64,000 nucleotides of DNA from Longimicrobiales bacterium (GTDB taxonomy: Bacteria; Gemmatimonadota; Gemmatimonadetes; Longimicrobiales; Gaopeijiaceae): positions 62,001-126,000 of the forward strand of contig JAPKBW010000003.1 in NCBI GenBank assembly GCA_028823235.1, given 5' to 3'. Made by a program: the position numbers and the translations under genes. The notes under the pieces were generated by a model. The model made no database searches and was not told the origin of the DNA. It was given only the letters and a program-made list of their open reading frames with translations. Positions 1 to 64,000 of this stretch are shown here, in pieces; positions within the stretch are counted from its first letter, which is position 1; the number at the start of each line of letters is the position of its first letter.

Positions 1-230
1 ACTACAGCCACATTGACGATGAGCGGCAGAATGATGGCGCTAGCCTTCGGTAGCCCGTGTTTCCGAAGCCAGACCATCATCGGCAGGCTCAACACCGCGA
101 GGAACAGAGCCAGGGCGGAGGGCAGCAGAATCGGAGCTGCGAACTGGAGACCGAACACGATCACGACTAAACAGGCGAGACTGAAGAGAACCTTCGCGCC
201 TGGGTTCTGGTCCGTCTGATCTATTATCAT
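1..230 (-). CDS. AI-2E family transporter (PerM/TqsA-like), N-terminal fragment cut by the window edge
   Basis: Translating the minus strand from an ATG at 228-230 gives an open frame that runs off the left edge, about 76 residues. After a short polar start (MIIDQTDQNPGAK) come two hydrophobic spans of about 20 residues each, then a basic loop (WLRKHG) and the start of a third hydrophobic span. The order of two N-terminal helices, basic loop and third helix matches the beginning of AI-2E/PerM-family membrane permeases, which carry 7-8 helices and about 350 residues. The substrate cannot be told from this piece; the family includes AI-2 exporters and sodium/proton antiporters. The assignment rests on pattern recall. 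Confidence 0.6.
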   Translation of the reverse strand, partial: MIIDQTDQNPGAKVLFSLACLVVIVFGLQFAAPILLPSALALFLAVLSLPMMVWLRKHGLPKASAIILPLIVNVAV

Positions 231-331
231 GAAGGGTTGTTGGAGCAGTTCGATGCCGTCGAGGCCGTACAGTAGCTCCTTGGCTCGGGTTCTTCCATAG
301 GATGTCCAGTCAACGATCTGGTCGTGAAGCC

Positions 332-700
332 ATGACCGACGAACGTCTCACAGTCTCGATTCCGGACGACGACGAAGCACTGCTCGGACAGTGTCGCGTC
401 GACACCTTCCGTGCGGGTGGCCCTGGTGGTCAACACCAGAACGCCACCGAGAGCGGCGTGCGGCTCGTTCACATGCCCACTGGTGTGCGCGCGATCGCCA
501 GAGATGAACGCAGCCAATTCCGAAACCGATCGCTGGCGCTGAAGCGGCTCCGGGCACGTCTCGAGGAGTTGAATCGAGTGGTGAAGCCCCGCAAGCCTGC
601 GAAGAAGCCCTCCCGGGCGACCAAGCGAAAGCGCCTTGAAGCGAAACGAAAACGCGGCGATACGAAGCGGCTTCGGAAGCCTCCACAACCGGAGGAGTGA
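332..700 (+). CDS. ArfB-like peptide chain release factor (GGQ domain)
   Basis: A single-domain class I release factor of about 122 residues. The catalytic GGQ lies at residues 32-34 in the context RAGGPGGQHQNATESGVRL, followed by the conserved DERSQFRNR segment. There is no codon-recognition domain, and the last 45 residues are very rich in Lys and Arg. That architecture matches ArfB (YaeJ), which hydrolyses peptidyl-tRNA on ribosomes stalled without a stop codon and uses its basic tail to probe the empty mRNA channel. Some short RF-H-type proteins share the fold, so ArfB-like is a family-level call. An ATG also exists 30 bases upstream, but the chosen one begins the recognisable domain. Confidence 0.8.
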   Translation: MTDERLTVSIPDDDEALLGQCRVDTFRAGGPGGQHQNATESGVRLVHMPTGVRAIARDERSQFRNRSLALKRLRARLEELNRVVKPRKPAKKPSRATKRKRLEAKRKRGDTKRLRKPPQPEE

Positions 701-760
701 CCCTTCGACATCTAGAAATGTCTAGCGAGAACGCAAGGTGGATCATCTCGCTTTCCCGCT

Positions 761-1243
761 CTACATCGCGTCGGCCGCCTGCGTCACCAGATGTGGCGAA
801 CCGACGAAGCTGCCTTCACCTGGCCTCTTCTCGCCGTCCAGGCCGCGGGTCACGATCATGACAAGGAATCTCTCCGCGAGTCCCTTGACGATGCTCCTCG
901 CGTGGCTGCTGGCCGACGCACCAGGCTCCACCTCCCATGCCGTGAACACCTCGCCGAACATCGGTTCAGGCTGGTAGTCGAAGATCACGCCGCAGGCGTC
1001 CGGGCGCATTTCTGTGTCGATGGCTCCATCGACCTCAAGCACTCCGCGCAACCACTGGCATTCGAACGTCTGGCACGATCCCGGGCGTTCCGCGTAGATC
1101 CCGCAGCCCGCCTCGCAGAGGTGCTCGCAGGTCTGGTACGTGCCCTTCTTGATCTCATGAACGCCCAGCACGGTGCAGCAGGCAGAGCAGGAACCGCACT
1201 CGCGTATCGAATCACTCAGGATAGGCCCCTCAACGCCGCTCAC
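761..1243 (-). CDS. YkgJ-family cysteine cluster protein
   Basis: A protein of about 160 residues with the YkgJ-type metal-binding pattern. A CxxCxxCC motif occurs at residues 16-23 (CGSCSACC), followed by further cysteines in CEHLCEAGCGIY and in RPGSCQTFECQWL. The family (zinc- or iron-chelating domain) binds metal through these cysteines; its cellular role is mostly unknown. The open frame extends 37 codons upstream to an ATG at 1354, but that stretch looks non-coding. A GTG at 1243 with a GGCGGGGG purine run just upstream fits better, and I use it. The gene stands alone on the minus strand and faces the release-factor gene. Confidence 0.7.
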   Translation of the reverse strand: MSGVEGPILSDSIRECGSCSACCTVLGVHEIKKGTYQTCEHLCEAGCGIYAERPGSCQTFECQWLRGVLEVDGAIDTEMRPDACGVIFDYQPEPMFGEVFTAWEVEPGASASSHARSIVKGLAERFLVMIVTRGLDGEKRPGEGSFVGSPHLVTQAADAM

Positions 1244-1380
1244 AGAAACCCCCGCCCGACATATGTCCTCCTTGTGGATGATACTCAGAGGCTGGGGAGC
1301 GGGAGGTGAGGAGGCAATGAAGGCCTGCCTCCCAGGCAGCCGGCGGAACCCCACTGACTGCAGATGATTATTCGCCCGCT

Positions 1381-1566
1381 TCAGCCACGATGCGCTCGAC
1401 CTTTGCCCTGAAGTGTGTCAGCCGTGAGATGCCATCCGCCGTGGTCCGCATACGCATAAAGTCGCGTGCCATGATCGTGCTGGAGGCGATAGGCCGCTTC
1501 CTCTGCCTTCGCCTTGCTAGCGAAGGTCAGTTTTCCGCATTTACCACAGACCGGTGGCGGCTTCAT
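1381..1566 (-). CDS. small zinc-ribbon-like hypothetical protein
   Basis: A 61-residue frame. It starts with one CxxC knuckle (PPPVCGKCGKLTF), then an alanine-rich helix-like stretch with SKAKAEEAAYRL, and ends with YADHGGWHLT. This order recalls small bacterial proteins of the type CGK...CPxCxGWHLT, in which a second pair of ligands sits near GWHLT. Here the second pair would have to be His/Asp rather than Cys, since HDHG and YADHGG replace the usual CPxC. No function is known to me. The gene could be spurious, but the family resemblance at both ends argues against that. Confidence 0.5.
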   Translation of the reverse strand: MKPPPVCGKCGKLTFASKAKAEEAAYRLQHDHGTRLYAYADHGGWHLTADTLQGKGRAHRG

Positions 1567-1813
1567 GAGGGTCTGTGGAAGTGATCGACAAAACCGAGCC
1601 TACGATCATTCACGCCTTCCATGCCGACTCGGAAACCCACGAGCTTGTTGAACGCAAATCGCACTAGGACCGCGACAGCCAACACGCGCCACCGAGCCCC
1701 GATCCAGGCTCCCTGCGCCTCCCCCCGTCTCGTGAGTTCTGACCTGAGACTGTGATGATTTTGGTTTCACTCTCAGATGAAATGCAACGAATCCGAATGC
1801 TGAAGAACAGAAC

Positions 1814-1846
1814 GCCGAGACCCCTTCCGATCGAAGGGGCCTCGGC
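1814..1846 (-). terminator. stem-loop downstream of the CAU tRNA gene
   Basis: A long hairpin lies just 3' of the tRNA gene on the minus strand. The left arm reads GCCGAGGCCCCTTC and the right arm GAAGGGGTCTCGGC, with a GATCG-type loop and one G-T pair. The following bases on the minus strand are moderately T-rich (GTTCTGTTCTTC). It probably ends tRNA transcription; the weak U tract leaves some doubt. Confidence 0.65.
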
Positions 1847-1849
1847 CAG

Positions 1850-1923
1850 TGGGCCCGCCAGGACTTGAACCTGGGACCTACCGATTATGAGTCGGCTGCT
1901 CTAACCAACTGAGCTACGGGCCC
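1850..1923 (-). tRNA. tRNA with CAU anticodon, most likely elongator tRNA-Met
   Basis: The minus strand folds as a complete 74-nt cloverleaf. The acceptor stem is GGGCCCG paired with CGGGCCC, with discriminator A. The D arm contains AGCTCAGTTGGTTAGAGC, and the anticodon stem CCGA/TCGG encloses loop CTCATAA with anticodon CAT. The T arm carries GGTTCAAGTCC. No 3' CCA is encoded. The same loop occurs in elongator tRNA-Met and in tRNA-Ile2, which is decoded by lysidine modification. The body looks more like elongator Met, but Ile2 cannot be excluded without comparing TilS and MetRS identity elements. Confidence 0.9.
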
Positions 1924-2079
1924 GAGCCTGTGAAGATAGCGCACGACCCGAGGTGCTGTCAGGCGGCACCGGCGAGCGTAGTGGCACTATTGGCGGTGCC
2001 CGCAGGAGGCTAATTTTACTCGGTCGGCTCCGGACCATCCGGACGGAGCATGCATCGCAGAATGCGGGGTACCGCTGCC

Positions 2080-3425
2080 ATGAGAGTGGTCGTGGTTGGC
2101 GCTGGTGAGGTGGGATACCATCTCGCGCAGCGACTGTCCGAGGAACACCAGGACGTCGTCGTCATCGAGGCGGGCCCGGAGCAGGCCGAGCACGCGGCCC
2201 AACAACTCGACGTCCAGACCGTGGTCGGCAACGGGGCTTCCGTCTCCGCTCTCGAGCAGGCGTCAGTGCGGGAGGCCAGCATGCTGTTGGCCGTCACGAG
2301 CCATGATGAAGTGAATCTCATCGCCTGCCTCGCTGCGAAACGCCTGGGAGTCCCATACACGGTCGCACGGATCTCGAACCCGGATTACTACGAGACCGAC
2401 GCAGTGCTCTCCCAAGAGCACATGGGCATCGATCTGATGGTCAATCCGGAGCGGGAGTGCGCTCGTGAGACGGTCCAACTCCTCCAGAATCCCGCGTTTA
2501 CGGAAGTGGCGGAGTTCGCGGACGGCCGCGTGCAGCTAGTCGGTCTGAAGGTTAGGGAGGGAGCCCCCGTAGCCGGCAAGTCCATCCGCGATCTGCGGGC
2601 TCAGTTCTCCGGAGGCTACCACTACGTCACCGCCGCGATCGTTCGTGACGGGAAGACCCAGATCCCCAAGGCAGACTCAACCATCGAAGCCGGTGATCGT
2701 ATCTACCTGCTCGTGCCGACGAGTGAAATCGATACAGTGCCGCCGCTCGCAGGCTACGACGCCTTCGACCTGAAGCGCGTGATGATCGCCGGGGGCAGCA
2801 CAGAGGGGCAGTATATCGCTGAGCTACTTGAGGAGATGCACGTCGAGTGCACGCTCCTCGATCGAGACCGACGTCGATGCGTGGAACTGGCTGAACATCT
2901 GACCCGATCACTCGTCCTGCACGGGGACGCGACCGATCTGGAGTTGCTCGAAATGGAGGGCGTCAGCGGATCCGACGGATTCATCGCCGCGACTGGAAAC
3001 GACGAAACCAACCTCCTGTCGAGCCTCATTGCGAAAGAGGCCGGGGCCGTAAAGGTGCTGAGCCTCGTTCACAAATTCGAGTACCTAAAGCTCATTCCTG
3101 CCGTCGGTGTGGACGCAGCGATCTCCCCCCGCATGTCCACGGTCAACGCGATTCTCCGGCGCATCCGGCGCGGCCGGGTCATGACCGTCGCCTCCCTCTC
3201 CGGTATCGAGGCCGAGGTCATCGAGTTCGTCGTCGGCGGCGACTCCCGGATCGCGGGTCAGGCTTTGAAGGATGTCGACTTTCCGAAGGAGGCCGTCATC
3301 GGGACCATCCTCCGAGACGAGGAGATCATACTCCCGCGCGGTGAGGACGTGCTGCGCCCTGGTGACGACGTCATCGTCTTCGCCATGCCAGAGGCGATCC
3401 ATCACGTCGAGGCGCTCTTCGGCTA

Positions 3426-3426
<1 letters not shown>
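2080..3426 (+). CDS. trkA: Trk system potassium uptake protein TrkA
   Basis: Peripheral NAD-binding regulator of the Trk potassium channel, about 448 residues, the usual length. Two tandem RCK units are visible. The first Rossmann domain starts at residue 1 with VVVVGAGEVG; the second starts near residue 230 with RVMIAGGSTEG. Each is followed by a TrkA_C domain, with repeated motifs such as GDRIYLLVPT and GDDVIVFAMP. The start is the ATG directly before MRVVVVGAGEVGYHL; an in-frame ATG 30 bases upstream adds only a weak leader. The stop overlaps the trkH start as TAATG, so the two subunits are translationally coupled. Confidence 0.95.
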
Positions 3427-4880
<1,454 letters not shown>

Positions 4881-4928
4881 TGGCACGACGCACCTTCGAA
4901 GAAGTTCTCCGGAGGAGTTCTCTTGAGG

Positions 4929-5677
4929 ATGATCGTTCGGCTGATGCCTTCCCCGTTGCTCACCGCGCTACTCATCTCATCGAGATCTGCAGTCCACGCC
5001 GCCCTGCTACCAGAGGCGGCACTGTCTCAGCGCGTGGTCCCGGTCCAGTAGGAGCCGAGACACAGGCTCCCGTACGAATCGACCCGGATGTGGGTGCTCA
5101 ATGTACAGATTCAGCCTGGCGACACCACGCTGCTGCACACCCACAGCACCCCGATCTCGTACGTGACGATCGGCATCTCATCGACCGATCAGCGATCGGT
5201 CGACGGCTCGTGGAAAGGGACGGTTTCACGAGATCCGCCTCCCGGAAGGATCGGATCAGTGCGTGGAGTGACCTCGTACAGAGAGCAGCCGGTGACCCAT
5301 CAGGTCACGAACGTCGGGCAAACGATATTTCGTCTCATCGCAAACGCGAGCAGAAGCAGAGGGATCTCTCGGCCAGCCGCGAACAAGGCCGGACCACCCG
5401 CGCGGCCTGGCGAGACGCAAAGTCAGCCCAACACCTGGTTCGCCTATAGCAGGGTCGTTCTCACCCCCGGGGGGAAACTGGATTGGCGAGTGGAGGAAGC
5501 ACCGGTAGCGGTGGTGATAATCCACGACGGTCGACTAGAGCTAACACGCCCGGATGGCTGGACCACATCGCTCGAAGCCGCCGGATCCGCCCGGGTTGGG
5601 GGATATTTGAGACGCTTTTGCTGGACAATGCCGCCGAGTCCAGACCAGTTGAAGTAGTACTCGTCGAGTTGCGTTAG
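4929..5677 (+). pseudogene. cupin-domain secreted protein, broken by an in-frame stop and a late frameshift
   Basis: From an ATG at 4929 a signal-peptide-like stretch (MIVRLMPSPLLTALLISS) leads to VVPVQ and then a TAG stop at 5049-5051. The same frame goes on at once with EPRHRLPYESTRMWVLNVQIQPGDTTLLHTH, the expected continuation of a cupin; the phrase QPGDTTLLHTH carries the metal-binding HxH. The frame ends at 5657 with sequence unlike a cupin end. The plus-two frame over 5600-5677 instead gives FETLLLDNAAESRPVEVVLVELR, a typical cupin C-terminus. Two independent lesions therefore interrupt a gene that otherwise keeps its protein signature. A sequencing or assembly error could explain one lesion but less easily both. 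The 3' end overlaps rluB by four bases, tail to tail. Confidence 0.7.
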
Positions 5678-6417
5678 AGCATCCCGGCCGCCCGCTTAAG
5701 CTGACTGATTTCTTTCCCGGACAACTTTCGGTAGGAGCCGCGTGCGAGTGTCCCGAGCGCGATCGGCCCGAAGCGCTCACGGCTCAGGCGGATTACCGGG
5801 TGGCCAACCGCGGCCATCAGTCGGCGCAGCTCGCGCTTCCGTCCCTCGATCAGCACGACGGTCAGATTTGACGTCACCTCACCTGGCTTCACCCGCTGAA
5901 TCCGTTTCGGCTTTGCGGGACCGTCATCAAGCTGAACCCCTCGTAAGAGACGGCCGGTGGTGTCACGGGTCACGCGGCCAGCCACCTCGACACGGTACTC
6001 ACGCTCTACCTCGGAACTCGGGTGCTGGAGCTCGTGGGCGACGTCGCCCTGATTTGTGAGCAAGATCAGACCCTCTGCGTCCCTGTCGAGGCGCCCGACG
6101 TACCGCAGTCCTCCGCAATCATCCGGCAATTCGTCGTAGATCGTGCGGCCCCCGTGGGGGTCCGAGCGGGTCGTCAGAACACCCGGCGACTTGTGGTAGG
6201 CGATCCACCGTTCGGTTTTCTCGCCAACCACCGCCCCGTCCAGTCGGACTTCATCCTGTCCCGGCACCACACGCACACCCAGTTCGGACACGGTGTCTCC
6301 ATTCACGGTAACTCGCAGCGCGAGCATCATCCGCTCAGCCTCCCGCCGAGAAGCGACCCCCGCCTGAGACAGATATTTTTGCAGGCGAACAGCCTCGGGG
6401 GTTTGTCGATCAGCCAT
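5674..6417 (-). CDS. rluB: 23S rRNA pseudouridine synthase, RluB/RsuA family
   Basis: A 247-residue pseudouridine synthase of the RsuA/RluB/RluE/RluF family. An S4 RNA-binding domain occupies residues 10-60 (RLQKYLSQAGVASRREAERM). The catalytic domain carries the signature GRLDRDAEGLILLTN with nucleophile Asp111, and later the conserved RKRELRRLM and RERFGPIALG elements. It isomerises uridine in rRNA; RluB is the likeliest member because it is regularly encoded with scpA-scpB. It lies 11 bases after scpB as the last gene of the M50-scpA-scpB-rluB run. Confidence 0.88.
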   Translation of the reverse strand: MADRQTPEAVRLQKYLSQAGVASRREAERMMLALRVTVNGDTVSELGVRVVPGQDEVRLDGAVVGEKTERWIAYHKSPGVLTTRSDPHGGRTIYDELPDDCGGLRYVGRLDRDAEGLILLTNQGDVAHELQHPSSEVEREYRVEVAGRVTRDTTGRLLRGVQLDDGPAKPKRIQRVKPGEVTSNLTVVLIEGRKRELRRLMAAVGHPVIRLSRERFGPIALGTLARGSYRKLSGKEISQLKRAAGML

Positions 6418-6428
6418 GTGGGTGGCCC

Positions 6429-7223
6429 TCAGCCTCCCGCTGGATCTGGGGTGCGATCCGTCTCGTCGTCATCAGAGTCCTCAGCACGAAGCTCATCGTG
6501 ACCTGCCGCATCTAGATCATTCGCGACCTCCAGATCTTCGACCTCGTCAACGATGGCATTCTCCTCGGCCTCATGGACCGGCTCCTCCTCGTCAGCAGCC
6601 TCGCTGCGTGTGTGTTCGGCTCCATTGTCACCCTCGCCCTCGCCATGCTCGAGCTGGGCATCGTCCTTTTCAGTCGGCTCTTCCGACCCGAGTGGAATCC
6701 GCTCACGCAACAACACCGGCAACTCGTCGGGTCGCGGCAGATCTTCAAGAGACTTGAAGCCAAAATGCTCCAGAAAGAAGGTGGTCGTGCCATACAGCAG
6801 GGGGCGACCCAGCCCTTCGGCACGGCCAACGATGTCGATGAGTCGACGATCGACGAGGGAGCGCATGACCCCGGATGCACCCACCCCCCGGATGTACTCC
6901 ACCTCTAGACGACCGATCGGCTGCCGATAGGCGACGATCGAAAGGGTCTCGAGGGCCGGGCCAGACAGTCGTGATGGCCGCGGCACCGTGTCGAACCGTT
7001 CCAGGTACGGTGCGAGCTCGGGACGGGTCAGGATCTGGTAGCCCTCCGCGAGATCCGTGATCTGGAACGAGCGACCCGCATCGTCATACTCGGCCCTCAG
7101 GTACTGGAGAGCCTCCTCAACCTGATCCTCGTCGAGCGATTCATCCGCTCGGGCGATCTCATCTGCTGTGAGCGGTGCGTCGGAGGCAAACAGCACGGCC
7201 TCAACGATCTGATGAACGTTCAA
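6429..7223 (-). CDS. scpB: segregation and condensation protein B
   Basis: Subunit of the bacterial SMC condensin complex, a winged-helix protein dimer that binds the ScpA linker. The conserved core runs over about residues 1-185, with motifs FASDAPLTADEIA, LSIVAYRQPIGRLEVEYIRGV and GRPLLYGTTTFFLEHFGF. The final 80 residues are strongly acidic (EEEPVHEAEENAIVDEVED), an extension common in some phyla and probably disordered. The ATG overlaps the scpA stop by four bases, supporting coupled synthesis of the two kleisin partners. Confidence 0.93.
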   Translation of the reverse strand: MNVHQIVEAVLFASDAPLTADEIARADESLDEDQVEEALQYLRAEYDDAGRSFQITDLAEGYQILTRPELAPYLERFDTVPRPSRLSGPALETLSIVAYRQPIGRLEVEYIRGVGASGVMRSLVDRRLIDIVGRAEGLGRPLLYGTTTFFLEHFGFKSLEDLPRPDELPVLLRERIPLGSEEPTEKDDAQLEHGEGEGDNGAEHTRSEAADEEEPVHEAEENAIVDEVEDLEVANDLDAAGHDELRAEDSDDDETDRTPDPAGG

Positions 7224-8062
7224 ACGTCGGCTCCTTCGTCATTCACTGGTTCGGCTGTGGGTACGTATTCCTGCTCGTCCTGCTTCCCTTCCTGACCGGC
7301 CTCCACTTGCACCTCGTCACCTTCTTCTCGTCGATAGATCCAGAGCTCGGAGAACGGCCGTGTCTGGCGAAGAAAGAGGATCCGGCGCCGCGTTAGCTCC
7401 AATCCGGCAAGGAAGGTCATGACGCCATGAGATCGATCCTTGAACCCTTCCAACAGGCGACTGAACTCGACGCGTGTGGAGCTCTTCAAGGATTCGAGAA
7501 TAAGGACCGATTTCTCCTCCATGGTGACTGTCCGTGTCGTCACCCTGTGCTCCCGCTGGTACGGCACAGGCATTTCGACCTTTAGCGCCGCGGCGAACAC
7601 TTCATCCCACGTGGTTTCTAGAGGGATTTCATTGATCGGTCGACGAGGGCGCGCCGGAGCGTATCCTTTCCCTCGCCTTCGGCCCCGATCGGCCTCAGCC
7701 GCCCTGAGCCGCTCCGAGATTTCTCGAATCTGTTCATACTCGAGCAACCGACGCACCAGTTCAGCCCGAGGATCGGCGTCCTCGTCCTCGATGGGGCGAG
7801 GGAGGAGCATTTGCGCCTTGATGTGGATCAGGGCAGCGGCCATCTCGAGGAGCTCGCCTGCCGAGTCCAGATCATGGGCTTCGAGCTTATTGATAGCCCC
7901 GAGAAATTGATCCGTGATCCGCGAGATCGGGATATCGAAGATGTCGATATCCTGCGTGCGAATCAGATGTAGAAGGAGGTCGAGCGGTCCCTGGAACCGG
8001 TCGAGCTCGACCAGGAAAAACCCCTCGCGATCTGGAGCACCCTCGGCGACGGTCAGATCCAC
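7220..8062 (-). CDS. scpA: segregation and condensation protein A
   Basis: Kleisin subunit of the SMC-ScpA-ScpB condensin. The N-terminal signature FQGPLDLLLHLIRTQDIDIFDIPISRIT is present, with the ELLEMAAALIHIKAQMLLPRP helix after it and a C-terminal winged-helix region near VEFSRLLEGF and VMTFLAGLELTRRR. I place the start at a GTG at 8062 (VDLTVAEGAPDREG), because the frame upstream of it is antisense-like and lies inside the protease gene. This gives about 280 residues and a short overlap with the upstream stop. The start is uncertain by a few codons. Confidence 0.92.
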   Translation of the reverse strand: MDLTVAEGAPDREGFFLVELDRFQGPLDLLLHLIRTQDIDIFDIPISRITDQFLGAINKLEAHDLDSAGELLEMAAALIHIKAQMLLPRPIEDEDADPRAELVRRLLEYEQIREISERLRAAEADRGRRRGKGYAPARPRRPINEIPLETTWDEVFAAALKVEMPVPYQREHRVTTRTVTMEEKSVLILESLKSSTRVEFSRLLEGFKDRSHGVMTFLAGLELTRRRILFLRQTRPFSELWIYRREEGDEVQVEAGQEGKQDEQEYVPTAEPVNDEGADV

Positions 8063-8718
8063 AAGCGTATGAACCAGTAAGCGATGTCGACGAAGAAGTA
8101 CACGGGCCACAGAACAATGGAAAACAGATCAAAGCCAGTGTATCGGCCCAGATACATGATGCCGATCAGCGCCAGAATTCCGTACTGTCCGAAGTTTCGA
8201 TATTTCGTCGCGAGTCCTGATGGCAGCAGATGCGCCAGAACATGCGAGCCGTCGAGAGGCGGAATGGGCAGCAGGTTGAAGAACGCCAGCACCAGGTTGA
8301 TGAGTAGCGACCACTCGAGCCCCTGGCGAAGCGGGTTGAGGACCATCTCACCACCGCTCGTCATCGCATCTGCTTTCACGACGATCGCGAGCAGAACCGT
8401 CGAGATCGCCGCGAGGATCAGATTCGAAACGATCCCGGCCATCGACACGCGAATGTCACCCGCGACGTACTCACGATAGTTAGCCGGATTCACCGGCACC
8501 GGCTTCGCCCACCCGAACAGGAACCCCGTGCCGGAGGCGTACAGCATGGCGGGCACAATGACCGATCCGAACAGATCGAGGTGAGGGATCGGATTGAAGG
8601 TAATTCGTCCGAGATCATGGGCAGTGTTGTCCCCCTCGCGCCGGGCCTGCCACGCATGGGCGACCTCGTGCACGACGATGGAAAACATCAGAACCGGAAT
8701 CAGGATAAGTGCGTCCAT
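8053..8718 (-). CDS. site-2 protease family (M50) integral membrane metallopeptidase
   Basis: A 221-residue intramembrane zinc protease of the small M50 type. The catalytic HEVAH sits at residues 17-21 in the first hydrophobic span. The third zinc ligand is in the LPIPPLDGSHVL motif near Asp156, inside a later membrane helix. Four to six hydrophobic segments are visible and there is no PDZ domain, which distinguishes it from RseP. Such short members commonly precede scpA-scpB in bacterial genomes, and here they form one operon. The natural substrate is unknown. Confidence 0.9.
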   Translation of the reverse strand: MDALILIPVLMFSIVVHEVAHAWQARREGDNTAHDLGRITFNPIPHLDLFGSVIVPAMLYASGTGFLFGWAKPVPVNPANYREYVAGDIRVSMAGIVSNLILAAISTVLLAIVVKADAMTSGGEMVLNPLRQGLEWSLLINLVLAFFNLLPIPPLDGSHVLAHLLPSGLATKYRNFGQYGILALIGIMYLGRYTGFDLFSIVLWPVYFFVDIAYWFIRLWI

Positions 8719-8832
8719 ATCCGACTAAGGTATCTCCACGTTGAACGCGTCCCTACCCGTTGATCCCATCCAGGGTCTCCTCTAGCTTTTCTCGCTAACG
8801 AGTTGTCGAAGAACCGCTCACCGAGCGAAGCA

Positions 8833-9087
8833 ATGCCGAACATCAAAAGTGCAAAGAAGCGGATGGTCCTGAGTGCTGCTGCCCGTACGAAGAATCGGGC
8901 AGAGCGTTCGCGTATCCGTAATGCGATCAAACAGGTACGAGCCGCTGAGAGTGCCGCCGATGGCGCGAAGCTTCTCATCGCTGCGGTTGCCCTGCTGGAC
9001 CGTGCGGGGACACGCCGTCTGTTCCATCCGAACCGGATCGCCCGGATCAAGGGGCAGCTCGCGCGGCACGTGAACGCCTTGGCCTGA
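8833..9087 (+). CDS. rpsT: 30S ribosomal protein S20
   Basis: A small, very basic all-helical protein of 84 residues that binds 16S rRNA early in 30S assembly. The start MPNIKSAKKRM and the pattern RTKNRAERSRIRNAIKQVRAA are typical of S20, and the C-terminal HPNRIARIKGQLARHVNAL completes the helical bundle. The frame also extends ten codons upstream, but the ATG before PNIKSAKKR is the family start. The gene is divergent from the M50 operon and is followed by a clear terminator. Confidence 0.96.
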   Translation: MPNIKSAKKRMVLSAAARTKNRAERSRIRNAIKQVRAAESAADGAKLLIAAVALLDRAGTRRLFHPNRIARIKGQLARHVNALA

Positions 9088-9123
9088 GGCCTGCTCCGGC
9101 AGCCCTGTAGCGCCGAAAGCATC

Positions 9124-9159
9124 GAGACCCGGGAGGCGAAACGCCCCCGGGTCTCTTTT
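9124..9159 (+). terminator. rho-independent terminator after rpsT
   Basis: GAGACCCGGG pairs with CCCGGGTCTC around an AGGCGAAACGCC region that can form an inner stem, and TTTTA follows on the plus strand. It lies 37 bases past the rpsT stop. It also lies beyond the convergent pyrC stop and could act in both directions, though the T tract favours rpsT. Confidence 0.88.
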
Positions 9160-9191
9160 AGTGCCCACACGCCAACGATGTAAGACGGACG

Positions 9192-10475
9192 TCACGCCGA
9201 CCAGACCACCCGTCCATCGACGATCGTCATACGTGCGCGACCCGTCAGTTCCCAACCGCCGAACGGCGTATTACCGCTCTTCGACAGGAAGGCTTTGGCA
9301 TCGACGGTCCAGGTTTCCGTCGGGTCGAGTACTGTCACATCGGCCACCCCACCTTCTGCGAGCGTGCCACCGGGGAGATTGAAGGCCCGCGCCGGCTGAC
9401 AACTCATGCGCTCCACCATTGTCGGCAGGTCGATGACGCCCTCCGCGACCACGCGAGTCATGATGACCCCAATCGCCGTCTCCAAACCGACTATACCGTT
9501 CGGTGCGTCTGCGAAGGCAGCCTCTTTTTCGTCGTAATGATGGGGCGCGTGGTCCGTCGCGATCGTATCGAGTGTTCCGTCCGCCACACCGGCGCGAACT
9601 GCGTCGACGTCCTCCGGCCTACGCAGCGGTGGGTTCATCTTCGCTTCGGTCCTGTATCCCTCGACCGCTTCGTGTGTCAAAACCAGATGGTGGGGTGAAG
9701 CTTCCGCCGTTACCCGAACACCACGGGCCTTCGCCTGGCGAATTGCCTCCACTCCATGCGCGGTCGAGATGTGCTGAAGGTGGATGTGCCCACCTGTGAG
9801 TTCCGCGAGCAGCAGATCGCGGACGATATGGATGTCTTCACCTGCGTTTGGCTTACCGGTCAGGCCAAGGCGAGCCGAAACGATGCCCTCGTTCATATGA
9901 CCCGCCGCGGTCAGCGTCAGGTCCTCGGGGTGATCCGCCACCGGTATGTTGAATGTCTGTGAATACTCCAGTGCCAGCCGCATCAGCCCGGAGTCCATGA
10001 CCGGGCTTCCATCATCTGTTATCGCGACGGCTCCGGCGTCGACCATCTCTCCGACAAGAGCCAGTCGCTTGCCTTCCCGCCCCTCCGAGATACATCCGAC
10101 CGGATAGACCTTGCTGAACCCGGCGGCTTTTCCCTGAGCCACGACATAGCCAACCGTCGCCTGGTCATCGATGGGAGGAGTCGTGTTCGGCATCGCGCAA
10201 ATCGCCGTAAACCCACCGGCCGCGGCTGAAGCCGTACCCGTTGCGATCGTCTCCTTGTGCTCACCGCCCGGCTCACGGAGGTGAACGTGAACGTCGATCA
10301 GGCCCGGGGTAACGATCAACCCGCCGCAATCGACGACCTTGGCATTTTCCGGCGCGTCGAGGCTCTCACCAACAGAGGCGATGACCCCGGCCGCAAGGAG
10401 GACGTCGACGTTCGCGTCTAGAGACTGGCTCGGGTCAACGACCCGACCGCCCCTCAGAAGAATTTTCTCGCTCAT
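9192..10475 (-). CDS. pyrC: dihydroorotase, class I
   Basis: Cyclises carbamoyl aspartate to dihydroorotate, the third step of UMP synthesis. The 427-residue length fits class I (bacterial, PyrC/AllB-like). The metal-binding HxH is at residues 63 and 65 in [10 protein letters not shown], followed by CAMPNTTPP. Later motifs include [20 protein letters not shown] and the conserved ATDHAPHH. The start ATG overlaps the pyrB stop by four bases. With pyrR and pyrB upstream, the three genes form one pyrimidine operon. Confidence 0.95.
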
Positions 10476-11443
10476 GATTCACCTCCCCTCTTCGCGGCCT
10501 CGGCCTTCTCAGGCCGTCCACCTGCGAGCAGATACAGAACTGCCATACGAATCGCCACGCCGTTTGTCACCTGATTCAGAATCACTTGTTGCGGGCCATC
10601 CGCGACGTCCGAGTCGATCTCGACCCCGCGGTTCATTGGTCCCGGGTGCAAAATGAGCAGATCCTTCGGTGCGGCCTCGAGTCGAGCCGTCGAGACCCCC
10701 CAGATCCGGTTGTATTCACGCAGACTCGGCACATAGCCCGCTTCCATCCGCTCCAACTGAAGCCGGAGGACGTTTAGCACGTCAGCCCACTGAATCGCCT
10801 CTTCGATGTGAGGAAACACCGTAACTCCCAGATCCGCCACGGCCGGAGGCAGGAGCGTTTGTGGCCCACAGATCCCGACCTCAGCGCCGAGAGTCCTGAG
10901 CCCATATATGTTCGATCGTGCGACTCTTGAATGCAGGATGTCGCCGACGATGCACACCTTGAGGCCATCGAGTCGGCCCCGGTGGTCACGGATCGTGAGC
11001 AGGTCGAGAAGTCCCTGTGTCGGGTGCTCATGAGCCCCATCCCCAGCGTTGATGACATTGGATGGGATCCGATCCGCCAAAAAGCGTGCGGCGCCGGAAG
11101 AGCCATGCCGCATCACGACCATGTCGATGCGCATCGCCTCGAGGTTCCGGGCGGTGTCGACCAGCGTCTCGCCTTTCGTCACTGAGGAGCCGGACGAAGA
11201 GATATTGACCGTGTCGGCACTCAATCTTTTCTCAGCGAACTCGAATGAGACGCGGGTACGCGTCGACGCCTCGAAGAAGAGGTTAACGATCGTCTTGCCG
11301 CGCAGGACTGGCACCTTCTTGATCCTGCGCTCCGATATTTCCTTGAACGGCTCCGCGGTGTCGAGGATCGAGAGAATCTGCTCTGCCGTCAGATCCTCGA
11401 GCCCGATCAGATCTTTCCCGAAAGGTGCCACGGTCTCGCTCAC
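10472..11443 (-). CDS. pyrB: aspartate carbamoyltransferase catalytic subunit
   Basis: Catalyses the committed step of pyrimidine synthesis, carbamoyl phosphate plus aspartate. The 323-residue sequence shows the carbamoyl-phosphate site STRTR at residues 60-64 within [31 protein letters not shown], the LRLQLER substrate loop and [11 protein letters not shown] follow. No regulatory-subunit gene (pyrI) is adjacent, so control is likely through PyrR, whose gene overlaps it by four bases. Confidence 0.96.
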
Positions 11444-12000
11444 AAAGCCTCCGTTTTCGCCTGCACAATCTCGACTCCAAGTCGCCCATCCAGCTCCGGA
11501 ACGAGCACCTCTGCCCGCTGGCCGGGATGAACCTGAACCTCGCGGCCGGTGATGTCGGGGTGAATCGGAAGTTCCCGCCCGCCGCGATCGACCAGCACGC
11601 AGAGGAGAATCTGACTCGGACGCCCCCAGTCGTGGAGTTCGTTCAACGCCGCTCGGGCCGTACGCCCGGTATAAGCGACGTCATCGATGATGACGATGCA
11701 TCGGTCGTCGATCCCCCCGGTTGGGAGTTCCGTGCCTCCGATCACCGGTCGCGGACCGATCACCTCCAGGTCGTCTCGGTACAGCGTAATGTCCAGAGAT
11801 CCGGTATCGAGGGCGACACCCTCTGCTTGCTCGATTTCCTGCTGAATCAAAGCCGCGATGTGTGTGCCGCGACGATGAATCCCCATAAGGACAAGTCCAT
11901 CTGTCCCCCCATTGCGCTCCACGATCTCTCGGGCCATTCGAGCTACGGCCCGACGCACGTCGGACTCACTCATCACGGGGATGCGGCTCTGTTCAGGCAT
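11440..12000 (-). CDS. pyrR: bifunctional pyr operon regulator / uracil phosphoribosyltransferase
   Basis: Belongs to the phosphoribosyltransferase fold, shown by the PRPP-binding motif [19 protein letters not shown]. The N-terminal half ([18 protein letters not shown]) and the ending [15 protein letters not shown] match PyrR. In this family the protein binds UMP and pyr mRNA to attenuate transcription and has weak UPRT activity. It is the first gene of pyrR-pyrB-pyrC. I looked in the 216 bases upstream for a PyrR-type leader on the minus strand and could not see a clear one. An in-frame ATG at residue 10 is an alternative start. Confidence 0.92.
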
Positions 12001-12216
12001 CTCGTCGGGTTCGAAGGCCGGCTACCAGTCCCAGAGGGGCTCCGGCGGGTTGGGGTACGGTAAGTTCGGCCCTCGTGTGCCCCGGGTCAACGACGGTTCG
12101 CGGTACTGTCATGAGCGCCGCCAATTGCCCATTCTACGGCCGTCGCGCGGGTCCCCGAGAACGGGGGGACGGAAGCGACATGCAAGCCGTCATCGTCTCC
12201 AAAAAACGTCCTACTC

Positions 12217-14133
12217 ATGCGACTGCGCTCTGTTCTTCTTTTGCTCGTGATGCTCCCCCTGGCCTTCCCCGCGGCTGGACAAGAAGTAAAGGAACACCCT
12301 CAAGTCGTACTGAAGAACGTCCCATTCGAAATCATGGTTGGGGGTGGAACCGAGGAGTCCCTCTGGTTCGAGATCCGCAACGCGTCAGGAAAGGTCCTGG
12401 GAAGCGGCACGGTGGACAGCCACAACTCGGCGACGGCAAGAGACATGACGGTCGCCAGCCGGGAGGAGCTTCCACTCACAGTTCTGGTGGGTGACGAGAC
12501 ATTTACGGTCGACCCCACCCTCACGTCTGGGTGGTACTCGATCCTTCCGCCCATCGTCGCGATCGCGTTGGCCTTGATCTTCAGGGAAGTGGTGACTGCG
12601 CTCTTTGTCGGAGTGTGGCTGGGCGCACTGGCCGTTGGTGGGTTCAACCCTATCACCGCCACCGGCCGGTTCGTCGATCAGTTCATCGTCCCGGCCGTCG
12701 CTAATGCAGATCATGCGAGCATCATGGTCTTCACACTCTTCCTGGGTGCGATGGTTGGGTTGATCTCGAAGAACGGCGGGACTCGCGGCATCGTGGACGC
12801 AGTAGCGCCGATGGCGAGAACGCCGCGACGAGGAAAAATGGCCACGTGGGGAGCGGGCATGGCCATCTTCTTCGACGACTATGCCAACACACTCATTGTC
12901 GGGAACACCATGCGGCCGATTACGGACCGTCTGAAGATTTCCCGCGAAAAGTTGGCCTATCTCGTTGACTCCACAGCGGCACCGGTGGCAGCGCTCGTGC
13001 CGGTCTCGACATGGGTCGGTTATGAAATCAGCCTGATCGGCGACGGCCTTGGCATCGCGGCCGAGCAGACTCCCGGGGCGGCCGCAGCACTCGACGTCAG
13101 TTCGTTTTCGATTTTCGTAGAAACCATCCCCTACCTTTTCTATCCCCTCCTCGCGTTGGTCCTCGTCTTCCTGACATCAGTGACAGGGCGAGACTTCGGT
13201 CCCATGGCCGCTGCCGAGAAACGAGCCGCGAACGGACAGGGACTCTATCGTCCGGGCGCGAACTTGGCAGTCGACACCGAGTCGGAAGACATGAACCCGA
13301 AAGAGGGCGCGCCACGACTGTGGTACAACGCCGCGCTTCCGGTCCTCACGGTCATTATTGTCGTCCTAGTTGGCCTCTACACATCAGGGCGAGCCGTCGT
13401 CGGTCCAGGCGCCAACCTGAGGGACGTCTTCGGCGAGGCCTCATCATACGATGCCCTACTCTGGGGCTCACTGTCGGGCGCGCTCATGGCTGCCTTCCTC
13501 TCGATCGTCCAGAGAATCCTGACCCTCAAAGAATGCGTGGATGCCTCCGTCGGCGGATTTCGGTCAATGATGCTCGCGATGATGATTCTCGTTCTCGCGT
13601 GGTCCATGGGATCCGTCACCGAAGCGATTGGGACATCAAGCTTCCTGACGCTGCTGTTATCCGACCGAATCGCCATTGAGCTGATCCCTGCCATCGTCTT
13701 CCTCACTTCGGGAGCCATGGCGTTCGCGACGGGAACATCCTGGGGCACCATGGCCATCATGTTACCCGTCGTGATCCCGCTCACGGTCGCGCTCGGCGGC
13801 CCGGACGTTCTGCCAGGTGCGGTCGACGCCCACCTGCTGCTCGGAGGCATCGCATCGGTACTCGCCGGATCGATTTTCGGAGATCATTGCTCGCCCATCT
13901 CCGACACGACGGTGCTCTCGTCTACGGCCTCCGCGTGTGATCATGTTGATCACGTGAAAACTCAACTGCCGTACGCCCTTATGGTCGGCGGAATCGGAGT
14001 TCTCTTGGGCAACATAGGGACCGCTTATGGCCTACCAGCCTGGGCTGCACTCGGAATCGGAACGCTGATTCTTGTCGTCGTAGTCTACACAGTCGGACAA
14101 CCGGTGGAGACCGCCGCGAACGAATCAGTCTGA
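12217..14133 (+). CDS. NhaC-family Na+/H+ antiporter with secreted N-terminal domain
   Basis: A 638-residue protein. A signal peptide (MRLRSVLLLLVMLPLAFPAAGQ) is followed by about 80 polar residues rich in beta-strand patterns. NhaC/MleN-type transport helices begin near residue 105 (SILPPIVAIALALIF). Family hallmarks include GGTRGIVDA, IFFDDYANTLIVGNTMRPITD, FATGTSWGTMAIMLPV and GDHCSPISDTTVLSSTAS. NhaC relatives exchange sodium for protons or for malate and lactate. The extracytoplasmic domain is extra to the classical antiporter and may sense or bind a ligand; that role is inference. The gene is divergent from pyrR, and a short GGGCAG/CTGCCC hairpin follows its stop. Confidence 0.88.
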   Translation: MRLRSVLLLLVMLPLAFPAAGQEVKEHPQVVLKNVPFEIMVGGGTEESLWFEIRNASGKVLGSGTVDSHNSATARDMTVASREELPLTVLVGDETFTVDPTLTSGWYSILPPIVAIALALIFREVVTALFVGVWLGALAVGGFNPITATGRFVDQFIVPAVANADHASIMVFTLFLGAMVGLISKNGGTRGIVDAVAPMARTPRRGKMATWGAGMAIFFDDYANTLIVGNTMRPITDRLKISREKLAYLVDSTAAPVAALVPVSTWVGYEISLIGDGLGIAAEQTPGAAAALDVSSFSIFVETIPYLFYPLLALVLVFLTSVTGRDFGPMAAAEKRAANGQGLYRPGANLAVDTESEDMNPKEGAPRLWYNAALPVLTVIIVVLVGLYTSGRAVVGPGANLRDVFGEASSYDALLWGSLSGALMAAFLSIVQRILTLKECVDASVGGFRSMMLAMMILVLAWSMGSVTEAIGTSSFLTLLLSDRIAIELIPAIVFLTSGAMAFATGTSWGTMAIMLPVVIPLTVALGGPDVLPGAVDAHLLLGGIASVLAGSIFGDHCSPISDTTVLSSTASACDHVDHVKTQLPYALMVGGIGVLLGNIGTAYGLPAWAALGIGTLILVVVVYTVGQPVETAANESV

Positions 14134-14139
14134 GGTGTC

Positions 14140-14155
14140 GGGCAGTCGTCTGCCC
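14140..14155. terminator. short hairpin between convergent genes
   Basis: GGGCAG and CTGCCC are separated by TCGT. The hairpin lies between the antiporter stop and the convergent glycoside-hydrolase-like gene. It lacks a T tract, so a terminator role is only plausible. Confidence 0.35.
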
Positions 14156-14173
14156 CACCACCGCTCCTCGATT

Positions 14174-15511
14174 TTACCGGCCGAAGCGGCCCTGTCCAAT
14201 GCGTTGCAGGTAGGGATCGGACGGATCACCGATCCCTTCGCCTACAGCCCAGTCGTAGGAGAACAGCACGACACCACCCGCACCGCCCTGTCGTGCTATG
14301 TCGATCATGCCAAGAGTGCCGTCGACTGAGTTCATGTAGGCGCCGATCCCGGCCCACAGCCGGTCCCCATCCCCGGCCGCGTCGGCTGCGACCTGTATCA
14401 GCGATGCGAATCGGCTGCTGTCCGGCGTGTACGCCATGGGGACGGCGATATCTATGAGGCCGTCCCGTAGCCAAGCCGGCCATTCCTGGAAGCGATCGTT
14501 ATACGCGAGATCGGTGTCCGCGATCACAGCGGCAGAGATCATGAGGCGAGGGTTGATCTCCTTGACATCTTGATGAATGCGTCGGACCAGCCGAGTGACA
14601 TTCTCCCGCCGGAAGTCCGCCCAGAGCGTCGGCTCGCCCTCAACGAATGCATACAGATCCGACAAGTAGGCATCGTCGAGTTGCTCGAACCGTGCCGGAG
14701 TCAGTGGCGCACGGGCCCATAGCCGGAACCGTTCGAGCGCACCAATGGAGTAGTCATACTGTCCGGACGGGAAGCGGATGTAGTCGTAATGAATGCCATC
14801 CAGGTTGTAACGGGTTGCAAGATCGAGCCAGACCGCGCGCACACGGTCCTGTACCTCCGGATGCGACGGGCTCGAATACACACCCTCGACCGTATCGGGG
14901 TTGTCCCGAGCGTACTGAACCAGCGCGGCCACGAAGCGATCGTCGAACGGATCCACCGGGAGTAACTGTTGGCCAAGGTCCCTGGGAACGGCCAACCAGT
15001 CCGGATGCGCGTTCACGAGGTGATCCGGGCTCTCTGGCAACTCCGCAGGTCCCCACACGAGGTGGGTGTTCACCCAGGCATGGACCGCCATGCCCCGGTT
15101 GTGCGCCAAATCAATAGCCAACTCAAGTGGGTCGAAGTCCGGCTCACGCACAGATTCCCCGCGCGGCTCAAGCTCCGAGGAGTAAAACGCATCCGCCCGT
15201 CCGCGCACCTGCACGAGGAGCGTGTTGATGCCCGCGGCCTCGGCATTCTCCACCATCTCGGTAACGGCCTCAGCACTCGTCATCGTATACCGCACGACCC
15301 AGACCGCTCTCACTTCGTCGAAGGAGCGGACCGGATCCACCGTCGGCCCGACCGCGTCGGGCATGCCCGACGCCTCATTCGGTAGAGGCCGTGAGGGCGC
15401 GGCCTCCGGTTGGGTCGTGCTCGGCGTCGGCCGCTGGGGTCCCACCAGCGTGCACCCGGCTGCGAGCAGCAAGAGTGCCAGCGCCACTTTCGGGGCGAAA
15501 GCTGACCTCAT
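14174..15511 (-). CDS. glycoside hydrolase-like (GHL10/DUF187) lipoprotein
   Basis: A 445-residue lipoprotein. The lipobox LLAAGC gives a lipidated Cys20, then a Pro/Ser-rich linker leads to the GHL10 (YngK-like) TIM barrel. Barrel motifs include EVRAVWVVRYTM, GINTLLVQVRGRADAFYSS, HNRGMAVHAWVNTHLVWG, NLDGIHYDYIRFPSGQYDYS and the late WAGIGAYMN. Members act, or are predicted to act, on cell-surface or peptidoglycan-type glycans; the true substrate is unknown. It overlaps the upstream tadA stop by four bases. Confidence 0.88.
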   Translation of the reverse strand: MRSAFAPKVALALLLLAAGCTLVGPQRPTPSTTQPEAAPSRPLPNEASGMPDAVGPTVDPVRSFDEVRAVWVVRYTMTSAEAVTEMVENAEAAGINTLLVQVRGRADAFYSSELEPRGESVREPDFDPLELAIDLAHNRGMAVHAWVNTHLVWGPAELPESPDHLVNAHPDWLAVPRDLGQQLLPVDPFDDRFVAALVQYARDNPDTVEGVYSSPSHPEVQDRVRAVWLDLATRYNLDGIHYDYIRFPSGQYDYSIGALERFRLWARAPLTPARFEQLDDAYLSDLYAFVEGEPTLWADFRRENVTRLVRRIHQDVKEINPRLMISAAVIADTDLAYNDRFQEWPAWLRDGLIDIAVPMAYTPDSSRFASLIQVAADAAGDGDRLWAGIGAYMNSVDGTLGMIDIARQGGAGGVVLFSYDWAVGEGIGDPSDPYLQRIGQGRFGR

Positions 15512-15957
15512 CGGCGCGCCTTGAAGAACGTCTTGAGCATGGAGGAAGCTTCTTCAGCGCGAATACCGGTCACGATTTCGCAGCGGTGATTGAGTCGATC
15601 ATCCTGAAGGAGGTTGTTCAGCGATCCTCCCATGCCAGCCTTTGGGTCGCGGGTCGCAAAGACAACCCGAGGAATTCGGGCGAGTACGATTGCACCCGCG
15701 CACATCGCGCATGGCTCGAGCGTGACATAGAGCGTCGTGTCGAGCAGTCGCCAGTCTCCTTCGACTTTCCCGGCCGAACGAATCGCAACGACCTCAGCGT
15801 GCGCCGTGGGGTCCGAATCCCTGACCGTGCGATTCGCCCCCTCAGCGAGTATCGCCCCGCCTCGAACAAGAACCGCACCGACGGGAACTTCACCGACAGC
15901 TTCAGCCGCTCGCGCGAGATCAAGGGCGTGCGACATCCACGAATCGTGTGTGGCCAA
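15508..15957 (-). CDS. tadA: tRNA-specific adenosine deaminase TadA
   Basis: Deaminates A34 to inosine in tRNA-Arg(ACG). At 149 residues it has the usual length. Zinc and catalytic residues are intact: HAEV with His53 and Glu55, and PCAMC with Cys83 and Cys86, followed by ARIPRVVFATRDPKAG. The C-terminal LLQDDRLNHRCEIVTGIRAEEASSML is typical of TadA rather than of other cytidine-deaminase-fold enzymes. It heads a two-gene overlap with the GHL10 lipoprotein. Confidence 0.94.
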   Translation of the reverse strand: MATHDSWMSHALDLARAAEAVGEVPVGAVLVRGGAILAEGANRTVRDSDPTAHAEVVAIRSAGKVEGDWRLLDTTLYVTLEPCAMCAGAIVLARIPRVVFATRDPKAGMGGSLNNLLQDDRLNHRCEIVTGIRAEEASSMLKTFFKARR

Positions 15958-16013
15958 GTCGGCCGGGGAAAGTTCGGGCGCGCTCGACGGTGAATCTGCC
16001 CCCGCGCCCTGCG

Positions 16014-16736
16014 TCAGTGCGTGGTCAGGTTGACCGTCGAGACCTCCCCCATCCGTCGGTAAAAGCCAGCGACTCGGCCAATCACCCGCATATCGGCATC
16101 GCCAACCAGAGTCATGCCACCGTCCGGCTGAAGCGCCTCAAGGTATACTCCTTTCCCATTGCGAGTCACGCGATGGAAAGCTGACGTGTCTCCAATTTCG
16201 GCGACCACCACACTCCCGTCGACGATGTCCTCGACGTTCACCGGTGACACCAGCACTAGGTCGCCCTCTGTCACGCCGAGGACCGCCAGATCACCCACCC
16301 TGGCTCGGACCATAAACGATCCGTCTTCGCTGCCCAACTGTCGATCCATCGAAAAGTAGGTGTCGGCGCTCCGCATGCCCCCACTCGTCGGCACATCGGT
16401 AAAGCACGGTACGGCGACGGTATCGGCGCTGAGGTCGACCCCCAGGATCTTGACCCCCCGTGACCGCGATGGGTCTCGCTCAAGACAACCCTTGTCGGCC
16501 AGCGCCTGCAGGTGTTCAGAAACCGTCCTGGTGCTCTTGATCGCAAAGCGCTCGCAGATCTCGCGGATCGACGGCTGATAGGTGTTTGCCCTCAGGTAAC
16601 TCACCATGAAATCGAGGATCTTCCGCTCAATCTCGTTGAGTGGTTCGACCTGGCGACTTGTGGCCGGGACTTCGCGCTGGGTTATGGCGTCAGATCTAGC
16701 CAACAAACAAACACTTGGAGGAGGGCATTGGGGCAC
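16014..16736 (-). CDS. LexA-like repressor lacking the autoprotease dyad
   Basis: A 240-residue protein with a LexA winged-helix domain (residues 33-95: NEIERKILDFMV, PSIREICERFAIKSTRTVSEHLQALADKG, SRGVKILG) and an S24-like C-terminal domain. Aligned by eye to E. coli LexA, the catalytic Ser119 position holds Asp149 (RVGDL in place of GMSM). The Lys156 position holds His188 (AFHRV in place of TVKRL). The Ala-Gly cleavage bond region reads TSGG. The protein therefore probably dimerises and binds operators but cannot self-cleave. A promoter lies directly upstream, and an AGGTG five bases before the ATG supports this start. It could be a LexA paralogue under another signal; calling it the SOS regulator would be unsafe. 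Confidence 0.85.
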   Translation of the reverse strand: MPQCPPPSVCLLARSDAITQREVPATSRQVEPLNEIERKILDFMVSYLRANTYQPSIREICERFAIKSTRTVSEHLQALADKGCLERDPSRSRGVKILGVDLSADTVAVPCFTDVPTSGGMRSADTYFSMDRQLGSEDGSFMVRARVGDLAVLGVTEGDLVLVSPVNVEDIVDGSVVVAEIGDTSAFHRVTRNGKGVYLEALQPDGGMTLVGDADMRVIGRVAGFYRRMGEVSTVNLTTH

Positions 16737-16756
16737 CTGATCGGTGACCGGGATCT

Positions 16757-16786
16757 ATCCTAATGTGCGCTTCGGAAACGTGTCAA
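16757..16786 (-). promoter_or_regulatory. sigma70-type promoter for the LexA-like gene
   Basis: On the minus strand, TTGACA (16781-16786) and TAGGAT (16757-16762) are separated by 18 bases. The expected start of transcription is near 16750, giving a leader of about 14 bases to the ATG at 16736. I found no convincing LexA-type palindrome over it. Confidence 0.6.
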
Positions 16787-16798
16787 GAACACTCTTTC

Positions 16799-18229
16799 TC
16801 AGGCCGATCGGATACGCTCCACCCCACTCGCAATGCGCTGGATCACTCGCTCGCGGCCAAGCAGTACCAGGACGTCAAAGATCCCGGGGCTCGCCATGTT
16901 GCCTGTGAGCGCAACGCGGAGCGGATGGATGAGCTTTCCCGCACCCATTTCCATCTCAGCCGCAAGGCCACGGAGACGTTCTTCGAGGACCTCATGCTTC
17001 CACTCAGCGTCCTCAAATGCCGCGTGAAGGCGGAGCAGACGCTCAATCGCAGCCTCAGGGTCCTTTCGCCACTGCTTCTCGACCGCTTTCTCGTCAAAGT
17101 TGAGATCCGAGCACAGGAATGGGTGAGCCTGAGCGACGAGTTCGTCCAGCGTTCGGGCGCGAACCTTAATAACCTCGAGAAGGGCATCGACCCACGGAGC
17201 GTCGTCGAGTCGATCGACGTCACACACCTGTCCTTCAAGTCCGGCCCTGATGTAGTCACACAGTTCCGGAGACTGTCGAGCGGAGAGATGCCGCCCGTTC
17301 AGCCACTGGAGCTTCTCGATATCGAAGACCGATCCCGACTTGAGAAGCCGGTCCGAGCTGAACGCTTCGATGAGCTCTTCGGCGGTCATGAACTCCCGAT
17401 CATCGCCGGGGCTCCACCCCAGCAACGCCAGAAAATTTACCATCGCCTCTGGGAGGATGCCCTCGTTCGCGTACTCGCCGACCGCGGTCACTCCATGTCG
17501 CTTGGATAGCTTCTTTCCGTCCTGTCCAAGAATCATCGGTACATGCATGAACGTCGGCTCTGGGTATCCCAGAGCGCGAGACAGCAACACTTGCTTGGGT
17601 GTATTGGAGAGATGGTCGTCGCCCCGCAGGACGTGCGTGATCCGCTGATGCGCATCATCGGAGACAACCGCCAGGTTGTAGACCGGGCTCCCGTCCGACC
17701 GAAGGATCACCAGGTCGTCGACATCATCGTTCCCGAACCGCATTTCGCCGTGCACGAGATCGGTGAAGAGCGTCTCACCGTCCGGCACACGGAATCGGAC
17801 CGCGAACCCCTCACCAGCGTCGGCACGGCGGACCGCCTCGTCGAAGCCAAGGGCATCGGCCTCCTCCCTGGCGACACGGCTAGGGTGCATCCCTCGCTCC
17901 TGAGCCTCAGCTCGTACTGCATCGGGGTCGGAGAAATCGCGATATGCTTTCCCTTCGTCGAGCAGGCGAAGTGCGTCCGCCCGATGGCGCTCTACGCCTT
18001 CGCTCTGGAAAAAGGGGCCCTCGTCCCAGTCCGTACCCAGCCAGTTCATGCCGTCGAGGATGGCACGGGTGTGTTCGTCGCTCGAGCGCGCCTTGTCAGT
18101 ATCTTCGATCCTGAGGATGAAGACACCACCTTCTTTTTTGGCGAGCAGCCAGTTGAAAATCGCCGTGCGGGCGCCACCGACGTGCAGATACCCCGTCGGC
18201 GACGGGGCAAAGCGAAGTCGCATCGTCAC
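16799..18229 (-). CDS. gltX: glutamate--tRNA ligase
   Basis: A 476-residue class I synthetase. The ATP-binding HIGH-type motif is PSPTGYLHVGGARTAIFNWL and the KMSKS-type motif is KKLSKRHG. RIEDTD and the helical anticodon-binding C-terminal domain follow in the expected order. The GTG start overlaps the glnS stop by four bases; an ATG two codons later is equally possible. Because a GlnRS is encoded next to it, this enzyme probably charges only tRNA-Glu. Confidence 0.95.
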   Translation of the reverse strand: MTMRLRFAPSPTGYLHVGGARTAIFNWLLAKKEGGVFILRIEDTDKARSSDEHTRAILDGMNWLGTDWDEGPFFQSEGVERHRADALRLLDEGKAYRDFSDPDAVRAEAQERGMHPSRVAREEADALGFDEAVRRADAGEGFAVRFRVPDGETLFTDLVHGEMRFGNDDVDDLVILRSDGSPVYNLAVVSDDAHQRITHVLRGDDHLSNTPKQVLLSRALGYPEPTFMHVPMILGQDGKKLSKRHGVTAVGEYANEGILPEAMVNFLALLGWSPGDDREFMTAEELIEAFSSDRLLKSGSVFDIEKLQWLNGRHLSARQSPELCDYIRAGLEGQVCDVDRLDDAPWVDALLEVIKVRARTLDELVAQAHPFLCSDLNFDEKAVEKQWRKDPEAAIERLLRLHAAFEDAEWKHEVLEERLRGLAAEMEMGAGKLIHPLRVALTGNMASPGIFDVLVLLGRERVIQRIASGVERIRSA

Positions 18230-20598
18230 AAATCAAGCCTTTGTGCCAGAATGGTGCGAACGACCGCAGGGTCCGCGGCGCCGCGTGTTGCTTTCATAAC
18301 CTCACCAACGAAGAGTCCGACAAGGTTCTTACGTCCCCCACGATACTCTTCGACCTTGGCAGGCCAGGCTGCCAGCACTTCATTGACCACCTCACCAAGC
18401 GCACCTTCGTCGGAGACCGCTCCCAGGCCCATCTCCTCGACGAGGCTCGCCGGATCCCCACCAGATTCCGCCATCCGAGCGAGAACATCCTTCGCCGCGC
18501 GGCGTGACACCGACCCTTCCGCGGTCAGTCCGACCAGCCGCCCCAATGCCACTCCGTCAAATGGCAACTCCGTCAGCGTGCGCCCGCTCAGGAGAGCGCG
18601 CACATCCGTGACCAGCCAGGACGCTACGGTCTGGGGGGCGGCAAGAGTGATCGCCGCCTCGAAGAAGTCACCAACACCTCGCGTGCCCGTCAGCAGGTCC
18701 GCGTGCTCTTCACTCAGCCCCAACTGGGATGTGTAGCGTGTGAACCGGTCCGCGAGCACCTCATCCTGCTCCCGCGCCTCGACTCGCTCATGACTCATCT
18801 GGGGCCGGACAGAGGCTGCTCGCTCTCCCGCGCCAGGTTTCGTCTTCTGCAAGTCGCTGGCGTCCTTCCCGTCTGCCAGTGCGGGGTTCGTCGCCTGGGT
18901 CTTCTGAGCCCCGTGATAGGAACTCTTCAGGCCGACGATCCGGTTGAAGACCAACCTGTCCTCTGCCCCATCCACTGGGTCGCGCCAAAAATATCCCGTG
19001 CGCTCAAACTGATAACGCGTCGCAACCTCATCGCTGGCGACCGACGGCTCGATCCGAGCGCCTTCCACGACCGTGAGCGAGTCCGGATTCACTCGGTCCA
19101 CTGGGTCGATCGAACCGCCATCGACATCCTCCGAGTCTTCGTCGAGGAAGAGGGGCGAGAACAGACGCACCTCGGCCACTCGGGCCTCAGGGGCCGAGAC
19201 CCACTGAATCGTCCCCTTCACCTTCCGACCGTCCTGCGTGTTTCCGCCCTTCGTAGCAGGGTCGTAAGTGCAATGAAGTTCTTTCACCACACCGGTTTCG
19301 TCGTGAATGACGGATTCACACCGAACGACATAGGCATACCTCAGACGGACCTCGCCACCGGGCACCAGTCGGCGAAACCCCTTCGGGGGGTCTTCTGCGA
19401 AGTCACTTCGCTCGATCCACAGCTCTCGCGAGAACGGAACCTCACGTGAGCCCTCCGCGGCGATGTCATGCGGGAAGTACGGCGCGTCGAAGATCTCTGT
19501 CTCACTCTCCGGGAAGTTCGTAAGCACGACCTTGAGCGGGTCGAGCACGGCCATCACCCTAGGTGCGACAGGGTTGAGGACTCCTCGGATCGCGTAGTCG
19601 AGCTTCGACTCCTCCGTGCGCCCGCCCGAGCGAGAGACTCCTACGATCTTCGCCAACCGCCGAATCGCCTCGGCGGGGATGCCTCGACGCCTCCAGGCCG
19701 CGATGGTCGCCAAGCGGGGATCGTCCCAGCCCGACACGATCCCTGCCGCAACTAGGGGCAGAATTGCCCGCTTGGACAGCACAGCATACTGGAGATCCAG
19801 GCCCGCCCATTCGTACTGGTGCGGTCGCGGTTCCTCGTAACCCACGCTCTCGAGAACCCAGTCATACAATTCACGGTTATTCTCGAACTCGATTGTGCAG
19901 ATCGAGTGGGTCACGCCCTCGAAGGCGTCCTCAAGGCAGTGCGCATAGTCGTACAGCGGGTAAATGCACCAGGAATCCCCCTGTCGAAAATGCTCGACAT
20001 GTCGAATCCGGTAGAGAATTGGGTCACGCATGAGCATGTTCGGATGGCCCATGTCGATGCGCCCACGGAGCACGTGCGTGCCGTCCGCAAACTCCCCTGC
20101 CTTCATCCGCGCGAAGAGATCGAGGTTCTCCTCCACCGAGCGATCGCGGAATGGCGAATCAGTCCCGGTCTCGGTCACCGATCCTCGCCCCTTGCGGACC
20201 GCCTCGAGCGGCTGTGAGTCGACGTACGCCAGCCCCTTCTGAATGAGCGTCACCGCACAGTCGTACATGCGCTCAAAGAAGTCCGAGGCGTAGTAGAGAT
20301 TTTCGCCCCAGTCGAAACCGAGCCAACGAATGTCCTCTTGGATGGCTCGAGCGAACTCCTCGGCCTCCTTCTCCGGATTGGTGTCGTCATAGCGGAGGTG
20401 GCACTGGCCGCCGAAGTCCTCGGCAATGCCAAAGTTGAGGCAAATCGCAGTGGCGTGCCCTACATGGAGATAGCCGTTGGGCTCAGGAGGAAAGCGGGTC
20501 GCAACCCGTCCCCCGTACGCACCCGATTCCATATCGGCGCGCACCTTCTGGCGAATGAAGTCAGTCCCGGTTGCCGGGGTGCTCGTCGTGTCGTCCAT
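18226..20598 (-). CDS. glnS: glutamine--tRNA ligase with C-terminal YqeY/GatB-like domain
   Basis: About 790 residues, longer than the E. coli enzyme (about 550). The catalytic core has RFPPEPNGYLHVGHATAIC near residue 40, RYDDTNPEKE and the KMSKS-type VLSKR, then the two beta-barrel anticodon-binding domains. After about residue 625 comes a helical domain (SQLGLSEEHADLL...VNEVLAAWPAKVEEYRGGRKNLVGLFVGEVMKATRG) of the YqeY/GatB tail type, which binds the tRNA outer corner and is known from Deinococcus-like GlnRS. The frame continues to a GTG at 20616, but the ATG at 20598 is the natural start. It leads the glnS-gltX pair. Confidence 0.94.
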   Translation of the reverse strand: MDDTTSTPATGTDFIRQKVRADMESGAYGGRVATRFPPEPNGYLHVGHATAICLNFGIAEDFGGQCHLRYDDTNPEKEAEEFARAIQEDIRWLGFDWGENLYYASDFFERMYDCAVTLIQKGLAYVDSQPLEAVRKGRGSVTETGTDSPFRDRSVEENLDLFARMKAGEFADGTHVLRGRIDMGHPNMLMRDPILYRIRHVEHFRQGDSWCIYPLYDYAHCLEDAFEGVTHSICTIEFENNRELYDWVLESVGYEEPRPHQYEWAGLDLQYAVLSKRAILPLVAAGIVSGWDDPRLATIAAWRRRGIPAEAIRRLAKIVGVSRSGGRTEESKLDYAIRGVLNPVAPRVMAVLDPLKVVLTNFPESETEIFDAPYFPHDIAAEGSREVPFSRELWIERSDFAEDPPKGFRRLVPGGEVRLRYAYVVRCESVIHDETGVVKELHCTYDPATKGGNTQDGRKVKGTIQWVSAPEARVAEVRLFSPLFLDEDSEDVDGGSIDPVDRVNPDSLTVVEGARIEPSVASDEVATRYQFERTGYFWRDPVDGAEDRLVFNRIVGLKSSYHGAQKTQATNPALADGKDASDLQKTKPGAGERAASVRPQMSHERVEAREQDEVLADRFTRYTSQLGLSEEHADLLTGTRGVGDFFEAAITLAAPQTVASWLVTDVRALLSGRTLTELPFDGVALGRLVGLTAEGSVSRRAAKDVLARMAESGGDPASLVEEMGLGAVSDEGALGEVVNEVLAAWPAKVEEYRGGRKNLVGLFVGEVMKATRGAADPAVVRTILAQRLDL

Positions 20599-20980
20599 AC
20601 CGAAAAAATGTAGCACATGGTATGTCCACTACAGGGCCCAGACAGCGAAACTCAGCGCAGAGGATCCCTTCCCTGCTCCGATTTCGAACTTCGAGGTCCG
20701 CCAATGACCGAAGAGCGGGTCACATTAACGACCAGCTCTGCAGCGGTCTTCCCCCCTGCCGGGGCAGACCGCAACCCGGAGTCATCCTTTGGGGGCATGG
20801 CTAAGCCTTGTGCCGAGGTATGAACGCGTGACCCGCCGAACGCGGACCGTGGCGCGGAAAGGGCCGAAGCTAGACACTCACTTGAACGAACGATCGGGGC
20901 CGCCCACGTGCTAGTCGTGCTCGGCCGCGATTCCGAGTTGTTAAAAATGGAGGGGATCGCGGGCTAGCACCGTGCCCTGT
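20599..20980. other. gene-free interval with a strong hairpin
   Basis: About 380 bases between glnS and the next minus-strand stop hold no convincing coding frame on either strand. The clearest structure is a hairpin at 20743-20772. GCGGTCT pairs with AGACCGC and encloses an inner CCCC/GGGG stem with TGCC at the tip. It has no T tract. The interval contains the glnS promoter region by position, but I cannot name the elements. I compared it mentally with SRP, 6S, tmRNA and RNase P RNA signatures and saw none. Confidence 0.4.
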
Positions 20981-22171
20981 TCAGACACCGCTCGGGCGCC
21001 TCCGAGCTCTTCTCGGGGTAGCTGTGCGACCACTGCTGCCGCTCGAACCAGCGGAGCCACTGGAGTTTCCGCCTGAAGCGCTGCTCCCCGTTGAGTACGA
21101 CGGCTGACCATCCGCCCCGCGCGGCTGTGCCGACCGTGCGCCGTTGCCACTACCCTGCCTGTAGCCACGTCCCTTCTGAACCGTACCTCCAGCTGGCCGT
21201 GGCTCGATAGTGATTACGCCCGGGTTGGAACCCCAGTAACCGTAACCGTAACCGTAACCGCGGTATCCCGAGCCAAGGCCAGGCCCGTACCCGTAGTCCT
21301 GTCCGTATCCGTAGCGACTACTCCTGGATAGGCCCCATGTGGGTCCCCAAAAAGGATTGAACGCCATGTATCCCCGATAGTGGGTCGGAGCTGGCGCACT
21401 CCCGTCGATCTGACCATCACTGGCAACAATGAACCGGTCTGGGTGCGAAACCGCGACGACCGCATCGATTACGTTGTCGGACACGCCGGCGTCGGCGAGC
21501 GCCATCAGGTCCTGACCCGTGAGGTCGAAATCGACATGCTGCGCCACCAGCCAGGTTTCGACCGCCTTCGAGTCGATGTTCTGCGTGGCCTCGACGACAT
21601 CATCGAGGTCGAGCCCGGCCGCAGCTGCCATCCGGGCCCCGCGCACCGCCATGCCAACGCCCCCGGTCGGATCGTCTATTCCTTCCTCCGCGACGAGGTC
21701 AACTCCGGCGAGTCGGTAGTCCTGGACCCAAGAGAACGGTTCCCCATCGACGTCAAGCGTGCGCACATCCGACCACAGGTTAGGGCCGATGAAGGCCATG
21801 ACCCCACTTCCCTTCCTCGGCTCATCTGCGCCACACAGGAACTCAGTCTGTGTGAAGACGCGCCGTCCGTCTTCTGAAAAATGCAAAGCCTCCCAGCCGG
21901 AGCATCCTTCAGCACTAACATCCCGTTGCTTTCCGTCGGCGGCGAGAAATTCAGTCGAGACGTCATCCCCGCTCATGAAATTGCTCAGCTCGACCCCGCC
22001 ATTCTCCAAATTGAAGCAGAGAAGACCCATCTCCTCTTCCCCGCCCACAGCCTCCCAGCAGCCCACAAAGGGTAGCCACCGGCTGTCTGTATCCTGCGCC
22101 TGAACCGGGAGAGTCAACACGGTTGCTGCGATCGCGCCGAGCACTAGCCTTTGCATTGTCATGGTGTTCAT
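20981..22171 (-). CDS. secreted hypothetical protein with Gly/Tyr-rich tail
   Basis: About 396 residues with a signal peptide (MNTMTMQRLVLGAIAATVLTLPVQAQ). The next 130 residues look like a lipocalin- or DUF-type beta domain (WLPFVGCWEAVGGEEEMGLLCF). A helical stretch follows (LDLDDVVEATQNIDSKAVETWLVAQ...VIDAVVAVSHPDRFIV). The last 130 residues are low complexity: first Gly/Tyr-rich (YGYGQDYGYGPGLGSGYRG and onward), then Ser/Gly-rich, ending in basic RRARRRPSGV. A TAGGAGG ribosome-binding site eight bases upstream fixes the start. It follows the outer-membrane barrel gene by ten bases. I do not recognise a function. Confidence 0.75.
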   Translation of the reverse strand: MNTMTMQRLVLGAIAATVLTLPVQAQDTDSRWLPFVGCWEAVGGEEEMGLLCFNLENGGVELSNFMSGDDVSTEFLAADGKQRDVSAEGCSGWEALHFSEDGRRVFTQTEFLCGADEPRKGSGVMAFIGPNLWSDVRTLDVDGEPFSWVQDYRLAGVDLVAEEGIDDPTGGVGMAVRGARMAAAAGLDLDDVVEATQNIDSKAVETWLVAQHVDFDLTGQDLMALADAGVSDNVIDAVVAVSHPDRFIVASDGQIDGSAPAPTHYRGYMAFNPFWGPTWGLSRSSRYGYGQDYGYGPGLGSGYRGYGYGYGYWGSNPGVITIEPRPAGGTVQKGRGYRQGSGNGARSAQPRGADGQPSYSTGSSASGGNSSGSAGSSGSSGRTATPRRARRRPSGV

Positions 22172-22181
22172 CCTCTGCCTC

Positions 22182-22940
22182 CTAGAAGCGGACGGCAACC
22201 CCGCCGATCAATTGAAGACCGTCGAGGTCGATTTGGTCGAATCCAATGAAGTCGCCATTCAAGTCACCATCGGACCAGCCGTACCGGCCTTCAATCTCGA
22301 ACAAGAATTGACTGCTTAGCGATATGCTTAAGCCGGCGGATGCACGAGCAAGGAACGCATCGTCCTGGCTGTCTAATTCGTCGAAAAAGATCTCGTACGT
22401 CTGGTAGTCGACGAAGTCGCCGTATTGGCGCAGATCGTATGTGATAACACCGACGCCTGCTCCGATGAAGGGAGAAATGGCCTGCGGCACCCACGCGAAG
22501 CGCCCGAGACTACGGCCCCGGCCGAACGGGTAGAATTTCAAACTGGCCGTGACAGGGATCTGATGGAGTTCAGTGACCTGAGTGATCGGGAGATCGTCCG
22601 TATCGACCCAATCCCGGAACTCCGAATCGGTGGAACTGCCCTGATATCCCAGCCCGATCGCAATATCGATCTGATTGGAAAGGCGAATACCAAACTCGCC
22701 GCCGACATACGGGCTGTCGAAGTCCCTCTCACCGATCGTGTGCTCAGTCTTGAGGAAATCGTAGATATCGCTCGACGCCTTCTGAAAACCGAATCCTGAC
22801 TCGAATTTCACCGTGATCGTGGGCTCCTTGAACAAAAAACCGTCGCCGCCCTGAGCGATCACTCCGCCCGGGGTGGCGACTGCCAAGCACGCAAGGAGAA
22901 TCACCGCGCGGGCTCCACTCTGGAAAATGCTACTGTTCAT
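22182..22940 (-). CDS. outer-membrane beta-barrel protein
   Basis: About 252 residues: signal peptide (residues 1-29, ending GGVIAQG), then alternating hydrophobic/polar strands such as ITVKFESGFGF, YVGGEFGIRLSNQIDIAIGLGYQG, IPVTASLKFYPFGR, SPFIGAGVGVITYDL and FLFEIEGRYGW. The last residue is Phe (GGVAVRF), the usual BAM-targeting end. This is the OmpA/OprF-like eight-strand-type barrel pattern. The frame is open much further upstream, but the ATG at 22940, preceded by AAGGCGGGG, starts the signal peptide. It lies in tandem with a lipoprotein upstream and a secreted protein downstream. Confidence 0.82.
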   Translation of the reverse strand: MNSSIFQSGARAVILLACLAVATPGGVIAQGGDGFLFKEPTITVKFESGFGFQKASSDIYDFLKTEHTIGERDFDSPYVGGEFGIRLSNQIDIAIGLGYQGSSTDSEFRDWVDTDDLPITQVTELHQIPVTASLKFYPFGRGRSLGRFAWVPQAISPFIGAGVGVITYDLRQYGDFVDYQTYEIFFDELDSQDDAFLARASAGLSISLSSQFLFEIEGRYGWSDGDLNGDFIGFDQIDLDGLQLIGGVAVRF

Positions 22941-23001
22941 GCCCCGCCTTTCCGAATTCTGAATGGATTGATCTAGTTGTCCTGAAGGTTCAGATGTGGC
23001 G

Positions 23002-23385
23002 CTAACGGGTTTTCCATCGGATGACAGTTGCGGAAGTGCGTTGGACCTTAGTGCCCTGCTCTCCCTCCGAGAACGTGTTCGTCCCCATAATGATGAGTGC
23101 GTCCCCTCCGGCACCGCACCCCTCTCCTTTGAGCTCGGGCATGATATGCTCCAAGCCCGACTTCCACGCTTTTCCCTGCGCTTCCACAATGCCGATCTCT
23201 ATGTACTCTCGATCTGGCAGCGCGGAGCTAAAAACCTCAATCTGGCAGTCCCTGTCCGCGGACGGATACGCCACGCTTTGGGTGGGTACGAACGTAGCGC
23301 GCACGCATCCTCCAACTGCGGCGATCGTCACTGCGCAAAGCACGAACCTCGAGCTTCTCTTCACGACCTCAACCATTGGACTCAT
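23002..23385 (-). CDS. small lipoprotein, DUF4156/RcsF-like
   Basis: About 127 residues. A signal peptide ends in AVGGC, a lipobox. The mature part has the pattern CQIEVFSSALPDREYIEIGIVEAQG and then GCGAGGDALIIMGTNTFSEG. This order (early Cys, EIG, GADALIIMG) recalls DUF4156 and related envelope-sensor lipoproteins, which adopt a small alpha/beta fold with disulfides. An ATG three codons further in is an alternative start. It probably begins a three-gene envelope operon with the barrel and the Gly/Tyr-rich protein; the spacing to the barrel start is 61 bases. Confidence 0.7.
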   Translation of the reverse strand: MSPMVEVVKRSSRFVLCAVTIAAVGGCVRATFVPTQSVAYPSADRDCQIEVFSSALPDREYIEIGIVEAQGKAWKSGLEHIMPELKGEGCGAGGDALIIMGTNTFSEGEQGTKVQRTSATVIRWKTR

Positions 23386-23401
23386 CCTCTGTTGAACCAC
23401 T

Positions 23402-23438
23402 GACGCCTCGAAATACCTAGACGCCTCGAAATACCTAG
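23402..23438. repeat. 18-base tandem duplication
   Basis: The unit GACGCCTCGAAATACCTA is present twice, head to tail, with one extra base, just upstream of the small lipoprotein gene. A duplication this recent could alter the promoter or leader spacing of that gene. It also creates a false in-frame peptide repeat (RYFEAS twice). Confidence 0.9.
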
Positions 23439-23713
23439 TTTGTACGGCCAAAACTTACTGCCACTCGTCTAATACGGAGAGGTGCAAGGGATGTGCCGTA
23501 AGGACAACCGATAAAACCCTGTAGTATGGGGCTTTCATAGCCTCAGGGCGCCAGCTCGGCTCCTTCCGGCAGGACACCCGTGTCACTTTGCGGTGACAAC
23601 CTCGGTATACGTCCCCCTTCGCAGACCCTGGTATGCCACGGGTGTAATGCCCGGCACGATGATCGTTGATTCTCGTGGGTTACTTCAGGTGGACCGAGCG
23701 AGCGCAGTCGTGG
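23439..23713. other. intergenic interval with an inverted repeat
   Basis: No convincing gene lies between ispG and the small lipoprotein on either strand. The visible element is an inverted repeat at 23581-23598, TGTCAC and GTGACA separated by TTTGCG, which could be an operator or a weak hairpin. A loose AAAACCC/GGGGCTTT pairing lies near 23510. Confidence 0.4.
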
Positions 23714-24928
23714 TCAAGTGCCGTAGGTGCGCACCACGTAATCGTTCAGGATCGTCTTGAACTCGTCGACCAAGCCAACCCCCTTGAGGGTGACAGAATG
23801 GGCCCCATCGACATAAACGGGCGCCTTGGGTTCTTCGAATGTTCCTGGCAGTGAGATACCGATGTTCGCCTGCTTTGACTCACCGGGGCCGTTTACCACA
23901 CACCCCATCACAGCTACGTCCATTTCTTCCACGCCTGGGTACTCAACGCGCCACTTCGGCATCATCTCACGGATGTAGTCCGTGATATCCTCCGCCATCT
24001 CCTGGAAGAAGGTACTGGTCGTCCGGCCACAACCTGGGCACGACGTCACCTGAGGCTCGAAATGGCGGAGGCCGAGGGACTGCAATACCTGCTGGGCGAC
24101 CCGCACCTCTTCCGATCGATCGCCGCCGGGTTTCGGCGTGAGTGAAACGCGAATGGTGTCCCCGATCCCGTCGAGGAGCAGAGGCGCGAGTCCCGCGGTG
24201 GTCGCCACGATCCCCTTCGCACCCAACCCGGCCTCGGTCAGCCCGAGATGGAGCGGGTAGTCACACCGGCCAGCCAGCATCCGATACACCCCGAGTAGCT
24301 CCCGAACAGACGAGACCTTTGTGGAAATCACGATTCTGTCGTGATCGAGTCCAACCTCTTCCGCGAGCGCTGCGGACCGAAGCGCGCTCTCGACGAGGGC
24401 CTCCAGCAAGACTTCCTGGGCTTCCAGTGGCTCGGACAGCGACGCGTTCTCGTCCATCAGTTCCGTGAGAAGTCGCTGGTCAAGAGAGCCCCAGTTCACC
24501 CCGATGCGGACCGGCTTCCCATACTCGATCGCTGCTTCAATGATCTGGGTAAAATTCTCATCCCGACGCTTCGTGCCGACGTTCCCGGGGTTGATCCGGA
24601 GCTTGGCCAGCGCACGCGCAGCGTCAGGGTACTTCTTGAGAAGGATATGTCCGTTGTAGTGAAAATCTCCGACGATCGGGGTGCGATACCCGGCTGCCGT
24701 GAGCCTCGACACAATCTCCGGCAGGGCCTCGGCCGAGGCGTCGTTGTTTACCGTCACCCGAACGAGTTCACTCCCCGAGTCGGCGAGCAGCTTGACCTGA
24801 TCGACTGTCGATTCGACGTCGGCGGTGTCGGTGTTGGTCATGGACTGAACCACGATGGGTGCAGTCCCTCCGATCACCACGCCGTCGACGTCGACCGCGA
24901 CGGATTTCCTTCGGGCCACTGGAATCAC
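23714..24928 (-). CDS. ispG: 4-hydroxy-3-methylbut-2-en-1-yl diphosphate synthase
   Basis: A 4Fe-4S enzyme of the non-mevalonate isoprenoid pathway that converts MEcPP to HMBPP. The N-terminal TIM barrel has [27 protein letters not shown] and the TKVSS region. The C-terminal cluster domain has [11 protein letters not shown] and GCVVNGPGE, which supply the iron-sulfur cysteines and catalytic Glu. I choose a GTG at 24928 ([12 protein letters not shown]) preceded by AAGGA. The frame continues to a TTG at 25039, but the extra 37 residues do not look like the family. Length is then about 404, the normal size. Confidence 0.93.
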
Positions 24929-25097
24929 GGAATCCTTGGGTCGATGGATGTTGAAGCGGCCGAAATCTATCGGGGGGAAATCGGACGACCAACCTCGGAA
25001 CCCGCGAAGCAGTGAAGGGTTCGCATTGCGGTCTTGCAAGAATCAGGATCGGATCCGTTCCCTGGCCTGATGGCCAACGCTTTCCAAGGACGACAGA

Positions 25098-25310
25098 ATG
25101 TCAGAATCTGAAATCGCGATCACCATATCCAAGTCAGGATCTTACAAGGTCTCGGGTGAAACGACCCTCCTGGATCACGACGGGAATCCGGTCGCCACGC
25201 CTGAGGGTCGACCGTTTTTCCTTTGCCGATGCGGCGAATCGGCCAACAAGCCGTTTTGCGACGGGGCCCACAAATCGCATGACTGGGACCCTGCCCTGCG
25301 TACGCCTTAG
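25098..25310 (+). CDS. CDGSH iron-sulfur domain protein
   Basis: A 70-residue protein with one CDGSH-type cluster site: FFLCRCGESANKPFCDGAHK. The three cysteines and one histidine bind a 2Fe-2S cluster, as in mitoNEET relatives. Such small bacterial members are thought to act in redox or cluster transfer; the partner is unknown. AAGGACGACAG precedes the ATG. It is divergent from ispG, itself a 4Fe-4S enzyme, which may be coincidence. Confidence 0.9.
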   Translation: MSESEIAITISKSGSYKVSGETTLLDHDGNPVATPEGRPFFLCRCGESANKPFCDGAHKSHDWDPALRTP

Positions 25311-25336
25311 CCACAACTTAAGTATCTGCCCTCAAA

Positions 25337-25352
25337 GTAAACGTTTGTTTAC
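25337..25352. promoter_or_regulatory. GTAAAC...GTTTAC inverted repeat, possible operator
   Basis: GTAAAC and GTTTAC are separated by GTTT, 50 bases before the MORN-like lipoprotein gene and 27 bases after the CDGSH stop. It is AT-rich compared with its surroundings, so an operator is likelier than a terminator. No regulator can be assigned. Confidence 0.4.
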
Positions 25353-25402
25353 AGCTCGGGTCCGGTGTATTTTTATGAAAACCTCCCCGGGGCCAACGTC
25401 TC

Positions 25403-26086
25403 ATGCACACCACCATTTCAGTCAGCCTCGATCGTAAGCCACCCGGACGGGGGCATGCCCTCCGCCTGGCCACATACCTGGCGGTCATCGCAGCCACCGC
25501 GTGCGGTCCTGACGCCCGCCCCGTCGAGGAGCTGGTGCGCAGTGGGGATCGCTTCCTCACCCCGGAAACGATGCAGCCCTACTCAGGACTGGCCTTTTCC
25601 ACCTTCCAGGGCCAGCCGAGTGTCGTTGCTCAGCGACTGAGTCTGCAGAACGGCACGTACCACGGTTCTTTGGAGGCTTTCTTCCAAAATCGGAAGGTCA
25701 GCTCGAAGGAGATCTACCAGAATGGCGTAAAGAACGGCCGGTACGAGTGGTATTTCGAGAACGGACAGCTGTTCGAGTCAGGCACCTACAAAGAAGGGCG
25801 TCTCGACGGTCCCTACCGCGCCTACTGGGAGAACGGGGACCTCTACGAAGAAGGTACGCACCGCGACGGTGTCTTCGACGGACCACGGCGCTGGTACATG
25901 GGCGGGCGCCTCGTCGAGTTGGTGACCTACCGCCTTGGTGAGATGGAAGGCCTCTATGAGCGCTATCACGAGGACAGGGGCCTCGACCTCAAGGGAATTC
26001 TGTTTGCCGGAAATCCATGTGGCACCTGGATCGAGGGTGAGCACGCCATCACGTACAGCACCTGCGGGATTCACACCACTGAGTAA
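25403..26086 (+). CDS. MORN-repeat (YwqK-like) lipoprotein
   Basis: A 227-residue protein with an N-terminal export signal ending AVIAATACG, a likely lipobox. It contains four to five MORN-type variant repeats: NGTYHGSLEAFF, NGVKNGRYEWYFENGQLFESGTY, EGRLDGPYRAYWENGDLYEEGTH, DGVFDGPRRWYMGGRLVELVTY and GEMEGLYERYHEDRG. The repeat W/YxENGxL...GxYKxGxxDG matches YwqK-family proteins, which are beta-sheet surface proteins often annotated as antitoxins without proof. A final GNPCGTW...STCG offers a possible disulfide. Function is unknown. Confidence 0.8.
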   Translation: MHTTISVSLDRKPPGRGHALRLATYLAVIAATACGPDARPVEELVRSGDRFLTPETMQPYSGLAFSTFQGQPSVVAQRLSLQNGTYHGSLEAFFQNRKVSSKEIYQNGVKNGRYEWYFENGQLFESGTYKEGRLDGPYRAYWENGDLYEEGTHRDGVFDGPRRWYMGGRLVELVTYRLGEMEGLYERYHEDRGLDLKGILFAGNPCGTWIEGEHAITYSTCGIHTTE

Positions 26087-26108
26087 AACCCAGCCCTTGA
26101 AAGGACAG

Positions 26109-26140
26109 ACGGCCGGTCGCCCTATCGGGTGACCGGCCGT
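26109..26140. terminator. bidirectional terminator between convergent genes
   Basis: ACGGCCGGTC pairs with GACCGGCCGT around GCCCTATCGGGT, which extends the stem, followed by TTCTC on the plus strand. It lies 22 bases past the MORN gene stop and 18 bases from the convergent hydrolase stop. Confidence 0.75.
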
Positions 26141-26157
26141 TTCTCATGGTACTGGGC

Positions 26158-27225
26158 TCAGTTCCCTTCTCGAACGCCTACGTCCGTGCTCCGCCACGAC
26201 TGATCCGCAGGCTCATTAGGGTCCGACCTCAGAAACCGAATCAGGTCGGGATGAAAGACCTCGGGGTTGTCGAGGTGGGGGGAATGACCCACTCCGGCAT
26301 AAATGAGCAACTCAGCATTCTGAAGTTCCTCTGCCACGTGCCGTGCTCGCGCCGGAAAGTCCGCCACCAGGCGATCCTCGGCACCGCCGACGACCAGAGC
26401 CTTGGTCGCGATGTGCTGCCACTCGTAAACGACGGGGTCTTCGAACAGAATCATCCGCTGCCCCGCCCTGACTCGTGCCATCCTGGGCCAGTCCCCGTTC
26501 AGTGTCAGGCCGAACTGGACTTTGACCCACGCCAGGTATTCTGGCTTCCACCCTCGCGGATAGTAGCGAACATGTCCTCGCAGAACGGACTCGTAGGTCG
26601 TGCCCAACGCATCTTGGTATGCCTGTTCAGGGTCCGGCCATGCTCGCCCTGGACGCGTGTCGGTCAACCCAATCTGATTCACCATCGCGACGTGCGTGGT
26701 CACGCCCGGATAGGTAGAGGCGAACCGGGTCGCGACCATGCCGCCCATTGAGTGTCCAACGATCGCAGCCGTGTCGATACCAAGCTTGTCGAGCAGTGCC
26801 TTCGTGTTCCGAGCGGCGATGTGAAGGTTGTAGTGAATCAACGGCTTGGATGACCGCCCGTACCCAAGTCGATCGACCGTGAGGGTGCGAAAACCAGCAT
26901 CGCTCAACGCCCGGATGACTGGCTCGTAAGGAGCGCCGAAGAAGTTCATCCCGTGGAAGATCACAACCGTCTGGCCGTTGGCCGGACCCACTGGCGGCAC
27001 GTCCATATACGCCATTCTGTGATCTTCACCGTACAGGCGAACGTCCAAATACTCGACGGGATATGGATATGGGACGTTGCTGTAGTCGATCGCGATCGGG
27101 CCCCAGTCGGCCGGTGGCTCGGACGGAGGCGTCGACTGTGCCCCAACGTGACCCACGGTCACCGCCGCCACGAGAGCGGCGGTAACGAGGCTCATGCGTG
27201 TACGCATCACCGGAAGATCAACCAT
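26158..27225 (-). CDS. secreted alpha/beta hydrolase
   Basis: A 355-residue protein with an N-terminal signal peptide (ending VTVGHVGAQ). The alpha/beta-hydrolase fold shows the oxyanion motif FHGMNFFG, the nucleophile elbow GHSMGG, an acid-loop Asp in VGGAEDRLV and the catalytic His in GVGHSPHLDNPE. It is likely a periplasmic esterase or lipase-like enzyme acting on a small substrate; the substrate cannot be predicted. Its start overlaps the stop of the SnoaL-like gene by eight bases, so the two are co-transcribed. Two further Met codons exist within the first 11 residues. Confidence 0.88.
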   Translation of the reverse strand: MVDLPVMRTRMSLVTAALVAAVTVGHVGAQSTPPSEPPADWGPIAIDYSNVPYPYPVEYLDVRLYGEDHRMAYMDVPPVGPANGQTVVIFHGMNFFGAPYEPVIRALSDAGFRTLTVDRLGYGRSSKPLIHYNLHIAARNTKALLDKLGIDTAAIVGHSMGGMVATRFASTYPGVTTHVAMVNQIGLTDTRPGRAWPDPEQAYQDALGTTYESVLRGHVRYYPRGWKPEYLAWVKVQFGLTLNGDWPRMARVRAGQRMILFEDPVVYEWQHIATKALVVGGAEDRLVADFPARARHVAEELQNAELLIYAGVGHSPHLDNPEVFHPDLIRFLRSDPNEPADQSWRSTDVGVREGN

Positions 27226-27715
27226 CTGAGAGCTCGATATGTCCTAACGGAGCCATCAACCTGAGGGCGTCGAAGGTCTGGTTCTCGTCCGTCGATTTTC
27301 CTGCGACATACCTATTGATCGAGACGCCTTCGACCCAGACTCCCTTCCCCGTCGACGACATGTCCCCGGGCCCCGTGTTCGTGCCGGCAAGTGTCCATTT
27401 GGCGATACTTATGTCACCAGCTTGGCGGAAGTCACCGATGGCGACGTGCGCGTCCGGATGCGCCTCACGGAAGCCCGCGGTGACCTCCTTACGTTCGGAC
27501 AGGCTATTCGCATCAGCATCGAGGGCCGGCAGCGCCTTCCGCGCTATGTCGGCAGACAGGTACGCGTCCAGTCGGTTCACGTTGCCTCCGTTCCACGCCG
27601 CGATAACGGCGTCGAGGTGTTGCGGGTATATGGGAATCCAGCATCCCGAGGGCACCGAGTCCAAATAGAAACTCGATGGGGCACACGCCCGGACGAACCA
27701 AGCGATGGATCGCAT
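27218..27715 (-). CDS. SnoaL-like/NTF2-fold protein
   Basis: About 165 residues. The stretch HLDAVIAAWNGGNVNRLDAYLSADI, then AGFREAHPDAHVAIGDFRQAGDISIAKWTLAGTNTG and the C-terminal RYVAGKSTDENQTFDALRLMAPLG follow the order of SnoaL/ester-cyclase-like proteins (NTF2 fold), in which a cone-shaped pocket binds a small molecule. The first 30 residues (MRSIAWFVRACAPSS...) do not fit the family, so the real start may lie further in or use a non-ATG codon. It overlaps the downstream hydrolase gene. The reaction is unknown. Confidence 0.7.
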   Translation of the reverse strand: MRSIAWFVRACAPSSFYLDSVPSGCWIPIYPQHLDAVIAAWNGGNVNRLDAYLSADIARKALPALDADANSLSERKEVTAGFREAHPDAHVAIGDFRQAGDISIAKWTLAGTNTGPGDMSSTGKGVWVEGVSINRYVAGKSTDENQTFDALRLMAPLGHIELSDG

Positions 27716-27984
27716 CCCACCCTGTCAAATTGAGATCACCGTCATGGCTCCGATTCACCTCGGCTAAGGCACTCCACAATAAATACGAATTGTTGCTAGC
27801 CCACTCACGCGCAGCATGCCCTTGTCGAGGACCCAATTCAGCCTCCTGGCCTCCGCCCTTTTCATGGTCGGCAGCTAACAGTTTGGTGTCTGATCGGTCG
27901 GTGTTACGCCAAACGAATGATCTCCCCCCCGGGGCCACCCCTCTCACGCACTTCGTGTTGTCTCACGGTGGCACCAGGGATCGC

Positions 27985-28857
27985 CTATCTGCGAGTCCAG
28001 ATCATGAGTGCCCCACACCCTGCCAAGGCCAGGTCTCGAAAGTCGGTCGGGATGTCGAATGGCGCATGGTAGATCTCCACCGCCGCGACCTCACTCTTTT
28101 TCACGAGGTCGTCCAGAGACTCGAAGTCCTCGATTTCCTTACGGCCGTCTATGTAGATCCAAGGCTGACAATAGCCGCCCATCAGCGCACGCATCAGAAC
28201 AACGTCACCCCAGGGTCCGAAGGTCGTAGCTCGGGCCTCGACCCTTTCGTAGTCGCGGTACGTACGTGGTTTGGCAGTCTGAGTCTGAAAGACTCGAGTC
28301 GACTTCTTTTCGTAGAACATCTGCTGTATATAAGTCGCGGTTGACATCGCGACATCGCCCGGCGTGATGAACTCGCCCGTACCACTGCCCATCCGTTCGT
28401 AAAAGCCGCTGCTGACCAGATGGTTTACACGAGGCTCATACTCGGTCTCCGTCTCTACGGTCAGGCCTGGAAGAGACACCGGGCGCACTGAAATCCGTGC
28501 CTCCACGATCCGATCTGTCTTCGCCAAGAGCTGGAAGGGTCCGATGAGCGTCGACCAATACCCGAAGGCCTCAGCGACGACGGAAAAGGTGCCGGGGAGG
28601 CCAGCTTGGAGCTCGAAGTAGCCCTCGTCCGTCGTCAGCGTCGCCGCAATTGAATCCCGAGTTGCCGTGACCAGCATGACTTTCCCCAGCGCGATCGGCT
28701 CACCGGTGTGTTCGTCGACAAGGATGCCGCGCGCCGTTTGTCCCTGCGCTGCGGACGGAGCGATCAGGGCGACAGCCACCGCGAACAGCAGCGCTGAAGC
28801 GCACCGTGCCAATCGTGACTCCACCATTGGGGCCCTCTGGAAAATTCGCAGGGTCAT
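27985..28857 (-). CDS. secreted carboxypeptidase-regulatory-like / TonB-plug-like protein
   Basis: About 290 residues: signal peptide (ending SAAQGQ), then a CarboxypepD_reg-like beta sandwich (ARGILVDEHTGEPIALGKVMLV...TTDEGYFELQAGLPGTFSVVAEAFGYWS), then a region like the plug of TonB receptors (YCQPWIYIDGRKEIEDFESLDDLVKKSEVAAVEIYHAPFDIPTDF and a final GCGALMIWTRR). There is no barrel, so it is not a complete receptor. Similar short proteins are frequent in Gemmatimonadota and Bacteroidota. The ATG at 28857 is a best guess; ATGs at 28869 and 28827 also exist, and the frame further upstream is antisense to an integrase remnant. Confidence 0.78.
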   Translation of the reverse strand: MTLRIFQRAPMVESRLARCASALLFAVAVALIAPSAAQGQTARGILVDEHTGEPIALGKVMLVTATRDSIAATLTTDEGYFELQAGLPGTFSVVAEAFGYWSTLIGPFQLLAKTDRIVEARISVRPVSLPGLTVETETEYEPRVNHLVSSGFYERMGSGTGEFITPGDVAMSTATYIQQMFYEKKSTRVFQTQTAKPRTYRDYERVEARATTFGPWGDVVLMRALMGGYCQPWIYIDGRKEIEDFESLDDLVKKSEVAAVEIYHAPFDIPTDFRDLALAGCGALMIWTRR

Positions 28858-28945
28858 CCTCGTTCTCATCCGCCCGTCCAGGCTACTGAGTTCTGGCTGA
28901 TCAAGTACACGATCACCGGCACACCGCCGCCGTAGCGCTGGTCCG

Positions 28946-29080
28946 CTCCCGCTGCTCCAGAAGCAATTGGGGCACAAGCATATTGAAATGACGATGAAGT
29001 ACGCCGAGTTTCATCCCAGCTACAGTGACCTTGCTCCGCATTTCGACCAGATGGGTGAGATGTTGGGCCTTGCGTCTGCA
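28946..29080 (+). pseudogene. tyrosine recombinase (integrase), C-terminal remnant
   Basis: The plus strand reads LLQKQLGHKHIEMTMKYAEFHPSYSDLAPHFDQM over about 45 codons. The LGHxxI histidine box and the catalytic tyrosine in MKYAEF at the right spacing are the C-terminal end of phage-type integrases. Upstream, in frame, the expected arginine and HxxR boxes are absent and the sequence degrades (HRRRSAGPLP). About 85% of the gene is missing. The frame runs on to a TGA inside the tRNA-Ser gene that starts at 29188. This is likely the scar of a lost integrative element. Confidence 0.75.
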
Positions 29081-29187
29081 GGTACTGAGACGGCTGATCT
29101 AGGTGACAGTTTGGGTGATATCCACTCGAGCGACACGCTTCCACGACATGACTCGCGGGGAGTTAAGGGGTTGCAGCATAACAACTT

Positions 29188-29271
29188 GGAGGGGTGGCAG
29201 AGTGGTTTAATGCACCGGTCTTGAAAACCGGCGTCCGCAAGGACTCGTGGGTTCGAATCCCACCTCCTCCG
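29188..29271 (+). tRNA. tRNA-Ser(UGA)
   Basis: An 84-nt class II tRNA. The acceptor is GGAGGGG paired with CTCCTCC (one G-U pair), with discriminator G as expected for serine. The anticodon stem CCGGT/ACCGG encloses loop CTTGAAA with anticodon TGA. A long variable arm (GTCCGCAAGGACT) and T arm GGTTCGAATCC follow. CCA is not encoded. An integrase remnant lies 107 bases upstream on the same strand. Confidence 0.95.
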
Positions 29272-29311
29272 TCATGCAGGACAACGAGTTACGGCACATA
29301 AGGCCATCATC

Positions 29312-29327
29312 GTGGTGGTGGTGGTGG
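29312..29327. repeat. GTG microsatellite
   Basis: Five and a third copies of GTG in a row lie within the non-coding stretch between tRNA-Ser and the next gene. Slippage is likely; no function is suggested. Confidence 0.85.
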
Positions 29328-29420
29328 CCTCGGCGTTACCCAAAGTGTTGTCCGAGTGGGCGAAACCAAAGCTTTCGGCAAGACGACCGAAGTAAATACT
29401 GGCGTCCGAATAGCCAGGAC

Positions 29421-29454
29421 AGTAGCCGGTGCCTGCACCCAGGCACCGGCTACT
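29421..29454. other. perfect 15-bp stem-loop
   Basis: AGTAGCCGGTGCCTG pairs exactly with CAGGCACCGGCTACT around a CACC loop. Neither side is followed by a T run, so a classical rho-independent terminator is doubtful. It sits 70 bases past the stop of the minus-strand barrel gene and may still end its transcript or protect its 3' end. Confidence 0.7.
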
Positions 29455-29524
29455 ACTCACTCGTGAAATTGTAACGTTTCGAGATCGCTCAGCTCATATC
29501 GATACTGAGAGCCGATCTCAGAGA

Positions 29525-30037
29525 TCAGAAGGCGATCCCGACGTTAACGATCCGTATCGTGGGAATGACGCGGAAATCCATATCATCATCAAAGCTTCCA
29601 ACCAGCCGCTTGAGCCCGAACCCCATACCAACGTAAAAGTTGTCTTGCTTTCCGAGCACCCAGCTGCGATTCAAATCGAACCCGTAGCCAAAGTACTCGC
29701 CGTCAGCCAGAACGGTGATGCCTACTTTTCCGCCAAATGCCCATCCGTTGAGCGGATCGCCCGTGGGATATAAACGCCAGAACAGGTCGGCGTTGACGTA
29801 CTGCACATCGCCTTCGGAAAAAAACGTAGACCCACCGACTCCCACCGTGGTGGTCTCCGACACGACGCGCTCATACTCCGCGTTGAAGAGCCCGAGCAGT
29901 AGTCCAAACGGATTCGCGGAAATGACCTGAACTCGCGGAGCCTCTGCGGCCTGCCACGCTGAAAGCGGTGTCGTGGCTACCGCAGCAACAACTGCGAGGA
30001 CAGCCACCAACATTGCAGGATGTACCCGAATCATCAT
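29525..30037 (-). CDS. outer-membrane beta-barrel, DUF3575-like
   Basis: About 170 residues: signal peptide (MMIRVHPAMLVAVLAVVAAVATTPLSA), then barrel strands VISANPFGLLLGLFNAEYERVV, TTVGVGGSTFF, NADLFWRLYPTG, WAFGGKVGITVL, NFYVGMGFGLKRLV, ending VNVGIAF with a terminal Phe. The pattern N-P-F-G-L-L-x-G-x-x-N-A-E-Y-E-R resembles DUF3575 and small OmpW-like barrels. The start is the first of two adjacent ATGs at the head of the signal peptide. Function is unknown. Confidence 0.78.
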   Translation of the reverse strand: MMIRVHPAMLVAVLAVVAAVATTPLSAWQAAEAPRVQVISANPFGLLLGLFNAEYERVVSETTTVGVGGSTFFSEGDVQYVNADLFWRLYPTGDPLNGWAFGGKVGITVLADGEYFGYGFDLNRSWVLGKQDNFYVGMGFGLKRLVGSFDDDMDFRVIPTIRIVNVGIAF

Positions 30038-30282
30038 ACCCGTGTCCCGTCTAGGAGTACCTGGCTGAATACGCACATCTGTTTCAATGAAAGAGCTAGA
30101 GATTATGGCTCGAACCACTATGGTGGCGCTACCGAACAAAGAAGGTGGACACTGACGCAAGCACAACCGGGGGTCCTTACCGCCCAGTTCGGCCTGCGTT
30201 GGTACTCGGCAGCAGTAGCATCAGCGAGAAACAGGTGACGACCTTCGTAATCGCGTCGTGACGGCCCTGCGAGTGCATTGCG

Positions 30283-30669
30283 TCAGTCATGTGCCTTCGT
30301 CGGTCCGGGACAAGTCACCCACCACGTCCAAAAAAGAAAAAGGCCCTGCACCGGCAACCTCAGGTACAAGGCGGCCACCGGCACGCTGGGAAAGGCCGCC
30401 GGGCTGAGGGCCATGTGTAGATTCGCTGGGAATACCACCACGAGAAATCCGATCAATCCCCAGCCCGCTTTCTGCCGGATGGACGGGGCCAACACCGCCA
30501 CCCCTAGCCCCATCTCCGTCAGCCCGCTGACCGCGACCAGAAAGCCATGTGCCGGGAGATACCCGGGCATCATCCTGAGATAGAAATCAGGATCGAGGAA
30601 GTGGTTCGCCCCCGCGATGACGAAAAACACCGAGAGAACGATCAGCGCGACATGCCGTCCGCGGGCCAT
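30283..30669 (-). CDS. DoxX-like membrane protein
   Basis: About 128 residues with four hydrophobic helices: VALIVLSVFFVIAGANHFL, GFLVAVSGLTEMGLGVAVLA, WGLIGFLVVVFPANLHMAL and VAALYLRLPVQGLFLFWTWWV. FVIAGxNHFLDPDFYLRMMP is the pattern of small DoxX-related membrane proteins. The start could instead be the ATG at 30747, which would add 26 polar residues; neither has a strong ribosome-binding site. It is divergent from the TlpA-like gene. DoxX relatives take part in thiosulfate oxidation or redox stress in some species, but this cannot be assumed here. Confidence 0.75.
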   Translation of the reverse strand: MARGRHVALIVLSVFFVIAGANHFLDPDFYLRMMPGYLPAHGFLVAVSGLTEMGLGVAVLAPSIRQKAGWGLIGFLVVVFPANLHMALSPAAFPSVPVAALYLRLPVQGLFLFWTWWVTCPGPTKAHD

Positions 30670-30854
30670 CAGCCGACCCACAGTCGATTCAACATCGCGA
30701 ACTCCGATGTCCAGAGACTTTTGTGATTCGCATGACTGACTCACCATTTGGCTGGACCCAAGAGACACCGTGCGACCGCCTCCAGCAAGAAGAGGTTCAC
30801 CCGTCACATATCTCTCCGCGGACCCCCTCGCACCCCTCGCGGGTTGAACCGGGC

Positions 30855-31448
30855 ATGTCCGACTCACCTGCACCGCAAACGCCTCTCCGCCGGGCCATGG
30901 TCTGGGGCGAGCGCGCTCTGTTTGGAGCGCTTCTCGTCTTTGCCCTTTACCGGCTAGGCCCCCAACTAGGAGCGTTCACAGGAGTCGGACCGGACTTGGG
31001 CAGCGCTCCGGACTACACGTTCACCGCACTCGACGGCACCCGTGTCGATTCAGAGGCACTGAAGGGCCAGGTCGTGGTCCTGAATTTCTGGGCGACCTGG
31101 TGTGGACCGTGCAAGCTGGAAATGCCCTCCCTTCAGTCTCTCCACGAGGACAGGGGCAAGGACGGAGTCGTGGTTCTCGGACTCGCGACCGACGCGGGAG
31201 ATGGCTCAGTCGTAGATGCATTTCTCCAGGAGCAAGGCATCACCTACGCGGTCGGCCGGGCCACGAGCGATCACCGCCGCTCATTCGGAGGCGTCTCGAT
31301 GATCCCGACCACCTATCTGATCGACCGTGATGGCATCATTCGGCACAAGATCTTGGGCTACTTCGCTCCGCCCGCCATGAGAGTTGCAGTAAATCGACTG
31401 TTGGCTGAAGAACCGATTCCTAGTGTCGGAACAGCCTCCGCCCGGTGA
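30855..31448 (+). CDS. TlpA/ResA-like thiol-disulfide oxidoreductase
   Basis: A 197-residue membrane-anchored thioredoxin-fold protein. One N-terminal transmembrane helix ([15 protein letters not shown]) is followed by an AhpC/TSA-like domain with [38 protein letters not shown]. The active-site cysteines are Cys83 and Cys86 in WCGPC, and the cis-proline loop is [13 protein letters not shown]. Such proteins reduce periplasmic disulfides, for example in cytochrome c maturation. The ATG of [10 protein letters not shown] is chosen over an upstream one. Its last 29 bases overlap the 3' end of purH on the other strand. Confidence 0.9.
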
Positions 31449-33021
31449 AGACCATCGCGATTCCGTGCTCGTTCGCGGCACCGATGACCTCTTCGTCTCG
31501 AACCGATCCGCCCGGCTGAATCACGGCCTTCACGCCGGCGGCGGCGGCGGCGTCCACCCCATCCCTGAACGGGAAGAACGCGTCCGATGCGAGCACGGAC
31601 CCCGCTAGATCCAGCCTCGCATCTCCGGCTTTCCGCACCGCGATCTTGGACGAATCGACTCGACTCATCTGCCCTGCCCCGATTCCCAGCACTCCACCAT
31701 CACGGGCCATCAGGATCGCATTGGACTTCACGCCGAAGATCGCAGACCAGGCGAACCGGAGGTCGTCCCATTCCTGTGCCGTCGGCTGGCGTTCGGTGGA
31801 GACCGTCCAGCTGGCGTCGATCTCCCCATAGTACGGAGGCCTCGGCGGAGTCTGGGCGAGCATCCCCCCATATACCGATCGAAGCACGCGTGGCTGCGGC
31901 AGTCGTCCATGGTCCTTCAGGAACTGAGTCGTGGCATCGTCGCCATCTCCTGACACCGGCATCGTCATAATGCGGATGTTTTTCTTTTCCTTGAGCTTGG
32001 CCATCGCCACCTCGGAATAGCCCGGAGCCACGAGGCACTCGATGAAAAGTCCGGACATCAGCTCCGCAGCTTCGGCATCTACAGCACGATTCACAGCGAT
32101 CACCGAGCCGAATGCACTCATCGGATCCGTGGCGAGCGCCCGGCTGTAGGCCTCGGCGAGAGAATCGCCGACACCAAGACCACACGGGGTCGTGTGCTTG
32201 ATGATTGCGACCGCAGGACGAGGCGAGATCGCAAAGGGCGCGAGGCTCAGCAAAGCGCCATCGAGATCCAGAATGTTGTTGTACGACAGATCCTTCCCGT
32301 GGTGCTTTTCGAGTGCCGAGATTCCGACGCGGTTCTCTGGCCCATAGAAGGCGGCAGCCTGATCTGGGTTCTCGCCGTACCGCAACGTCTGCAAACGGGT
32401 CAGTGAACCCTCGATGCGCGCGCCCAGCACGTCTTCCTCTCCTCCGTCTCCTTCTGCCCGAAGGAAGTTCGCGACAGCAGCGTCATATCCACTGATGTGC
32501 TCGAAGACCTTCGCAGCGAGCTCCCGGCGAAGCACCGGGTCATCGTCCCCGTCGATCGAGGCCAGAACCGCTTCGTAGTCAGAGGGGTCGACCACCACCC
32601 ACACATCTTTGTGGCTCTTGGCGGCCGCGCGAATCATGGTCGGCCCACCGATGTCAACTTTCCCCATGGCCTGATCCACGGTGACGTCACCCTGCGCCAC
32701 GGTTTCCCGGAACGGGTAGAGGTTCACGGCCACCAAGTCGATCGGTCCGTACCCGTGTTCCTCGAGCGCAGCCATGTCGTCGAGATGGTCCCGTCGAGCC
32801 AGCAGGCCCGCGTGGATCGCCGGATGAAGCGTCTTCACGCGACCGTCCATCATCTCGGGATGTCCAGTCACGTCCGCAACGTTCGTGACCTTGATGCCGG
32901 CGTCACGAAGGGTACGGGCGGTGCCCCCCGTGGACAGTACTTCCCAGCCACGTGAGGTCAGCGCATTGCCCAGGCCCACGATGCTGTTCTTGTCAGAAAC
33001 GCTCAGGAGTGCGCGCCTCAT
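31420..33021 (-). CDS. purH: bifunctional AICAR transformylase / IMP cyclohydrolase
   Basis: Carries out the last two steps of IMP synthesis. About 533 residues. The N-terminal MGS-like IMP cyclohydrolase domain begins [17 protein letters not shown] and has [17 protein letters not shown] and [19 protein letters not shown]. The AICAR transformylase domain has [26 protein letters not shown] and the late [34 protein letters not shown]. The ATG overlaps the purN stop by four bases. It ends the valS-to-purH run. Confidence 0.96.
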
Positions 33022-33707
33022 ACCTCTTCCTCGTTCGATTCGGTGGATAGTAATGATCGTTCGGCGTTCGGTGGCTCGTTGAGCCAAACGTCAGGCATCG
33101 GCTCTGGTGATCGATCTTCCCCTAGCGCCTCAACCAGGTGGTCTACTGCCCTTGGATAGAGCTGGTGCTCGACCCTCAGCACCCGTGCAGCGAGTTCCAG
33201 CGGGGTGTCTCCAGGGCGGACTTCAACTCGCCACTGTCCAAGGTTCTCGCCCTCGTCATACTCCTCGGACACGAAATGCACGGTGGCACCCGAAACCGCG
33301 GCCCCGGAGTCGACCACGGACTGGTGCACATTCATTCCGTACATCCCCTTTCCGCCAAAATCGGGGAGCAATGCCGGGTGGACATTCAGGATCCTGCCCG
33401 CAAAGTGGCGTACGACCTCGGTAGGCAGGCGCCGCAGGTACCCCGACAACAGAATGAGATCGACCCGGAATTCGTCGAGGATCGCCATGGTCTCAACAGA
33501 TACAGCCCCTGGCAAACGGTCTTTCGTCGCGATGATCCGGACCGGAATCTCAGCCTGGCAAGCCTTTTCCTGGGCCCCGGCCTCGCGATTCACGACGAGG
33601 AGTCCGATACGCCACCTGTCCTGAGACGACTGATGGTCGAGCAGTGCCTGAAAGTTGGTCCCACCACCGGACGCAAAGACCGCGACGGTGAGCGGAGCGT
33701 CGCTCAC
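33018..33707 (-). CDS. purN: phosphoribosylglycinamide formyltransferase
   Basis: Transfers formyl from 10-formyl-THF to GAR. The 229 residues contain the nucleotide motif VFASGGGTNFQALL, the folate-site region LSGYLRRLPTEVV and the catalytic Asn-His region RILNVHPALLPDFGGKGMYG, with the catalytic Asp in HFVSEEYDEG. The GTG start overlaps the stop of the metallo-beta-lactamase-fold gene as GTGA. A C-terminal extension of about 25 acidic residues ([22 protein letters not shown]) is unusual and likely disordered. Confidence 0.94.
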   Translation of the reverse strand: MSDAPLTVAVFASGGGTNFQALLDHQSSQDRWRIGLLVVNREAGAQEKACQAEIPVRIIATKDRLPGAVSVETMAILDEFRVDLILLSGYLRRLPTEVVRHFAGRILNVHPALLPDFGGKGMYGMNVHQSVVDSGAAVSGATVHFVSEEYDEGENLGQWRVEVRPGDTPLELAARVLRVEHQLYPRAVDHLVEALGEDRSPEPMPDVWLNEPPNAERSLLSTESNEEEV

Positions 33708-34360
33708 GCGAGTTCTCCGCCGTAATGGGGGACCAAGAAGGGATTCCCGACTCGCTCATGTCCGACCGTCGTGGGAGGGCCGTGTCCAGGATACAGGGTC
33801 ATCTCATCATCTAGGGTCAGCACTTCTCGCCGTATTGATGTCATCAGGGTCTGAAAATCGCCGCCGGGAAGGTCGGTGCGGCCAATCGAGCCCTGAAACA
33901 CGACATCGCCAACCAGAACGAGCTGGTCCGCTGCTGAGACGAAGATGACATGGCCAGGCGCATGACCGGGCGTGAAGCAGACATCGAATTCACAGTCCCC
34001 GAAACAAAATGGCACACCCGGCACCAGCATGTTCGTCGGCTCGGGCTGCGTCTCGACGCGGAGACCGAACATCGCGGCCTGGCTTTGGACACCCTGGTAC
34101 AAGCCCAGATCATCGGGGTGCAGCCAGATCGGGACGTCTGGGGCGATCGCTCGGATCTCGTGGACGCCCTCAATGTGGTCGAGGTGCGCGTGGGTCAGGA
34201 GAACGGCTTCGAGCTCGAGCACCTCAGACATGATGACAGATGCCATCGCGGCGGCCCCAGCGCCCGGATCTACAGCCACACAGCGGTTGGTACTCTCACA
34301 GACAGCGAGGTACGCGTTCTCTCCGAACCCTCTTCCTGTGAAGGCCCGGATCTTCACCAT
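33704..34360 (-). CDS. MBL-fold metallo-hydrolase (GloB-like)
   Basis: A 218-residue member of the metallo-beta-lactamase fold. Metal motifs are present: THAHLDH near residue 56, a further His in FTPGHAPGHV, Asp in LVLVGDVVF and His in LYPGHGPPTTV. The size and the order match the small glyoxalase-II-like or persulfide-dioxygenase-like group common in bacteria. The substrate is uncertain. It lies between the erpA-like gene (24 bases upstream) and purN (overlapping), so it is in the same transcript. Confidence 0.9.
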   Translation of the reverse strand: MVKIRAFTGRGFGENAYLAVCESTNRCVAVDPGAGAAAMASVIMSEVLELEAVLLTHAHLDHIEGVHEIRAIAPDVPIWLHPDDLGLYQGVQSQAAMFGLRVETQPEPTNMLVPGVPFCFGDCEFDVCFTPGHAPGHVIFVSAADQLVLVGDVVFQGSIGRTDLPGGDFQTLMTSIRREVLTLDDEMTLYPGHGPPTTVGHERVGNPFLVPHYGGELA

Positions 34361-34384
34361 GTCAGCCTCGGCGATCCACGGTGA

Positions 34385-34711
34385 TCAAACCGTGAAAGAA
34401 CTCCCGCAACCACAGCCGCCAGCAGAGTTCGGGTTCCGGAAGGTGAATCCCTGGCCCATCATCGAACTTACGTAGTCGATCTCGACGCCTTCGAGGTACT
34501 GGGCGCTGAACGGGTCGATGAAGATCTTGATACCGTGAATGTCGACGACTTCGTCGTCATTCTCGGGGCTGTCTTCGATGTTCAGTCCGTACTGGAAACC
34601 GGAGCAGCCGCCGGGCAGCACTGCCACCCGCAGTCCCGCATCGTTCTCCGCACTGTGCTCGGAAATGAAGCTCTGAACCTTGTCGGTCGCCGAGTTGGTG
34701 ATTGTGACCAT
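34385..34711 (-). CDS. iron-sulfur cluster insertion/carrier protein, ErpA/IscA family
   Basis: A 108-residue A-type carrier. The three cluster cysteines are intact: Cys36 in GGCSGFQYGL, and Cys100 and Cys102 in the C-terminal GGCGCGSSF. It delivers clusters to apo-enzymes. Candidate clients in this window are ispG and, if its cluster survives, the DinG-like helicase. AGGAG precedes the ATG. The exact subtype (ErpA, IscA or SufA) cannot be fixed by eye. A 145-base gap separates it from gmhB and may hold its own promoter. Confidence 0.93.
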   Translation of the reverse strand: MVTITNSATDKVQSFISEHSAENDAGLRVAVLPGGCSGFQYGLNIEDSPENDDEVVDIHGIKIFIDPFSAQYLEGVEIDYVSSMMGQGFTFRNPNSAGGCGCGSSFTV

Positions 34712-34856
34712 GGCGTCGAAATCTCCTCTTGTCCGATCAAGCGTAGCGGCCGGGATCGACTCGCGATTCTTTACGCAACATACCCTCCGCGAGGGCTGGG
34801 GTTTCTGCCCCTCGGCCTGCGGTTGAGCGAAAAGCTACCCGAGCCGAAAAACAGGG

Positions 34857-35405
34857 TCAACGACCTGCTCGGTCGATGATGTGGCGCGCAGCGGTCGCAA
34901 GGTCGTCTACAACGCGTATGTGGCTCGGAGCTTCACCTTCGAGTTCGGCTCCATACCCGGTCCGGACCAGAATTCCGCAGCCACCGAGCGCTTCAGCGGC
35001 GCCAACATCGCTGAGTTTGTCGCCGACGAACCAAGACTGGTCGAAATCAAGCGCCAAGGCAGCGGCAGCCTCCCGGTACATCCCTGTCCCCGGCTTTCGA
35101 CAATCACACACCCCCGTCACGTCGGGATGATGGGGGCAGAAGTACGTTCCGCCGACCTGTACCCCTCCCGCCTCCAGTCTCTCCGCGACCCGCCGCGCGA
35201 CCGCTTGGTACTCCTCGACACCGTACTTGCCACGAGCAATCCCTGCTTGATTGGTCACGATGACAACAACGAACCCGGCATCGGCAAGTTGGCGCATCGC
35301 TTCGATCGACCCGGCGATGAACTCGACGCCGTCGGGGTCGGAGAGGTAGATCTTCTCCACGATGATCGTGCCGTCACGATCAAGAAACACCGCCGGTCGA
35401 CTCAC
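34857..35405 (-). CDS. gmhB: D-glycero-beta-D-manno-heptose-1,7-bisphosphate 7-phosphatase
   Basis: HAD-family phosphatase of 182 residues in ADP-heptose synthesis for lipopolysaccharide. The nucleophile motif FLDRDGTI is at residues 7-14 with Asp9 and Asp11. The zinc-binding loop has CPHHPDVTGVCDC (Cys90, His92/93, Cys100, Cys102), and KPGTGMYREA and VGDKLSDVGAA complete the HAD motifs. The GTG start overlaps the selA stop by four bases. Histidinol-phosphatase-like members share the fold, but the zinc loop and length favour GmhB. Confidence 0.9.
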   Translation of the reverse strand: MSRPAVFLDRDGTIIVEKIYLSDPDGVEFIAGSIEAMRQLADAGFVVVIVTNQAGIARGKYGVEEYQAVARRVAERLEAGGVQVGGTYFCPHHPDVTGVCDCRKPGTGMYREAAAALALDFDQSWFVGDKLSDVGAAEALGGCGILVRTGYGAELEGEAPSHIRVVDDLATAARHIIDRAGR

Positions 35406-36829
35406 GACTCGGGCACCGGGCCAGCGTCAAGAACGGCTTCGGTGATCCTGCGAATCAAGTCCACCCCCTGACCCGGCAGTACCGTACGCACATCGAATCG
35501 GACGACATCATCGACGATTCGTCCAATGACCGGAGGGTCCCCGGCCCGCAACGCAGCCGTCATGCGATCGGCACCGTGGGGTGGGACAACCTCGACGGCT
35601 GACCCGGGAAGTTCCACCCCGGGATACGTACCGCCGCCGACGGCTCCCTGGGTATCGACGACAGAGGCCTCAACACCACTCTCTGCGAGCGCCTGTGCGA
35701 GCGAACCGGCTCGTGACTTCAGGTCCGCAGGATCGGCCGACAGCAAGGCCAACGTCGGGACCCGGGTGAGCGCCTGACCCGGATCTCGGTAGAGCCGAAG
35801 CGTAGCCTCCAGTCCTGCAAGGGTGACCTTATCCACTCGAAGCGCGCGGCACAGAGGGTTTTCCCTCATCTGTCCGATCAGATCTGCTTTGCCAACGAGA
35901 ATCCCGGCCTGAGGTCCTCCCAGGAGCTTGTCACCTGAGACGATCACAACGTCGGCGCCGGCCCGCAACGAGGCATCTGCCCGTGGCTCGCCGGGGAGCC
36001 CGAGGAGATCCGCATCTACCATGAGCCCGGAGCCGAGATCGTGTACAAGAGGCACGCCGTGCTGGGTCGCGACCGCGGCAAGGTCCTGGACTGAGGCCTC
36101 TTCTGTGAATCCCGACATCCGGAAATTCGACCGATGCACCTTGAGAATCGCCTGCGGGGCCGATGTCGGGAATACGTTGGTATAATCGCTTGGCCGTGTG
36201 CGGTTGGTGCTACCGACCTCGACGAGTCGGGCACCCGCCCTTTCGATGATTTCCGGGATTCGGAAGCCCCCACCAATCTCTACCAGTTCCCCTCTCGACA
36301 CCGCGACACCCTGCCCGAGGGCGAGAGTGTTCAGCGCGAGAACCAGGGCCCCGGCCGCATTATTGACCACGAGGGCGTCTTCGGCTTCGGTCAACTCTGT
36401 GAGCAGTGACACGCAGTGGGTGTAACGTGACCCGCGCCCGCCCCCCTCGAGATCGAACTCCAGGTTCGTGTACTTTCCGGCCGCGGCCTGCATGGCCAAG
36501 ACTGCCTCTTCCGGCAGCGGCGCCCTGCCGAGGTTGGTGTGCAGAACCACACCGGTCGCGTTGATGACACTCCGGAGGCTTGGCGTATCTGCTTGGTCCA
36601 TCCGACTGCGTGCCGCTTCGGCGTAGGTCATCGCATCTTCGACCAGCGCGTTCCACTCCTCTCGTTCCGGGCCACTCCCCGCCTGACCGATCAGAACCCG
36701 CACCTCATCAATGGCGTCCCGCAACGCGTTCAGAGTCCGAACACGGCCGTACCCCTCGACCAAGGCACAGATCGGCCCAGACGCGAGGAGCGCATCGACC
36801 GACGGGATCCGGCTTCGGGGGTCGCTCAT
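35402..36829 (-). CDS. selA: L-seryl-tRNA(Sec) selenium transferase
   Basis: PLP enzyme of 475 residues that converts Ser-tRNA(Sec) to Sec-tRNA(Sec). N-terminal domain and linker: VINATGVVLHTNLGRAPLPEEAV; glycine loop: EFDLEGGGRGSR; then VKHRSNF-type ILKVHRSNFRMSGF. The PLP lysine is Lys301 in VIVSGDKLLGGPQAGI. The family implies selenoproteins, selB, selD and a tRNA-Sec elsewhere, since none is visible in this window. It overlaps both neighbours by four bases, between an Ig-like lipoprotein and gmhB. Confidence 0.94.
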   Translation of the reverse strand: MSDPRSRIPSVDALLASGPICALVEGYGRVRTLNALRDAIDEVRVLIGQAGSGPEREEWNALVEDAMTYAEAARSRMDQADTPSLRSVINATGVVLHTNLGRAPLPEEAVLAMQAAAGKYTNLEFDLEGGGRGSRYTHCVSLLTELTEAEDALVVNNAAGALVLALNTLALGQGVAVSRGELVEIGGGFRIPEIIERAGARLVEVGSTNRTRPSDYTNVFPTSAPQAILKVHRSNFRMSGFTEEASVQDLAAVATQHGVPLVHDLGSGLMVDADLLGLPGEPRADASLRAGADVVIVSGDKLLGGPQAGILVGKADLIGQMRENPLCRALRVDKVTLAGLEATLRLYRDPGQALTRVPTLALLSADPADLKSRAGSLAQALAESGVEASVVDTQGAVGGGTYPGVELPGSAVEVVPPHGADRMTAALRAGDPPVIGRIVDDVVRFDVRTVLPGQGVDLIRRITEAVLDAGPVPES

Positions 36830-38388
36830 CGGTACTCCCTGCCCCCGTCGTCCCTGACCAAGCTGTCGACGGTCGCGAGGTCCGCGGCCCTTGCGGTATC
36901 CGGAACCTGACCGGAATCAGGGGCAACCAGCGAGTCCGCCCCGAGCGAGTCTGCCGCCACGGTATCAGGCGGCGGAGCCTCCCAGACGAGCGGCACGAGA
37001 CCACCACCGCCTGGCAACCCAAAGATGTTCACCACGGCGCCCGCCTCCACTTCGTACTCGAGATCGTACTCGATGGGTGATTGAAGCTGTAAGACCAGCC
37101 TGCGAGCCGGAATGATTCTTCGACCATCACGATTCGGCCCAGGCGTAGCGCCCCCGAGAGCCTGAAGTCGCGGTGGCAATCTACGTCCCGGGCGCTCCTG
37201 GACCGCTGCTCTGCGTGCTACCACCTCAGCCGCCCGTCCCGCACCAAGCGTCGGCGGGTCTCCACTCGGGTCGATCACGACAGTATCCGCAGGAGGGTTC
37301 TCTGCGTCGGCACCCACCTCGGCCGCTCCGCCGACGGTGTTCGCGGCAGCATCCGTGCCCACGGCGGTTGAGTCCCCGGCCACAGAGTCCCCGACTAAGA
37401 GCGCGGCAACCTCGGCTTCAAGGGCAGCCTGCGCCGACGCCTCCTCGGCCTCGATCGAGTCGAGAACGGAGAAAGAATCAGCGACTACCTCAATGAACGC
37501 GGCATAATCGGCCTCGTGAAACACCCGAAGAACGGAAAGGGCACCGCCCTCGTCACGAGAGATCGTCACGTCCACACCATCGAACCCTTCAACCGCGACC
37601 CCGGGATCCAGAAAGTCATCGAACTCTAGAACGACAGTCACCGAGTCGAGGACGTCTACAGATGTCAGGACGGCCGCCGCAGTGTCCGGCATCAGCGCGG
37701 GGATGTCCACGAGAACGGTGTCTCCCGTCCCGAGGGAAGCGATCGCGACGCCCTGCGTCTCGACAGAATCGACCTTGGCATCCCGATTGAGGTCGTCGAA
37801 AGCAGTGATCGTGTAGTCGCCCTCGGGGATGTATCGAAACGCGAAGATCCCTGATCGGTCCGTTCTAGACTGGTGCACGAGCCCGTCGGCCCCAGTCGCG
37901 AAGACGATAGCATTCGACAGCCCCTGACCGGTCTCCCGCTCCCAAGCCTCACCGGCCAGAGTCGTGGGTACCGGCTTATCACCGGTTGAAAACACGAGTT
38001 CGAACGAATCGACGAGCTGGTTGCCGAAGAGATCGGAGATCAGGGCTCGAACCGTGACCCGATAAACCACGCCCGGCTGGAAGCCTCCCTCCATGGTGAC
38101 CGACAGCGTGGTGCGACCGTGGCTCACACTAACATCGCCGCTCGACGGAGAGACGATGACCGCATCGCTGAGGGTCGTCCCAGACACTCTCTCGCTGATA
38201 CGCTCGTCGAACTCGAATTTCACATCGCCGTCGACTTCGTCGAGCACCTCGAATGGCGCCGGGTACGTGTCGACAATCACCGGCGGGCGACGGTCTTCCG
38301 GGCCACCCGTCGGAACGCCCTGTCGAGCACACGCGGCTGCCCAGGCGACAACCATCGCCGCTGCGGCCAGACGCCCATTGCGGCTCAT
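36826..38388 (-). CDS. Ig-like-domain lipoprotein
   Basis: A 520-residue secreted protein. The signal peptide ends WAAACARQG with a lipobox-like AAAC, then TGGPEDRRPPVIVDTYPAP. An SbsA-type Ig-like domain (FEFDERISERVSGTTLSDAVIVSPSSGDVSVS...ISDLFGNQLVDSFELVFSTG) is followed by a CarboxypepD_reg-like strand domain (GLSNAIVFATGADGLVHQSRTDRSGIFAFRYIPEGDYTITAFDDLNRD). The last 200 residues are acidic and Ala/Asp-rich, low complexity. This N-terminal layout is well known in Bacteroidota and relatives. It probably sits at the outer membrane; its function is unknown. Its ATG lies 41 bases after valS. Confidence 0.82.
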   Translation of the reverse strand: MSRNGRLAAAAMVVAWAAACARQGVPTGGPEDRRPPVIVDTYPAPFEVLDEVDGDVKFEFDERISERVSGTTLSDAVIVSPSSGDVSVSHGRTTLSVTMEGGFQPGVVYRVTVRALISDLFGNQLVDSFELVFSTGDKPVPTTLAGEAWERETGQGLSNAIVFATGADGLVHQSRTDRSGIFAFRYIPEGDYTITAFDDLNRDAKVDSVETQGVAIASLGTGDTVLVDIPALMPDTAAAVLTSVDVLDSVTVVLEFDDFLDPGVAVEGFDGVDVTISRDEGGALSVLRVFHEADYAAFIEVVADSFSVLDSIEAEEASAQAALEAEVAALLVGDSVAGDSTAVGTDAAANTVGGAAEVGADAENPPADTVVIDPSGDPPTLGAGRAAEVVARRAAVQERPGRRLPPRLQALGGATPGPNRDGRRIIPARRLVLQLQSPIEYDLEYEVEAGAVVNIFGLPGGGGLVPLVWEAPPPDTVAADSLGADSLVAPDSGQVPDTARAADLATVDSLVRDDGGREYR

Positions 38389-38429
38389 TCCGGATCTGGC
38401 CCCATGCGGTGACGTCCCACGCCCCTCTC

Positions 38430-41177
38430 TCAGTCCCCGAGCCCGGCGAGCTTGGCCCCGAGCTTCCTCACCTGCTCTTCAAGCTGAGTCGCGTTTTCAC
38501 GGGCCTTCTGAACCACATTCTCAGGCGCGTTCGACACGAATTTCTCATTCGAGAGTCGGGCCTGAGCACCCTTCAGTACGCCCTCCAGTTTTCCGATCTC
38601 TGCGAGCATCCGGCTCCGCTCGTGCTCGAGGTCAATCACGCCCCCGAGAGGAATGAACAGCTCGGCTCCGTTCGTCAGAACCGCGTTCGCACCAACGCCC
38701 GCGCCGGCACCAAGTTCGATGCGATCGACCCGACACAGCTGCACCATTGCGGCCGCCTGAGCCGAGACGGAGGCACCAAAATCTTTCGGTCCACCCGAAA
38801 GGTGAATGCCGATGCGCTTCCCTTCTGTGACACCGTATTCCTTGCGAAGTCGGCGCACCTCGACGATCAAACCCTGGAGGTCCCCAAAGCGACGTTCGAC
38901 GTCTTCGTCACGCCACGCTTCCAAGGTCTCAGGCCACGGAGCGATGATCAGGTCCTCAGGGCGGTCCTCCCCTTCAGGACAGGGCAGGCGGGACCACAGC
39001 TCCGCGGTCACAAACGGGACGATCGGGTGCAGCAGACGGAACGCATTGTCGAGTACTGCTACTAATGTGGACCGGGCAGCCTCGCGTGTCGCGGGATCAG
39101 CGTCCGGACCGAGTCGGCTCTTCACCAGCTCGAGGTACCAGTCGCACACCTCACCCCAGAAGAAGTGGTACAGCCCCTCCGCGACATCATGCAGGCGAAA
39201 ACGTTCGAGCCCACGGGTGGCCTCGGCCGATGCCATGGCCACACGGGACAGGATCCACCGGTCTTCGAGCGCAAGATCATCGGCAACTTCGGCCACCGGC
39301 TTCACCGGGTCCTCTCCGATGCTCATGAGCGCGAAGCGGCCCGCATTCCAGATCTTGTTCGCGAAGTTACGACCGTTCGCAAAACATGCCTCGACATCTT
39401 CGTGATCCAGGGTGATGTCGGTTCCCACCGCGCACTGGCTCACGATCGTGTACCGCATGGCATCGGCCCCGAACTCTTCAACCACACTAAGTGGGTCGAT
39501 GCCGTTGCCGAGGGACTTCGACATTTTTCGGCCCTTGATATCACGCACGGTTCCGTGGAGATACACCTCGGTGAACGGCGCTTCTCCCTGGAATTCGTAG
39601 CCCATCATGATCATGCGAGAGACCCAGAAGAAAAGGATCTCCGGTGCGGTCACGAGCGTGTGCCCCGGGTAGAACGCCCGCATGTCGTCCGTCTCACGCG
39701 GCCAGCCGAAGACAGAGAAAGGCCATAGCTGCGAACTGAACCACGTGTCCAAGACGTCCGGATCCTGCTCCAGGTCCTTGCTACCGCACTTCGGACAGTC
39801 CGTCGGGTCATGCCGAGCGACGATCTGCTCACCGCAGGGACAATACCAGACCGGAATCCGGTGGCCCCACCACAGCTGCCTGGAGATACACCAGTCCTGG
39901 ATATTCTCCATCCAGTGTTCGTACACCTTCTGCCAGTGCGACGGAGTGAACGTGATCGTTCCATCGCGGGACGCCTCGAGGGCAGGCTGGGCAAGCGGTT
40001 TCATACTCACGAACCACTGCTCCGAGAGTCGCGGCTCGACGACCGTGTGACACCGGTAGCAGTGCGGCACCGAATGCGCGTGATCTTCCGTGCCCGCTAG
40101 CAGTCCTTCAGCGTCGAGAGCCGCCAGAACAGCCTTTCTAGCGGCGAAACGTTCCATGCCCCGGAAGGCTTCAGGCGCGGCCTCACCGATGTGAGCATCG
40201 GGCGTCATGATGTCGACCAAAGGCAGGCCTGTTCGCCCGGCGATCTCGAAATCATTCTTGTCGTGCGCCGGGGTGACCTTGACCATCCCGGATCCGAATT
40301 TCGGGTCCACATGCCGATCTGCAACGATCGGAATCATGCGTCCCGTCAGTGGCACCTCAACTTCAGCGCCCACAAGTCCTTTGTACCGATCGTCACCTGG
40401 GTAGACGGCGACCCCGGTATCCCCAAGCATCGTCTCAGGACGGGTCGTGGAGACCGTCAGGTACCAACGACCATCCGTTAGCTGGCCAATGGTGTCGGCA
40501 CCTGCGGCTGATGCGGCGTGAGCGGCTTCCGACGCGGAGGCCGGGAGCGGATACCGGAGATGCCAGAGGTGGCCGTTGGTCTCTTCGCCCTCGGCCTCCT
40601 CGTTGGACAGCGCCGTGAGACACCGTGGGCACCAGTTGATGATGTACTCGCCCCGGTAGATCAGGTCCTTCTCATACAGCGAGACGAAGACCTCTCGTAC
40701 CGCCGTCGCCAGGTCATCATCCAGTGTGAAACGTGTGCGCTCCCAGTCGCATGAGGCCCCGATCGCCTTGAGTTGCTCGAGAATCGTCCCGCCCGTCTGC
40801 TCGACGAAGTCCCACACCCGCGCAACGAATTCCTCTCTGCCGAGGTCATCCCGGTGACAGCCCGCCTCGGCCAGCTTCCTCTCAACGACGTTCTGGGTAG
40901 CGATGCCTGCGTGATCTGTGCCGGGCACCCACAACGCGGCACGTCCCTGCATGCGACGCCAACGAATCAGAACGTCCTGGACCGTGGTGTTGAGCCCATG
41001 GCCCATGTGGAGTGCGGCCGTCACGTTCGGCGGCGGAATCACGATCACGTACGGATCGCGCCCGTCTTCTGTCACGGCGGTCGCGGGAATATGGAAATAC
41101 CCGCCCTCCTGCCAGGCACGGTAGCGCGCTGGTTCGATCGCCATTGGATCGAGGCGCGGGGCTAACTCCTGGGACAC
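38430..41177 (-). CDS. valS: valine--tRNA ligase
   Basis: Class I synthetase of about 915 residues. Motifs in order: HIGH region PPPNVTAALHMGHGLN near residue 50, editing domain (GRWYLTVSTTRPETMLGDTGVAV), zinc-knuckle-like CPCGEQIVARHDPTDCPKCG, KMSKS in GRKMSKSLGNGIDPL, the anticodon-binding domain and a C-terminal coiled-coil arm (DLEHERSRMLAEIGKLEGVLKGAQARLSNEKFV). I use a GTG at 41177 with CCGGAG upstream; the frame continues another 35 codons with non-family sequence. It starts the valS-to-purH run. Confidence 0.95.
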   Translation of the reverse strand: MSQELAPRLDPMAIEPARYRAWQEGGYFHIPATAVTEDGRDPYVIVIPPPNVTAALHMGHGLNTTVQDVLIRWRRMQGRAALWVPGTDHAGIATQNVVERKLAEAGCHRDDLGREEFVARVWDFVEQTGGTILEQLKAIGASCDWERTRFTLDDDLATAVREVFVSLYEKDLIYRGEYIINWCPRCLTALSNEEAEGEETNGHLWHLRYPLPASASEAAHAASAAGADTIGQLTDGRWYLTVSTTRPETMLGDTGVAVYPGDDRYKGLVGAEVEVPLTGRMIPIVADRHVDPKFGSGMVKVTPAHDKNDFEIAGRTGLPLVDIMTPDAHIGEAAPEAFRGMERFAARKAVLAALDAEGLLAGTEDHAHSVPHCYRCHTVVEPRLSEQWFVSMKPLAQPALEASRDGTITFTPSHWQKVYEHWMENIQDWCISRQLWWGHRIPVWYCPCGEQIVARHDPTDCPKCGSKDLEQDPDVLDTWFSSQLWPFSVFGWPRETDDMRAFYPGHTLVTAPEILFFWVSRMIMMGYEFQGEAPFTEVYLHGTVRDIKGRKMSKSLGNGIDPLSVVEEFGADAMRYTIVSQCAVGTDITLDHEDVEACFANGRNFANKIWNAGRFALMSIGEDPVKPVAEVADDLALEDRWILSRVAMASAEATRGLERFRLHDVAEGLYHFFWGEVCDWYLELVKSRLGPDADPATREAARSTLVAVLDNAFRLLHPIVPFVTAELWSRLPCPEGEDRPEDLIIAPWPETLEAWRDEDVERRFGDLQGLIVEVRRLRKEYGVTEGKRIGIHLSGGPKDFGASVSAQAAAMVQLCRVDRIELGAGAGVGANAVLTNGAELFIPLGGVIDLEHERSRMLAEIGKLEGVLKGAQARLSNEKFVSNAPENVVQKARENATQLEEQVRKLGAKLAGLGD

Positions 41178-41895
41178 GTGAACTCCGGGGGTGGCGTGTG
41201 AGCAACACGTAAGATGGCCTGGTCGCGCGCAGCGCGGAACCTTTATATACGGCCTCAGTTCATCCGTCGTTCCCGTGGACACTCAAGTTGCTTCCGGTGG
41301 TCCCGACGTGAACCACCGAGGGTCCATCACACTCAGTGTCCCAACACGCTCAGGGATGTGTCTGAACGCCCACGTCCGAGACCGGTGGAGACCCCCAAAA
41401 GGTGTCCCCGGGAATCGAGCGAACCCCCTCCGCGGACTCGGGTTTTCCACCTCTCCGGATGCTGCGGAACCTCGTCGGAGACCTCAGCCACCGAATTCTC
41501 CCTCGCTTCCTCAGAAAGCCCGGTCATGCCCATATCCGATAGAACGGCGGCAAAGGCCACTTCTGGGCAGCTCTCCGCGTCGAGGCCAAGTTCCATGCCG
41601 TTCGGTTTGCCAAGGTCGCGACCTGCGGGCCATGCGCGCATGGTATCTCGTGGCGGAGCCCATGACACCAGTGAGAGCTTCGAGGAGACCCGAGCAGACT
41701 TCCCTGCCTGAGTCGTTGCCGGCCAAAAGACCGAGCTCCGTTGAGGTCGAGGAAGCTCAACGGGAAAGATCGGACCGTCTCTATCAGTCATTTCAGCCTA
41801 AACGGCTGAAATTGATAACCACCCAAGCGTTATCAACTGAGCCTGCCACCAGACCCTGACCGCGGGACATCGCGAGCGGGCGGAGCTACTGAGGC
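41178..41895. other. gene-poor interval of about 700 bases
   Basis: Open frames exist on both strands (for example minus 41333-41791, about 150 codons), but none resembles a known family and third-position GC looks lower than in neighbouring genes. The minus frame would begin with an ATG inside the palindromes at 41790-41836. It may be a real orphan protein, but I cannot support it. A TATATAAA near 41245 on the minus strand could be part of the valS promoter. Confidence 0.4.
41790..41836. promoter_or_regulatory. two abutting inverted repeats
   Basis: The first repeat is ATTTCAGCC and GGCTGAAAT separated by TAAAC (41790-41812). The second is TTGATAAC and GTTATCAA separated by nine bases (41812-41836). 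They share one base. Both are perfect and AT-rich compared with the surroundings. They could be operators, a recombinase site or a replication or partition-type signal; none can be named. Confidence 0.6.
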
Positions 41896-42708
41896 CTAAC
41901 GAATCCCGAGTGTATCCGGCCGCACCTCGGCCCTCTCCCGATCTCGGCGCGCCCGAATGGCAGCCGATCGCTCCTTCCAGGTCTGCTCGATGATGTACTG
42001 CTGACTCTGCCGCTGAATCTCATCGAACTCCCAGAGTCGGTAGTTCGTCACGTCCCGCTTACCGACCGGGGTCCCGAAATTGATCGGAATGGGCACTACG
42101 ATGTCCCCCAGGTAGATACGTCCGTCCGCGACGCCCCACCGCCCACCGTTGCTGTCTCGGAATGTCCAGTCGGTGAGACGATCTTCAGCAGCCCGAGCGA
42201 TCGACACCGAGTCGTACCACTCCACGATCCGCTGGGACAGCAGCAGCTCCTCTCGCTCTTCTGTGCTCAACGCGTAGAACTCAGGTGGGGGCTCCGCCCA
42301 GATACGGGCGTCCACAAGGTTCGGGCGGAGGCGCTCTGCTGCAGTCGGCCCCGGCGGTACGAGTTCCGCGGTCGTGGGACTAGGGATGAAGGGAGGCCGT
42401 GTTTCCGCTTCAGGTGCGATCACCGCCTCGATGTCTTCGGGGTCTTCGGGGCGTTCAGGATCGTCTTCGTCGATGTCGATCAGCTGAATCAACTGAACTG
42501 CATCTTCTGGGTCGTCATTTAAATCCACGTTAAAATCCGCCGCATCGGGCCGGATCACCTGCATCACCGAGGTATAGAGAAGAATCGCCACGACATGAGC
42601 TGCGATCGAGATGGTGAACGCAGAAACCCGGGTACGCGACGAACCGAGGCCCCGGCTGTTTCGCCAGGTCAGGTCCCCGTTGTCCTCTCTCCCGGGCCGT
42701 GATTGCAT
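41896..42708 (-). CDS. membrane-anchored hypothetical protein
   Basis: A 270-residue protein with a short cytoplasmic head, one transmembrane helix (FTISIAAHVVAILLYTSVMQVI, residues about 31-52) and an acidic Pro-rich linker (DIDEDDPERPEDPEDIEAVIAPEAETRPPFIPSP). A C-terminal charged domain ends in an Arg-rich helix. The head, helix and acidic-proline layout recalls the start of TonB/TolA-type energy-coupling proteins, but the C-terminal part lacks a recognisable TonB fold. I therefore leave it unnamed. It lies 34 bases after the aminotransferase gene and probably shares its transcript. Confidence 0.7.
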   Translation of the reverse strand: MQSRPGREDNGDLTWRNSRGLGSSRTRVSAFTISIAAHVVAILLYTSVMQVIRPDAADFNVDLNDDPEDAVQLIQLIDIDEDDPERPEDPEDIEAVIAPEAETRPPFIPSPTTAELVPPGPTAAERLRPNLVDARIWAEPPPEFYALSTEEREELLLSQRIVEWYDSVSIARAAEDRLTDWTFRDSNGGRWGVADGRIYLGDIVVPIPINFGTPVGKRDVTNYRLWEFDEIQRQSQQYIIEQTWKERSAAIRARRDRERAEVRPDTLGIR

Positions 42709-42742
42709 GTCAGTTGCTAAACCGGCCCTACGGGCCAGTTCC

Positions 42743-43912
42743 TCACCCTTGTGTGCTCACGCGCCCGAGGCGAGCCGCCGCCTCAGCAAGCCGATCTTCA
42801 TCCACGATCAGCGCGACCCGGAAGAAACCCTCACCGCCCGCCCCGAGCGCACCACCGGGCAGCACGATGACACCTTCCGTTTCGAGCGCTCGGGTAGCGA
42901 AGTCCTCAGACGCCTCGGAGGTTGGGACGGGAATCCACAGGTACATGGTTGCATCTGGGGTCGAAACATCAAACCCAGCTTCCCGAAAAGCCTCAACCGC
43001 ACGGTTTCGGCGTGATTCGAAGGTCGCGATGTTCCCGGGAGCCCATGCCTCCCAGCTCTCAAGCGCAGCCACTCCTGCCGCTTGGATACCAAGGTACTGA
43101 CCGGTATCCATAAAGCTTTTGACTCGAGACAGTGCGGCGATCACCTCCGCGCTCCCCGCGGCCCAACCCAGCCGCCATCCGGTCATGTTGTACGTCTTGG
43201 ACAGCGAGTGGAATTCGATCGAAACCTCACGAGCCCCGTCAAATTCGAGAATGCTTCGGGCCTGGTACCCCTCGAAGCCGAACTCCGAGTAAGCATTGTC
43301 GTACGCTAGGACCAGATCGTGCTCGTGACAGAAGGCGATCGCCCGCTCCAAGTATTCGTCCGGAGCCGTCGCGGTTGTCGGATTGTTTGGGTAGTTCAGA
43401 TACAGGATGCGAGCACTGGCCGCCACGTCCGACGGGATCTCGTCGAGCGGAATGAGGAAGTCATTCTCAGGACGAAGCGGAACGAGATGCGGTTCCCCGC
43501 CCGCCAGCAGCACCGGGCCAAGATAGGCCTGGTAACCTGGATCAGGAATGATCGCCGAGTCGCCGGGTCCGACGTACGCGAAGGGTAGATGGGCCAGTCC
43601 GTCCTTGGAGCCAATCAGCGGAAGGACCTCTGCTGCCTGGTCCAGTTCGACATTAAATCGCTTGGACATGAAGTCAGTCACCGCGTTGCGGAACGACGGC
43701 AGGCCGGCCTGGAAAGCATAACGAGAGTAGGCTTTATCATTCGCGACTTCACGCAATTTATCAACAACAGCAGGCGGTGGATCCAACGGCGCATCACCCG
43801 CGCCAAGGTCGATGATATCAACGCCGTCGGCTTCGAGCCTTCGGCGTATCGCCTTCATTTCCGCGAGCGGATACGGCGGCAATGAGCCGTAGCGCTCGTT
43901 CGGCCTTGGCAT
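42743..43912 (-). CDS. class I/II aminotransferase, LL-diaminopimelate-aminotransferase-like
   Basis: PLP-dependent fold-type I aminotransferase, 389 residues. Visible motifs are YPLAEMKAIRRRLEADGVDIIDLGAGDAPLDPP, PLIGSKDGLAHLPFAYVGPGD, LNYPNNPTTA, YDNAYSEFGF and the PLP lysine in HSLSKTYNMTGWRLGW. The opening and the GSKDGLAH / YPNNPT set resemble DapL, which makes LL-DAP directly from tetrahydrodipicolinate; lysA is also in this window. Broad-range aspartate-type aminotransferases share these motifs, so the substrate is inferred. It overlaps the FAH-family gene by one to three bases. Confidence 0.85.
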   Translation of the reverse strand: MPRPNERYGSLPPYPLAEMKAIRRRLEADGVDIIDLGAGDAPLDPPPAVVDKLREVANDKAYSRYAFQAGLPSFRNAVTDFMSKRFNVELDQAAEVLPLIGSKDGLAHLPFAYVGPGDSAIIPDPGYQAYLGPVLLAGGEPHLVPLRPENDFLIPLDEIPSDVAASARILYLNYPNNPTTATAPDEYLERAIAFCHEHDLVLAYDNAYSEFGFEGYQARSILEFDGAREVSIEFHSLSKTYNMTGWRLGWAAGSAEVIAALSRVKSFMDTGQYLGIQAAGVAALESWEAWAPGNIATFESRRNRAVEAFREAGFDVSTPDATMYLWIPVPTSEASEDFATRALETEGVIVLPGGALGAGGEGFFRVALIVDEDRLAEAAARLGRVSTQG

Positions 43913-44535
43913 CAGCTGGCTGCGACTACGGGATTGGAAACTGCTCCGACGCCGGTCACAGTCACAGTGACCTCATCCCCGTGCGACAGTGGCTGTACCC
44001 CGTCCGGGGTCCCGGTCAGAATGAGGTCCCCGGCCTCCAGCGTCATAATATCGCTGACGTACTCGATAATGGCCGGAATATCGAAAACCATGTCGCTGGC
44101 CTCCCCGTCCTGCAGGAGCTCACCGTTTACATGCGTCGTCACTCCGAGCGTTTCAAGGTCGACCTCGGCCAGAGGGACTGGAGTACCCACGGGGCAGAAT
44201 GTGTCGAACCCCTTTGCGCGGGCCCATTGGTCATCCGAGTTCTGATAGTGACGAGAAGTGACGTCGTTCACCGGGACCAGGGATTCGACGTAGTCCCAAG
44301 CCTCAGCAGCCGAAACTCCGCGTGCCCGCTTGCCAATCACTACCCCGATTTCACCTTCGAAATCCACACGGCCTGACCCCACCGGCATCACGATCATGTC
44401 ACCCTCCTGGATCATCGACGACGGGGGCTTGAAGAAAATCAAAGGCTCCGACGGGACGTCGTTCCCAAGTTCCGCGGCATGCTTAGCGTAGTTACGGCCC
44501 ACACAGACGATCTTGGACGGACAAAGAGATGCCAT
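43912..44535 (-). CDS. fumarylacetoacetate hydrolase family protein
   Basis: A 207-residue single-domain FAH-fold enzyme. It opens with KIVCVGRNYAKHAAELG and carries the metal-binding acidic residues in GRVDFEGEIGVVIGKRARGVSAAEAWDYV and later GTPDGVQPLSHGDEV. Members are acylpyruvases, oxaloacetate decarboxylases or hydratases in aromatic catabolism; the short length points to the acylpyruvase/oxaloacetate tautomerase group. The exact reaction is not known. Its stop and the aminotransferase start share TGATG. Confidence 0.88.
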   Translation of the reverse strand: MASLCPSKIVCVGRNYAKHAAELGNDVPSEPLIFFKPPSSMIQEGDMIVMPVGSGRVDFEGEIGVVIGKRARGVSAAEAWDYVESLVPVNDVTSRHYQNSDDQWARAKGFDTFCPVGTPVPLAEVDLETLGVTTHVNGELLQDGEASDMVFDIPAIIEYVSDIMTLEAGDLILTGTPDGVQPLSHGDEVTVTVTGVGAVSNPVVAAS

Positions 44536-44654
44536 CGGACGCTCCAGCGACGAAAGTCGCAGTCAAGAGTGTTGGACAAGAGAAGAGAGGTCACCCGACG
44601 CTTTTCGGACGACCCCTCGATGTACTCAATCTAGATCGCTCAGGCTACGCTACC

Positions 44655-44855
44655 TCAGCTCTCGGTGCTCTGGGTGTGAATCCAGGTCCCCACGATTGCA
44701 CCGGTCGCAGCTATAGCGAGCAGGCATGCGATGACGGTCCACCATAAGCCGATGTCATTGTATCCAGTGTCCCACCCAGTGTTGGCTTGGGTGAGTGCTC
44801 CGAACGCGATGCCGTAGTAGATCACGCCAATGCCGATACCGATGGCTCGCTTCAT
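44655..44855 (-). CDS. small two-helix membrane protein
   Basis: A 66-residue protein with two predicted membrane helices, AIGIGIGVIYYGIAFGALTQA and WWTVIACLLAIAATGAIVGTWI, joined by a short loop (NTGWDTGYNDIG). It has no recognisable family. The start MKRAIGIG is preferred to the ATG four codons upstream. It stands alone between the DinG-like gene and the FAH-family gene. Confidence 0.6.
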   Translation of the reverse strand: MKRAIGIGIGVIYYGIAFGALTQANTGWDTGYNDIGLWWTVIACLLAIAATGAIVGTWIHTQSTES

Positions 44856-44945
44856 CGTTGTTTCCACGGTGGTGCGGTGACCGGAGAGCTTGGGCGCGCT
44901 CCGTACTCAAGAATCTAGATATGTGAACCGGCCACTCCAAGGGGC

Positions 44946-47564
44946 TCACGGCGCTTCGTAGAACGATCGAAGCTGTCTCTCCACATCGGTCCATGCCCCT
45001 TTCACCAGAGGTGCAGGTGGGAGCGACTCACGCAGATACCGTCCGTACCGCTTGGTCATGAGGCGGTCATCGAGCACCACAACCGCCCCACGGTCCGTGC
45101 GGGCGCGGATCAAGCGCCCAAATCCCTGCTTCAATCGCAATGCTGCGTGCGGCAGCATGAAGTTCTGGAACGGGTCGATCCCTTGGGCCTCCAGCGCCTC
45201 CATTCGGGCTGCCGTGATGGGCTCGGTGGGCACACGAAACGGAAGCTTCTGAATAAGAAGTCCCCGAAGCGGGTCGCCAGGCACATCCACCCCCTCCCAA
45301 AACGATGAGGTTCCGAGCAGAATGCCATCGCCTGCCGTCACGAAGCGATCGAGCAAGCGATGCCGATCCTCTTCTCCCTGAACGAAGAGTGGCCACCTCG
45401 CATCCAGTCCGAGATCTCTTAGTCCACGTGCCACGCGTCGAAGAGCTCCATGCGAGGTGAAGAGCGCGAACAGCCCTCCATCTGTGATCTCGGCAAAGCT
45501 TGCGAGGACACCCGTGGTGGCCCCGTCAAATGCGAAATCTCCAGACTGAATCGTCGGAAGATCGGTCGCGATAGCCAGGAGAGCCTGAGTCTCGAAGTCG
45601 AACGGGGACTTCACGATATGTTCCGTGACCTCCACTCGATTATCTTCCAGTTCAAGCTCAGCCGGCAAGATCCCCAATCGTCCACGGAGAAAGTCGAATC
45701 GTTCACCGGTGGTGAGTGTGGCAGAGGTCACCACAGTCGTCTCGGCCTGCATGAACAGCGATTCGCGGAGTAGCCCGCCCAGCTCGATCGGAGCCGCCGC
45801 CATCACCAAATTCGACTTCCGTCCCTTCCCCCTCGACTCGAGCCATCGGACGAATGACGATGCCTCTTCGCCGGGAGCGAGAACGAGCCGGAGGCCATGC
45901 ACCGCCGATGCCAGCCGTCGCTCGATCGAACGAAGATCAAGAATCCGCGCCTCCAGCCGCTCTGCGAGACCTTCTTCCAACTCGAGCCGGGCCCGCAACT
46001 CGGCCAGCTCTCTCTCGAGGACTCCGAGACTGCTGATCGTTCCCCTGAGGCGCTCTCCAACGGCCTCATCTTCAGCCGGCTCGCCACCGTCCGCCACACC
46101 AAGGCGAATCGCCCCCTCACCTGCCGGAGCAAACGGCTCCAGGCGCTCGATGAGGCCCTCGACCTCGGCTCGAGCACGGGACAGGGCCGGGCGTACCTGG
46201 TTCTCCACGCGTTCCCGGATTTCCGAGCCGCCCTCGATCGCCGAGACCGCTTCATGAATGGCCGTGAGGATTCCACGCCCCCGACGGTCCAGGCGCGACA
46301 TCGCTCGGTAAAGCCCACGTCGGGACACCTGAACGCCTAGATGAGACGTAGCCGCGTCCTCGACGTTGTGCCCCTCGTCCAGGATCACGTGCTGATAGGC
46401 CGGCAGCACGGCCGACTGTGAGTAGTTTTGAGTAGCCCTTCGGACAGCAAGATCGGTGAAAAGGAGGTGATGATTCACCACGAGCAGTTCGGCTGCTGCT
46501 GCTTTCCGACGGGATTTTTGGTAGAAGCAGTCCTGGAAGTGCGGACAACGAGAGCGGAGGCAGATGTCGGGATCGCTCCGTACCTCCTCCCAGGTTTCGT
46601 CGGCCGGAGAAAAAGTTAGATCTGACAGCGAGCCATCTTCGGTCGTCCCCATCCACTCCAAAAGGCCTTGGATCTCGTTCGATCGATCTTCCTCGAACAG
46701 CGAGCCTTGACTCTCGGATGCGAGCAATGCCCTCCGAATCGAGACGTAGTTCCCCCGCCCCTTCACGAGAGCCCAAGACACATCCCCGACCAGAGACTGA
46801 ACCAGAGGAAGATCTTTCTCAGCCAGCTGCTCTTGGAGATTGATGGTATTTGTCGAAATGACGGTACGTTCGCCGTTATCCTGGGCCCATCTCGCAGCGG
46901 GAATCAGGTAAGCGAGTGACTTTCCGGTGCCAGTCCCGGCCTCGACGATCGAAATTCCACCCTCGTTGAAGCGCTCGGTTATGACGTTGAGCATATCCCT
47001 TTGACCGGGCCGATCCTCGTAGCCCAGGTACCGCTGGGATAGGGCCCCACCAGGCGCCAGAACTGCGTCGAGCTCATCGTGAGCGAGGAGAATCCGCTTA
47101 CGGGCCTTGGGGGGCTCGACGACCACATACATGCGTTCACCGGTGTTGTCGATGATCGCTGTTCCGAGGCCCTGCTCGTAGAGGTTGCCCGCTACGTGCA
47201 TGTCTGCGTCCGAGGGCTCCAGCACGCCACTGGGATGGTTGTGCAGCATGACACCACCCTCGGGGGCGTCTCGAGCTGCGACGAGCACTGCTGCAAAGTT
47301 TCCGCGCGAGACTGCACGTGGGTCGTGAACGACTCGCTCAGCGTCGACCGTGGCAAGAAAGCAGACCTCACGTCCCCCGGCTCGCTCGATTTCCGCCCGG
47401 AGTCGGGCCGAGGTAGCTTCGGGCAGCGTCAACACCCGCGCTGGCAGGCGTGTGCCCTTCTCCTCCTCTTCGAGCTGGTCCTCGTCCGGATCCAGGCCGT
47501 CCAGTCCCGCTAGTGCTTCCGGGGGAAGAGTAAGCGGGAATCCCTCCGGAATGTTCGAACTCAA
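44946..47564 (-). CDS. RadC-like JAB domain fused to DinG-type helicase
   Basis: An 872-residue protein with two parts. Residues 60-150 form a JAB/MPN domain with metal motif LHNHPSGVLEPSDAD (His108, His110, Asp121), as in RadC. Residues 180-872 form an XPD/DinG-type superfamily 2 helicase: Walker A EAGTGTGKS at 208-216, DEGH at 396-399, C-terminal GTSSFWEGVDVPG and QGFGRLIRARTDRGAVVVLDDR. DinG unwinds R-loops and damaged DNA 5' to 3'. Three iron-sulfur cysteines remain (Cys335, Cys340, Cys346), but the usual first one, expected in GRGNYVSI, is Ser275. The TTG start overlaps the previous stop as TTGA. It ends the rsmI operon. Confidence 0.88.
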   Translation of the reverse strand: MSSNIPEGFPLTLPPEALAGLDGLDPDEDQLEEEEKGTRLPARVLTLPEATSARLRAEIERAGGREVCFLATVDAERVVHDPRAVSRGNFAAVLVAARDAPEGGVMLHNHPSGVLEPSDADMHVAGNLYEQGLGTAIIDNTGERMYVVVEPPKARKRILLAHDELDAVLAPGGALSQRYLGYEDRPGQRDMLNVITERFNEGGISIVEAGTGTGKSLAYLIPAARWAQDNGERTVISTNTINLQEQLAEKDLPLVQSLVGDVSWALVKGRGNYVSIRRALLASESQGSLFEEDRSNEIQGLLEWMGTTEDGSLSDLTFSPADETWEEVRSDPDICLRSRCPHFQDCFYQKSRRKAAAAELLVVNHHLLFTDLAVRRATQNYSQSAVLPAYQHVILDEGHNVEDAATSHLGVQVSRRGLYRAMSRLDRRGRGILTAIHEAVSAIEGGSEIRERVENQVRPALSRARAEVEGLIERLEPFAPAGEGAIRLGVADGGEPAEDEAVGERLRGTISSLGVLERELAELRARLELEEGLAERLEARILDLRSIERRLASAVHGLRLVLAPGEEASSFVRWLESRGKGRKSNLVMAAAPIELGGLLRESLFMQAETTVVTSATLTTGERFDFLRGRLGILPAELELEDNRVEVTEHIVKSPFDFETQALLAIATDLPTIQSGDFAFDGATTGVLASFAEITDGGLFALFTSHGALRRVARGLRDLGLDARWPLFVQGEEDRHRLLDRFVTAGDGILLGTSSFWEGVDVPGDPLRGLLIQKLPFRVPTEPITAARMEALEAQGIDPFQNFMLPHAALRLKQGFGRLIRARTDRGAVVVLDDRLMTKRYGRYLRESLPPAPLVKGAWTDVERQLRSFYEAP

Positions 47565-48832
47565 GTCTTGAGCTTCTTCTTCTTGGCGGCGGGAAAGAGG
47601 ACGTTGTTCAAGATCAGGCGATAACCCGGCGAATTCGGGTGTAGGGCGAGGTCCGTCTGCGGGTCACCGATCTGATGTTCCGGGTCCTCTGGGTCATGGC
47701 CACCGTAGTAGGTCCAAGTACCCTCCCCCAGGTTTCCATGGATGTACTTCGCCCAACCTGACTCCTGCCCTAGAACGATCGTCCCCGATTTGAGGCGGTC
47801 TTCCCGGAAGGAAGTGGTAAGCCCGTAGAAGTCGGGCAACACCGATTCATGGTTCTGAGTAAGCATGGCGGGTACCGGGTCGAACTTGGCCGAAAAGTCG
47901 AAGAGAGAGTACACCCCGAGTTCCTTCCGCCAAGGGGTGTTGACCTGATGAGCGTCGATGTCGGAAAAGGAGTTCACGGAAGGCGCGATCTGCACCTGAG
48001 CGTCCGTGAACGCCATCGCGAGGTCCCAGTCGAGCGCCGCCGAGGCGTTGGGGTCGGGTGGCGTGCCATCCGAGTATGCGGCCGCGATATCCACGTCGAG
48101 CGCCGCGAGGGCCAATTCGAGAGTCTCGGTCGCGGAACACATCGCGAAAAGGAAACCTCCGTCTTCGACATACTGCCGGATGATAGCAGCAACGTTTTTC
48201 TTCAGTTCGGGCACATCAGCGAAACCGCTCCGACGGGCGACCTCCTGATTTCGCGCCACTTCGTCCTGCAGCCACGGCGCGCCCGAGTAAGTCAGGAAGA
48301 ACTTCGAGTACTGGCCCGTGAAGTCTTCGTGGTGCAAGTGAATCCACTCGTAGTCAGCGAAACTGCCATCGAGCACATCGGGGTCCCAGATGGTCTCGTA
48401 TTCGATGCCCGCGTATTCGAGGACCATCGTGACAGCGTCGTCCCAGGGTGTCGAATTTGGCGGTGTGTAGATGGCCACCTTCGGTGCTCGCTCCAGCGGT
48501 ACCGCCTCCATGTTGGAGCCGGCCACCGTCGCCCGCATGCGGGCCTCGGCAATCGCACCCATCGGCTCGACGGTAACCCCACGGAACGCTGCTTCTCGTC
48601 GTACCCGTGGCTGGTCGGGCAGAAGAAACGACCCGCCCCGGTAGTTCAGGAGCCACTCGGAACGCTCTTCCTGCTCCAGCGTCCAGTAGGTCAGTCCGTA
48701 TGCCTTCAAATGGTTCTCCTGCGCCCGATCCATTGGAACCAGAAGCCACTGAGCATCGACAGTATTCGCCCCGATGGTGAGCGCGAAGCCGACCATGGTC
48801 GCCATGAACCAGGTCCTCTGATAGAAACGCAT
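47561..48832 (-). CDS. secreted 'asparagine synthetase B'-like protein
   Basis: A 423-residue protein with a signal peptide ending VDAQ. The mature start WLLVPMDRAQENHLKAYGLTYWTLEQ and the phrase WLLNYRGGSFLLPDQPRVRREAAFRG match a family in Bacteroidota and Gemmatimonadota that databases label asparagine synthetase B. An amidotransferase-like flavodoxin fold follows (VAIYTPPNSTPWDDAVTMVLEYAG, GGFLFAMCSATETLELAL, FDFSAKFDPVPAMLTQNH, YYGGHDPEDPEHQIGDP). A periplasmic protein cannot make Asn from ATP, so the label is probably wrong. The end KKKKLKT is basic. One-base overlap with the TPR gene, TTGA overlap with the helicase. Confidence 0.8.
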   Translation of the reverse strand: MRFYQRTWFMATMVGFALTIGANTVDAQWLLVPMDRAQENHLKAYGLTYWTLEQEERSEWLLNYRGGSFLLPDQPRVRREAAFRGVTVEPMGAIAEARMRATVAGSNMEAVPLERAPKVAIYTPPNSTPWDDAVTMVLEYAGIEYETIWDPDVLDGSFADYEWIHLHHEDFTGQYSKFFLTYSGAPWLQDEVARNQEVARRSGFADVPELKKNVAAIIRQYVEDGGFLFAMCSATETLELALAALDVDIAAAYSDGTPPDPNASAALDWDLAMAFTDAQVQIAPSVNSFSDIDAHQVNTPWRKELGVYSLFDFSAKFDPVPAMLTQNHESVLPDFYGLTTSFREDRLKSGTIVLGQESGWAKYIHGNLGEGTWTYYGGHDPEDPEHQIGDPQTDLALHPNSPGYRLILNNVLFPAAKKKKLKT

Positions 48833-50655
48833 TACCGCAAACCTCGCAGCCGCTCGAGTTCAACCCGTGCATCCGGAACAACCGCCGCATTGGGTCGTTG
48901 TGAAATCAAGTCCTCCAGGAGCCGGATCGCCTCATCTCTGCCCCGCGGAGTGCGGGCGTGAAAGCGCGCCAGGGCCAGCGACGCCTCCGCAACCTCCGGA
49001 GCCTCAGGATGACTTTGTACGAGCGTGTTCCGGATCTGAGCCGCGATGGCCGCCTCACCCCCGTCTGCCGCAATCCTCGCGGCCGCAGCAAGCATGGGAG
49101 GTTGCTCCTTTGCCTCGAGATCAGGCACGATTGCTGCAAGATCGGAAGCGGCAGGGCCAGGATTTCCTTGATGCGCCGCGACACCCGCTGCTGCGAGCGC
49201 CTCCGCACCTTTCGGGGACACTCTGCCCAGCAGGCCTGCGAACTGGATGACGGGAGTGGCCTCCGCCGGTGGCAGACCGGTCAAGGCCAGTAACAGCGCA
49301 GAACGTCCATTTTCGACATCACCTGCCGCCAGTAGGAGATACCCGCGTTCAAGGGAACTCTTCGGGCCATCGATTCCCTCCAGCACGGCGGCAGCCCCGG
49401 CGGGATCGCCCCGCGTCTGAAGTGCAGCAGCCACCGTCGCTGCCAGATCATCCAGCTCCGGGGCGTTCGGGAAGCTCTCGCGGAAGTCCACCAGCATGAC
49501 CTGAAGTACCTCAGGCTCAGACTGCGTGCCCTCCAGACGTATGACCTGCGCGGTCGCACGCCGCCGATCTACAGACCCGGGGGAGAAAGACTCCGCAACA
49601 CGACGCTGCGCTTCCAAGGCGGTCGCAGTATCACCCGCTGCGAGCGACACGTCGATAACCCGTTGATCGAACTGGCGACGCTCGGCCGGGGTGGCCGCAC
49701 CTTCGCCGAGCTCGTCGTAGGCCCAGGCCGCGACTTCGACGAGGTCGATGTCCCGCGCACGGCGAGCGACATCGGTCAAGAATGTGCTTTCCGCCCGTCC
49801 ATCGAGTTCCTCAGCAACTTTGCGCGACAGCCTCATGGCTTCCGCTTCGTGGCCAAGGTCGATCGCGATTCTTGCGGCCGCTCGTCTCCGTCCCACTTCA
49901 GGGGCCGCAGCGAGGACCTCGATAAGCCTCAGGCCGGCTTCATCTACGCCACTCGTGAGTCCCTGCACGCGACGGGTAACCGTCGCGACCTGGGCGGCGT
50001 CACTTCCAACTGCCCGGGCCCACTCATCAGCGGCACCTTCCACATCTCCGGCCGCCGCCAACAAATCGCCGATCTCCAGAGAGAGCGCATCCTCGTCTCC
50101 CAGGGTCGAGCGTCCGTCATACAGCAGCTCAAGGGCGGCATCACCGTTGAAGGCACGCTCGTAAACCTTGGCGACCTCTCGGTACGGCACCTCACTGTCC
50201 GGATCAGCTCGGAGCCAATCTGAGGCCTCAGACTCGAGCGCGTCGAGAGAGTCCGCCTCTGCGAGGATCCGAAGCTTCAGGGCTCGGACACCGGAGGACT
50301 GAGGCTGCTCGTCGAGAAACGCGTCCACGACAGGAATAATCGTCAGGATCTCGCCTTTCGACCGAAGCACGCGCTCCAGTGCGAAAAGACCGCCTGAGGA
50401 GGACGGGTCCTCCTGAAGAAGCTGGAGGAGCACCTCCTCGGCGCCATCAAAGTCGCCACCCGACTCACGCGCAGCGGATTCGCGCAACAGCTGTGCTTCC
50501 GAGCTCCGTCTCCGACCCTGAGCGAAGGCGTCGTCAGGTGAGCTGGCGGAGGAAGCCACAGCAAGCATGGCCCACGTGAAAACGAGTACGGCCCGGCGCC
50601 ACAACGTACTCTGTCGCTTGAAATCATACGATTCGGAGTCCGAGCTGAAAATCAT
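48832..50655 (-). CDS. secreted tetratricopeptide-repeat protein
   Basis: About 607 residues with an N-terminal export signal (hydrophobic span near residues 22-45, ending DDAFAQG). The rest is alpha-helical with many degenerate TPR units, for example GDFDGAEEVLLQLLQEDPSSSGGLFALERVL, FNGDAALELLYDGRSTLGDEDALSLEIGDLLAAAGDVEGAADEW and DEAIRLLEDLISQRPNAAVVPDARVELERL. It likely works as a scaffold in the periplasm. Ala, Glu and Leu dominate. The ATG at 50655 overlaps the previous stop as TGATG; a TTG one codon earlier is equally close. Confidence 0.82.
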   Translation of the reverse strand: MIFSSDSESYDFKRQSTLWRRAVLVFTWAMLAVASSASSPDDAFAQGRRRSSEAQLLRESAARESGGDFDGAEEVLLQLLQEDPSSSGGLFALERVLRSKGEILTIIPVVDAFLDEQPQSSGVRALKLRILAEADSLDALESEASDWLRADPDSEVPYREVAKVYERAFNGDAALELLYDGRSTLGDEDALSLEIGDLLAAAGDVEGAADEWARAVGSDAAQVATVTRRVQGLTSGVDEAGLRLIEVLAAAPEVGRRRAAARIAIDLGHEAEAMRLSRKVAEELDGRAESTFLTDVARRARDIDLVEVAAWAYDELGEGAATPAERRQFDQRVIDVSLAAGDTATALEAQRRVAESFSPGSVDRRRATAQVIRLEGTQSEPEVLQVMLVDFRESFPNAPELDDLAATVAAALQTRGDPAGAAAVLEGIDGPKSSLERGYLLLAAGDVENGRSALLLALTGLPPAEATPVIQFAGLLGRVSPKGAEALAAAGVAAHQGNPGPAASDLAAIVPDLEAKEQPPMLAAAARIAADGGEAAIAAQIRNTLVQSHPEAPEVAEASLALARFHARTPRGRDEAIRLLEDLISQRPNAAVVPDARVELERLRGLR

Positions 50656-53600
50656 CAAGACCCACCACCGCCGGTTCGGCGCCGGTTCAGGCGGTCGAAG
50701 TACTCAAGAACGAGCTGACGAACGGCCGGGCTCAGACGCTGCAACTGGTCTCCGTCGGGCACCTCGTAGGGCATCACACCCATCTGCTCAGCGGTAAGTG
50801 AGGTGACGTCTCCTCGCTCGAAGTCCCCAGGTTCCTCCGACTCACGTTCTTCGGAGAACTCTTCCCGTTCCAGCGACCGTCCCGCATCGAGTAACCGATG
50901 GAACAACCTTTCCTGACGCTGAATCATCTCCGGTGTCAGTCGTCCCTGAGCCATCTGCTGTGCGAGTTCCTGCGCTTCCTCTGCGAGTTGCTGCAGGTCA
51001 CCCAGAGACTCTTCCGACCCAGGCTCGTCGGCCAGATCTCCCAAATCGCTGGCAACGGACTGCTGTCCCTCCTGCATTTCTTGAAGCTGCTGAGACATCG
51101 CCTGCTCACCCAGCTGCATGGGCATCAGCTGCGTGCTCTGGTTCGTCAGATCTCCCTGCTGCTGAGCGAGTTCCTCCAGCTGCTCCGCAACATCCTCACC
51201 ACCTTGCCCTTCGCCCTGCTGTCCCAACTGCTCAGCCCCGGCGATGGCCATGAGTGCGAGACCATTCAGGTCCCCAATCGCCTGCTCCGCCTGCGCCGAG
51301 GGCGACGTCGTGCCGCGGCGGCTCTCCATCGCTTCGACCGTGCCCTGCAGGGACTCCATGGTGAGCCCCATCTGAGCGGACAGCTCCCGGTTCGCACCCA
51401 TGGCACCACTGGTCGCTACTTGAAGATTTTCAGCGATGTTCTGCACGCCCTGCAGCAGCGAGGCTTCCGCGGCTCGCATGTTAACGAGTTGCTCCTGACT
51501 CGCGCCACGCATGCGCTCGCGTAGTTGCGCCTGCCGGCGCGCGAGTGACAACGCGTCGTCGGCTGTCCGCAGCAACGCGGCCTGCTGTTCCTCCATCTGT
51601 TGCTGGGCCATCTCCTGCATGGCCTCCTGCATCTGCTGGGCGGCCTCTTCCATCTTGTTCGCGGCCTCCTGCGCCTGCTCACCGGCCTCCTGGCTTTCGC
51701 CTCGTTCCACCTGTTCCTGGGCCTGCTGCATTTCCTGACGCGCCTCTGATGCCTTCTGCTGCGCCTCCTGTACACTTTCGGAGGCCTCCGCCTCGCCCAT
51801 ATCGGAGAGACGTTCCTGCAGGTTCTCCATGCTCTCCTCGAGTTGCTTCGCCTCGTCGGCGAGATCCTGCTGTTGCTGGGCGCGCAGCTTAGGATCGTCT
51901 TCCTCCTTCATCGCGTCGGCGAGGGCCTGCTCCTGCCTGGCCAACTCCTCTGCTTCGCTCGTGGTAGCACGGAAGTCTTGTTCGAGGGCCGCCTCCTTGA
52001 AGCGCTCGAGTGCCTCCTCGAGACGTTCCCGGAACTCTTCCTGCTGTTCGGCCATCTCCTCGAGTGACTGATTCGCCTGGTCGAGGTTGTCCTGCTCGAG
52101 TGCCTCACCTAGCTCGTCCATCCGCTGCTGCAACTCTTCGCCAGTCATCTGGCTCAGGAGTTCCTGCAGCTCCTCAAGTTGGCTCCGTAACTCAGGGTCG
52201 GCTTGGCCCGCTTCTTCCATCATGCGCTCGAGCGCTTCCATCTCTGACTGCATGGAGTCGACCTGCGCGGACATCTGTTGCTGCTCTTCGAGAGCCGCCT
52301 GCAACTTCTCGCGCTCCTCGAAGTCGGCCGCGGCCTCTTCGGATCCCTCTACGTCGGTTCGCTCGCTCTGCGCTTCGAGCGCTTGGTCCCGGTTCTCTTC
52401 CGCCTGACGCTCAGCTTCCGCGGCAAGTTCTTCGAGTCGGTCAGCAACATCCTCGAGTGCGTCCTCGGCCTCACGTTGCAGTTCAGCGGCCTCCGGCATG
52501 CGAAGTACATATTCGGGCGAGACGCTGACCTGCGCCGCCGGGCTGTTGTCCGTGGCCCGTGCGAAGTAGCGAACTGTATCTCCCGGCAGGAGTCCCCAAC
52601 GTGTGAGGTCCAGAAGAGGGCGAGCGAGGATCGCTCGCTGCCCGCCAATCTGGAAGCCCTGCTCCACTGGCTCCATGCGCTCGCCGAATGAGGTCACGCG
52701 ATACGCCACGAGATCCACGCGCCGCAGACCGTAGTCGTCTCCCGCCTCGATGATGAGTGGCTGGCGCAGATTAAGCGGCATGATGGTATCCCGACCAGGC
52801 ATCGGAATCCCGATGGCCGGTGGTACATCTGGCACTACGGTTACCTCGAGCGGCTCCGGCTGTATTTCTGCTGGACCTCCCATCTCGTCGCGAAAATCCC
52901 ATTCGAGAACACCGTTCGCGCGAGGTGTCCATCGTGCAGTAAAAGCCGCGTCGTCGATGCTGAAGTCGAGCCTGCGGACTCCGGCCGAATCGAGAAGTGC
53001 CACTGAAGAGAGTGGTCGACTGGTCGTGCCCTCGAAGAGGAGCGTCGAGCCAGCCGGCAACCGAAGCGGAGGCGGATCCCCCCGGTACTCGTCAGCGGGC
53101 AGACCAGTATGAGGTGGATACGTCACGCTCAGGACGAGGTCACTTACAAACAGTGGGTCGACCGGATCGATCCGGTATGTCTCGGAAGCGTTTCCTTCCT
53201 CGTCCTCGACTCGATAGTCGATCGCGGCAGAGACTGTGCGGAAGACATGAGACGCTCGTCCACCCTCGACTGTCAGGGTCACGCTTCGCGCTATATCACC
53301 GGCAGCCTGCCAGGCGACATCTACCCGGAGGCGACCGGCGGCAGAAATCTGAAGCTCAACGTCTGTCCCTCGCTGGACCTCGACGTCACCCGGAATGACA
53401 ACCAGAGGCGGCAGGACCAGATTCTTCGCCATCGCGATCGGTGATGCGACTCCCGCGAGTGCGCGCGTCGTCCGCTCGGGGGCGGCCAGGCTCAGAACGA
53501 TGAAGGCAAACGCGAGTGCTCCGGCGAACCCCCTCCCACGTCGCGACCACAGCTGTACCGATTCGCCCAATGTCCCGGCGAGATCGGGTTCTGGTCTTCC

Positions 53601-54005
53601 CTCCAGATCTCTCACGGTGCCCGAAACAGCTCGCATAGCCAAAGCTGCGGACATCCCGTCAGGGAGCTCTCGTCCGAGCTCGAGCGCCCCTCGCAGGACA
53701 CCCCGCCGGATCCCGGCGGATCGCTCCATCGCAACTGAAAGCGGCACCTCGTCAAACCATCGTAAGGCGAGCCGTCGGAAGGCAAATCCTGCCGCGGCCA
53801 GTCCTGCGAGCGCGATGACATCGAGTACGACGGGGACGTTGCTACCCTGTCGCCATCCATCGCCGCCGGAGAGCGCCCACGCTACGATCAGCAAGACCGT
53901 CACACCGCCGGCACACCAGGCAACAGCACCGACACCAGCACTTCGGATCAGATATTCACGGACCGAGTTAACTCGGTCCTCAAGCTGGCTGCTGACCGGA
54001 CTCAC
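50655..54005 (-). CDS. DUF4175-like membrane protein with very long coiled coil
   Basis: About 1116 residues. Three N-terminal membrane helices (VGAVAWCAGGVTVLLIVAWAL; VLDVIALAGLAAAGFAF; FAGALAFAFIVLSLAA) precede beta-rich extracytoplasmic domains with LTVEGGRASHVFRTV and VSDLVLSVTYPPHTGLP. From about residue 510 to 1000 the sequence is Glu/Gln/Leu/Met-rich coiled coil (ELAAEAERQAEENRDQALE, EELLSQMTGEELQQRMDELGE and so on). This layout matches DUF4175 proteins. I place the start at a GTG (54005) whose GTGA overlaps the DUF4159 stop. DUF4159 and DUF4175 genes often accompany MoxR/DUF58/VWA genes; those are absent here. Confidence 0.85.
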   Translation of the reverse strand: MSPVSSQLEDRVNSVREYLIRSAGVGAVAWCAGGVTVLLIVAWALSGGDGWRQGSNVPVVLDVIALAGLAAAGFAFRRLALRWFDEVPLSVAMERSAGIRRGVLRGALELGRELPDGMSAALAMRAVSGTVRDLEGRPEPDLAGTLGESVQLWSRRGRGFAGALAFAFIVLSLAAPERTTRALAGVASPIAMAKNLVLPPLVVIPGDVEVQRGTDVELQISAAGRLRVDVAWQAAGDIARSVTLTVEGGRASHVFRTVSAAIDYRVEDEEGNASETYRIDPVDPLFVSDLVLSVTYPPHTGLPADEYRGDPPPLRLPAGSTLLFEGTTSRPLSSVALLDSAGVRRLDFSIDDAAFTARWTPRANGVLEWDFRDEMGGPAEIQPEPLEVTVVPDVPPAIGIPMPGRDTIMPLNLRQPLIIEAGDDYGLRRVDLVAYRVTSFGERMEPVEQGFQIGGQRAILARPLLDLTRWGLLPGDTVRYFARATDNSPAAQVSVSPEYVLRMPEAAELQREAEDALEDVADRLEELAAEAERQAEENRDQALEAQSERTDVEGSEEAAADFEEREKLQAALEEQQQMSAQVDSMQSEMEALERMMEEAGQADPELRSQLEELQELLSQMTGEELQQRMDELGEALEQDNLDQANQSLEEMAEQQEEFRERLEEALERFKEAALEQDFRATTSEAEELARQEQALADAMKEEDDPKLRAQQQQDLADEAKQLEESMENLQERLSDMGEAEASESVQEAQQKASEARQEMQQAQEQVERGESQEAGEQAQEAANKMEEAAQQMQEAMQEMAQQQMEEQQAALLRTADDALSLARRQAQLRERMRGASQEQLVNMRAAEASLLQGVQNIAENLQVATSGAMGANRELSAQMGLTMESLQGTVEAMESRRGTTSPSAQAEQAIGDLNGLALMAIAGAEQLGQQGEGQGGEDVAEQLEELAQQQGDLTNQSTQLMPMQLGEQAMSQQLQEMQEGQQSVASDLGDLADEPGSEESLGDLQQLAEEAQELAQQMAQGRLTPEMIQRQERLFHRLLDAGRSLEREEFSEERESEEPGDFERGDVTSLTAEQMGVMPYEVPDGDQLQRLSPAVRQLVLEYFDRLNRRRTGGGGS

Positions 54006-54670
54006 AGCACCGCCTGTCCAAGCACGTAAAGAAAGAGATTCACTCCCATGCGGAACGCCTGCTCGCGCGTCTCTGGTGGATCTTCGTGAACCGCCTCGTC
54101 CTCCCACCCGTCCCCGAGGTCGGACTCGTACGAGTAGAACACGAGCATTCGTCCTTCGAGGAAAATCCCGAAGGCCTGGGGCGGTGCGCCATCGTGTTCG
54201 TGGACCTTCGGGAGTCCCTCATCGAGGTCATAGAAGGTGTGGAATACAGGGTGGTCAGGAGGGATCTCAGTGAGTTCGGCGTCTGGAAAGATCTCCGCCA
54301 TCTCGACTCGAAACGACTCGTCGAGGCCATAGTTGTCGTCGGCGTGGAGGAACCCTCCCGCGAGCAGATATTCACGGAGTGCTGTGCGTTCGGCGGGAGT
54401 GAACGTGACATTCCCGTGCCCAGTCATATAGAGATAGGGATAGTCGCGGAGCGATGGGTCGAGCGGGGTGATCTCCGCCTCCCGAAGAGCTACCGGAATC
54501 CCCGCCCTATCACGAACGGCAGCCAACAGGTTGGAAAGAGACGAGGGGTTCGCATACCAGTCGCCACCACCGTCGTACTGGAGCCGTGCAACCGTAATGG
54601 AATCGGTCGACTGCGGGCCCCCGGCCAAGCCGGGGCCCGTGGCCAAGAGAGCCACGATCAAAAACTTCAT
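54002..54670 (-). CDS. DUF4159 domain protein, secreted
   Basis: A 222-residue protein with a signal peptide (MKFLIVALLATGPGLAGG). DUF4159 hallmarks are VARLQYDGGGDWYANPSSLSNLLAAVRDRAG, YPYLYMTGHGNVTFTPAERTALREYLLAGGFLHADDNYGLDESFR and the late HPVFHTFYDLDEGLPKV. The fold is glutamine-amidotransferase-like without the catalytic Cys, as far as I can see. Members sit near MoxR-type ATPase clusters and act in the envelope, by inference only. It overlaps both rsmI and the DUF4175-like gene by four bases. Confidence 0.9.
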   Translation of the reverse strand: MKFLIVALLATGPGLAGGPQSTDSITVARLQYDGGGDWYANPSSLSNLLAAVRDRAGIPVALREAEITPLDPSLRDYPYLYMTGHGNVTFTPAERTALREYLLAGGFLHADDNYGLDESFRVEMAEIFPDAELTEIPPDHPVFHTFYDLDEGLPKVHEHDGAPPQAFGIFLEGRMLVFYSYESDLGDGWEDEAVHEDPPETREQAFRMGVNLFLYVLGQAVL

Positions 54671-55548
54671 TCGTCGGTCGCTATCTCCACAGTCAGATTC
54701 TTGGCTTCCACCGAAGAATCTCGAGAATCGTGCACGATACGGTACGCCTCATTTCGCGCCAGGTCGAGGCGTCTCGCGACTTCTCGAGCAGCAGCCGAAG
54801 GCTTCATCCCCTCCCCCAGCAGTGATACGGCGAGTTCCTGCGCCGCCCGTTCGACATCCTCTTCGGAGCGTGAATAGACCTCTGGCCCGACGACGATCGT
54901 GACTTCCCCTTTCGGGGATCGCTGCCGGTAGTAGTTAGCGATTTCCTCAAGGGTTCCGCGACGGAACTCTTCGTGGAGCTTGGTCACCTCCCGCGCCACG
55001 CACACCTCCCGTTCCCCTCCACAGACGTATGCCAGGTCGTCGAGGGTTGCGACTAGCCTCTGAGGTGACTCGAACAGAATCGTGGACTCCTCCGCCGCGT
55101 GAACCCGCGAAATATCTGCGACCCTCGCCCTGCCCTTCCTGGCAATGAACCCTAGGAAGGTGAATCGCTCCGTTGGCAGCCCGGAAGCGACTAGCGCCGA
55201 CAAGGAGGCACTCGCGCCCGGGATAGGAACCACCGTGTGCCCACGCTCTACCACCGCGGTCACCACTCGACTGCCCGGGTCGGACACGAGCGGTGTGCCG
55301 GCATCCGACACCAGCGCTAGGTCCTCTCCAGCGTCGAGCCAACCCAGAATACGGTCGATTCGCTCACGCTCGTTGTGGGCGTGAACCGACACGAGAGGTG
55401 CTGCTGCGTCTACGTGGTCAGCAAGCACCCGCGTACGGCGCGTATCCTCCGCAAGGATACGCGAGACGCCCCGGAGGGTCTCGGCCGCGCGGGCCGAGAG
55501 ATCTCCAAGGTTACCGATCGGGGTACTGACGAGATAAAGTGTGGCCAC
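54667..55548 (-). CDS. rsmI: 16S rRNA (cytidine(1402)-2'-O)-methyltransferase
   Basis: A SAM-dependent enzyme of the tetrapyrrole-methylase fold that methylates C1402 of 16S rRNA. About 293 residues. Motifs are LYLVSTPIGNLGDLSARAAETL, ILAEDTRRTRVL, LVSDAGTPLVSDPGSRVV, VVPIPGASASLSALVASGLPTERFTFLGF and LFESPQRLVATLDDLA. I use a GTG at 55548 (VATLYLVSTPIGN), since the frame upstream is non-family. It leads the operon with DUF4159 and follows trxA by 85 bases. Confidence 0.93.
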   Translation of the reverse strand: MATLYLVSTPIGNLGDLSARAAETLRGVSRILAEDTRRTRVLADHVDAAAPLVSVHAHNERERIDRILGWLDAGEDLALVSDAGTPLVSDPGSRVVTAVVERGHTVVPIPGASASLSALVASGLPTERFTFLGFIARKGRARVADISRVHAAEESTILFESPQRLVATLDDLAYVCGGEREVCVAREVTKLHEEFRRGTLEEIANYYRQRSPKGEVTIVVGPEVYSRSEEDVERAAQELAVSLLGEGMKPSAAAREVARRLDLARNEAYRIVHDSRDSSVEAKNLTVEIATDE

Positions 55549-55633
55549 CTGGAAAGATACGACGACGGGCCGAGCAGGAAATCCCCGACCGGCCCGCCGT
55601 GACGCCCCCCGGAGGAGGGACGAATTCAAGCGC

Positions 55634-55966
55634 CTAAAGGTGCTCGGTAACCTTGTCCTCGTAAGTCTTCCGCGGACCGGCGCCAACCACCTGGTCGATC
55701 AGCTCTCCGTCCTTGAAGAACAGCACTGCCGGAATCGAGCGGACGCCGAAGCGCACGGACGTCTGCGGGTTCATGTCGACATTCAACTTGCCGACCTTGA
55801 GCCCCTTCTCCTGATACTCATCTGCAAGTGCATCCACCGTGGGCGCGATCATGCGGCACGGCCCGCACCATTCGGCCCAGAAATCCACCATATACAGTCC
55901 CTCGCCGGTCTCAATTTCGTCGGCAAAGTTTTGATCCGTAATTTCGCTGATCGCTTCACTGGCCAT
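55634..55966 (-). CDS. trxA: thioredoxin
   Basis: A 110-residue cytoplasmic thioredoxin. The active site WCGPC has Cys34 and Cys37 in VDFWAEWCGPCRMIAP, with the conserved LNVDMNPQTSVRFGVRSIPAVLFFKDGE and its cis-Pro loop. A good AAGGAGAG site precedes the ATG; longer versions of this frame run into the mce promoter region and are not used. It is divergent from mce by 85 bases. It keeps cytosolic disulfide enzymes reduced and likely starts the long minus-strand operon. Confidence 0.95.
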   Translation of the reverse strand: MASEAISEITDQNFADEIETGEGLYMVDFWAEWCGPCRMIAPTVDALADEYQEKGLKVGKLNVDMNPQTSVRFGVRSIPAVLFFKDGELIDQVVGAGPRKTYEDKVTEHL

Positions 55967-56051
55967 TTGGGCTCTCCTTGTAGCGTTCCAGAGCGGACAG
56001 TACGATCGTGCCACCCGCACAGTTGACCCGCACGCTCTGCACAGGTCGTTC

Positions 56052-56462
56052 ATGACGTATTCCACAGCGGCGGATCGACCACTGGACCACGTGGCGATCG
56101 CCGTTCACTCCATCGAAGACAGTTCCACCGTCTTTGAACTCATATCCGGGGAAACCTGTTCCCCAACCCAAACTCTGGAGTCGCAGGGTGTCCGCGTCGC
56201 CTTCATTGGAACCCTGGAACTCCTCGAACCACTCAGCCCGGAAACTACCGTAGGTCGCTTCCTTGAGCGACGGGGCCCGGGCCTTCACCACATAGCTTAT
56301 CGGACCAACGACATTCACGCTGAATTATCACGCCTCGAAGCTGCCGGCACTCGTCTGGTCGACCGCACCCCCCGCATGGGAGCGAACGGTCACATGGTCG
56401 CATTTCTGCATCCAGAGAGTACCGGGGGCGTCCTCGTAGAACTGATTCAGTACAACGACTGA
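56052..56462 (+). CDS. mce: methylmalonyl-CoA epimerase
   Basis: A 136-residue vicinal-oxygen-chelate protein that interconverts the D and L forms of methylmalonyl-CoA in propionate metabolism. Metal ligands and folds are visible: LDHVAIAVHSIED (His), GVRVAFIGTLELLEPLSPETTVGRFLERRGPGLHHIAYRTNDI (His) and MVAFLHPESTGGVLVELIQ (Glu). It is slightly short, but the two beta-alpha-beta modules are complete. The ATG at 56052 begins the family sequence. Its stop is followed by a decayed peptidase gene on the other strand. Confidence 0.9.
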   Translation: MTYSTAADRPLDHVAIAVHSIEDSSTVFELISGETCSPTQTLESQGVRVAFIGTLELLEPLSPETTVGRFLERRGPGLHHIAYRTNDIHAELSRLEAAGTRLVDRTPRMGANGHMVAFLHPESTGGVLVELIQYND

Positions 56463-56483
56463 CCGGGTCCAACTACCCTGATT

Positions 56484-56651
56484 TTCGACGACGCCGTATG
56501 AGGTCGAGATCTGAGGATCGGCGTCCAGACCCATCTGGATCTCTTGGGACTCGGCCACCAACATGAATTCTCGTCGACCCGTCGCCGGGTTTACCGCACA
56601 GGCCACTACGACCAAGGCGAGTGCTCCGAAGATTACCGCACGGACCTTCAT
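56484..56651 (-). pseudogene. M48 peptidase lipoprotein, N-terminal remnant
   Basis: A signal peptide with lipobox (MKVRAVIFGALALVVVACAVNP) is followed by ATGRREFMLVAESQEIQMGLDADPQISTSYGVVEN. This is the fixed opening of M48 (BepA/LoiP-like) lipoproteins, which normally continue for 200-450 residues including HExxH. Here the frame turns into antisense of mce after about 56 codons, with no HExxH. A deletion has removed the catalytic part. The short frame could still be expressed to 56328 but would have no protease site. Confidence 0.75.
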
Positions 56652-56791
56652 GGGATTCGCCTCGCTGAGCTGTCATCATTGCTACTCTCAGAACCCCACC
56701 ACTATATCAAAGTATCTCCGAAGGCTGAGGATCCTCGAGCGTGGAAAGGGATACCATATGCGTCTCCTCAACCCTCTGCGTCGGCACCACT

Positions 56792-57130
56792 GTGGCCTTT
56801 CGACATCGCTTCCGCCTGACTAGCCACTCCCGTGGTGTCCTCTTGGGCACGTTGCTGCTGGGTAGTACCGCGTGCGGCGGGGGTCCCCGTGACGATTCGA
56901 TGGATCGCGAACTGTTCGTAGCGACCTATGTCGATCTGAGAATCACAGCTTCAGAGACGGACAGTCTTCGGCTGGGCGACTCAGAGCGTGAAGAGATACT
57001 CACTCGACACGGTGTCTCTGCGGCCGAGCTATCCTACTTCGCTGAGACACATGCCGAGGACCTGGAATTCATGCGCAACGTATGGAACGAAGTGGAGATC
57101 CGACTGGATCGCGAAGCTGAAGCGAACTGA
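56792..57130 (+). CDS. small lipoprotein, DUF4296-like
   Basis: About 112 residues from a GTG start (VAFRHRFRLTSHSRG). The signal helix LLGTLLLGSTAC carries a lipobox. The mature part, MDRELFVATYVDLRITASETDSLRLGDSEREEILTRHGVSAAELSYFAETHAEDLEFMRNVWNEVEIRLD, is helical with the order FxxxYVDLR / ILxxHGVxxxEL / FMxxxWxExxxRL that recalls DUF4296 lipoproteins. The ATG at 56741 is an alternative that adds 17 odd residues. It lies between two decayed genes. Confidence 0.65.
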   Translation: MAFRHRFRLTSHSRGVLLGTLLLGSTACGGGPRDDSMDRELFVATYVDLRITASETDSLRLGDSEREEILTRHGVSAAELSYFAETHAEDLEFMRNVWNEVEIRLDREAEAN

Positions 57131-57159
57131 CTCCGATTCGGGCTCCGATTCGGACTCCG
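57129..57159. repeat. 12-base tandem repeat
   Basis: Two and a half copies of GACTCCGATTCG-type units lie directly after the stop of the small lipoprotein gene. The copies differ at one or two bases. No role is suggested. Confidence 0.7.
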
Positions 57160-57166
57160 CTGTGGC

Positions 57167-57386
57167 TCAGGTCGGAAGATTCACCCCCAGCGCGAGCGCA
57201 TCACGGCCCCAAACCGAATCACCAAACCGCACCATCCATCCTGAAGTAAGCACCACGTCGAGCCCGAGGTCGAACGAGCCGCCCACGTATCGACATTAGA
57301 GACGTCCAATGTCAGGTGCCCGCCGCTGGAGCGGCGCAGAAGACGACAAAAGCTGAGAGAGCTGCGACAATCGGATTGCGGCCCAC
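57167..57386 (-). pseudogene. secreted, barrel-like protein remnant with frameshift
   Basis: From a GTG at 57386 the minus strand gives VGRNPIVAALSAFVVFCAAP and then AAGT before a TGA at 57314-57312, a clean signal-peptide pattern. In another frame, 57292 to 57167 reads RYVGGSFDLGLDVVLTSGWM and goes on with VRFGDSVWGRDALALGVNLPT and a TGA, beta-strand-like as in outer-membrane barrel ends. A secreted protein gene seems to have lost its middle and been frameshifted. The two pieces are adjacent but not in frame. They may belong to one gene, by inference. Confidence 0.5.
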
Positions 57387-57448
57387 TGGAGTCCCCCAAT
57401 GGGTTTATGATATTCTCGAACACATCCATCTCATCCGAGGGGCAGCAA

Positions 57449-57838
57449 GTGTCGTTCCAACGCGTATTCAGTGGTGCCCGCTGGGAGAAAGAAGTCGGCT
57501 ACTGCCGGGCCCTTCGGGCGGACGATCGGATCTTCGTGACGGGTACGGCACCGGTCGATTCGGACGGACAAGTAGCCTCCCCGGGTGACGCCTACGCGCA
57601 GACCGTGCGCTGCCTGGAGATCATGCGCGATGCACTCGAAGGCCTGGGTGCTGGCTTCGAGCACGTGACTCGCACTCGGATGTTCGTCACAGACATCGAG
57701 CGCTGGGAAGAATACGGGCGCGCCCACGGCGAGGTCTTCCGAGACCATCCCTGCACCACCACGATGGTCGAGGTCCGTCGACTCATCGATCCCGAAATGC
57801 TCATTGAAATCGAGGCGGACGCAGTCGTCGAGAAGTGA
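57449..57838 (+). CDS. RidA/YjgF-family protein
   Basis: About 129 residues of the RidA fold, trimeric enamine/imine deaminases that remove reactive products of PLP enzymes. Motifs are GYCRALRADDRIFVTGTAPVD, AYAQTVRCLEIMRDALEGLGAGFEHVTRTRMFVTDIERWEEYGRAHGEVFRDHPCTTTMVEVRRLIDPEMLIEIEADAVVE. The key Arg of the active site (RTRMFVTD and EVRRLIDPEMLIEIEA) is present. A GTG with AGGGG eight bases upstream is chosen over an ATG 42 bases earlier. The stop lies seven bases from the convergent guaA stop. Confidence 0.88.
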   Translation: MSFQRVFSGARWEKEVGYCRALRADDRIFVTGTAPVDSDGQVASPGDAYAQTVRCLEIMRDALEGLGAGFEHVTRTRMFVTDIERWEEYGRAHGEVFRDHPCTTTMVEVRRLIDPEMLIEIEADAVVEK

Positions 57839-57845
57839 CGTCAGG

Positions 57846-59396
57846 CTACTCCCATTCGATCGTCGCCGGTGGTTTGGAGCTCACGTCATACGTAACTCGA
57901 TTCACTCCCTTCACCTCATTGATGATTCGGGTCGAAATGCGCCCCAGCACATCATGAGGGAACGGGAACCAGTCGGCTGTCATTCCGTCCCGTGACGTGA
58001 CCGCTCGAAGTGCGAGAACGTTCTCGTAGGTCCGGGCATCTCCCATCACACCAACGGACTGCACAGGAAGCAAAACCGCAAAGGCTTGCCAGATTTCGTC
58101 GTACAACCCTGCTGCACGGATCTCATCGAGATAGATCGCGTCGGCCTCTCTGAGGGTGTCGAGGCGTTCCTTCGTGATCTCGCCCAGCACACGGATCGCG
58201 AGTCCCGGACCTGGGAACGGATGTCGTCCAACGAACGAATGAGGGAGGCCAAGTTCCCGTCCTACGGCACGCACCTCATCCTTGAACAGCTCCCGGAGCG
58301 GTTCCACGAGATCGAAGGGCATGTCTTCCGGGAGGCCGCCAACGTTGTGGTGAGACTTGATCATGACAGAGGGACCACCTGCCGAGACGGACTCGATCAC
58401 GTCTGGGTACAGGGTGCCCTGCACCAAGAAAGTCGCCCCCGTCCCTTCTCTCTGTCCCGTGGCGTCGAAGACTTCGATGAAGCGCTTTCCGATCGCCTTC
58501 CTCTTCGCTTCCGGGTCGGTGACTCCGGCAAGATCTCCTAGGAACAGATCCTCTGAATCCTCAACGATCAGCTTCATGTCGTAGTGGGATCGGAACATCG
58601 TCTCGACCTCCGGACGCTCATTTTTCCGCAGGAGGCCATGGTCGACGAAGATGCACGTCAGTCGGTCTCCAATGGCGCGGTGCACGAGCAGCGCTGCAAC
58701 GGAGGAGTCCACACCGCCGGAAAGACCGCAGATCGCCGTCGCGTCCCCGATCTGGTCACGGATCTTCTGAACCGTGTTCTCGATGAACGCACCCGGCGTC
58801 CAGGTCGGTCGACACCCCGCGACCTCAAAGAGGAAATTCGAAATGATCTCGTCGCCGCGAGTCGTGTGCGCGACCTCCGGGTGGAACTGCACACCCCATA
58901 TCTTGCGATCCGTCGCACGGAAGCCCGCGGTCGGGAGCGTCTCCGTGGAGGCGATGCGAACGTATCCGTCCGGCGGGTCGTCGACGTGGTCTCCGTGAGA
59001 ACACCACACGGTCGATGCTGACCCGTCCTCGAAGCCGGCGAACAGCCCTTCGCCCCGCTCGATTGTCAGCTCGGCCCGGCCGTACTCCCGGTGACCGTGC
59101 ACCACGTTGGCGCCCTCCATCTGAGCGATCAGCTGCATTCCGTAGCAGATACCGAGCACGGGGATGCCGCTTTGGAGCAACCCGGGATCCGTCTTAGGAA
59201 CGTCCTCGTCATACACGGAGTTCGGGCCACCGGAGAGAACCACGGCGGCGGGCGCCCACTCCTTAATCCAGTCCAGTGAGCGGGTGGGCGGGTGAATCTC
59301 GCAGTAGACGCTCTCTTCACGGATACGGCGCGCGATGAGTTGTGTGAACTGCGAGCCGAAATCCAGAATCAGGACTCGATCGTGCTCGTGACTCAT
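57846..59396 (-). CDS. guaA: GMP synthase (glutamine-hydrolysing)
   Basis: Converts XMP to GMP. 516 residues, normal length. The class I glutaminase part has Cys84 in [10 protein letters not shown] and the His-Glu pair in [10 protein letters not shown]. The ATP-pyrophosphatase part has [14 protein letters not shown], and the dimerisation end has [15 protein letters not shown] and the final [30 protein letters not shown]. The start ATG overlaps the lysA stop by four bases; it closes the folC-to-guaA run. Confidence 0.97.
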
Positions 59397-60652
59397 TCTT
59401 CCCCACGGATTAGGTCTTCGTAATTCTCTCGGCGCCGAATCAGACGCACATCTGGGCCGTCCACGAGCACCTCTGCAGGGCGCGGGCGTCCGTTGTAGTT
59501 CGACGACATGGAAAAGCCATAGGCCCCCGACGTTCGCACCGCCAATAGAGCACCCTCGGCCGGCACGGGCATCTCCCGATCGAGGGCAAGGAAGTCACCC
59601 GTCTCGCAGATCGGGCCCACCACGTCGACGGTGCCTGTGGCAAGTTCATCGACGGGCCCGACCGGTTCAATCTGATGGTACCCTCCATAGTGGCTGGGGC
59701 GAATCAGCTCACTCATTCCCCCGTCCACGATCAGAAACGTCTTATTGCCCCGCTTCACGTACTGGACGCGGGTCAGCATGACTCCGGCCTCACCAACGAG
59801 GGCCCGACCGGGTTCGAGCACGAGCCGCAGGCCTGCCGCCGAGACACGGGGTCCGATCCGCCTCGCAAGTTCGGAAACGTCCAGTCCCGGTTCCCCGTCG
59901 TAACTGATGCCGTAGCCGCCTCCGATGTCGAGATAGTCGAGCGTGACCCCACTCGAGCGCAACTCCTCAACTAGGGTCAGAACTCGGTCGAGCGCGATTT
60001 CGTACGGCTTGGGATCGGTGATCTGTGAGCCGATATGCACGTCGATTCCAACAGCCTGTAGGAATGGCCGATCGTGCGCCCACGCATAGAGCGCTCGAGT
60101 CTCATCCCAGGGCACGCCGAACTTCGTCTCGAGATGTCCGGTGGCGGTGTACTCATGGGGCGTGATGGCGAGGACGTCGGGATTCACTCGGATCGCGAAG
60201 CGCGCCGGGGCACCCTTGGCACTCGCGACCGCGTCGATGCGCTCAAGCTCTGAGCGACTCTCCACGTTGAACGCCAGAATACCCGCGTCGAGCGCTTCTC
60301 CGATCTCCACCTCGGTCTTTCCCACACCAGCGAAGACGATCCGTTCAGCTGGGATACCCGCGCGCAGGGCGCGGTACAGTTCGCCACCGCTCGTGATGTC
60401 GGCACCACACCCCAGCGCACTCAACTCCTGAAGGAGCGCCAGGTTGCCATTCGCCTTTAGGGAATAGGCCAGCAGATGATCCACATCGGCGAACGCGCCC
60501 TGGAAGATCCCTACCTGTCTGCGGATCCAGGCCAGGTCGTAGACGTACAGCGGGGTCCCGTAGCGCTCAGCGAGCTCCACCGCAGCTGTATCGCCACAGT
60601 AGAGCGCGCCCTCCACACGCTGGAACGGATCCGTCAGTACGCTCTGGCCCAA
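59393..60652 (-). CDS. lysA: diaminopimelate decarboxylase
   Basis: PLP enzyme (alanine racemase-like barrel) that makes L-lysine from meso-DAP. About 419 residues. PLP lysine in [18 protein letters not shown], glycine loop in [16 protein letters not shown], phosphate and substrate motifs [11 protein letters not shown] and [14 protein letters not shown] are in order. I choose a TTG at 60652 preceded by GGAGGTGG, five bases away; an ATG at 60691 inside proS is an alternative. It overlaps both proS and guaA. With the DapL-like aminotransferase at 42743 it suggests the short DAP route. Confidence 0.93.
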
Positions 60653-62094
60653 GCCACCTCCACGGCGGAGTCGCCGTTCCCAGAGACGCACTTCGACGGC
60701 GTGTCGGCCGACCGGAACTCCTCACTCGGGAGCACGCGAATCGTCGCCTTCATACGGTCTTTGGCGGTCTCTTCAACTGCCTGGTCCCCGCTCCACCCCG
60801 AATAGACGAAGCCGGCACCCCCATCGAACGCTTCCTGCATCTCGTCGAGTGAGGACACACCTCGCACCGTGTTTGCGTCACGGCGTGCAGCCGCGGCATC
60901 GCGCAATTCGAACTGGAACGCCTCGAGCTGAGCCGGGAAATCCGCGATCGCCTGATCTTCCGAGAGAAAGAGCTTCCGCTTCTCACCCTCAGGCGTGATC
61001 CGACGCGCGACGGCGATCTGCCTCTGCTCCAGGTCCCTCGGCCCGATTTCGATCCGGAATGGGACGCCTTTTCGTTCCCATTCGTAGAACTTCGCACCCG
61101 GTGACAGGTGCTCCCGCGCGTCGACCTTCACGCGGACTCCCGCCTCCTTGAGACGGCCTGCGACCTCGTGAACCTTGTCGAGAACCGGTCCGGTGTCGTC
61201 ACCGCGAAGAATCGGAACGATCACAGCCTGAACCGGCGCCAGCCGCGGCGGAACCACGACACCGCTGTCGTCTCCGTGGGTCATGACGAGTCCGCCGATC
61301 AACCTTGTCGAAACCCCCCACGAGGTATTCCAGGCGTACTCCTCCTGCCCCGCTTCGGACTGGAATTTCAGATCGAACTGCTTCGCGAAGTTCTGGCCCA
61401 GGAAGTGAGACGTGCCCGCCTGCAGCGCCTTGTTGTCCTGCATGAGCGCTTCACAGGAATAGCTTCGGACAGAGCCGGCAAACTTCTCGGACTCCGACTT
61501 CAGGCCTGTAATCGGCGGCATGCCGATCCAGTCCTCCATGAACTTCCGATAGACCCCGAGAATGAGCAGGGTCTCCTCCTCTGCTTCCTCCGCGGTCGCG
61601 TGGGCCGTGTGTCCTTCCTGCCACAGGAACTCAGACGTGCGCAGGAAGAGCCGCGTGCGCATCTCCCACCGCATAACGTTCGCCCACTGGTTCATGAGAA
61701 CCGGAAGATCCCGATAGCTCTGAACCCACTTGGCGTACATCGAATAGATGATCGTCTCGGACGTCGGACGAATGACATAGGGCTCCTCGAGCTCCTTGCC
61801 ACCAGCCTGGGTGACGACCGCAAGTTCCGGGGCGAACCCCTCGATGTGCGCCTTCTCCTTCTCGATGAAGCTCATCGGGATCAGCAGCGGGAAGTAAGCG
61901 TTCTCGTGCCCGGTGTCTTTGAACATCTGGTCGAGCTGGCGCTGCATATTCTCCCAGATGCCATAGCCCCACGGACGGATGACCATGCTACCCCGAACGG
62001 GCGAATAGTCCGCCAGTTCCGCCTTCAGTACCACCTCGTTGTACCAAGCCGCGAAGTCCTCGTCACGCGGGGTAAACTTCTTGCCATCAGCCAT
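60634..62094 (-). CDS. proS: proline--tRNA ligase, archaeal/eukaryotic-like (type 3)
   Basis: Class II synthetase of 486 residues. It starts FTPRDEDFAAWYNEVVLKAELADYSPVRGSMVIRPWGYGIWE and carries motif 2 (MRWEMRTRLFLRTSEFLWQEGHTAHAT) and motif 3 (GLVMTHGDDSGVVVPPRLAP). There is no insertion editing domain, and the C-terminal zinc-like domain ends AWARAY. These are features of the type 3 form rather than the longer bacterial ProS. The ATG overlaps the small membrane gene by eight bases. Confidence 0.94.
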   Translation of the reverse strand: MADGKKFTPRDEDFAAWYNEVVLKAELADYSPVRGSMVIRPWGYGIWENMQRQLDQMFKDTGHENAYFPLLIPMSFIEKEKAHIEGFAPELAVVTQAGGKELEEPYVIRPTSETIIYSMYAKWVQSYRDLPVLMNQWANVMRWEMRTRLFLRTSEFLWQEGHTAHATAEEAEEETLLILGVYRKFMEDWIGMPPITGLKSESEKFAGSVRSYSCEALMQDNKALQAGTSHFLGQNFAKQFDLKFQSEAGQEEYAWNTSWGVSTRLIGGLVMTHGDDSGVVVPPRLAPVQAVIVPILRGDDTGPVLDKVHEVAGRLKEAGVRVKVDAREHLSPGAKFYEWERKGVPFRIEIGPRDLEQRQIAVARRITPEGEKRKLFLSEDQAIADFPAQLEAFQFELRDAAAARRDANTVRGVSSLDEMQEAFDGGAGFVYSGWSGDQAVEETAKDRMKATIRVLPSEEFRSADTPSKCVSGNGDSAVEVAWARAY

Positions 62095-62401
62095 CGTCGT
62101 TATTCCGTTTTGCAGCGATTAGTTCTGCGTCCACACGGGCGTCATTCCGGATCTTGGCGATTGCCAGGGAGCCCGACAGGACGAAGAGAAACAAGGACGC
62201 ACCGATCCACGTCGAGCGGAAGTCCCACGGGGTGATTCCGTTCAGGGCCCATGCGAGGACCACCCCGCCCACCATGGAGAGCCCAACGCCGCCAGAGATA
62301 ATGAACAGCTCGAGCAGATCCAACCGCTTAATGGCTCGCCGCGTGACAATGCGCGCGCGCGCTGCGGCCTCCCGGTCGCCCGGCCCCGGCCCGGGGATCA
62401 C
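62087..62401 (-). CDS. small two-helix membrane protein
   Basis: A 104-residue protein with a basic, charged head (DREAAARARIVTRRAIKRLD) and two membrane helices (LLELFIISGGVGLSMVGGVVLAWAL and WIGASLFLFVLSGSLAIAKI). The polar tail is DARVDAELIAAKRNNDDG. The GTG start overlaps the hisS stop as GTGA. I do not recognise a family. Its fixed position between hisS and proS, with overlaps on both sides, argues that it is a real gene. Confidence 0.7.
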   Translation of the reverse strand: MIPGPGPGDREAAARARIVTRRAIKRLDLLELFIISGGVGLSMVGGVVLAWALNGITPWDFRSTWIGASLFLFVLSGSLAIAKIRNDARVDAELIAAKRNNDDG

Positions 62402-63681
62402 ACCAGCTCCGACAGCTGGATTTCACGCTCCTCGCCGGAAGACATGTCGCGAGCGACCACACACCCGCGCTCAAGCTCCTCGGGGCCAAGCACGAAAACG
62501 GTCTTAGCTCCTTCCTTGGAGGCGACCTTCATCTGCTTCCCCACGCCCTGTTCCTTTAGAGCGTATGCGACGCTGTGGCCGCGATCCCGCAGCACGTGCC
62601 CGATCCTCAGCGATTCAGCCCGCTGTTCAGAAGTCACCGGCACCAAGAAGTAGTCGAGCGTCCGCTCGTACTCCGGGAGGAGCCCGCGCTCTCGAAGAAG
62701 GTCTTCGAGCACGACATCGCCCATTCCAAAGCCGACCGCAGGCAGCGGTTCACCCCCCACGAGTTCGAGGAGGCCGTCGTAACGCCCTCCCCCGCAAATG
62801 GCTCGGAGTTCGCCCTTTCGGTCGAACAGTTCGAAGACGATGCCCGTGTAGTACGCGAGCCCGCGCACGATCCTAAGGTCTATCGACACGAAGTCACCCA
62901 GGCCCATCGCGTCGAGCGTGGCCACATACTCTCTGAGTCGTTCCAGCTCAGGAGCCACGTCGGGATGTCCGCCAAAGCTCTCCGTGAGTGCCTCGACTCC
63001 CGTCGCGCCCAAGAGCCCGCGGAGCGTCGCAATCTGGCCTTCGTCCAAGCCTGCCTTTGTCTGCAGCAACCCGTCAGCAGTGTCCTCCGGCATTCGCTCG
63101 ATCTTGTCGATGATTCCAAAGGCCGCTGGCAGCCGGGCCTCCGTCACGCCCAGCGCCTGAAGAAGTGCACTCAGGAGGCGACGATCGGAGACCCGAGCCA
63201 CGAAGTCTTCCGACGTCAGGCCAAGTTCCCGGAGCCCATCGATGGCGACCGCCAACACCTCCGCGTCAGCCGGCACCCCGCCCTCACCCACAACGTCGAC
63301 ATTCCACTGGAAGTGCTCGCGGAGACGGCCACGCTGCATTCGTTCATACCGGTAGAGCTGTGGCATCGAAAACCAGCGGATCGGCTTGCTCATGCCTCTG
63401 CTTCGGTCTCCCAGAATTCTCGCGAGCGACGGCGTCATTTCTGGCCGCATCGTGACGGTACGGTCGCCCTTATCCGTGAAATTGAAGAGCTGACCGACGA
63501 TCTCCTCACCGCTCTTCTCCACGTAGAGATTGAGCGGCTCGAGCACGGGGCCGTCATACTCGGAAAAACCGTAACGACCGGCCACCCGTCGCCACGCTTC
63601 CTGGATGTGTGCGCGTAGTGCGAAGTCTTCCGGGGGAAAGTCCCTGAATCCGGGAAGCCTCGCGAAGTCCGAGTTAGCCAT
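62398..63681 (-). CDS. hisS: histidine--tRNA ligase
   Basis: Class II synthetase, 427 residues. It shows FRDFPPEDFALRAHIQEAWRRV near the start, motif 2-type MRPEMTPSLARILGD with RWFSMPQLYRYERMQRGRLREHFQWNVD, the histidine-binding RGLAYYTGIVFELFDRKGELRAICGGGRYDGLLELVGG and the C-terminal anticodon domain. It lies 17 bases after folC and is coupled to the next gene. No HisZ-type truncation is seen. Confidence 0.95.
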   Translation of the reverse strand: MANSDFARLPGFRDFPPEDFALRAHIQEAWRRVAGRYGFSEYDGPVLEPLNLYVEKSGEEIVGQLFNFTDKGDRTVTMRPEMTPSLARILGDRSRGMSKPIRWFSMPQLYRYERMQRGRLREHFQWNVDVVGEGGVPADAEVLAVAIDGLRELGLTSEDFVARVSDRRLLSALLQALGVTEARLPAAFGIIDKIERMPEDTADGLLQTKAGLDEGQIATLRGLLGATGVEALTESFGGHPDVAPELERLREYVATLDAMGLGDFVSIDLRIVRGLAYYTGIVFELFDRKGELRAICGGGRYDGLLELVGGEPLPAVGFGMGDVVLEDLLRERGLLPEYERTLDYFLVPVTSEQRAESLRIGHVLRDRGHSVAYALKEQGVGKQMKVASKEGAKTVFVLGPEELERGCVVARDMSSGEEREIQLSELV

Positions 63682-63698
63682 ATGGCGCGGAATCTACC

Positions 63699-64000
63699 TC
63701 AGCTTCGGAGTGGGTCCAGCCCTAGTACGCTCATCGCGGAACCCACCGTGTGGACCGACCCTGTTACCACGACGGTCCCCCCGTGTGCTCGTTCCTTCGC
63801 CGTCTGCATCGCTTGGACAAAATCCTGCACGACCTGCACTTCGCCTGCAGCACCTACGCGGTGAGCCGCCGCACCCGGATCCCAACGTCGCTCCTCGGGA
63901 ACCGAGGGAGGCTGGGTGAGGATCGCCGCGTCGGTACGAGCCAGAAGCTCCGGCAGCATGTTCGGCCAATCCTTGTCCCCCTGCACACCGATCAATCCAA
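63699..64000 (-). CDS. folC: bifunctional folylpolyglutamate/dihydrofolate synthase, C-terminal fragment
   Basis: The open frame runs in from the right edge for about 100 codons: GVQGDKDWPNMLPELLARTDAAILTQPPSVPEERRWDP and the closing TVVVTGSVHTVGSAMSVLGLDP. This is the usual end of FolC, including the GSVHTVGSAM motif of the second Rossmann-like domain. The rest lies outside the window. FolC adds glutamate to folates and often to dihydropteroate. It heads the folC-hisS-proS-lysA-guaA run by position. Confidence 0.85.
   Translation of the reverse strand, partial: GLIGVQGDKDWPNMLPELLARTDAAILTQPPSVPEERRWDPGAAAHRVGAAGEVQVVQDFVQAMQTAKERAHGGTVVVTGSVHTVGSAMSVLGLDPLRS

Follow-up and report, generated by a model that had tools for sequence, protein, structure and literature searches.

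A LexA paralogue lacking the self-cleavage residues beside gltX in the Gemmatimonadota

The LexA of Synechocystis sp. PCC 6803, in which Ser119 is replaced by Asp and the Ala-Gly bond by Gly-Gly, regulates non-SOS genes without being cleaved (PMC3091678, PMC7567884). This protein of one cyanobacterium is the best-documented non-cleavable LexA that we found in the literature. The LexA2 of Leptospira interrogans retains Ser130 and Lys166 together with a Cys-Gly bond, is encoded in a prophage-like region and is depleted after UV-C (PMC3789691). In Streptococcus pyogenes, the signal-peptidase-like protein SipA is catalytically dead, with Asp48 in place of Ser and Gly85 in place of Lys (PMC12984324). 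Among the papers searched, LexA in Gemmatimonas yielded only a community survey.

Here we describe a LexA paralogue, LexA2 (gene lexA2), encoded in the window, the whole 64,000-nucleotide stretch of DNA that was analysed; the other LexA of the same genome is referred to as LexA1. The closest parallel to LexA2 is the Synechocystis LexA, as both have Asp at Ser119 and have lost Ala-Gly. Unlike the Synechocystis protein, which is treated as that organism's LexA, LexA2 coexists with an intact LexA1, has also lost Lys156, and its predicted non-cleavable state is fixed in a whole family. The Leptospira protein is likewise a divergent second LexA in one genome but keeps the Ser-Lys dyad that LexA2 lacks. 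SipA shares a Ser-to-Asp change as a dead member of the LexA/signal peptidase superfamily, but it belongs to the signal-peptidase family and serves pilus polymerisation rather than acting as a DNA-binding regulator. We consider it reasonably likely that LexA2 is a non-cleavable, probably constitutive DNA-binding regulator outside RecA control that descends from a self-cleaving ancestor.

Domains and lost cleavage residues of LexA2

The gene and its main features are as follows; f1 denotes the window's family, f2 its sister family and f7 a more distant family, and families f3 and f9 were also covered.

16014..16703, minus strand: lexA2, encoding a LexA paralogue of 229 aa, with a TTG start kept among relatives
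16437..16646, minus strand: LexA winged-helix DNA-binding domain, residues 20-89 (PF01726; 1lea; family identity 0.82)
16050..16415, minus strand: catalytically dead LexA/S24-type C-terminal domain, residues 97-218 (PF00717; Z 11-13 to LexA C-domains)
16383..16388, minus strand: Thr106-Ser107, replacing the Ala84-Gly85 scissile bond (HHalign, alignment)
16290..16292, minus strand: Asp138, replacing catalytic Ser119 (HHalign; column D or E in 58/80 f1 sequences)
16173..16175, minus strand: His177, replacing catalytic Lys156 (HHalign; column H, Y or F in 71/80 f1 sequences)

The open reading frame at 16014-16736 on the minus strand, which the initial annotation assigned to a LexA homologue, is real, and both LexA domains are matched. 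Its start moves from the GTG at 16736 to the TTG at 16703, 11 codons downstream and common to the orthologues, most likely giving a protein of 229 aa. Counted from this shared start, the residues discussed here are Asp138 (earlier 149), His177 (earlier 188) and Thr106-Ser107. LexA2 matches the Pfam profiles PF01726 LexA_DNA_bind (E 2.7e-18) and PF00717 Peptidase_S24 (E 6.7e-9), and its score of 114.2 bits against the TIGR00498 lexA equivalog lies above the curated cut-off of 110.95.

An AlphaFold2 model of LexA2 (pLDDT 81.4) was compared with known structures. The full-length model aligns with LexA 3jsp_B (Z 14.4, 190 aligned residues, rmsd 5.6), its C-domain with 8b0v_A (Z 12.9, 117 residues, rmsd 3.0) and its DNA-binding domain with 1lea (Z 11.1, 71 residues, rmsd 1.9); the high rmsd of the full-length matches probably reflects domain orientation. 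The good LexA winged helix recognised at the outset is thus seen both in the PF01726 match and in the fit of the model to 1lea, and the suggestion that the LexA fold is kept agrees with the predicted model, which matches LexA along its length. Like canonical LexA, represented by the E. coli protein and LexA1, LexA2 combines a winged helix with an S24-type C-domain. Descent and fold place LexA2 in the LexA family, whereas catalytic function does not.

The initial annotation had placed Asp at the position of Ser119, His at that of Lys156 and TSGG at the Ala-Gly bond, and all three assignments are borne out by profile alignment, with Thr106-Ser107 falling at Ala84-Gly85. When the 80-member f1 profile is compared by HHalign with the intact orthologues (E 1.8e-79, prob 100), Asp falls on Ser119 and His on Lys156, and comparison with E. 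coli LexA plus LexA1 (E 3.6e-28) yields the identical residue pairing. The alignment is ungapped between the Ser119 site and the next G-D, and three residues are deleted after the bond position. An alternative alignment with Ser or Lys in a dyad position is rejected on the basis of these two profile-profile comparisons and the 80 orthologues. As the dyad is missing in every one of the 80 distinct f1 orthologues, a chance absence is excluded as well.

The proposed loss of RecA-stimulated self-cleavage is therefore well supported at the level of sequence: nucleophile, base and bond are all missing from LexA2, the dyad is missing throughout f1, and a complete second LexA is present. With all three parts gone, RecA should be unable to trigger self-cleavage, and LexA2 should persist during SOS. 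Only the window's closer relatives typically combine Asp with His. We rejected the idea that this pair is specially conserved, as the Ser and Lys columns rank only 74th and 66th of the 121 C-domain columns; with such ranks for the former catalytic columns, no new active role is demonstrated for Asp138 or His177.

Orthologues, history of the dyad and constraint after its loss

LexA2 was found in 132/154 genomes of the order and in 224/394 sampled genomes of the class, spread over f1, f2, f3, f7 and f9. Two neighbours define its locus.

16799..18229, minus strand: gltX, the upstream neighbour (Pfam), whose conserved synteny defines LexA2 orthologues
15508..15957, minus strand: tadA-like deaminase gene, the downstream neighbour (Pfam), conserved in f1, f2, f3 and f9

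Among 40 loci inspected, from all five families, gltX adjoins lexA2 in 36; tadA lies downstream in the inspected loci of f1, f2, f3 and f9 and not in those of f7. This gltX-lexA2(-tadA) synteny identifies the LexA2 proteins as positional orthologues, and the window's protein fits the group by its gltX-lexA2 synteny and its STKTVS-type recognition helix. LexA2 is an ancient LexA paralogue of this Gemmatimonadota class, fixed beside gltX. A phage or mobile origin of lexA2 is disfavoured by the conserved gltX-tadA locus. Adjoining gltX, window positions 18226-20616 encode a glutaminyl-tRNA synthetase of 796 aa with a C-terminal GatB/Yqey domain. ARAGORN predicts a tRNA-Gln(CTG) gene immediately upstream of lexA2, next to the gltX region, in two f3 genomes (L061:4880-4954 (+) and L062:5620-5693 (-)).

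Among the orthologues, 17/17 from f2 (all with Ala-Gly) and 21/33 from f7 carry the Ser-Lys dyad, against 0/80 from f1, 0/9 from f3 and 0/6 from f9, one of the two residues being kept in some f3 and f9 sequences. Mapped onto a gltX tree covering 81 loci, the dyad changes state at least 5 times by parsimony. Because regain of the dyad is unlikely, we read these changes as losses, a direction that goes beyond parsimony itself, and cleavage seems to have been lost repeatedly within the phylum. The f2 and f7 orthologues that carry the dyad presumably still cleave.

Such repeated loss of the cleavage parts, together with a divergent C-domain, could be taken to mark LexA2 as a redundant paralogue heading for loss. 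LexA1 is present and a LexA2 match is absent in genomes G039-G041 (g7), G095 and G058, the g7 genomes being small (2.0 Mb), and the lack of a lexA2 match in some f1 members, which also fits such decay, makes the gene seem dispensable. Against this, dN/dS lies far below 1 in both halves, with values for the DNA-binding domain mostly of 0.0-0.16 (up to 0.39 in a few pairs) and for the C-domain of about 0.05-0.5, always <1. The DNA-binding domain is highly conserved, with a mean pairwise identity within f1 of 0.82 vs 0.40 for the C-terminal half, and promoter and locus are conserved across genera. We therefore regard decay as highly improbable; the dN/dS values also disfavour lexA2 as a pseudogene. 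The C-terminal half of LexA2 is under purifying selection, and this selection and the hyperconserved DNA-binding half support continued DNA binding, as judged from substitution patterns.

The clearest new constants in f1 are Gly128 and a cysteine close to the former cleavage site.

16404..16406, minus strand: Cys100, in the motif V-P-C-F immediately ahead of the dead cleavage loop (79/80 f1 sequences; 2/38 intact orthologues)

Being nearly invariant in a family that lost cleavage, Cys100 is the main candidate for a signal residue. One possibility, to which we give a low probability, is that in f1 LexA2 the former cleft and Cys100 were turned into a switch of DNA binding: Cys100 and the acidic/aromatic pair at the old catalytic positions would read a thiol, metal or small-molecule signal, making the protein a reversible ligand or redox sensor that neither undergoes cleavage nor takes part in SOS. 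The near-invariance of Cys100 is in keeping with this, as are the single cysteine in 50/80 trimmed f1 sequences and the acidic residue in the old Ser position (58/80) and the His, Tyr or Phe in the old Lys position (71/80). SipA, a related dead fold, also has Asp at the Ser position (PMC12984324), and the Synechocystis LexA may be controlled by modification (PMC7567884). However, covariation of Cys100 with cleavage loss across independent lineages was not significant, and Cys100 is a clade feature of f1; it may be a packing residue only, and the neighbourhood of tRNA synthetases and a deaminase suggests no ligand or partner gene. The window's LexA2 has two more cysteines, at residues 50 and 73, both in the DNA-binding half; the first of these, Cys50, stands where Gly is nearly invariant and occurs in none of the aligned relatives (A1).

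DNA recognition, promoter and the intact LexA1

The search for a second, complete LexA that the initial annotation proposed turned up LexA1 at G000:C14. It is the only other LexA of the genome, has intact VAAG, GNSM and ATVKKL motifs and, by eye, is encoded between trpD-like and trpC-like genes. LexA1 occurs in 138/150 genomes of the order; 26/29 parsed copies carry all three motifs in strict form, and the other three each miss one strict pattern. Unlike LexA2, LexA1 still has Ala-Gly, Ser and Lys, and its promoter contains two TTCGG-N6-TTCGG direct repeats. In its own genome this repeat occurs at 17 sites vs 3 in a reversed control. Its neighbours include lexA1 and an imuB-like Y-family polymerase gene (two sites each), a PHP/DNA polymerase III alpha gene, ribonucleotide reductase and mraZ. 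LexA1 presumably binds these sites. In relatives, recA is preceded by a related repeat, TTCG-N7-TTCGG (L263-L278). A candidate direct-repeat SOS box of this form, with an 11-bp period, was noted at the promoters of lexA1, the imuB-like gene, DNA polymerase III alpha, ribonucleotide reductase, mraZ and recA, at L199 (G000:C14), L232, L234, L238, L241 and the recA loci. Its geometry resembles what we take to be the alphaproteobacterial GTTC-N7-GTTC box.

The corresponding elements of lexA2 are its recognition helix and its promoter.

16488..16535, minus strand: recognition helix region, S57-G72, STRTVSEHLQALADKG (family consensus STKTVSEHL), nearly invariant in LexA2
16757..16762, minus strand: -10 element TAGGAT of the lexA2 promoter, in many f1 orthologues, with an 18-bp spacer
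16781..16786, minus strand: -35 element TTGACA of the same promoter, kept in much of f1

The LexA1 recognition helix, SLATVHEHL, differs from that of LexA2 at E. coli LexA positions 41 and 44. At positions 39, 41, 42, 44 and 45, which we take to be those that contact bases in the LexA-DNA complex, LexA1 has S, A, T, H and E, and the LexA2 consensus is S, K, T, S and E, with Arg at 41 in the window's protein. As two of the five contact positions differ from LexA1, LexA2 likely recognises a different operator.

LexA2 might instead limit SOS induction, binding LexA1's TTCG-type boxes or forming mixed dimers as the non-cleavable partner. We think this unlikely, though less so than a sensor role. 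The two proteins coexist in most genomes of the order, their recognition helices carry the same residues at the sites equivalent to Ser39, 42 and Glu45, and one type of direct-repeat box is seen at SOS-type promoters, that of recA included. Yet contact positions 41 (Lys/Arg vs Ala) and 44 (Ser vs His) differ consistently, an identity of 25% between LexA1 and LexA2 makes mixed dimers less likely, and lexA2 itself is without a TTCG-type box.

The promoter proposed at 16757-16786 holds up, as that interval spans exactly the -10 to the -35 element. This TTGACA-N18-TAGGAT arrangement is near-consensus, is kept across f1 genera and looks unusually strong for a regulator gene. Expression of lexA2 from it is probably constitutive. 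The TTCGG-N6-TTCGG box was not found at the lexA2 promoter, and by inspection the regions upstream of lexA2 in f1, f2 or f7 share neither a palindrome nor a direct repeat. The conserved block GCACATTAGGATAG falls within the promoter, and a genome scan allowing <=2 mismatches gave no additional strong copies of it (6 matches vs 5 in the control). The stretch before the TTG start (window 16703-16730) is C-rich, reading CCCTCCTCC in the window and GCCCCCCCTCC in relatives, with no obvious Shine-Dalgarno sequence.

Proposed role of LexA2

Under the reading that we favour, a regulator outside RecA control, the ancestral LexA2 beside gltX was probably self-cleaving and, judged by sequence, would still be so in sister lineages. 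In f1 it would have become a permanently non-cleavable, DNA-binding and presumably dimeric transcriptional regulator, made constitutively and binding an operator unlike that of LexA1. Its fold points to a repressor role. DNA damage would not remove it, as RecA would have nothing to activate, and its activity may be set by dosage or by another signal acting on the C-domain. Loss of the cleavage parts suggests that LexA2 now answers to a signal other than DNA damage.

What is new is that dead and intact positional orthologues form a series while an intact LexA1 is retained. This natural series permits a direct test of the role of a LexA once RecA control is gone, and the clade-wide Cys100 provides a concrete residue for testing. 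For the family at large, a 'lexA' match above the profile cut-off need not mean an SOS regulator.
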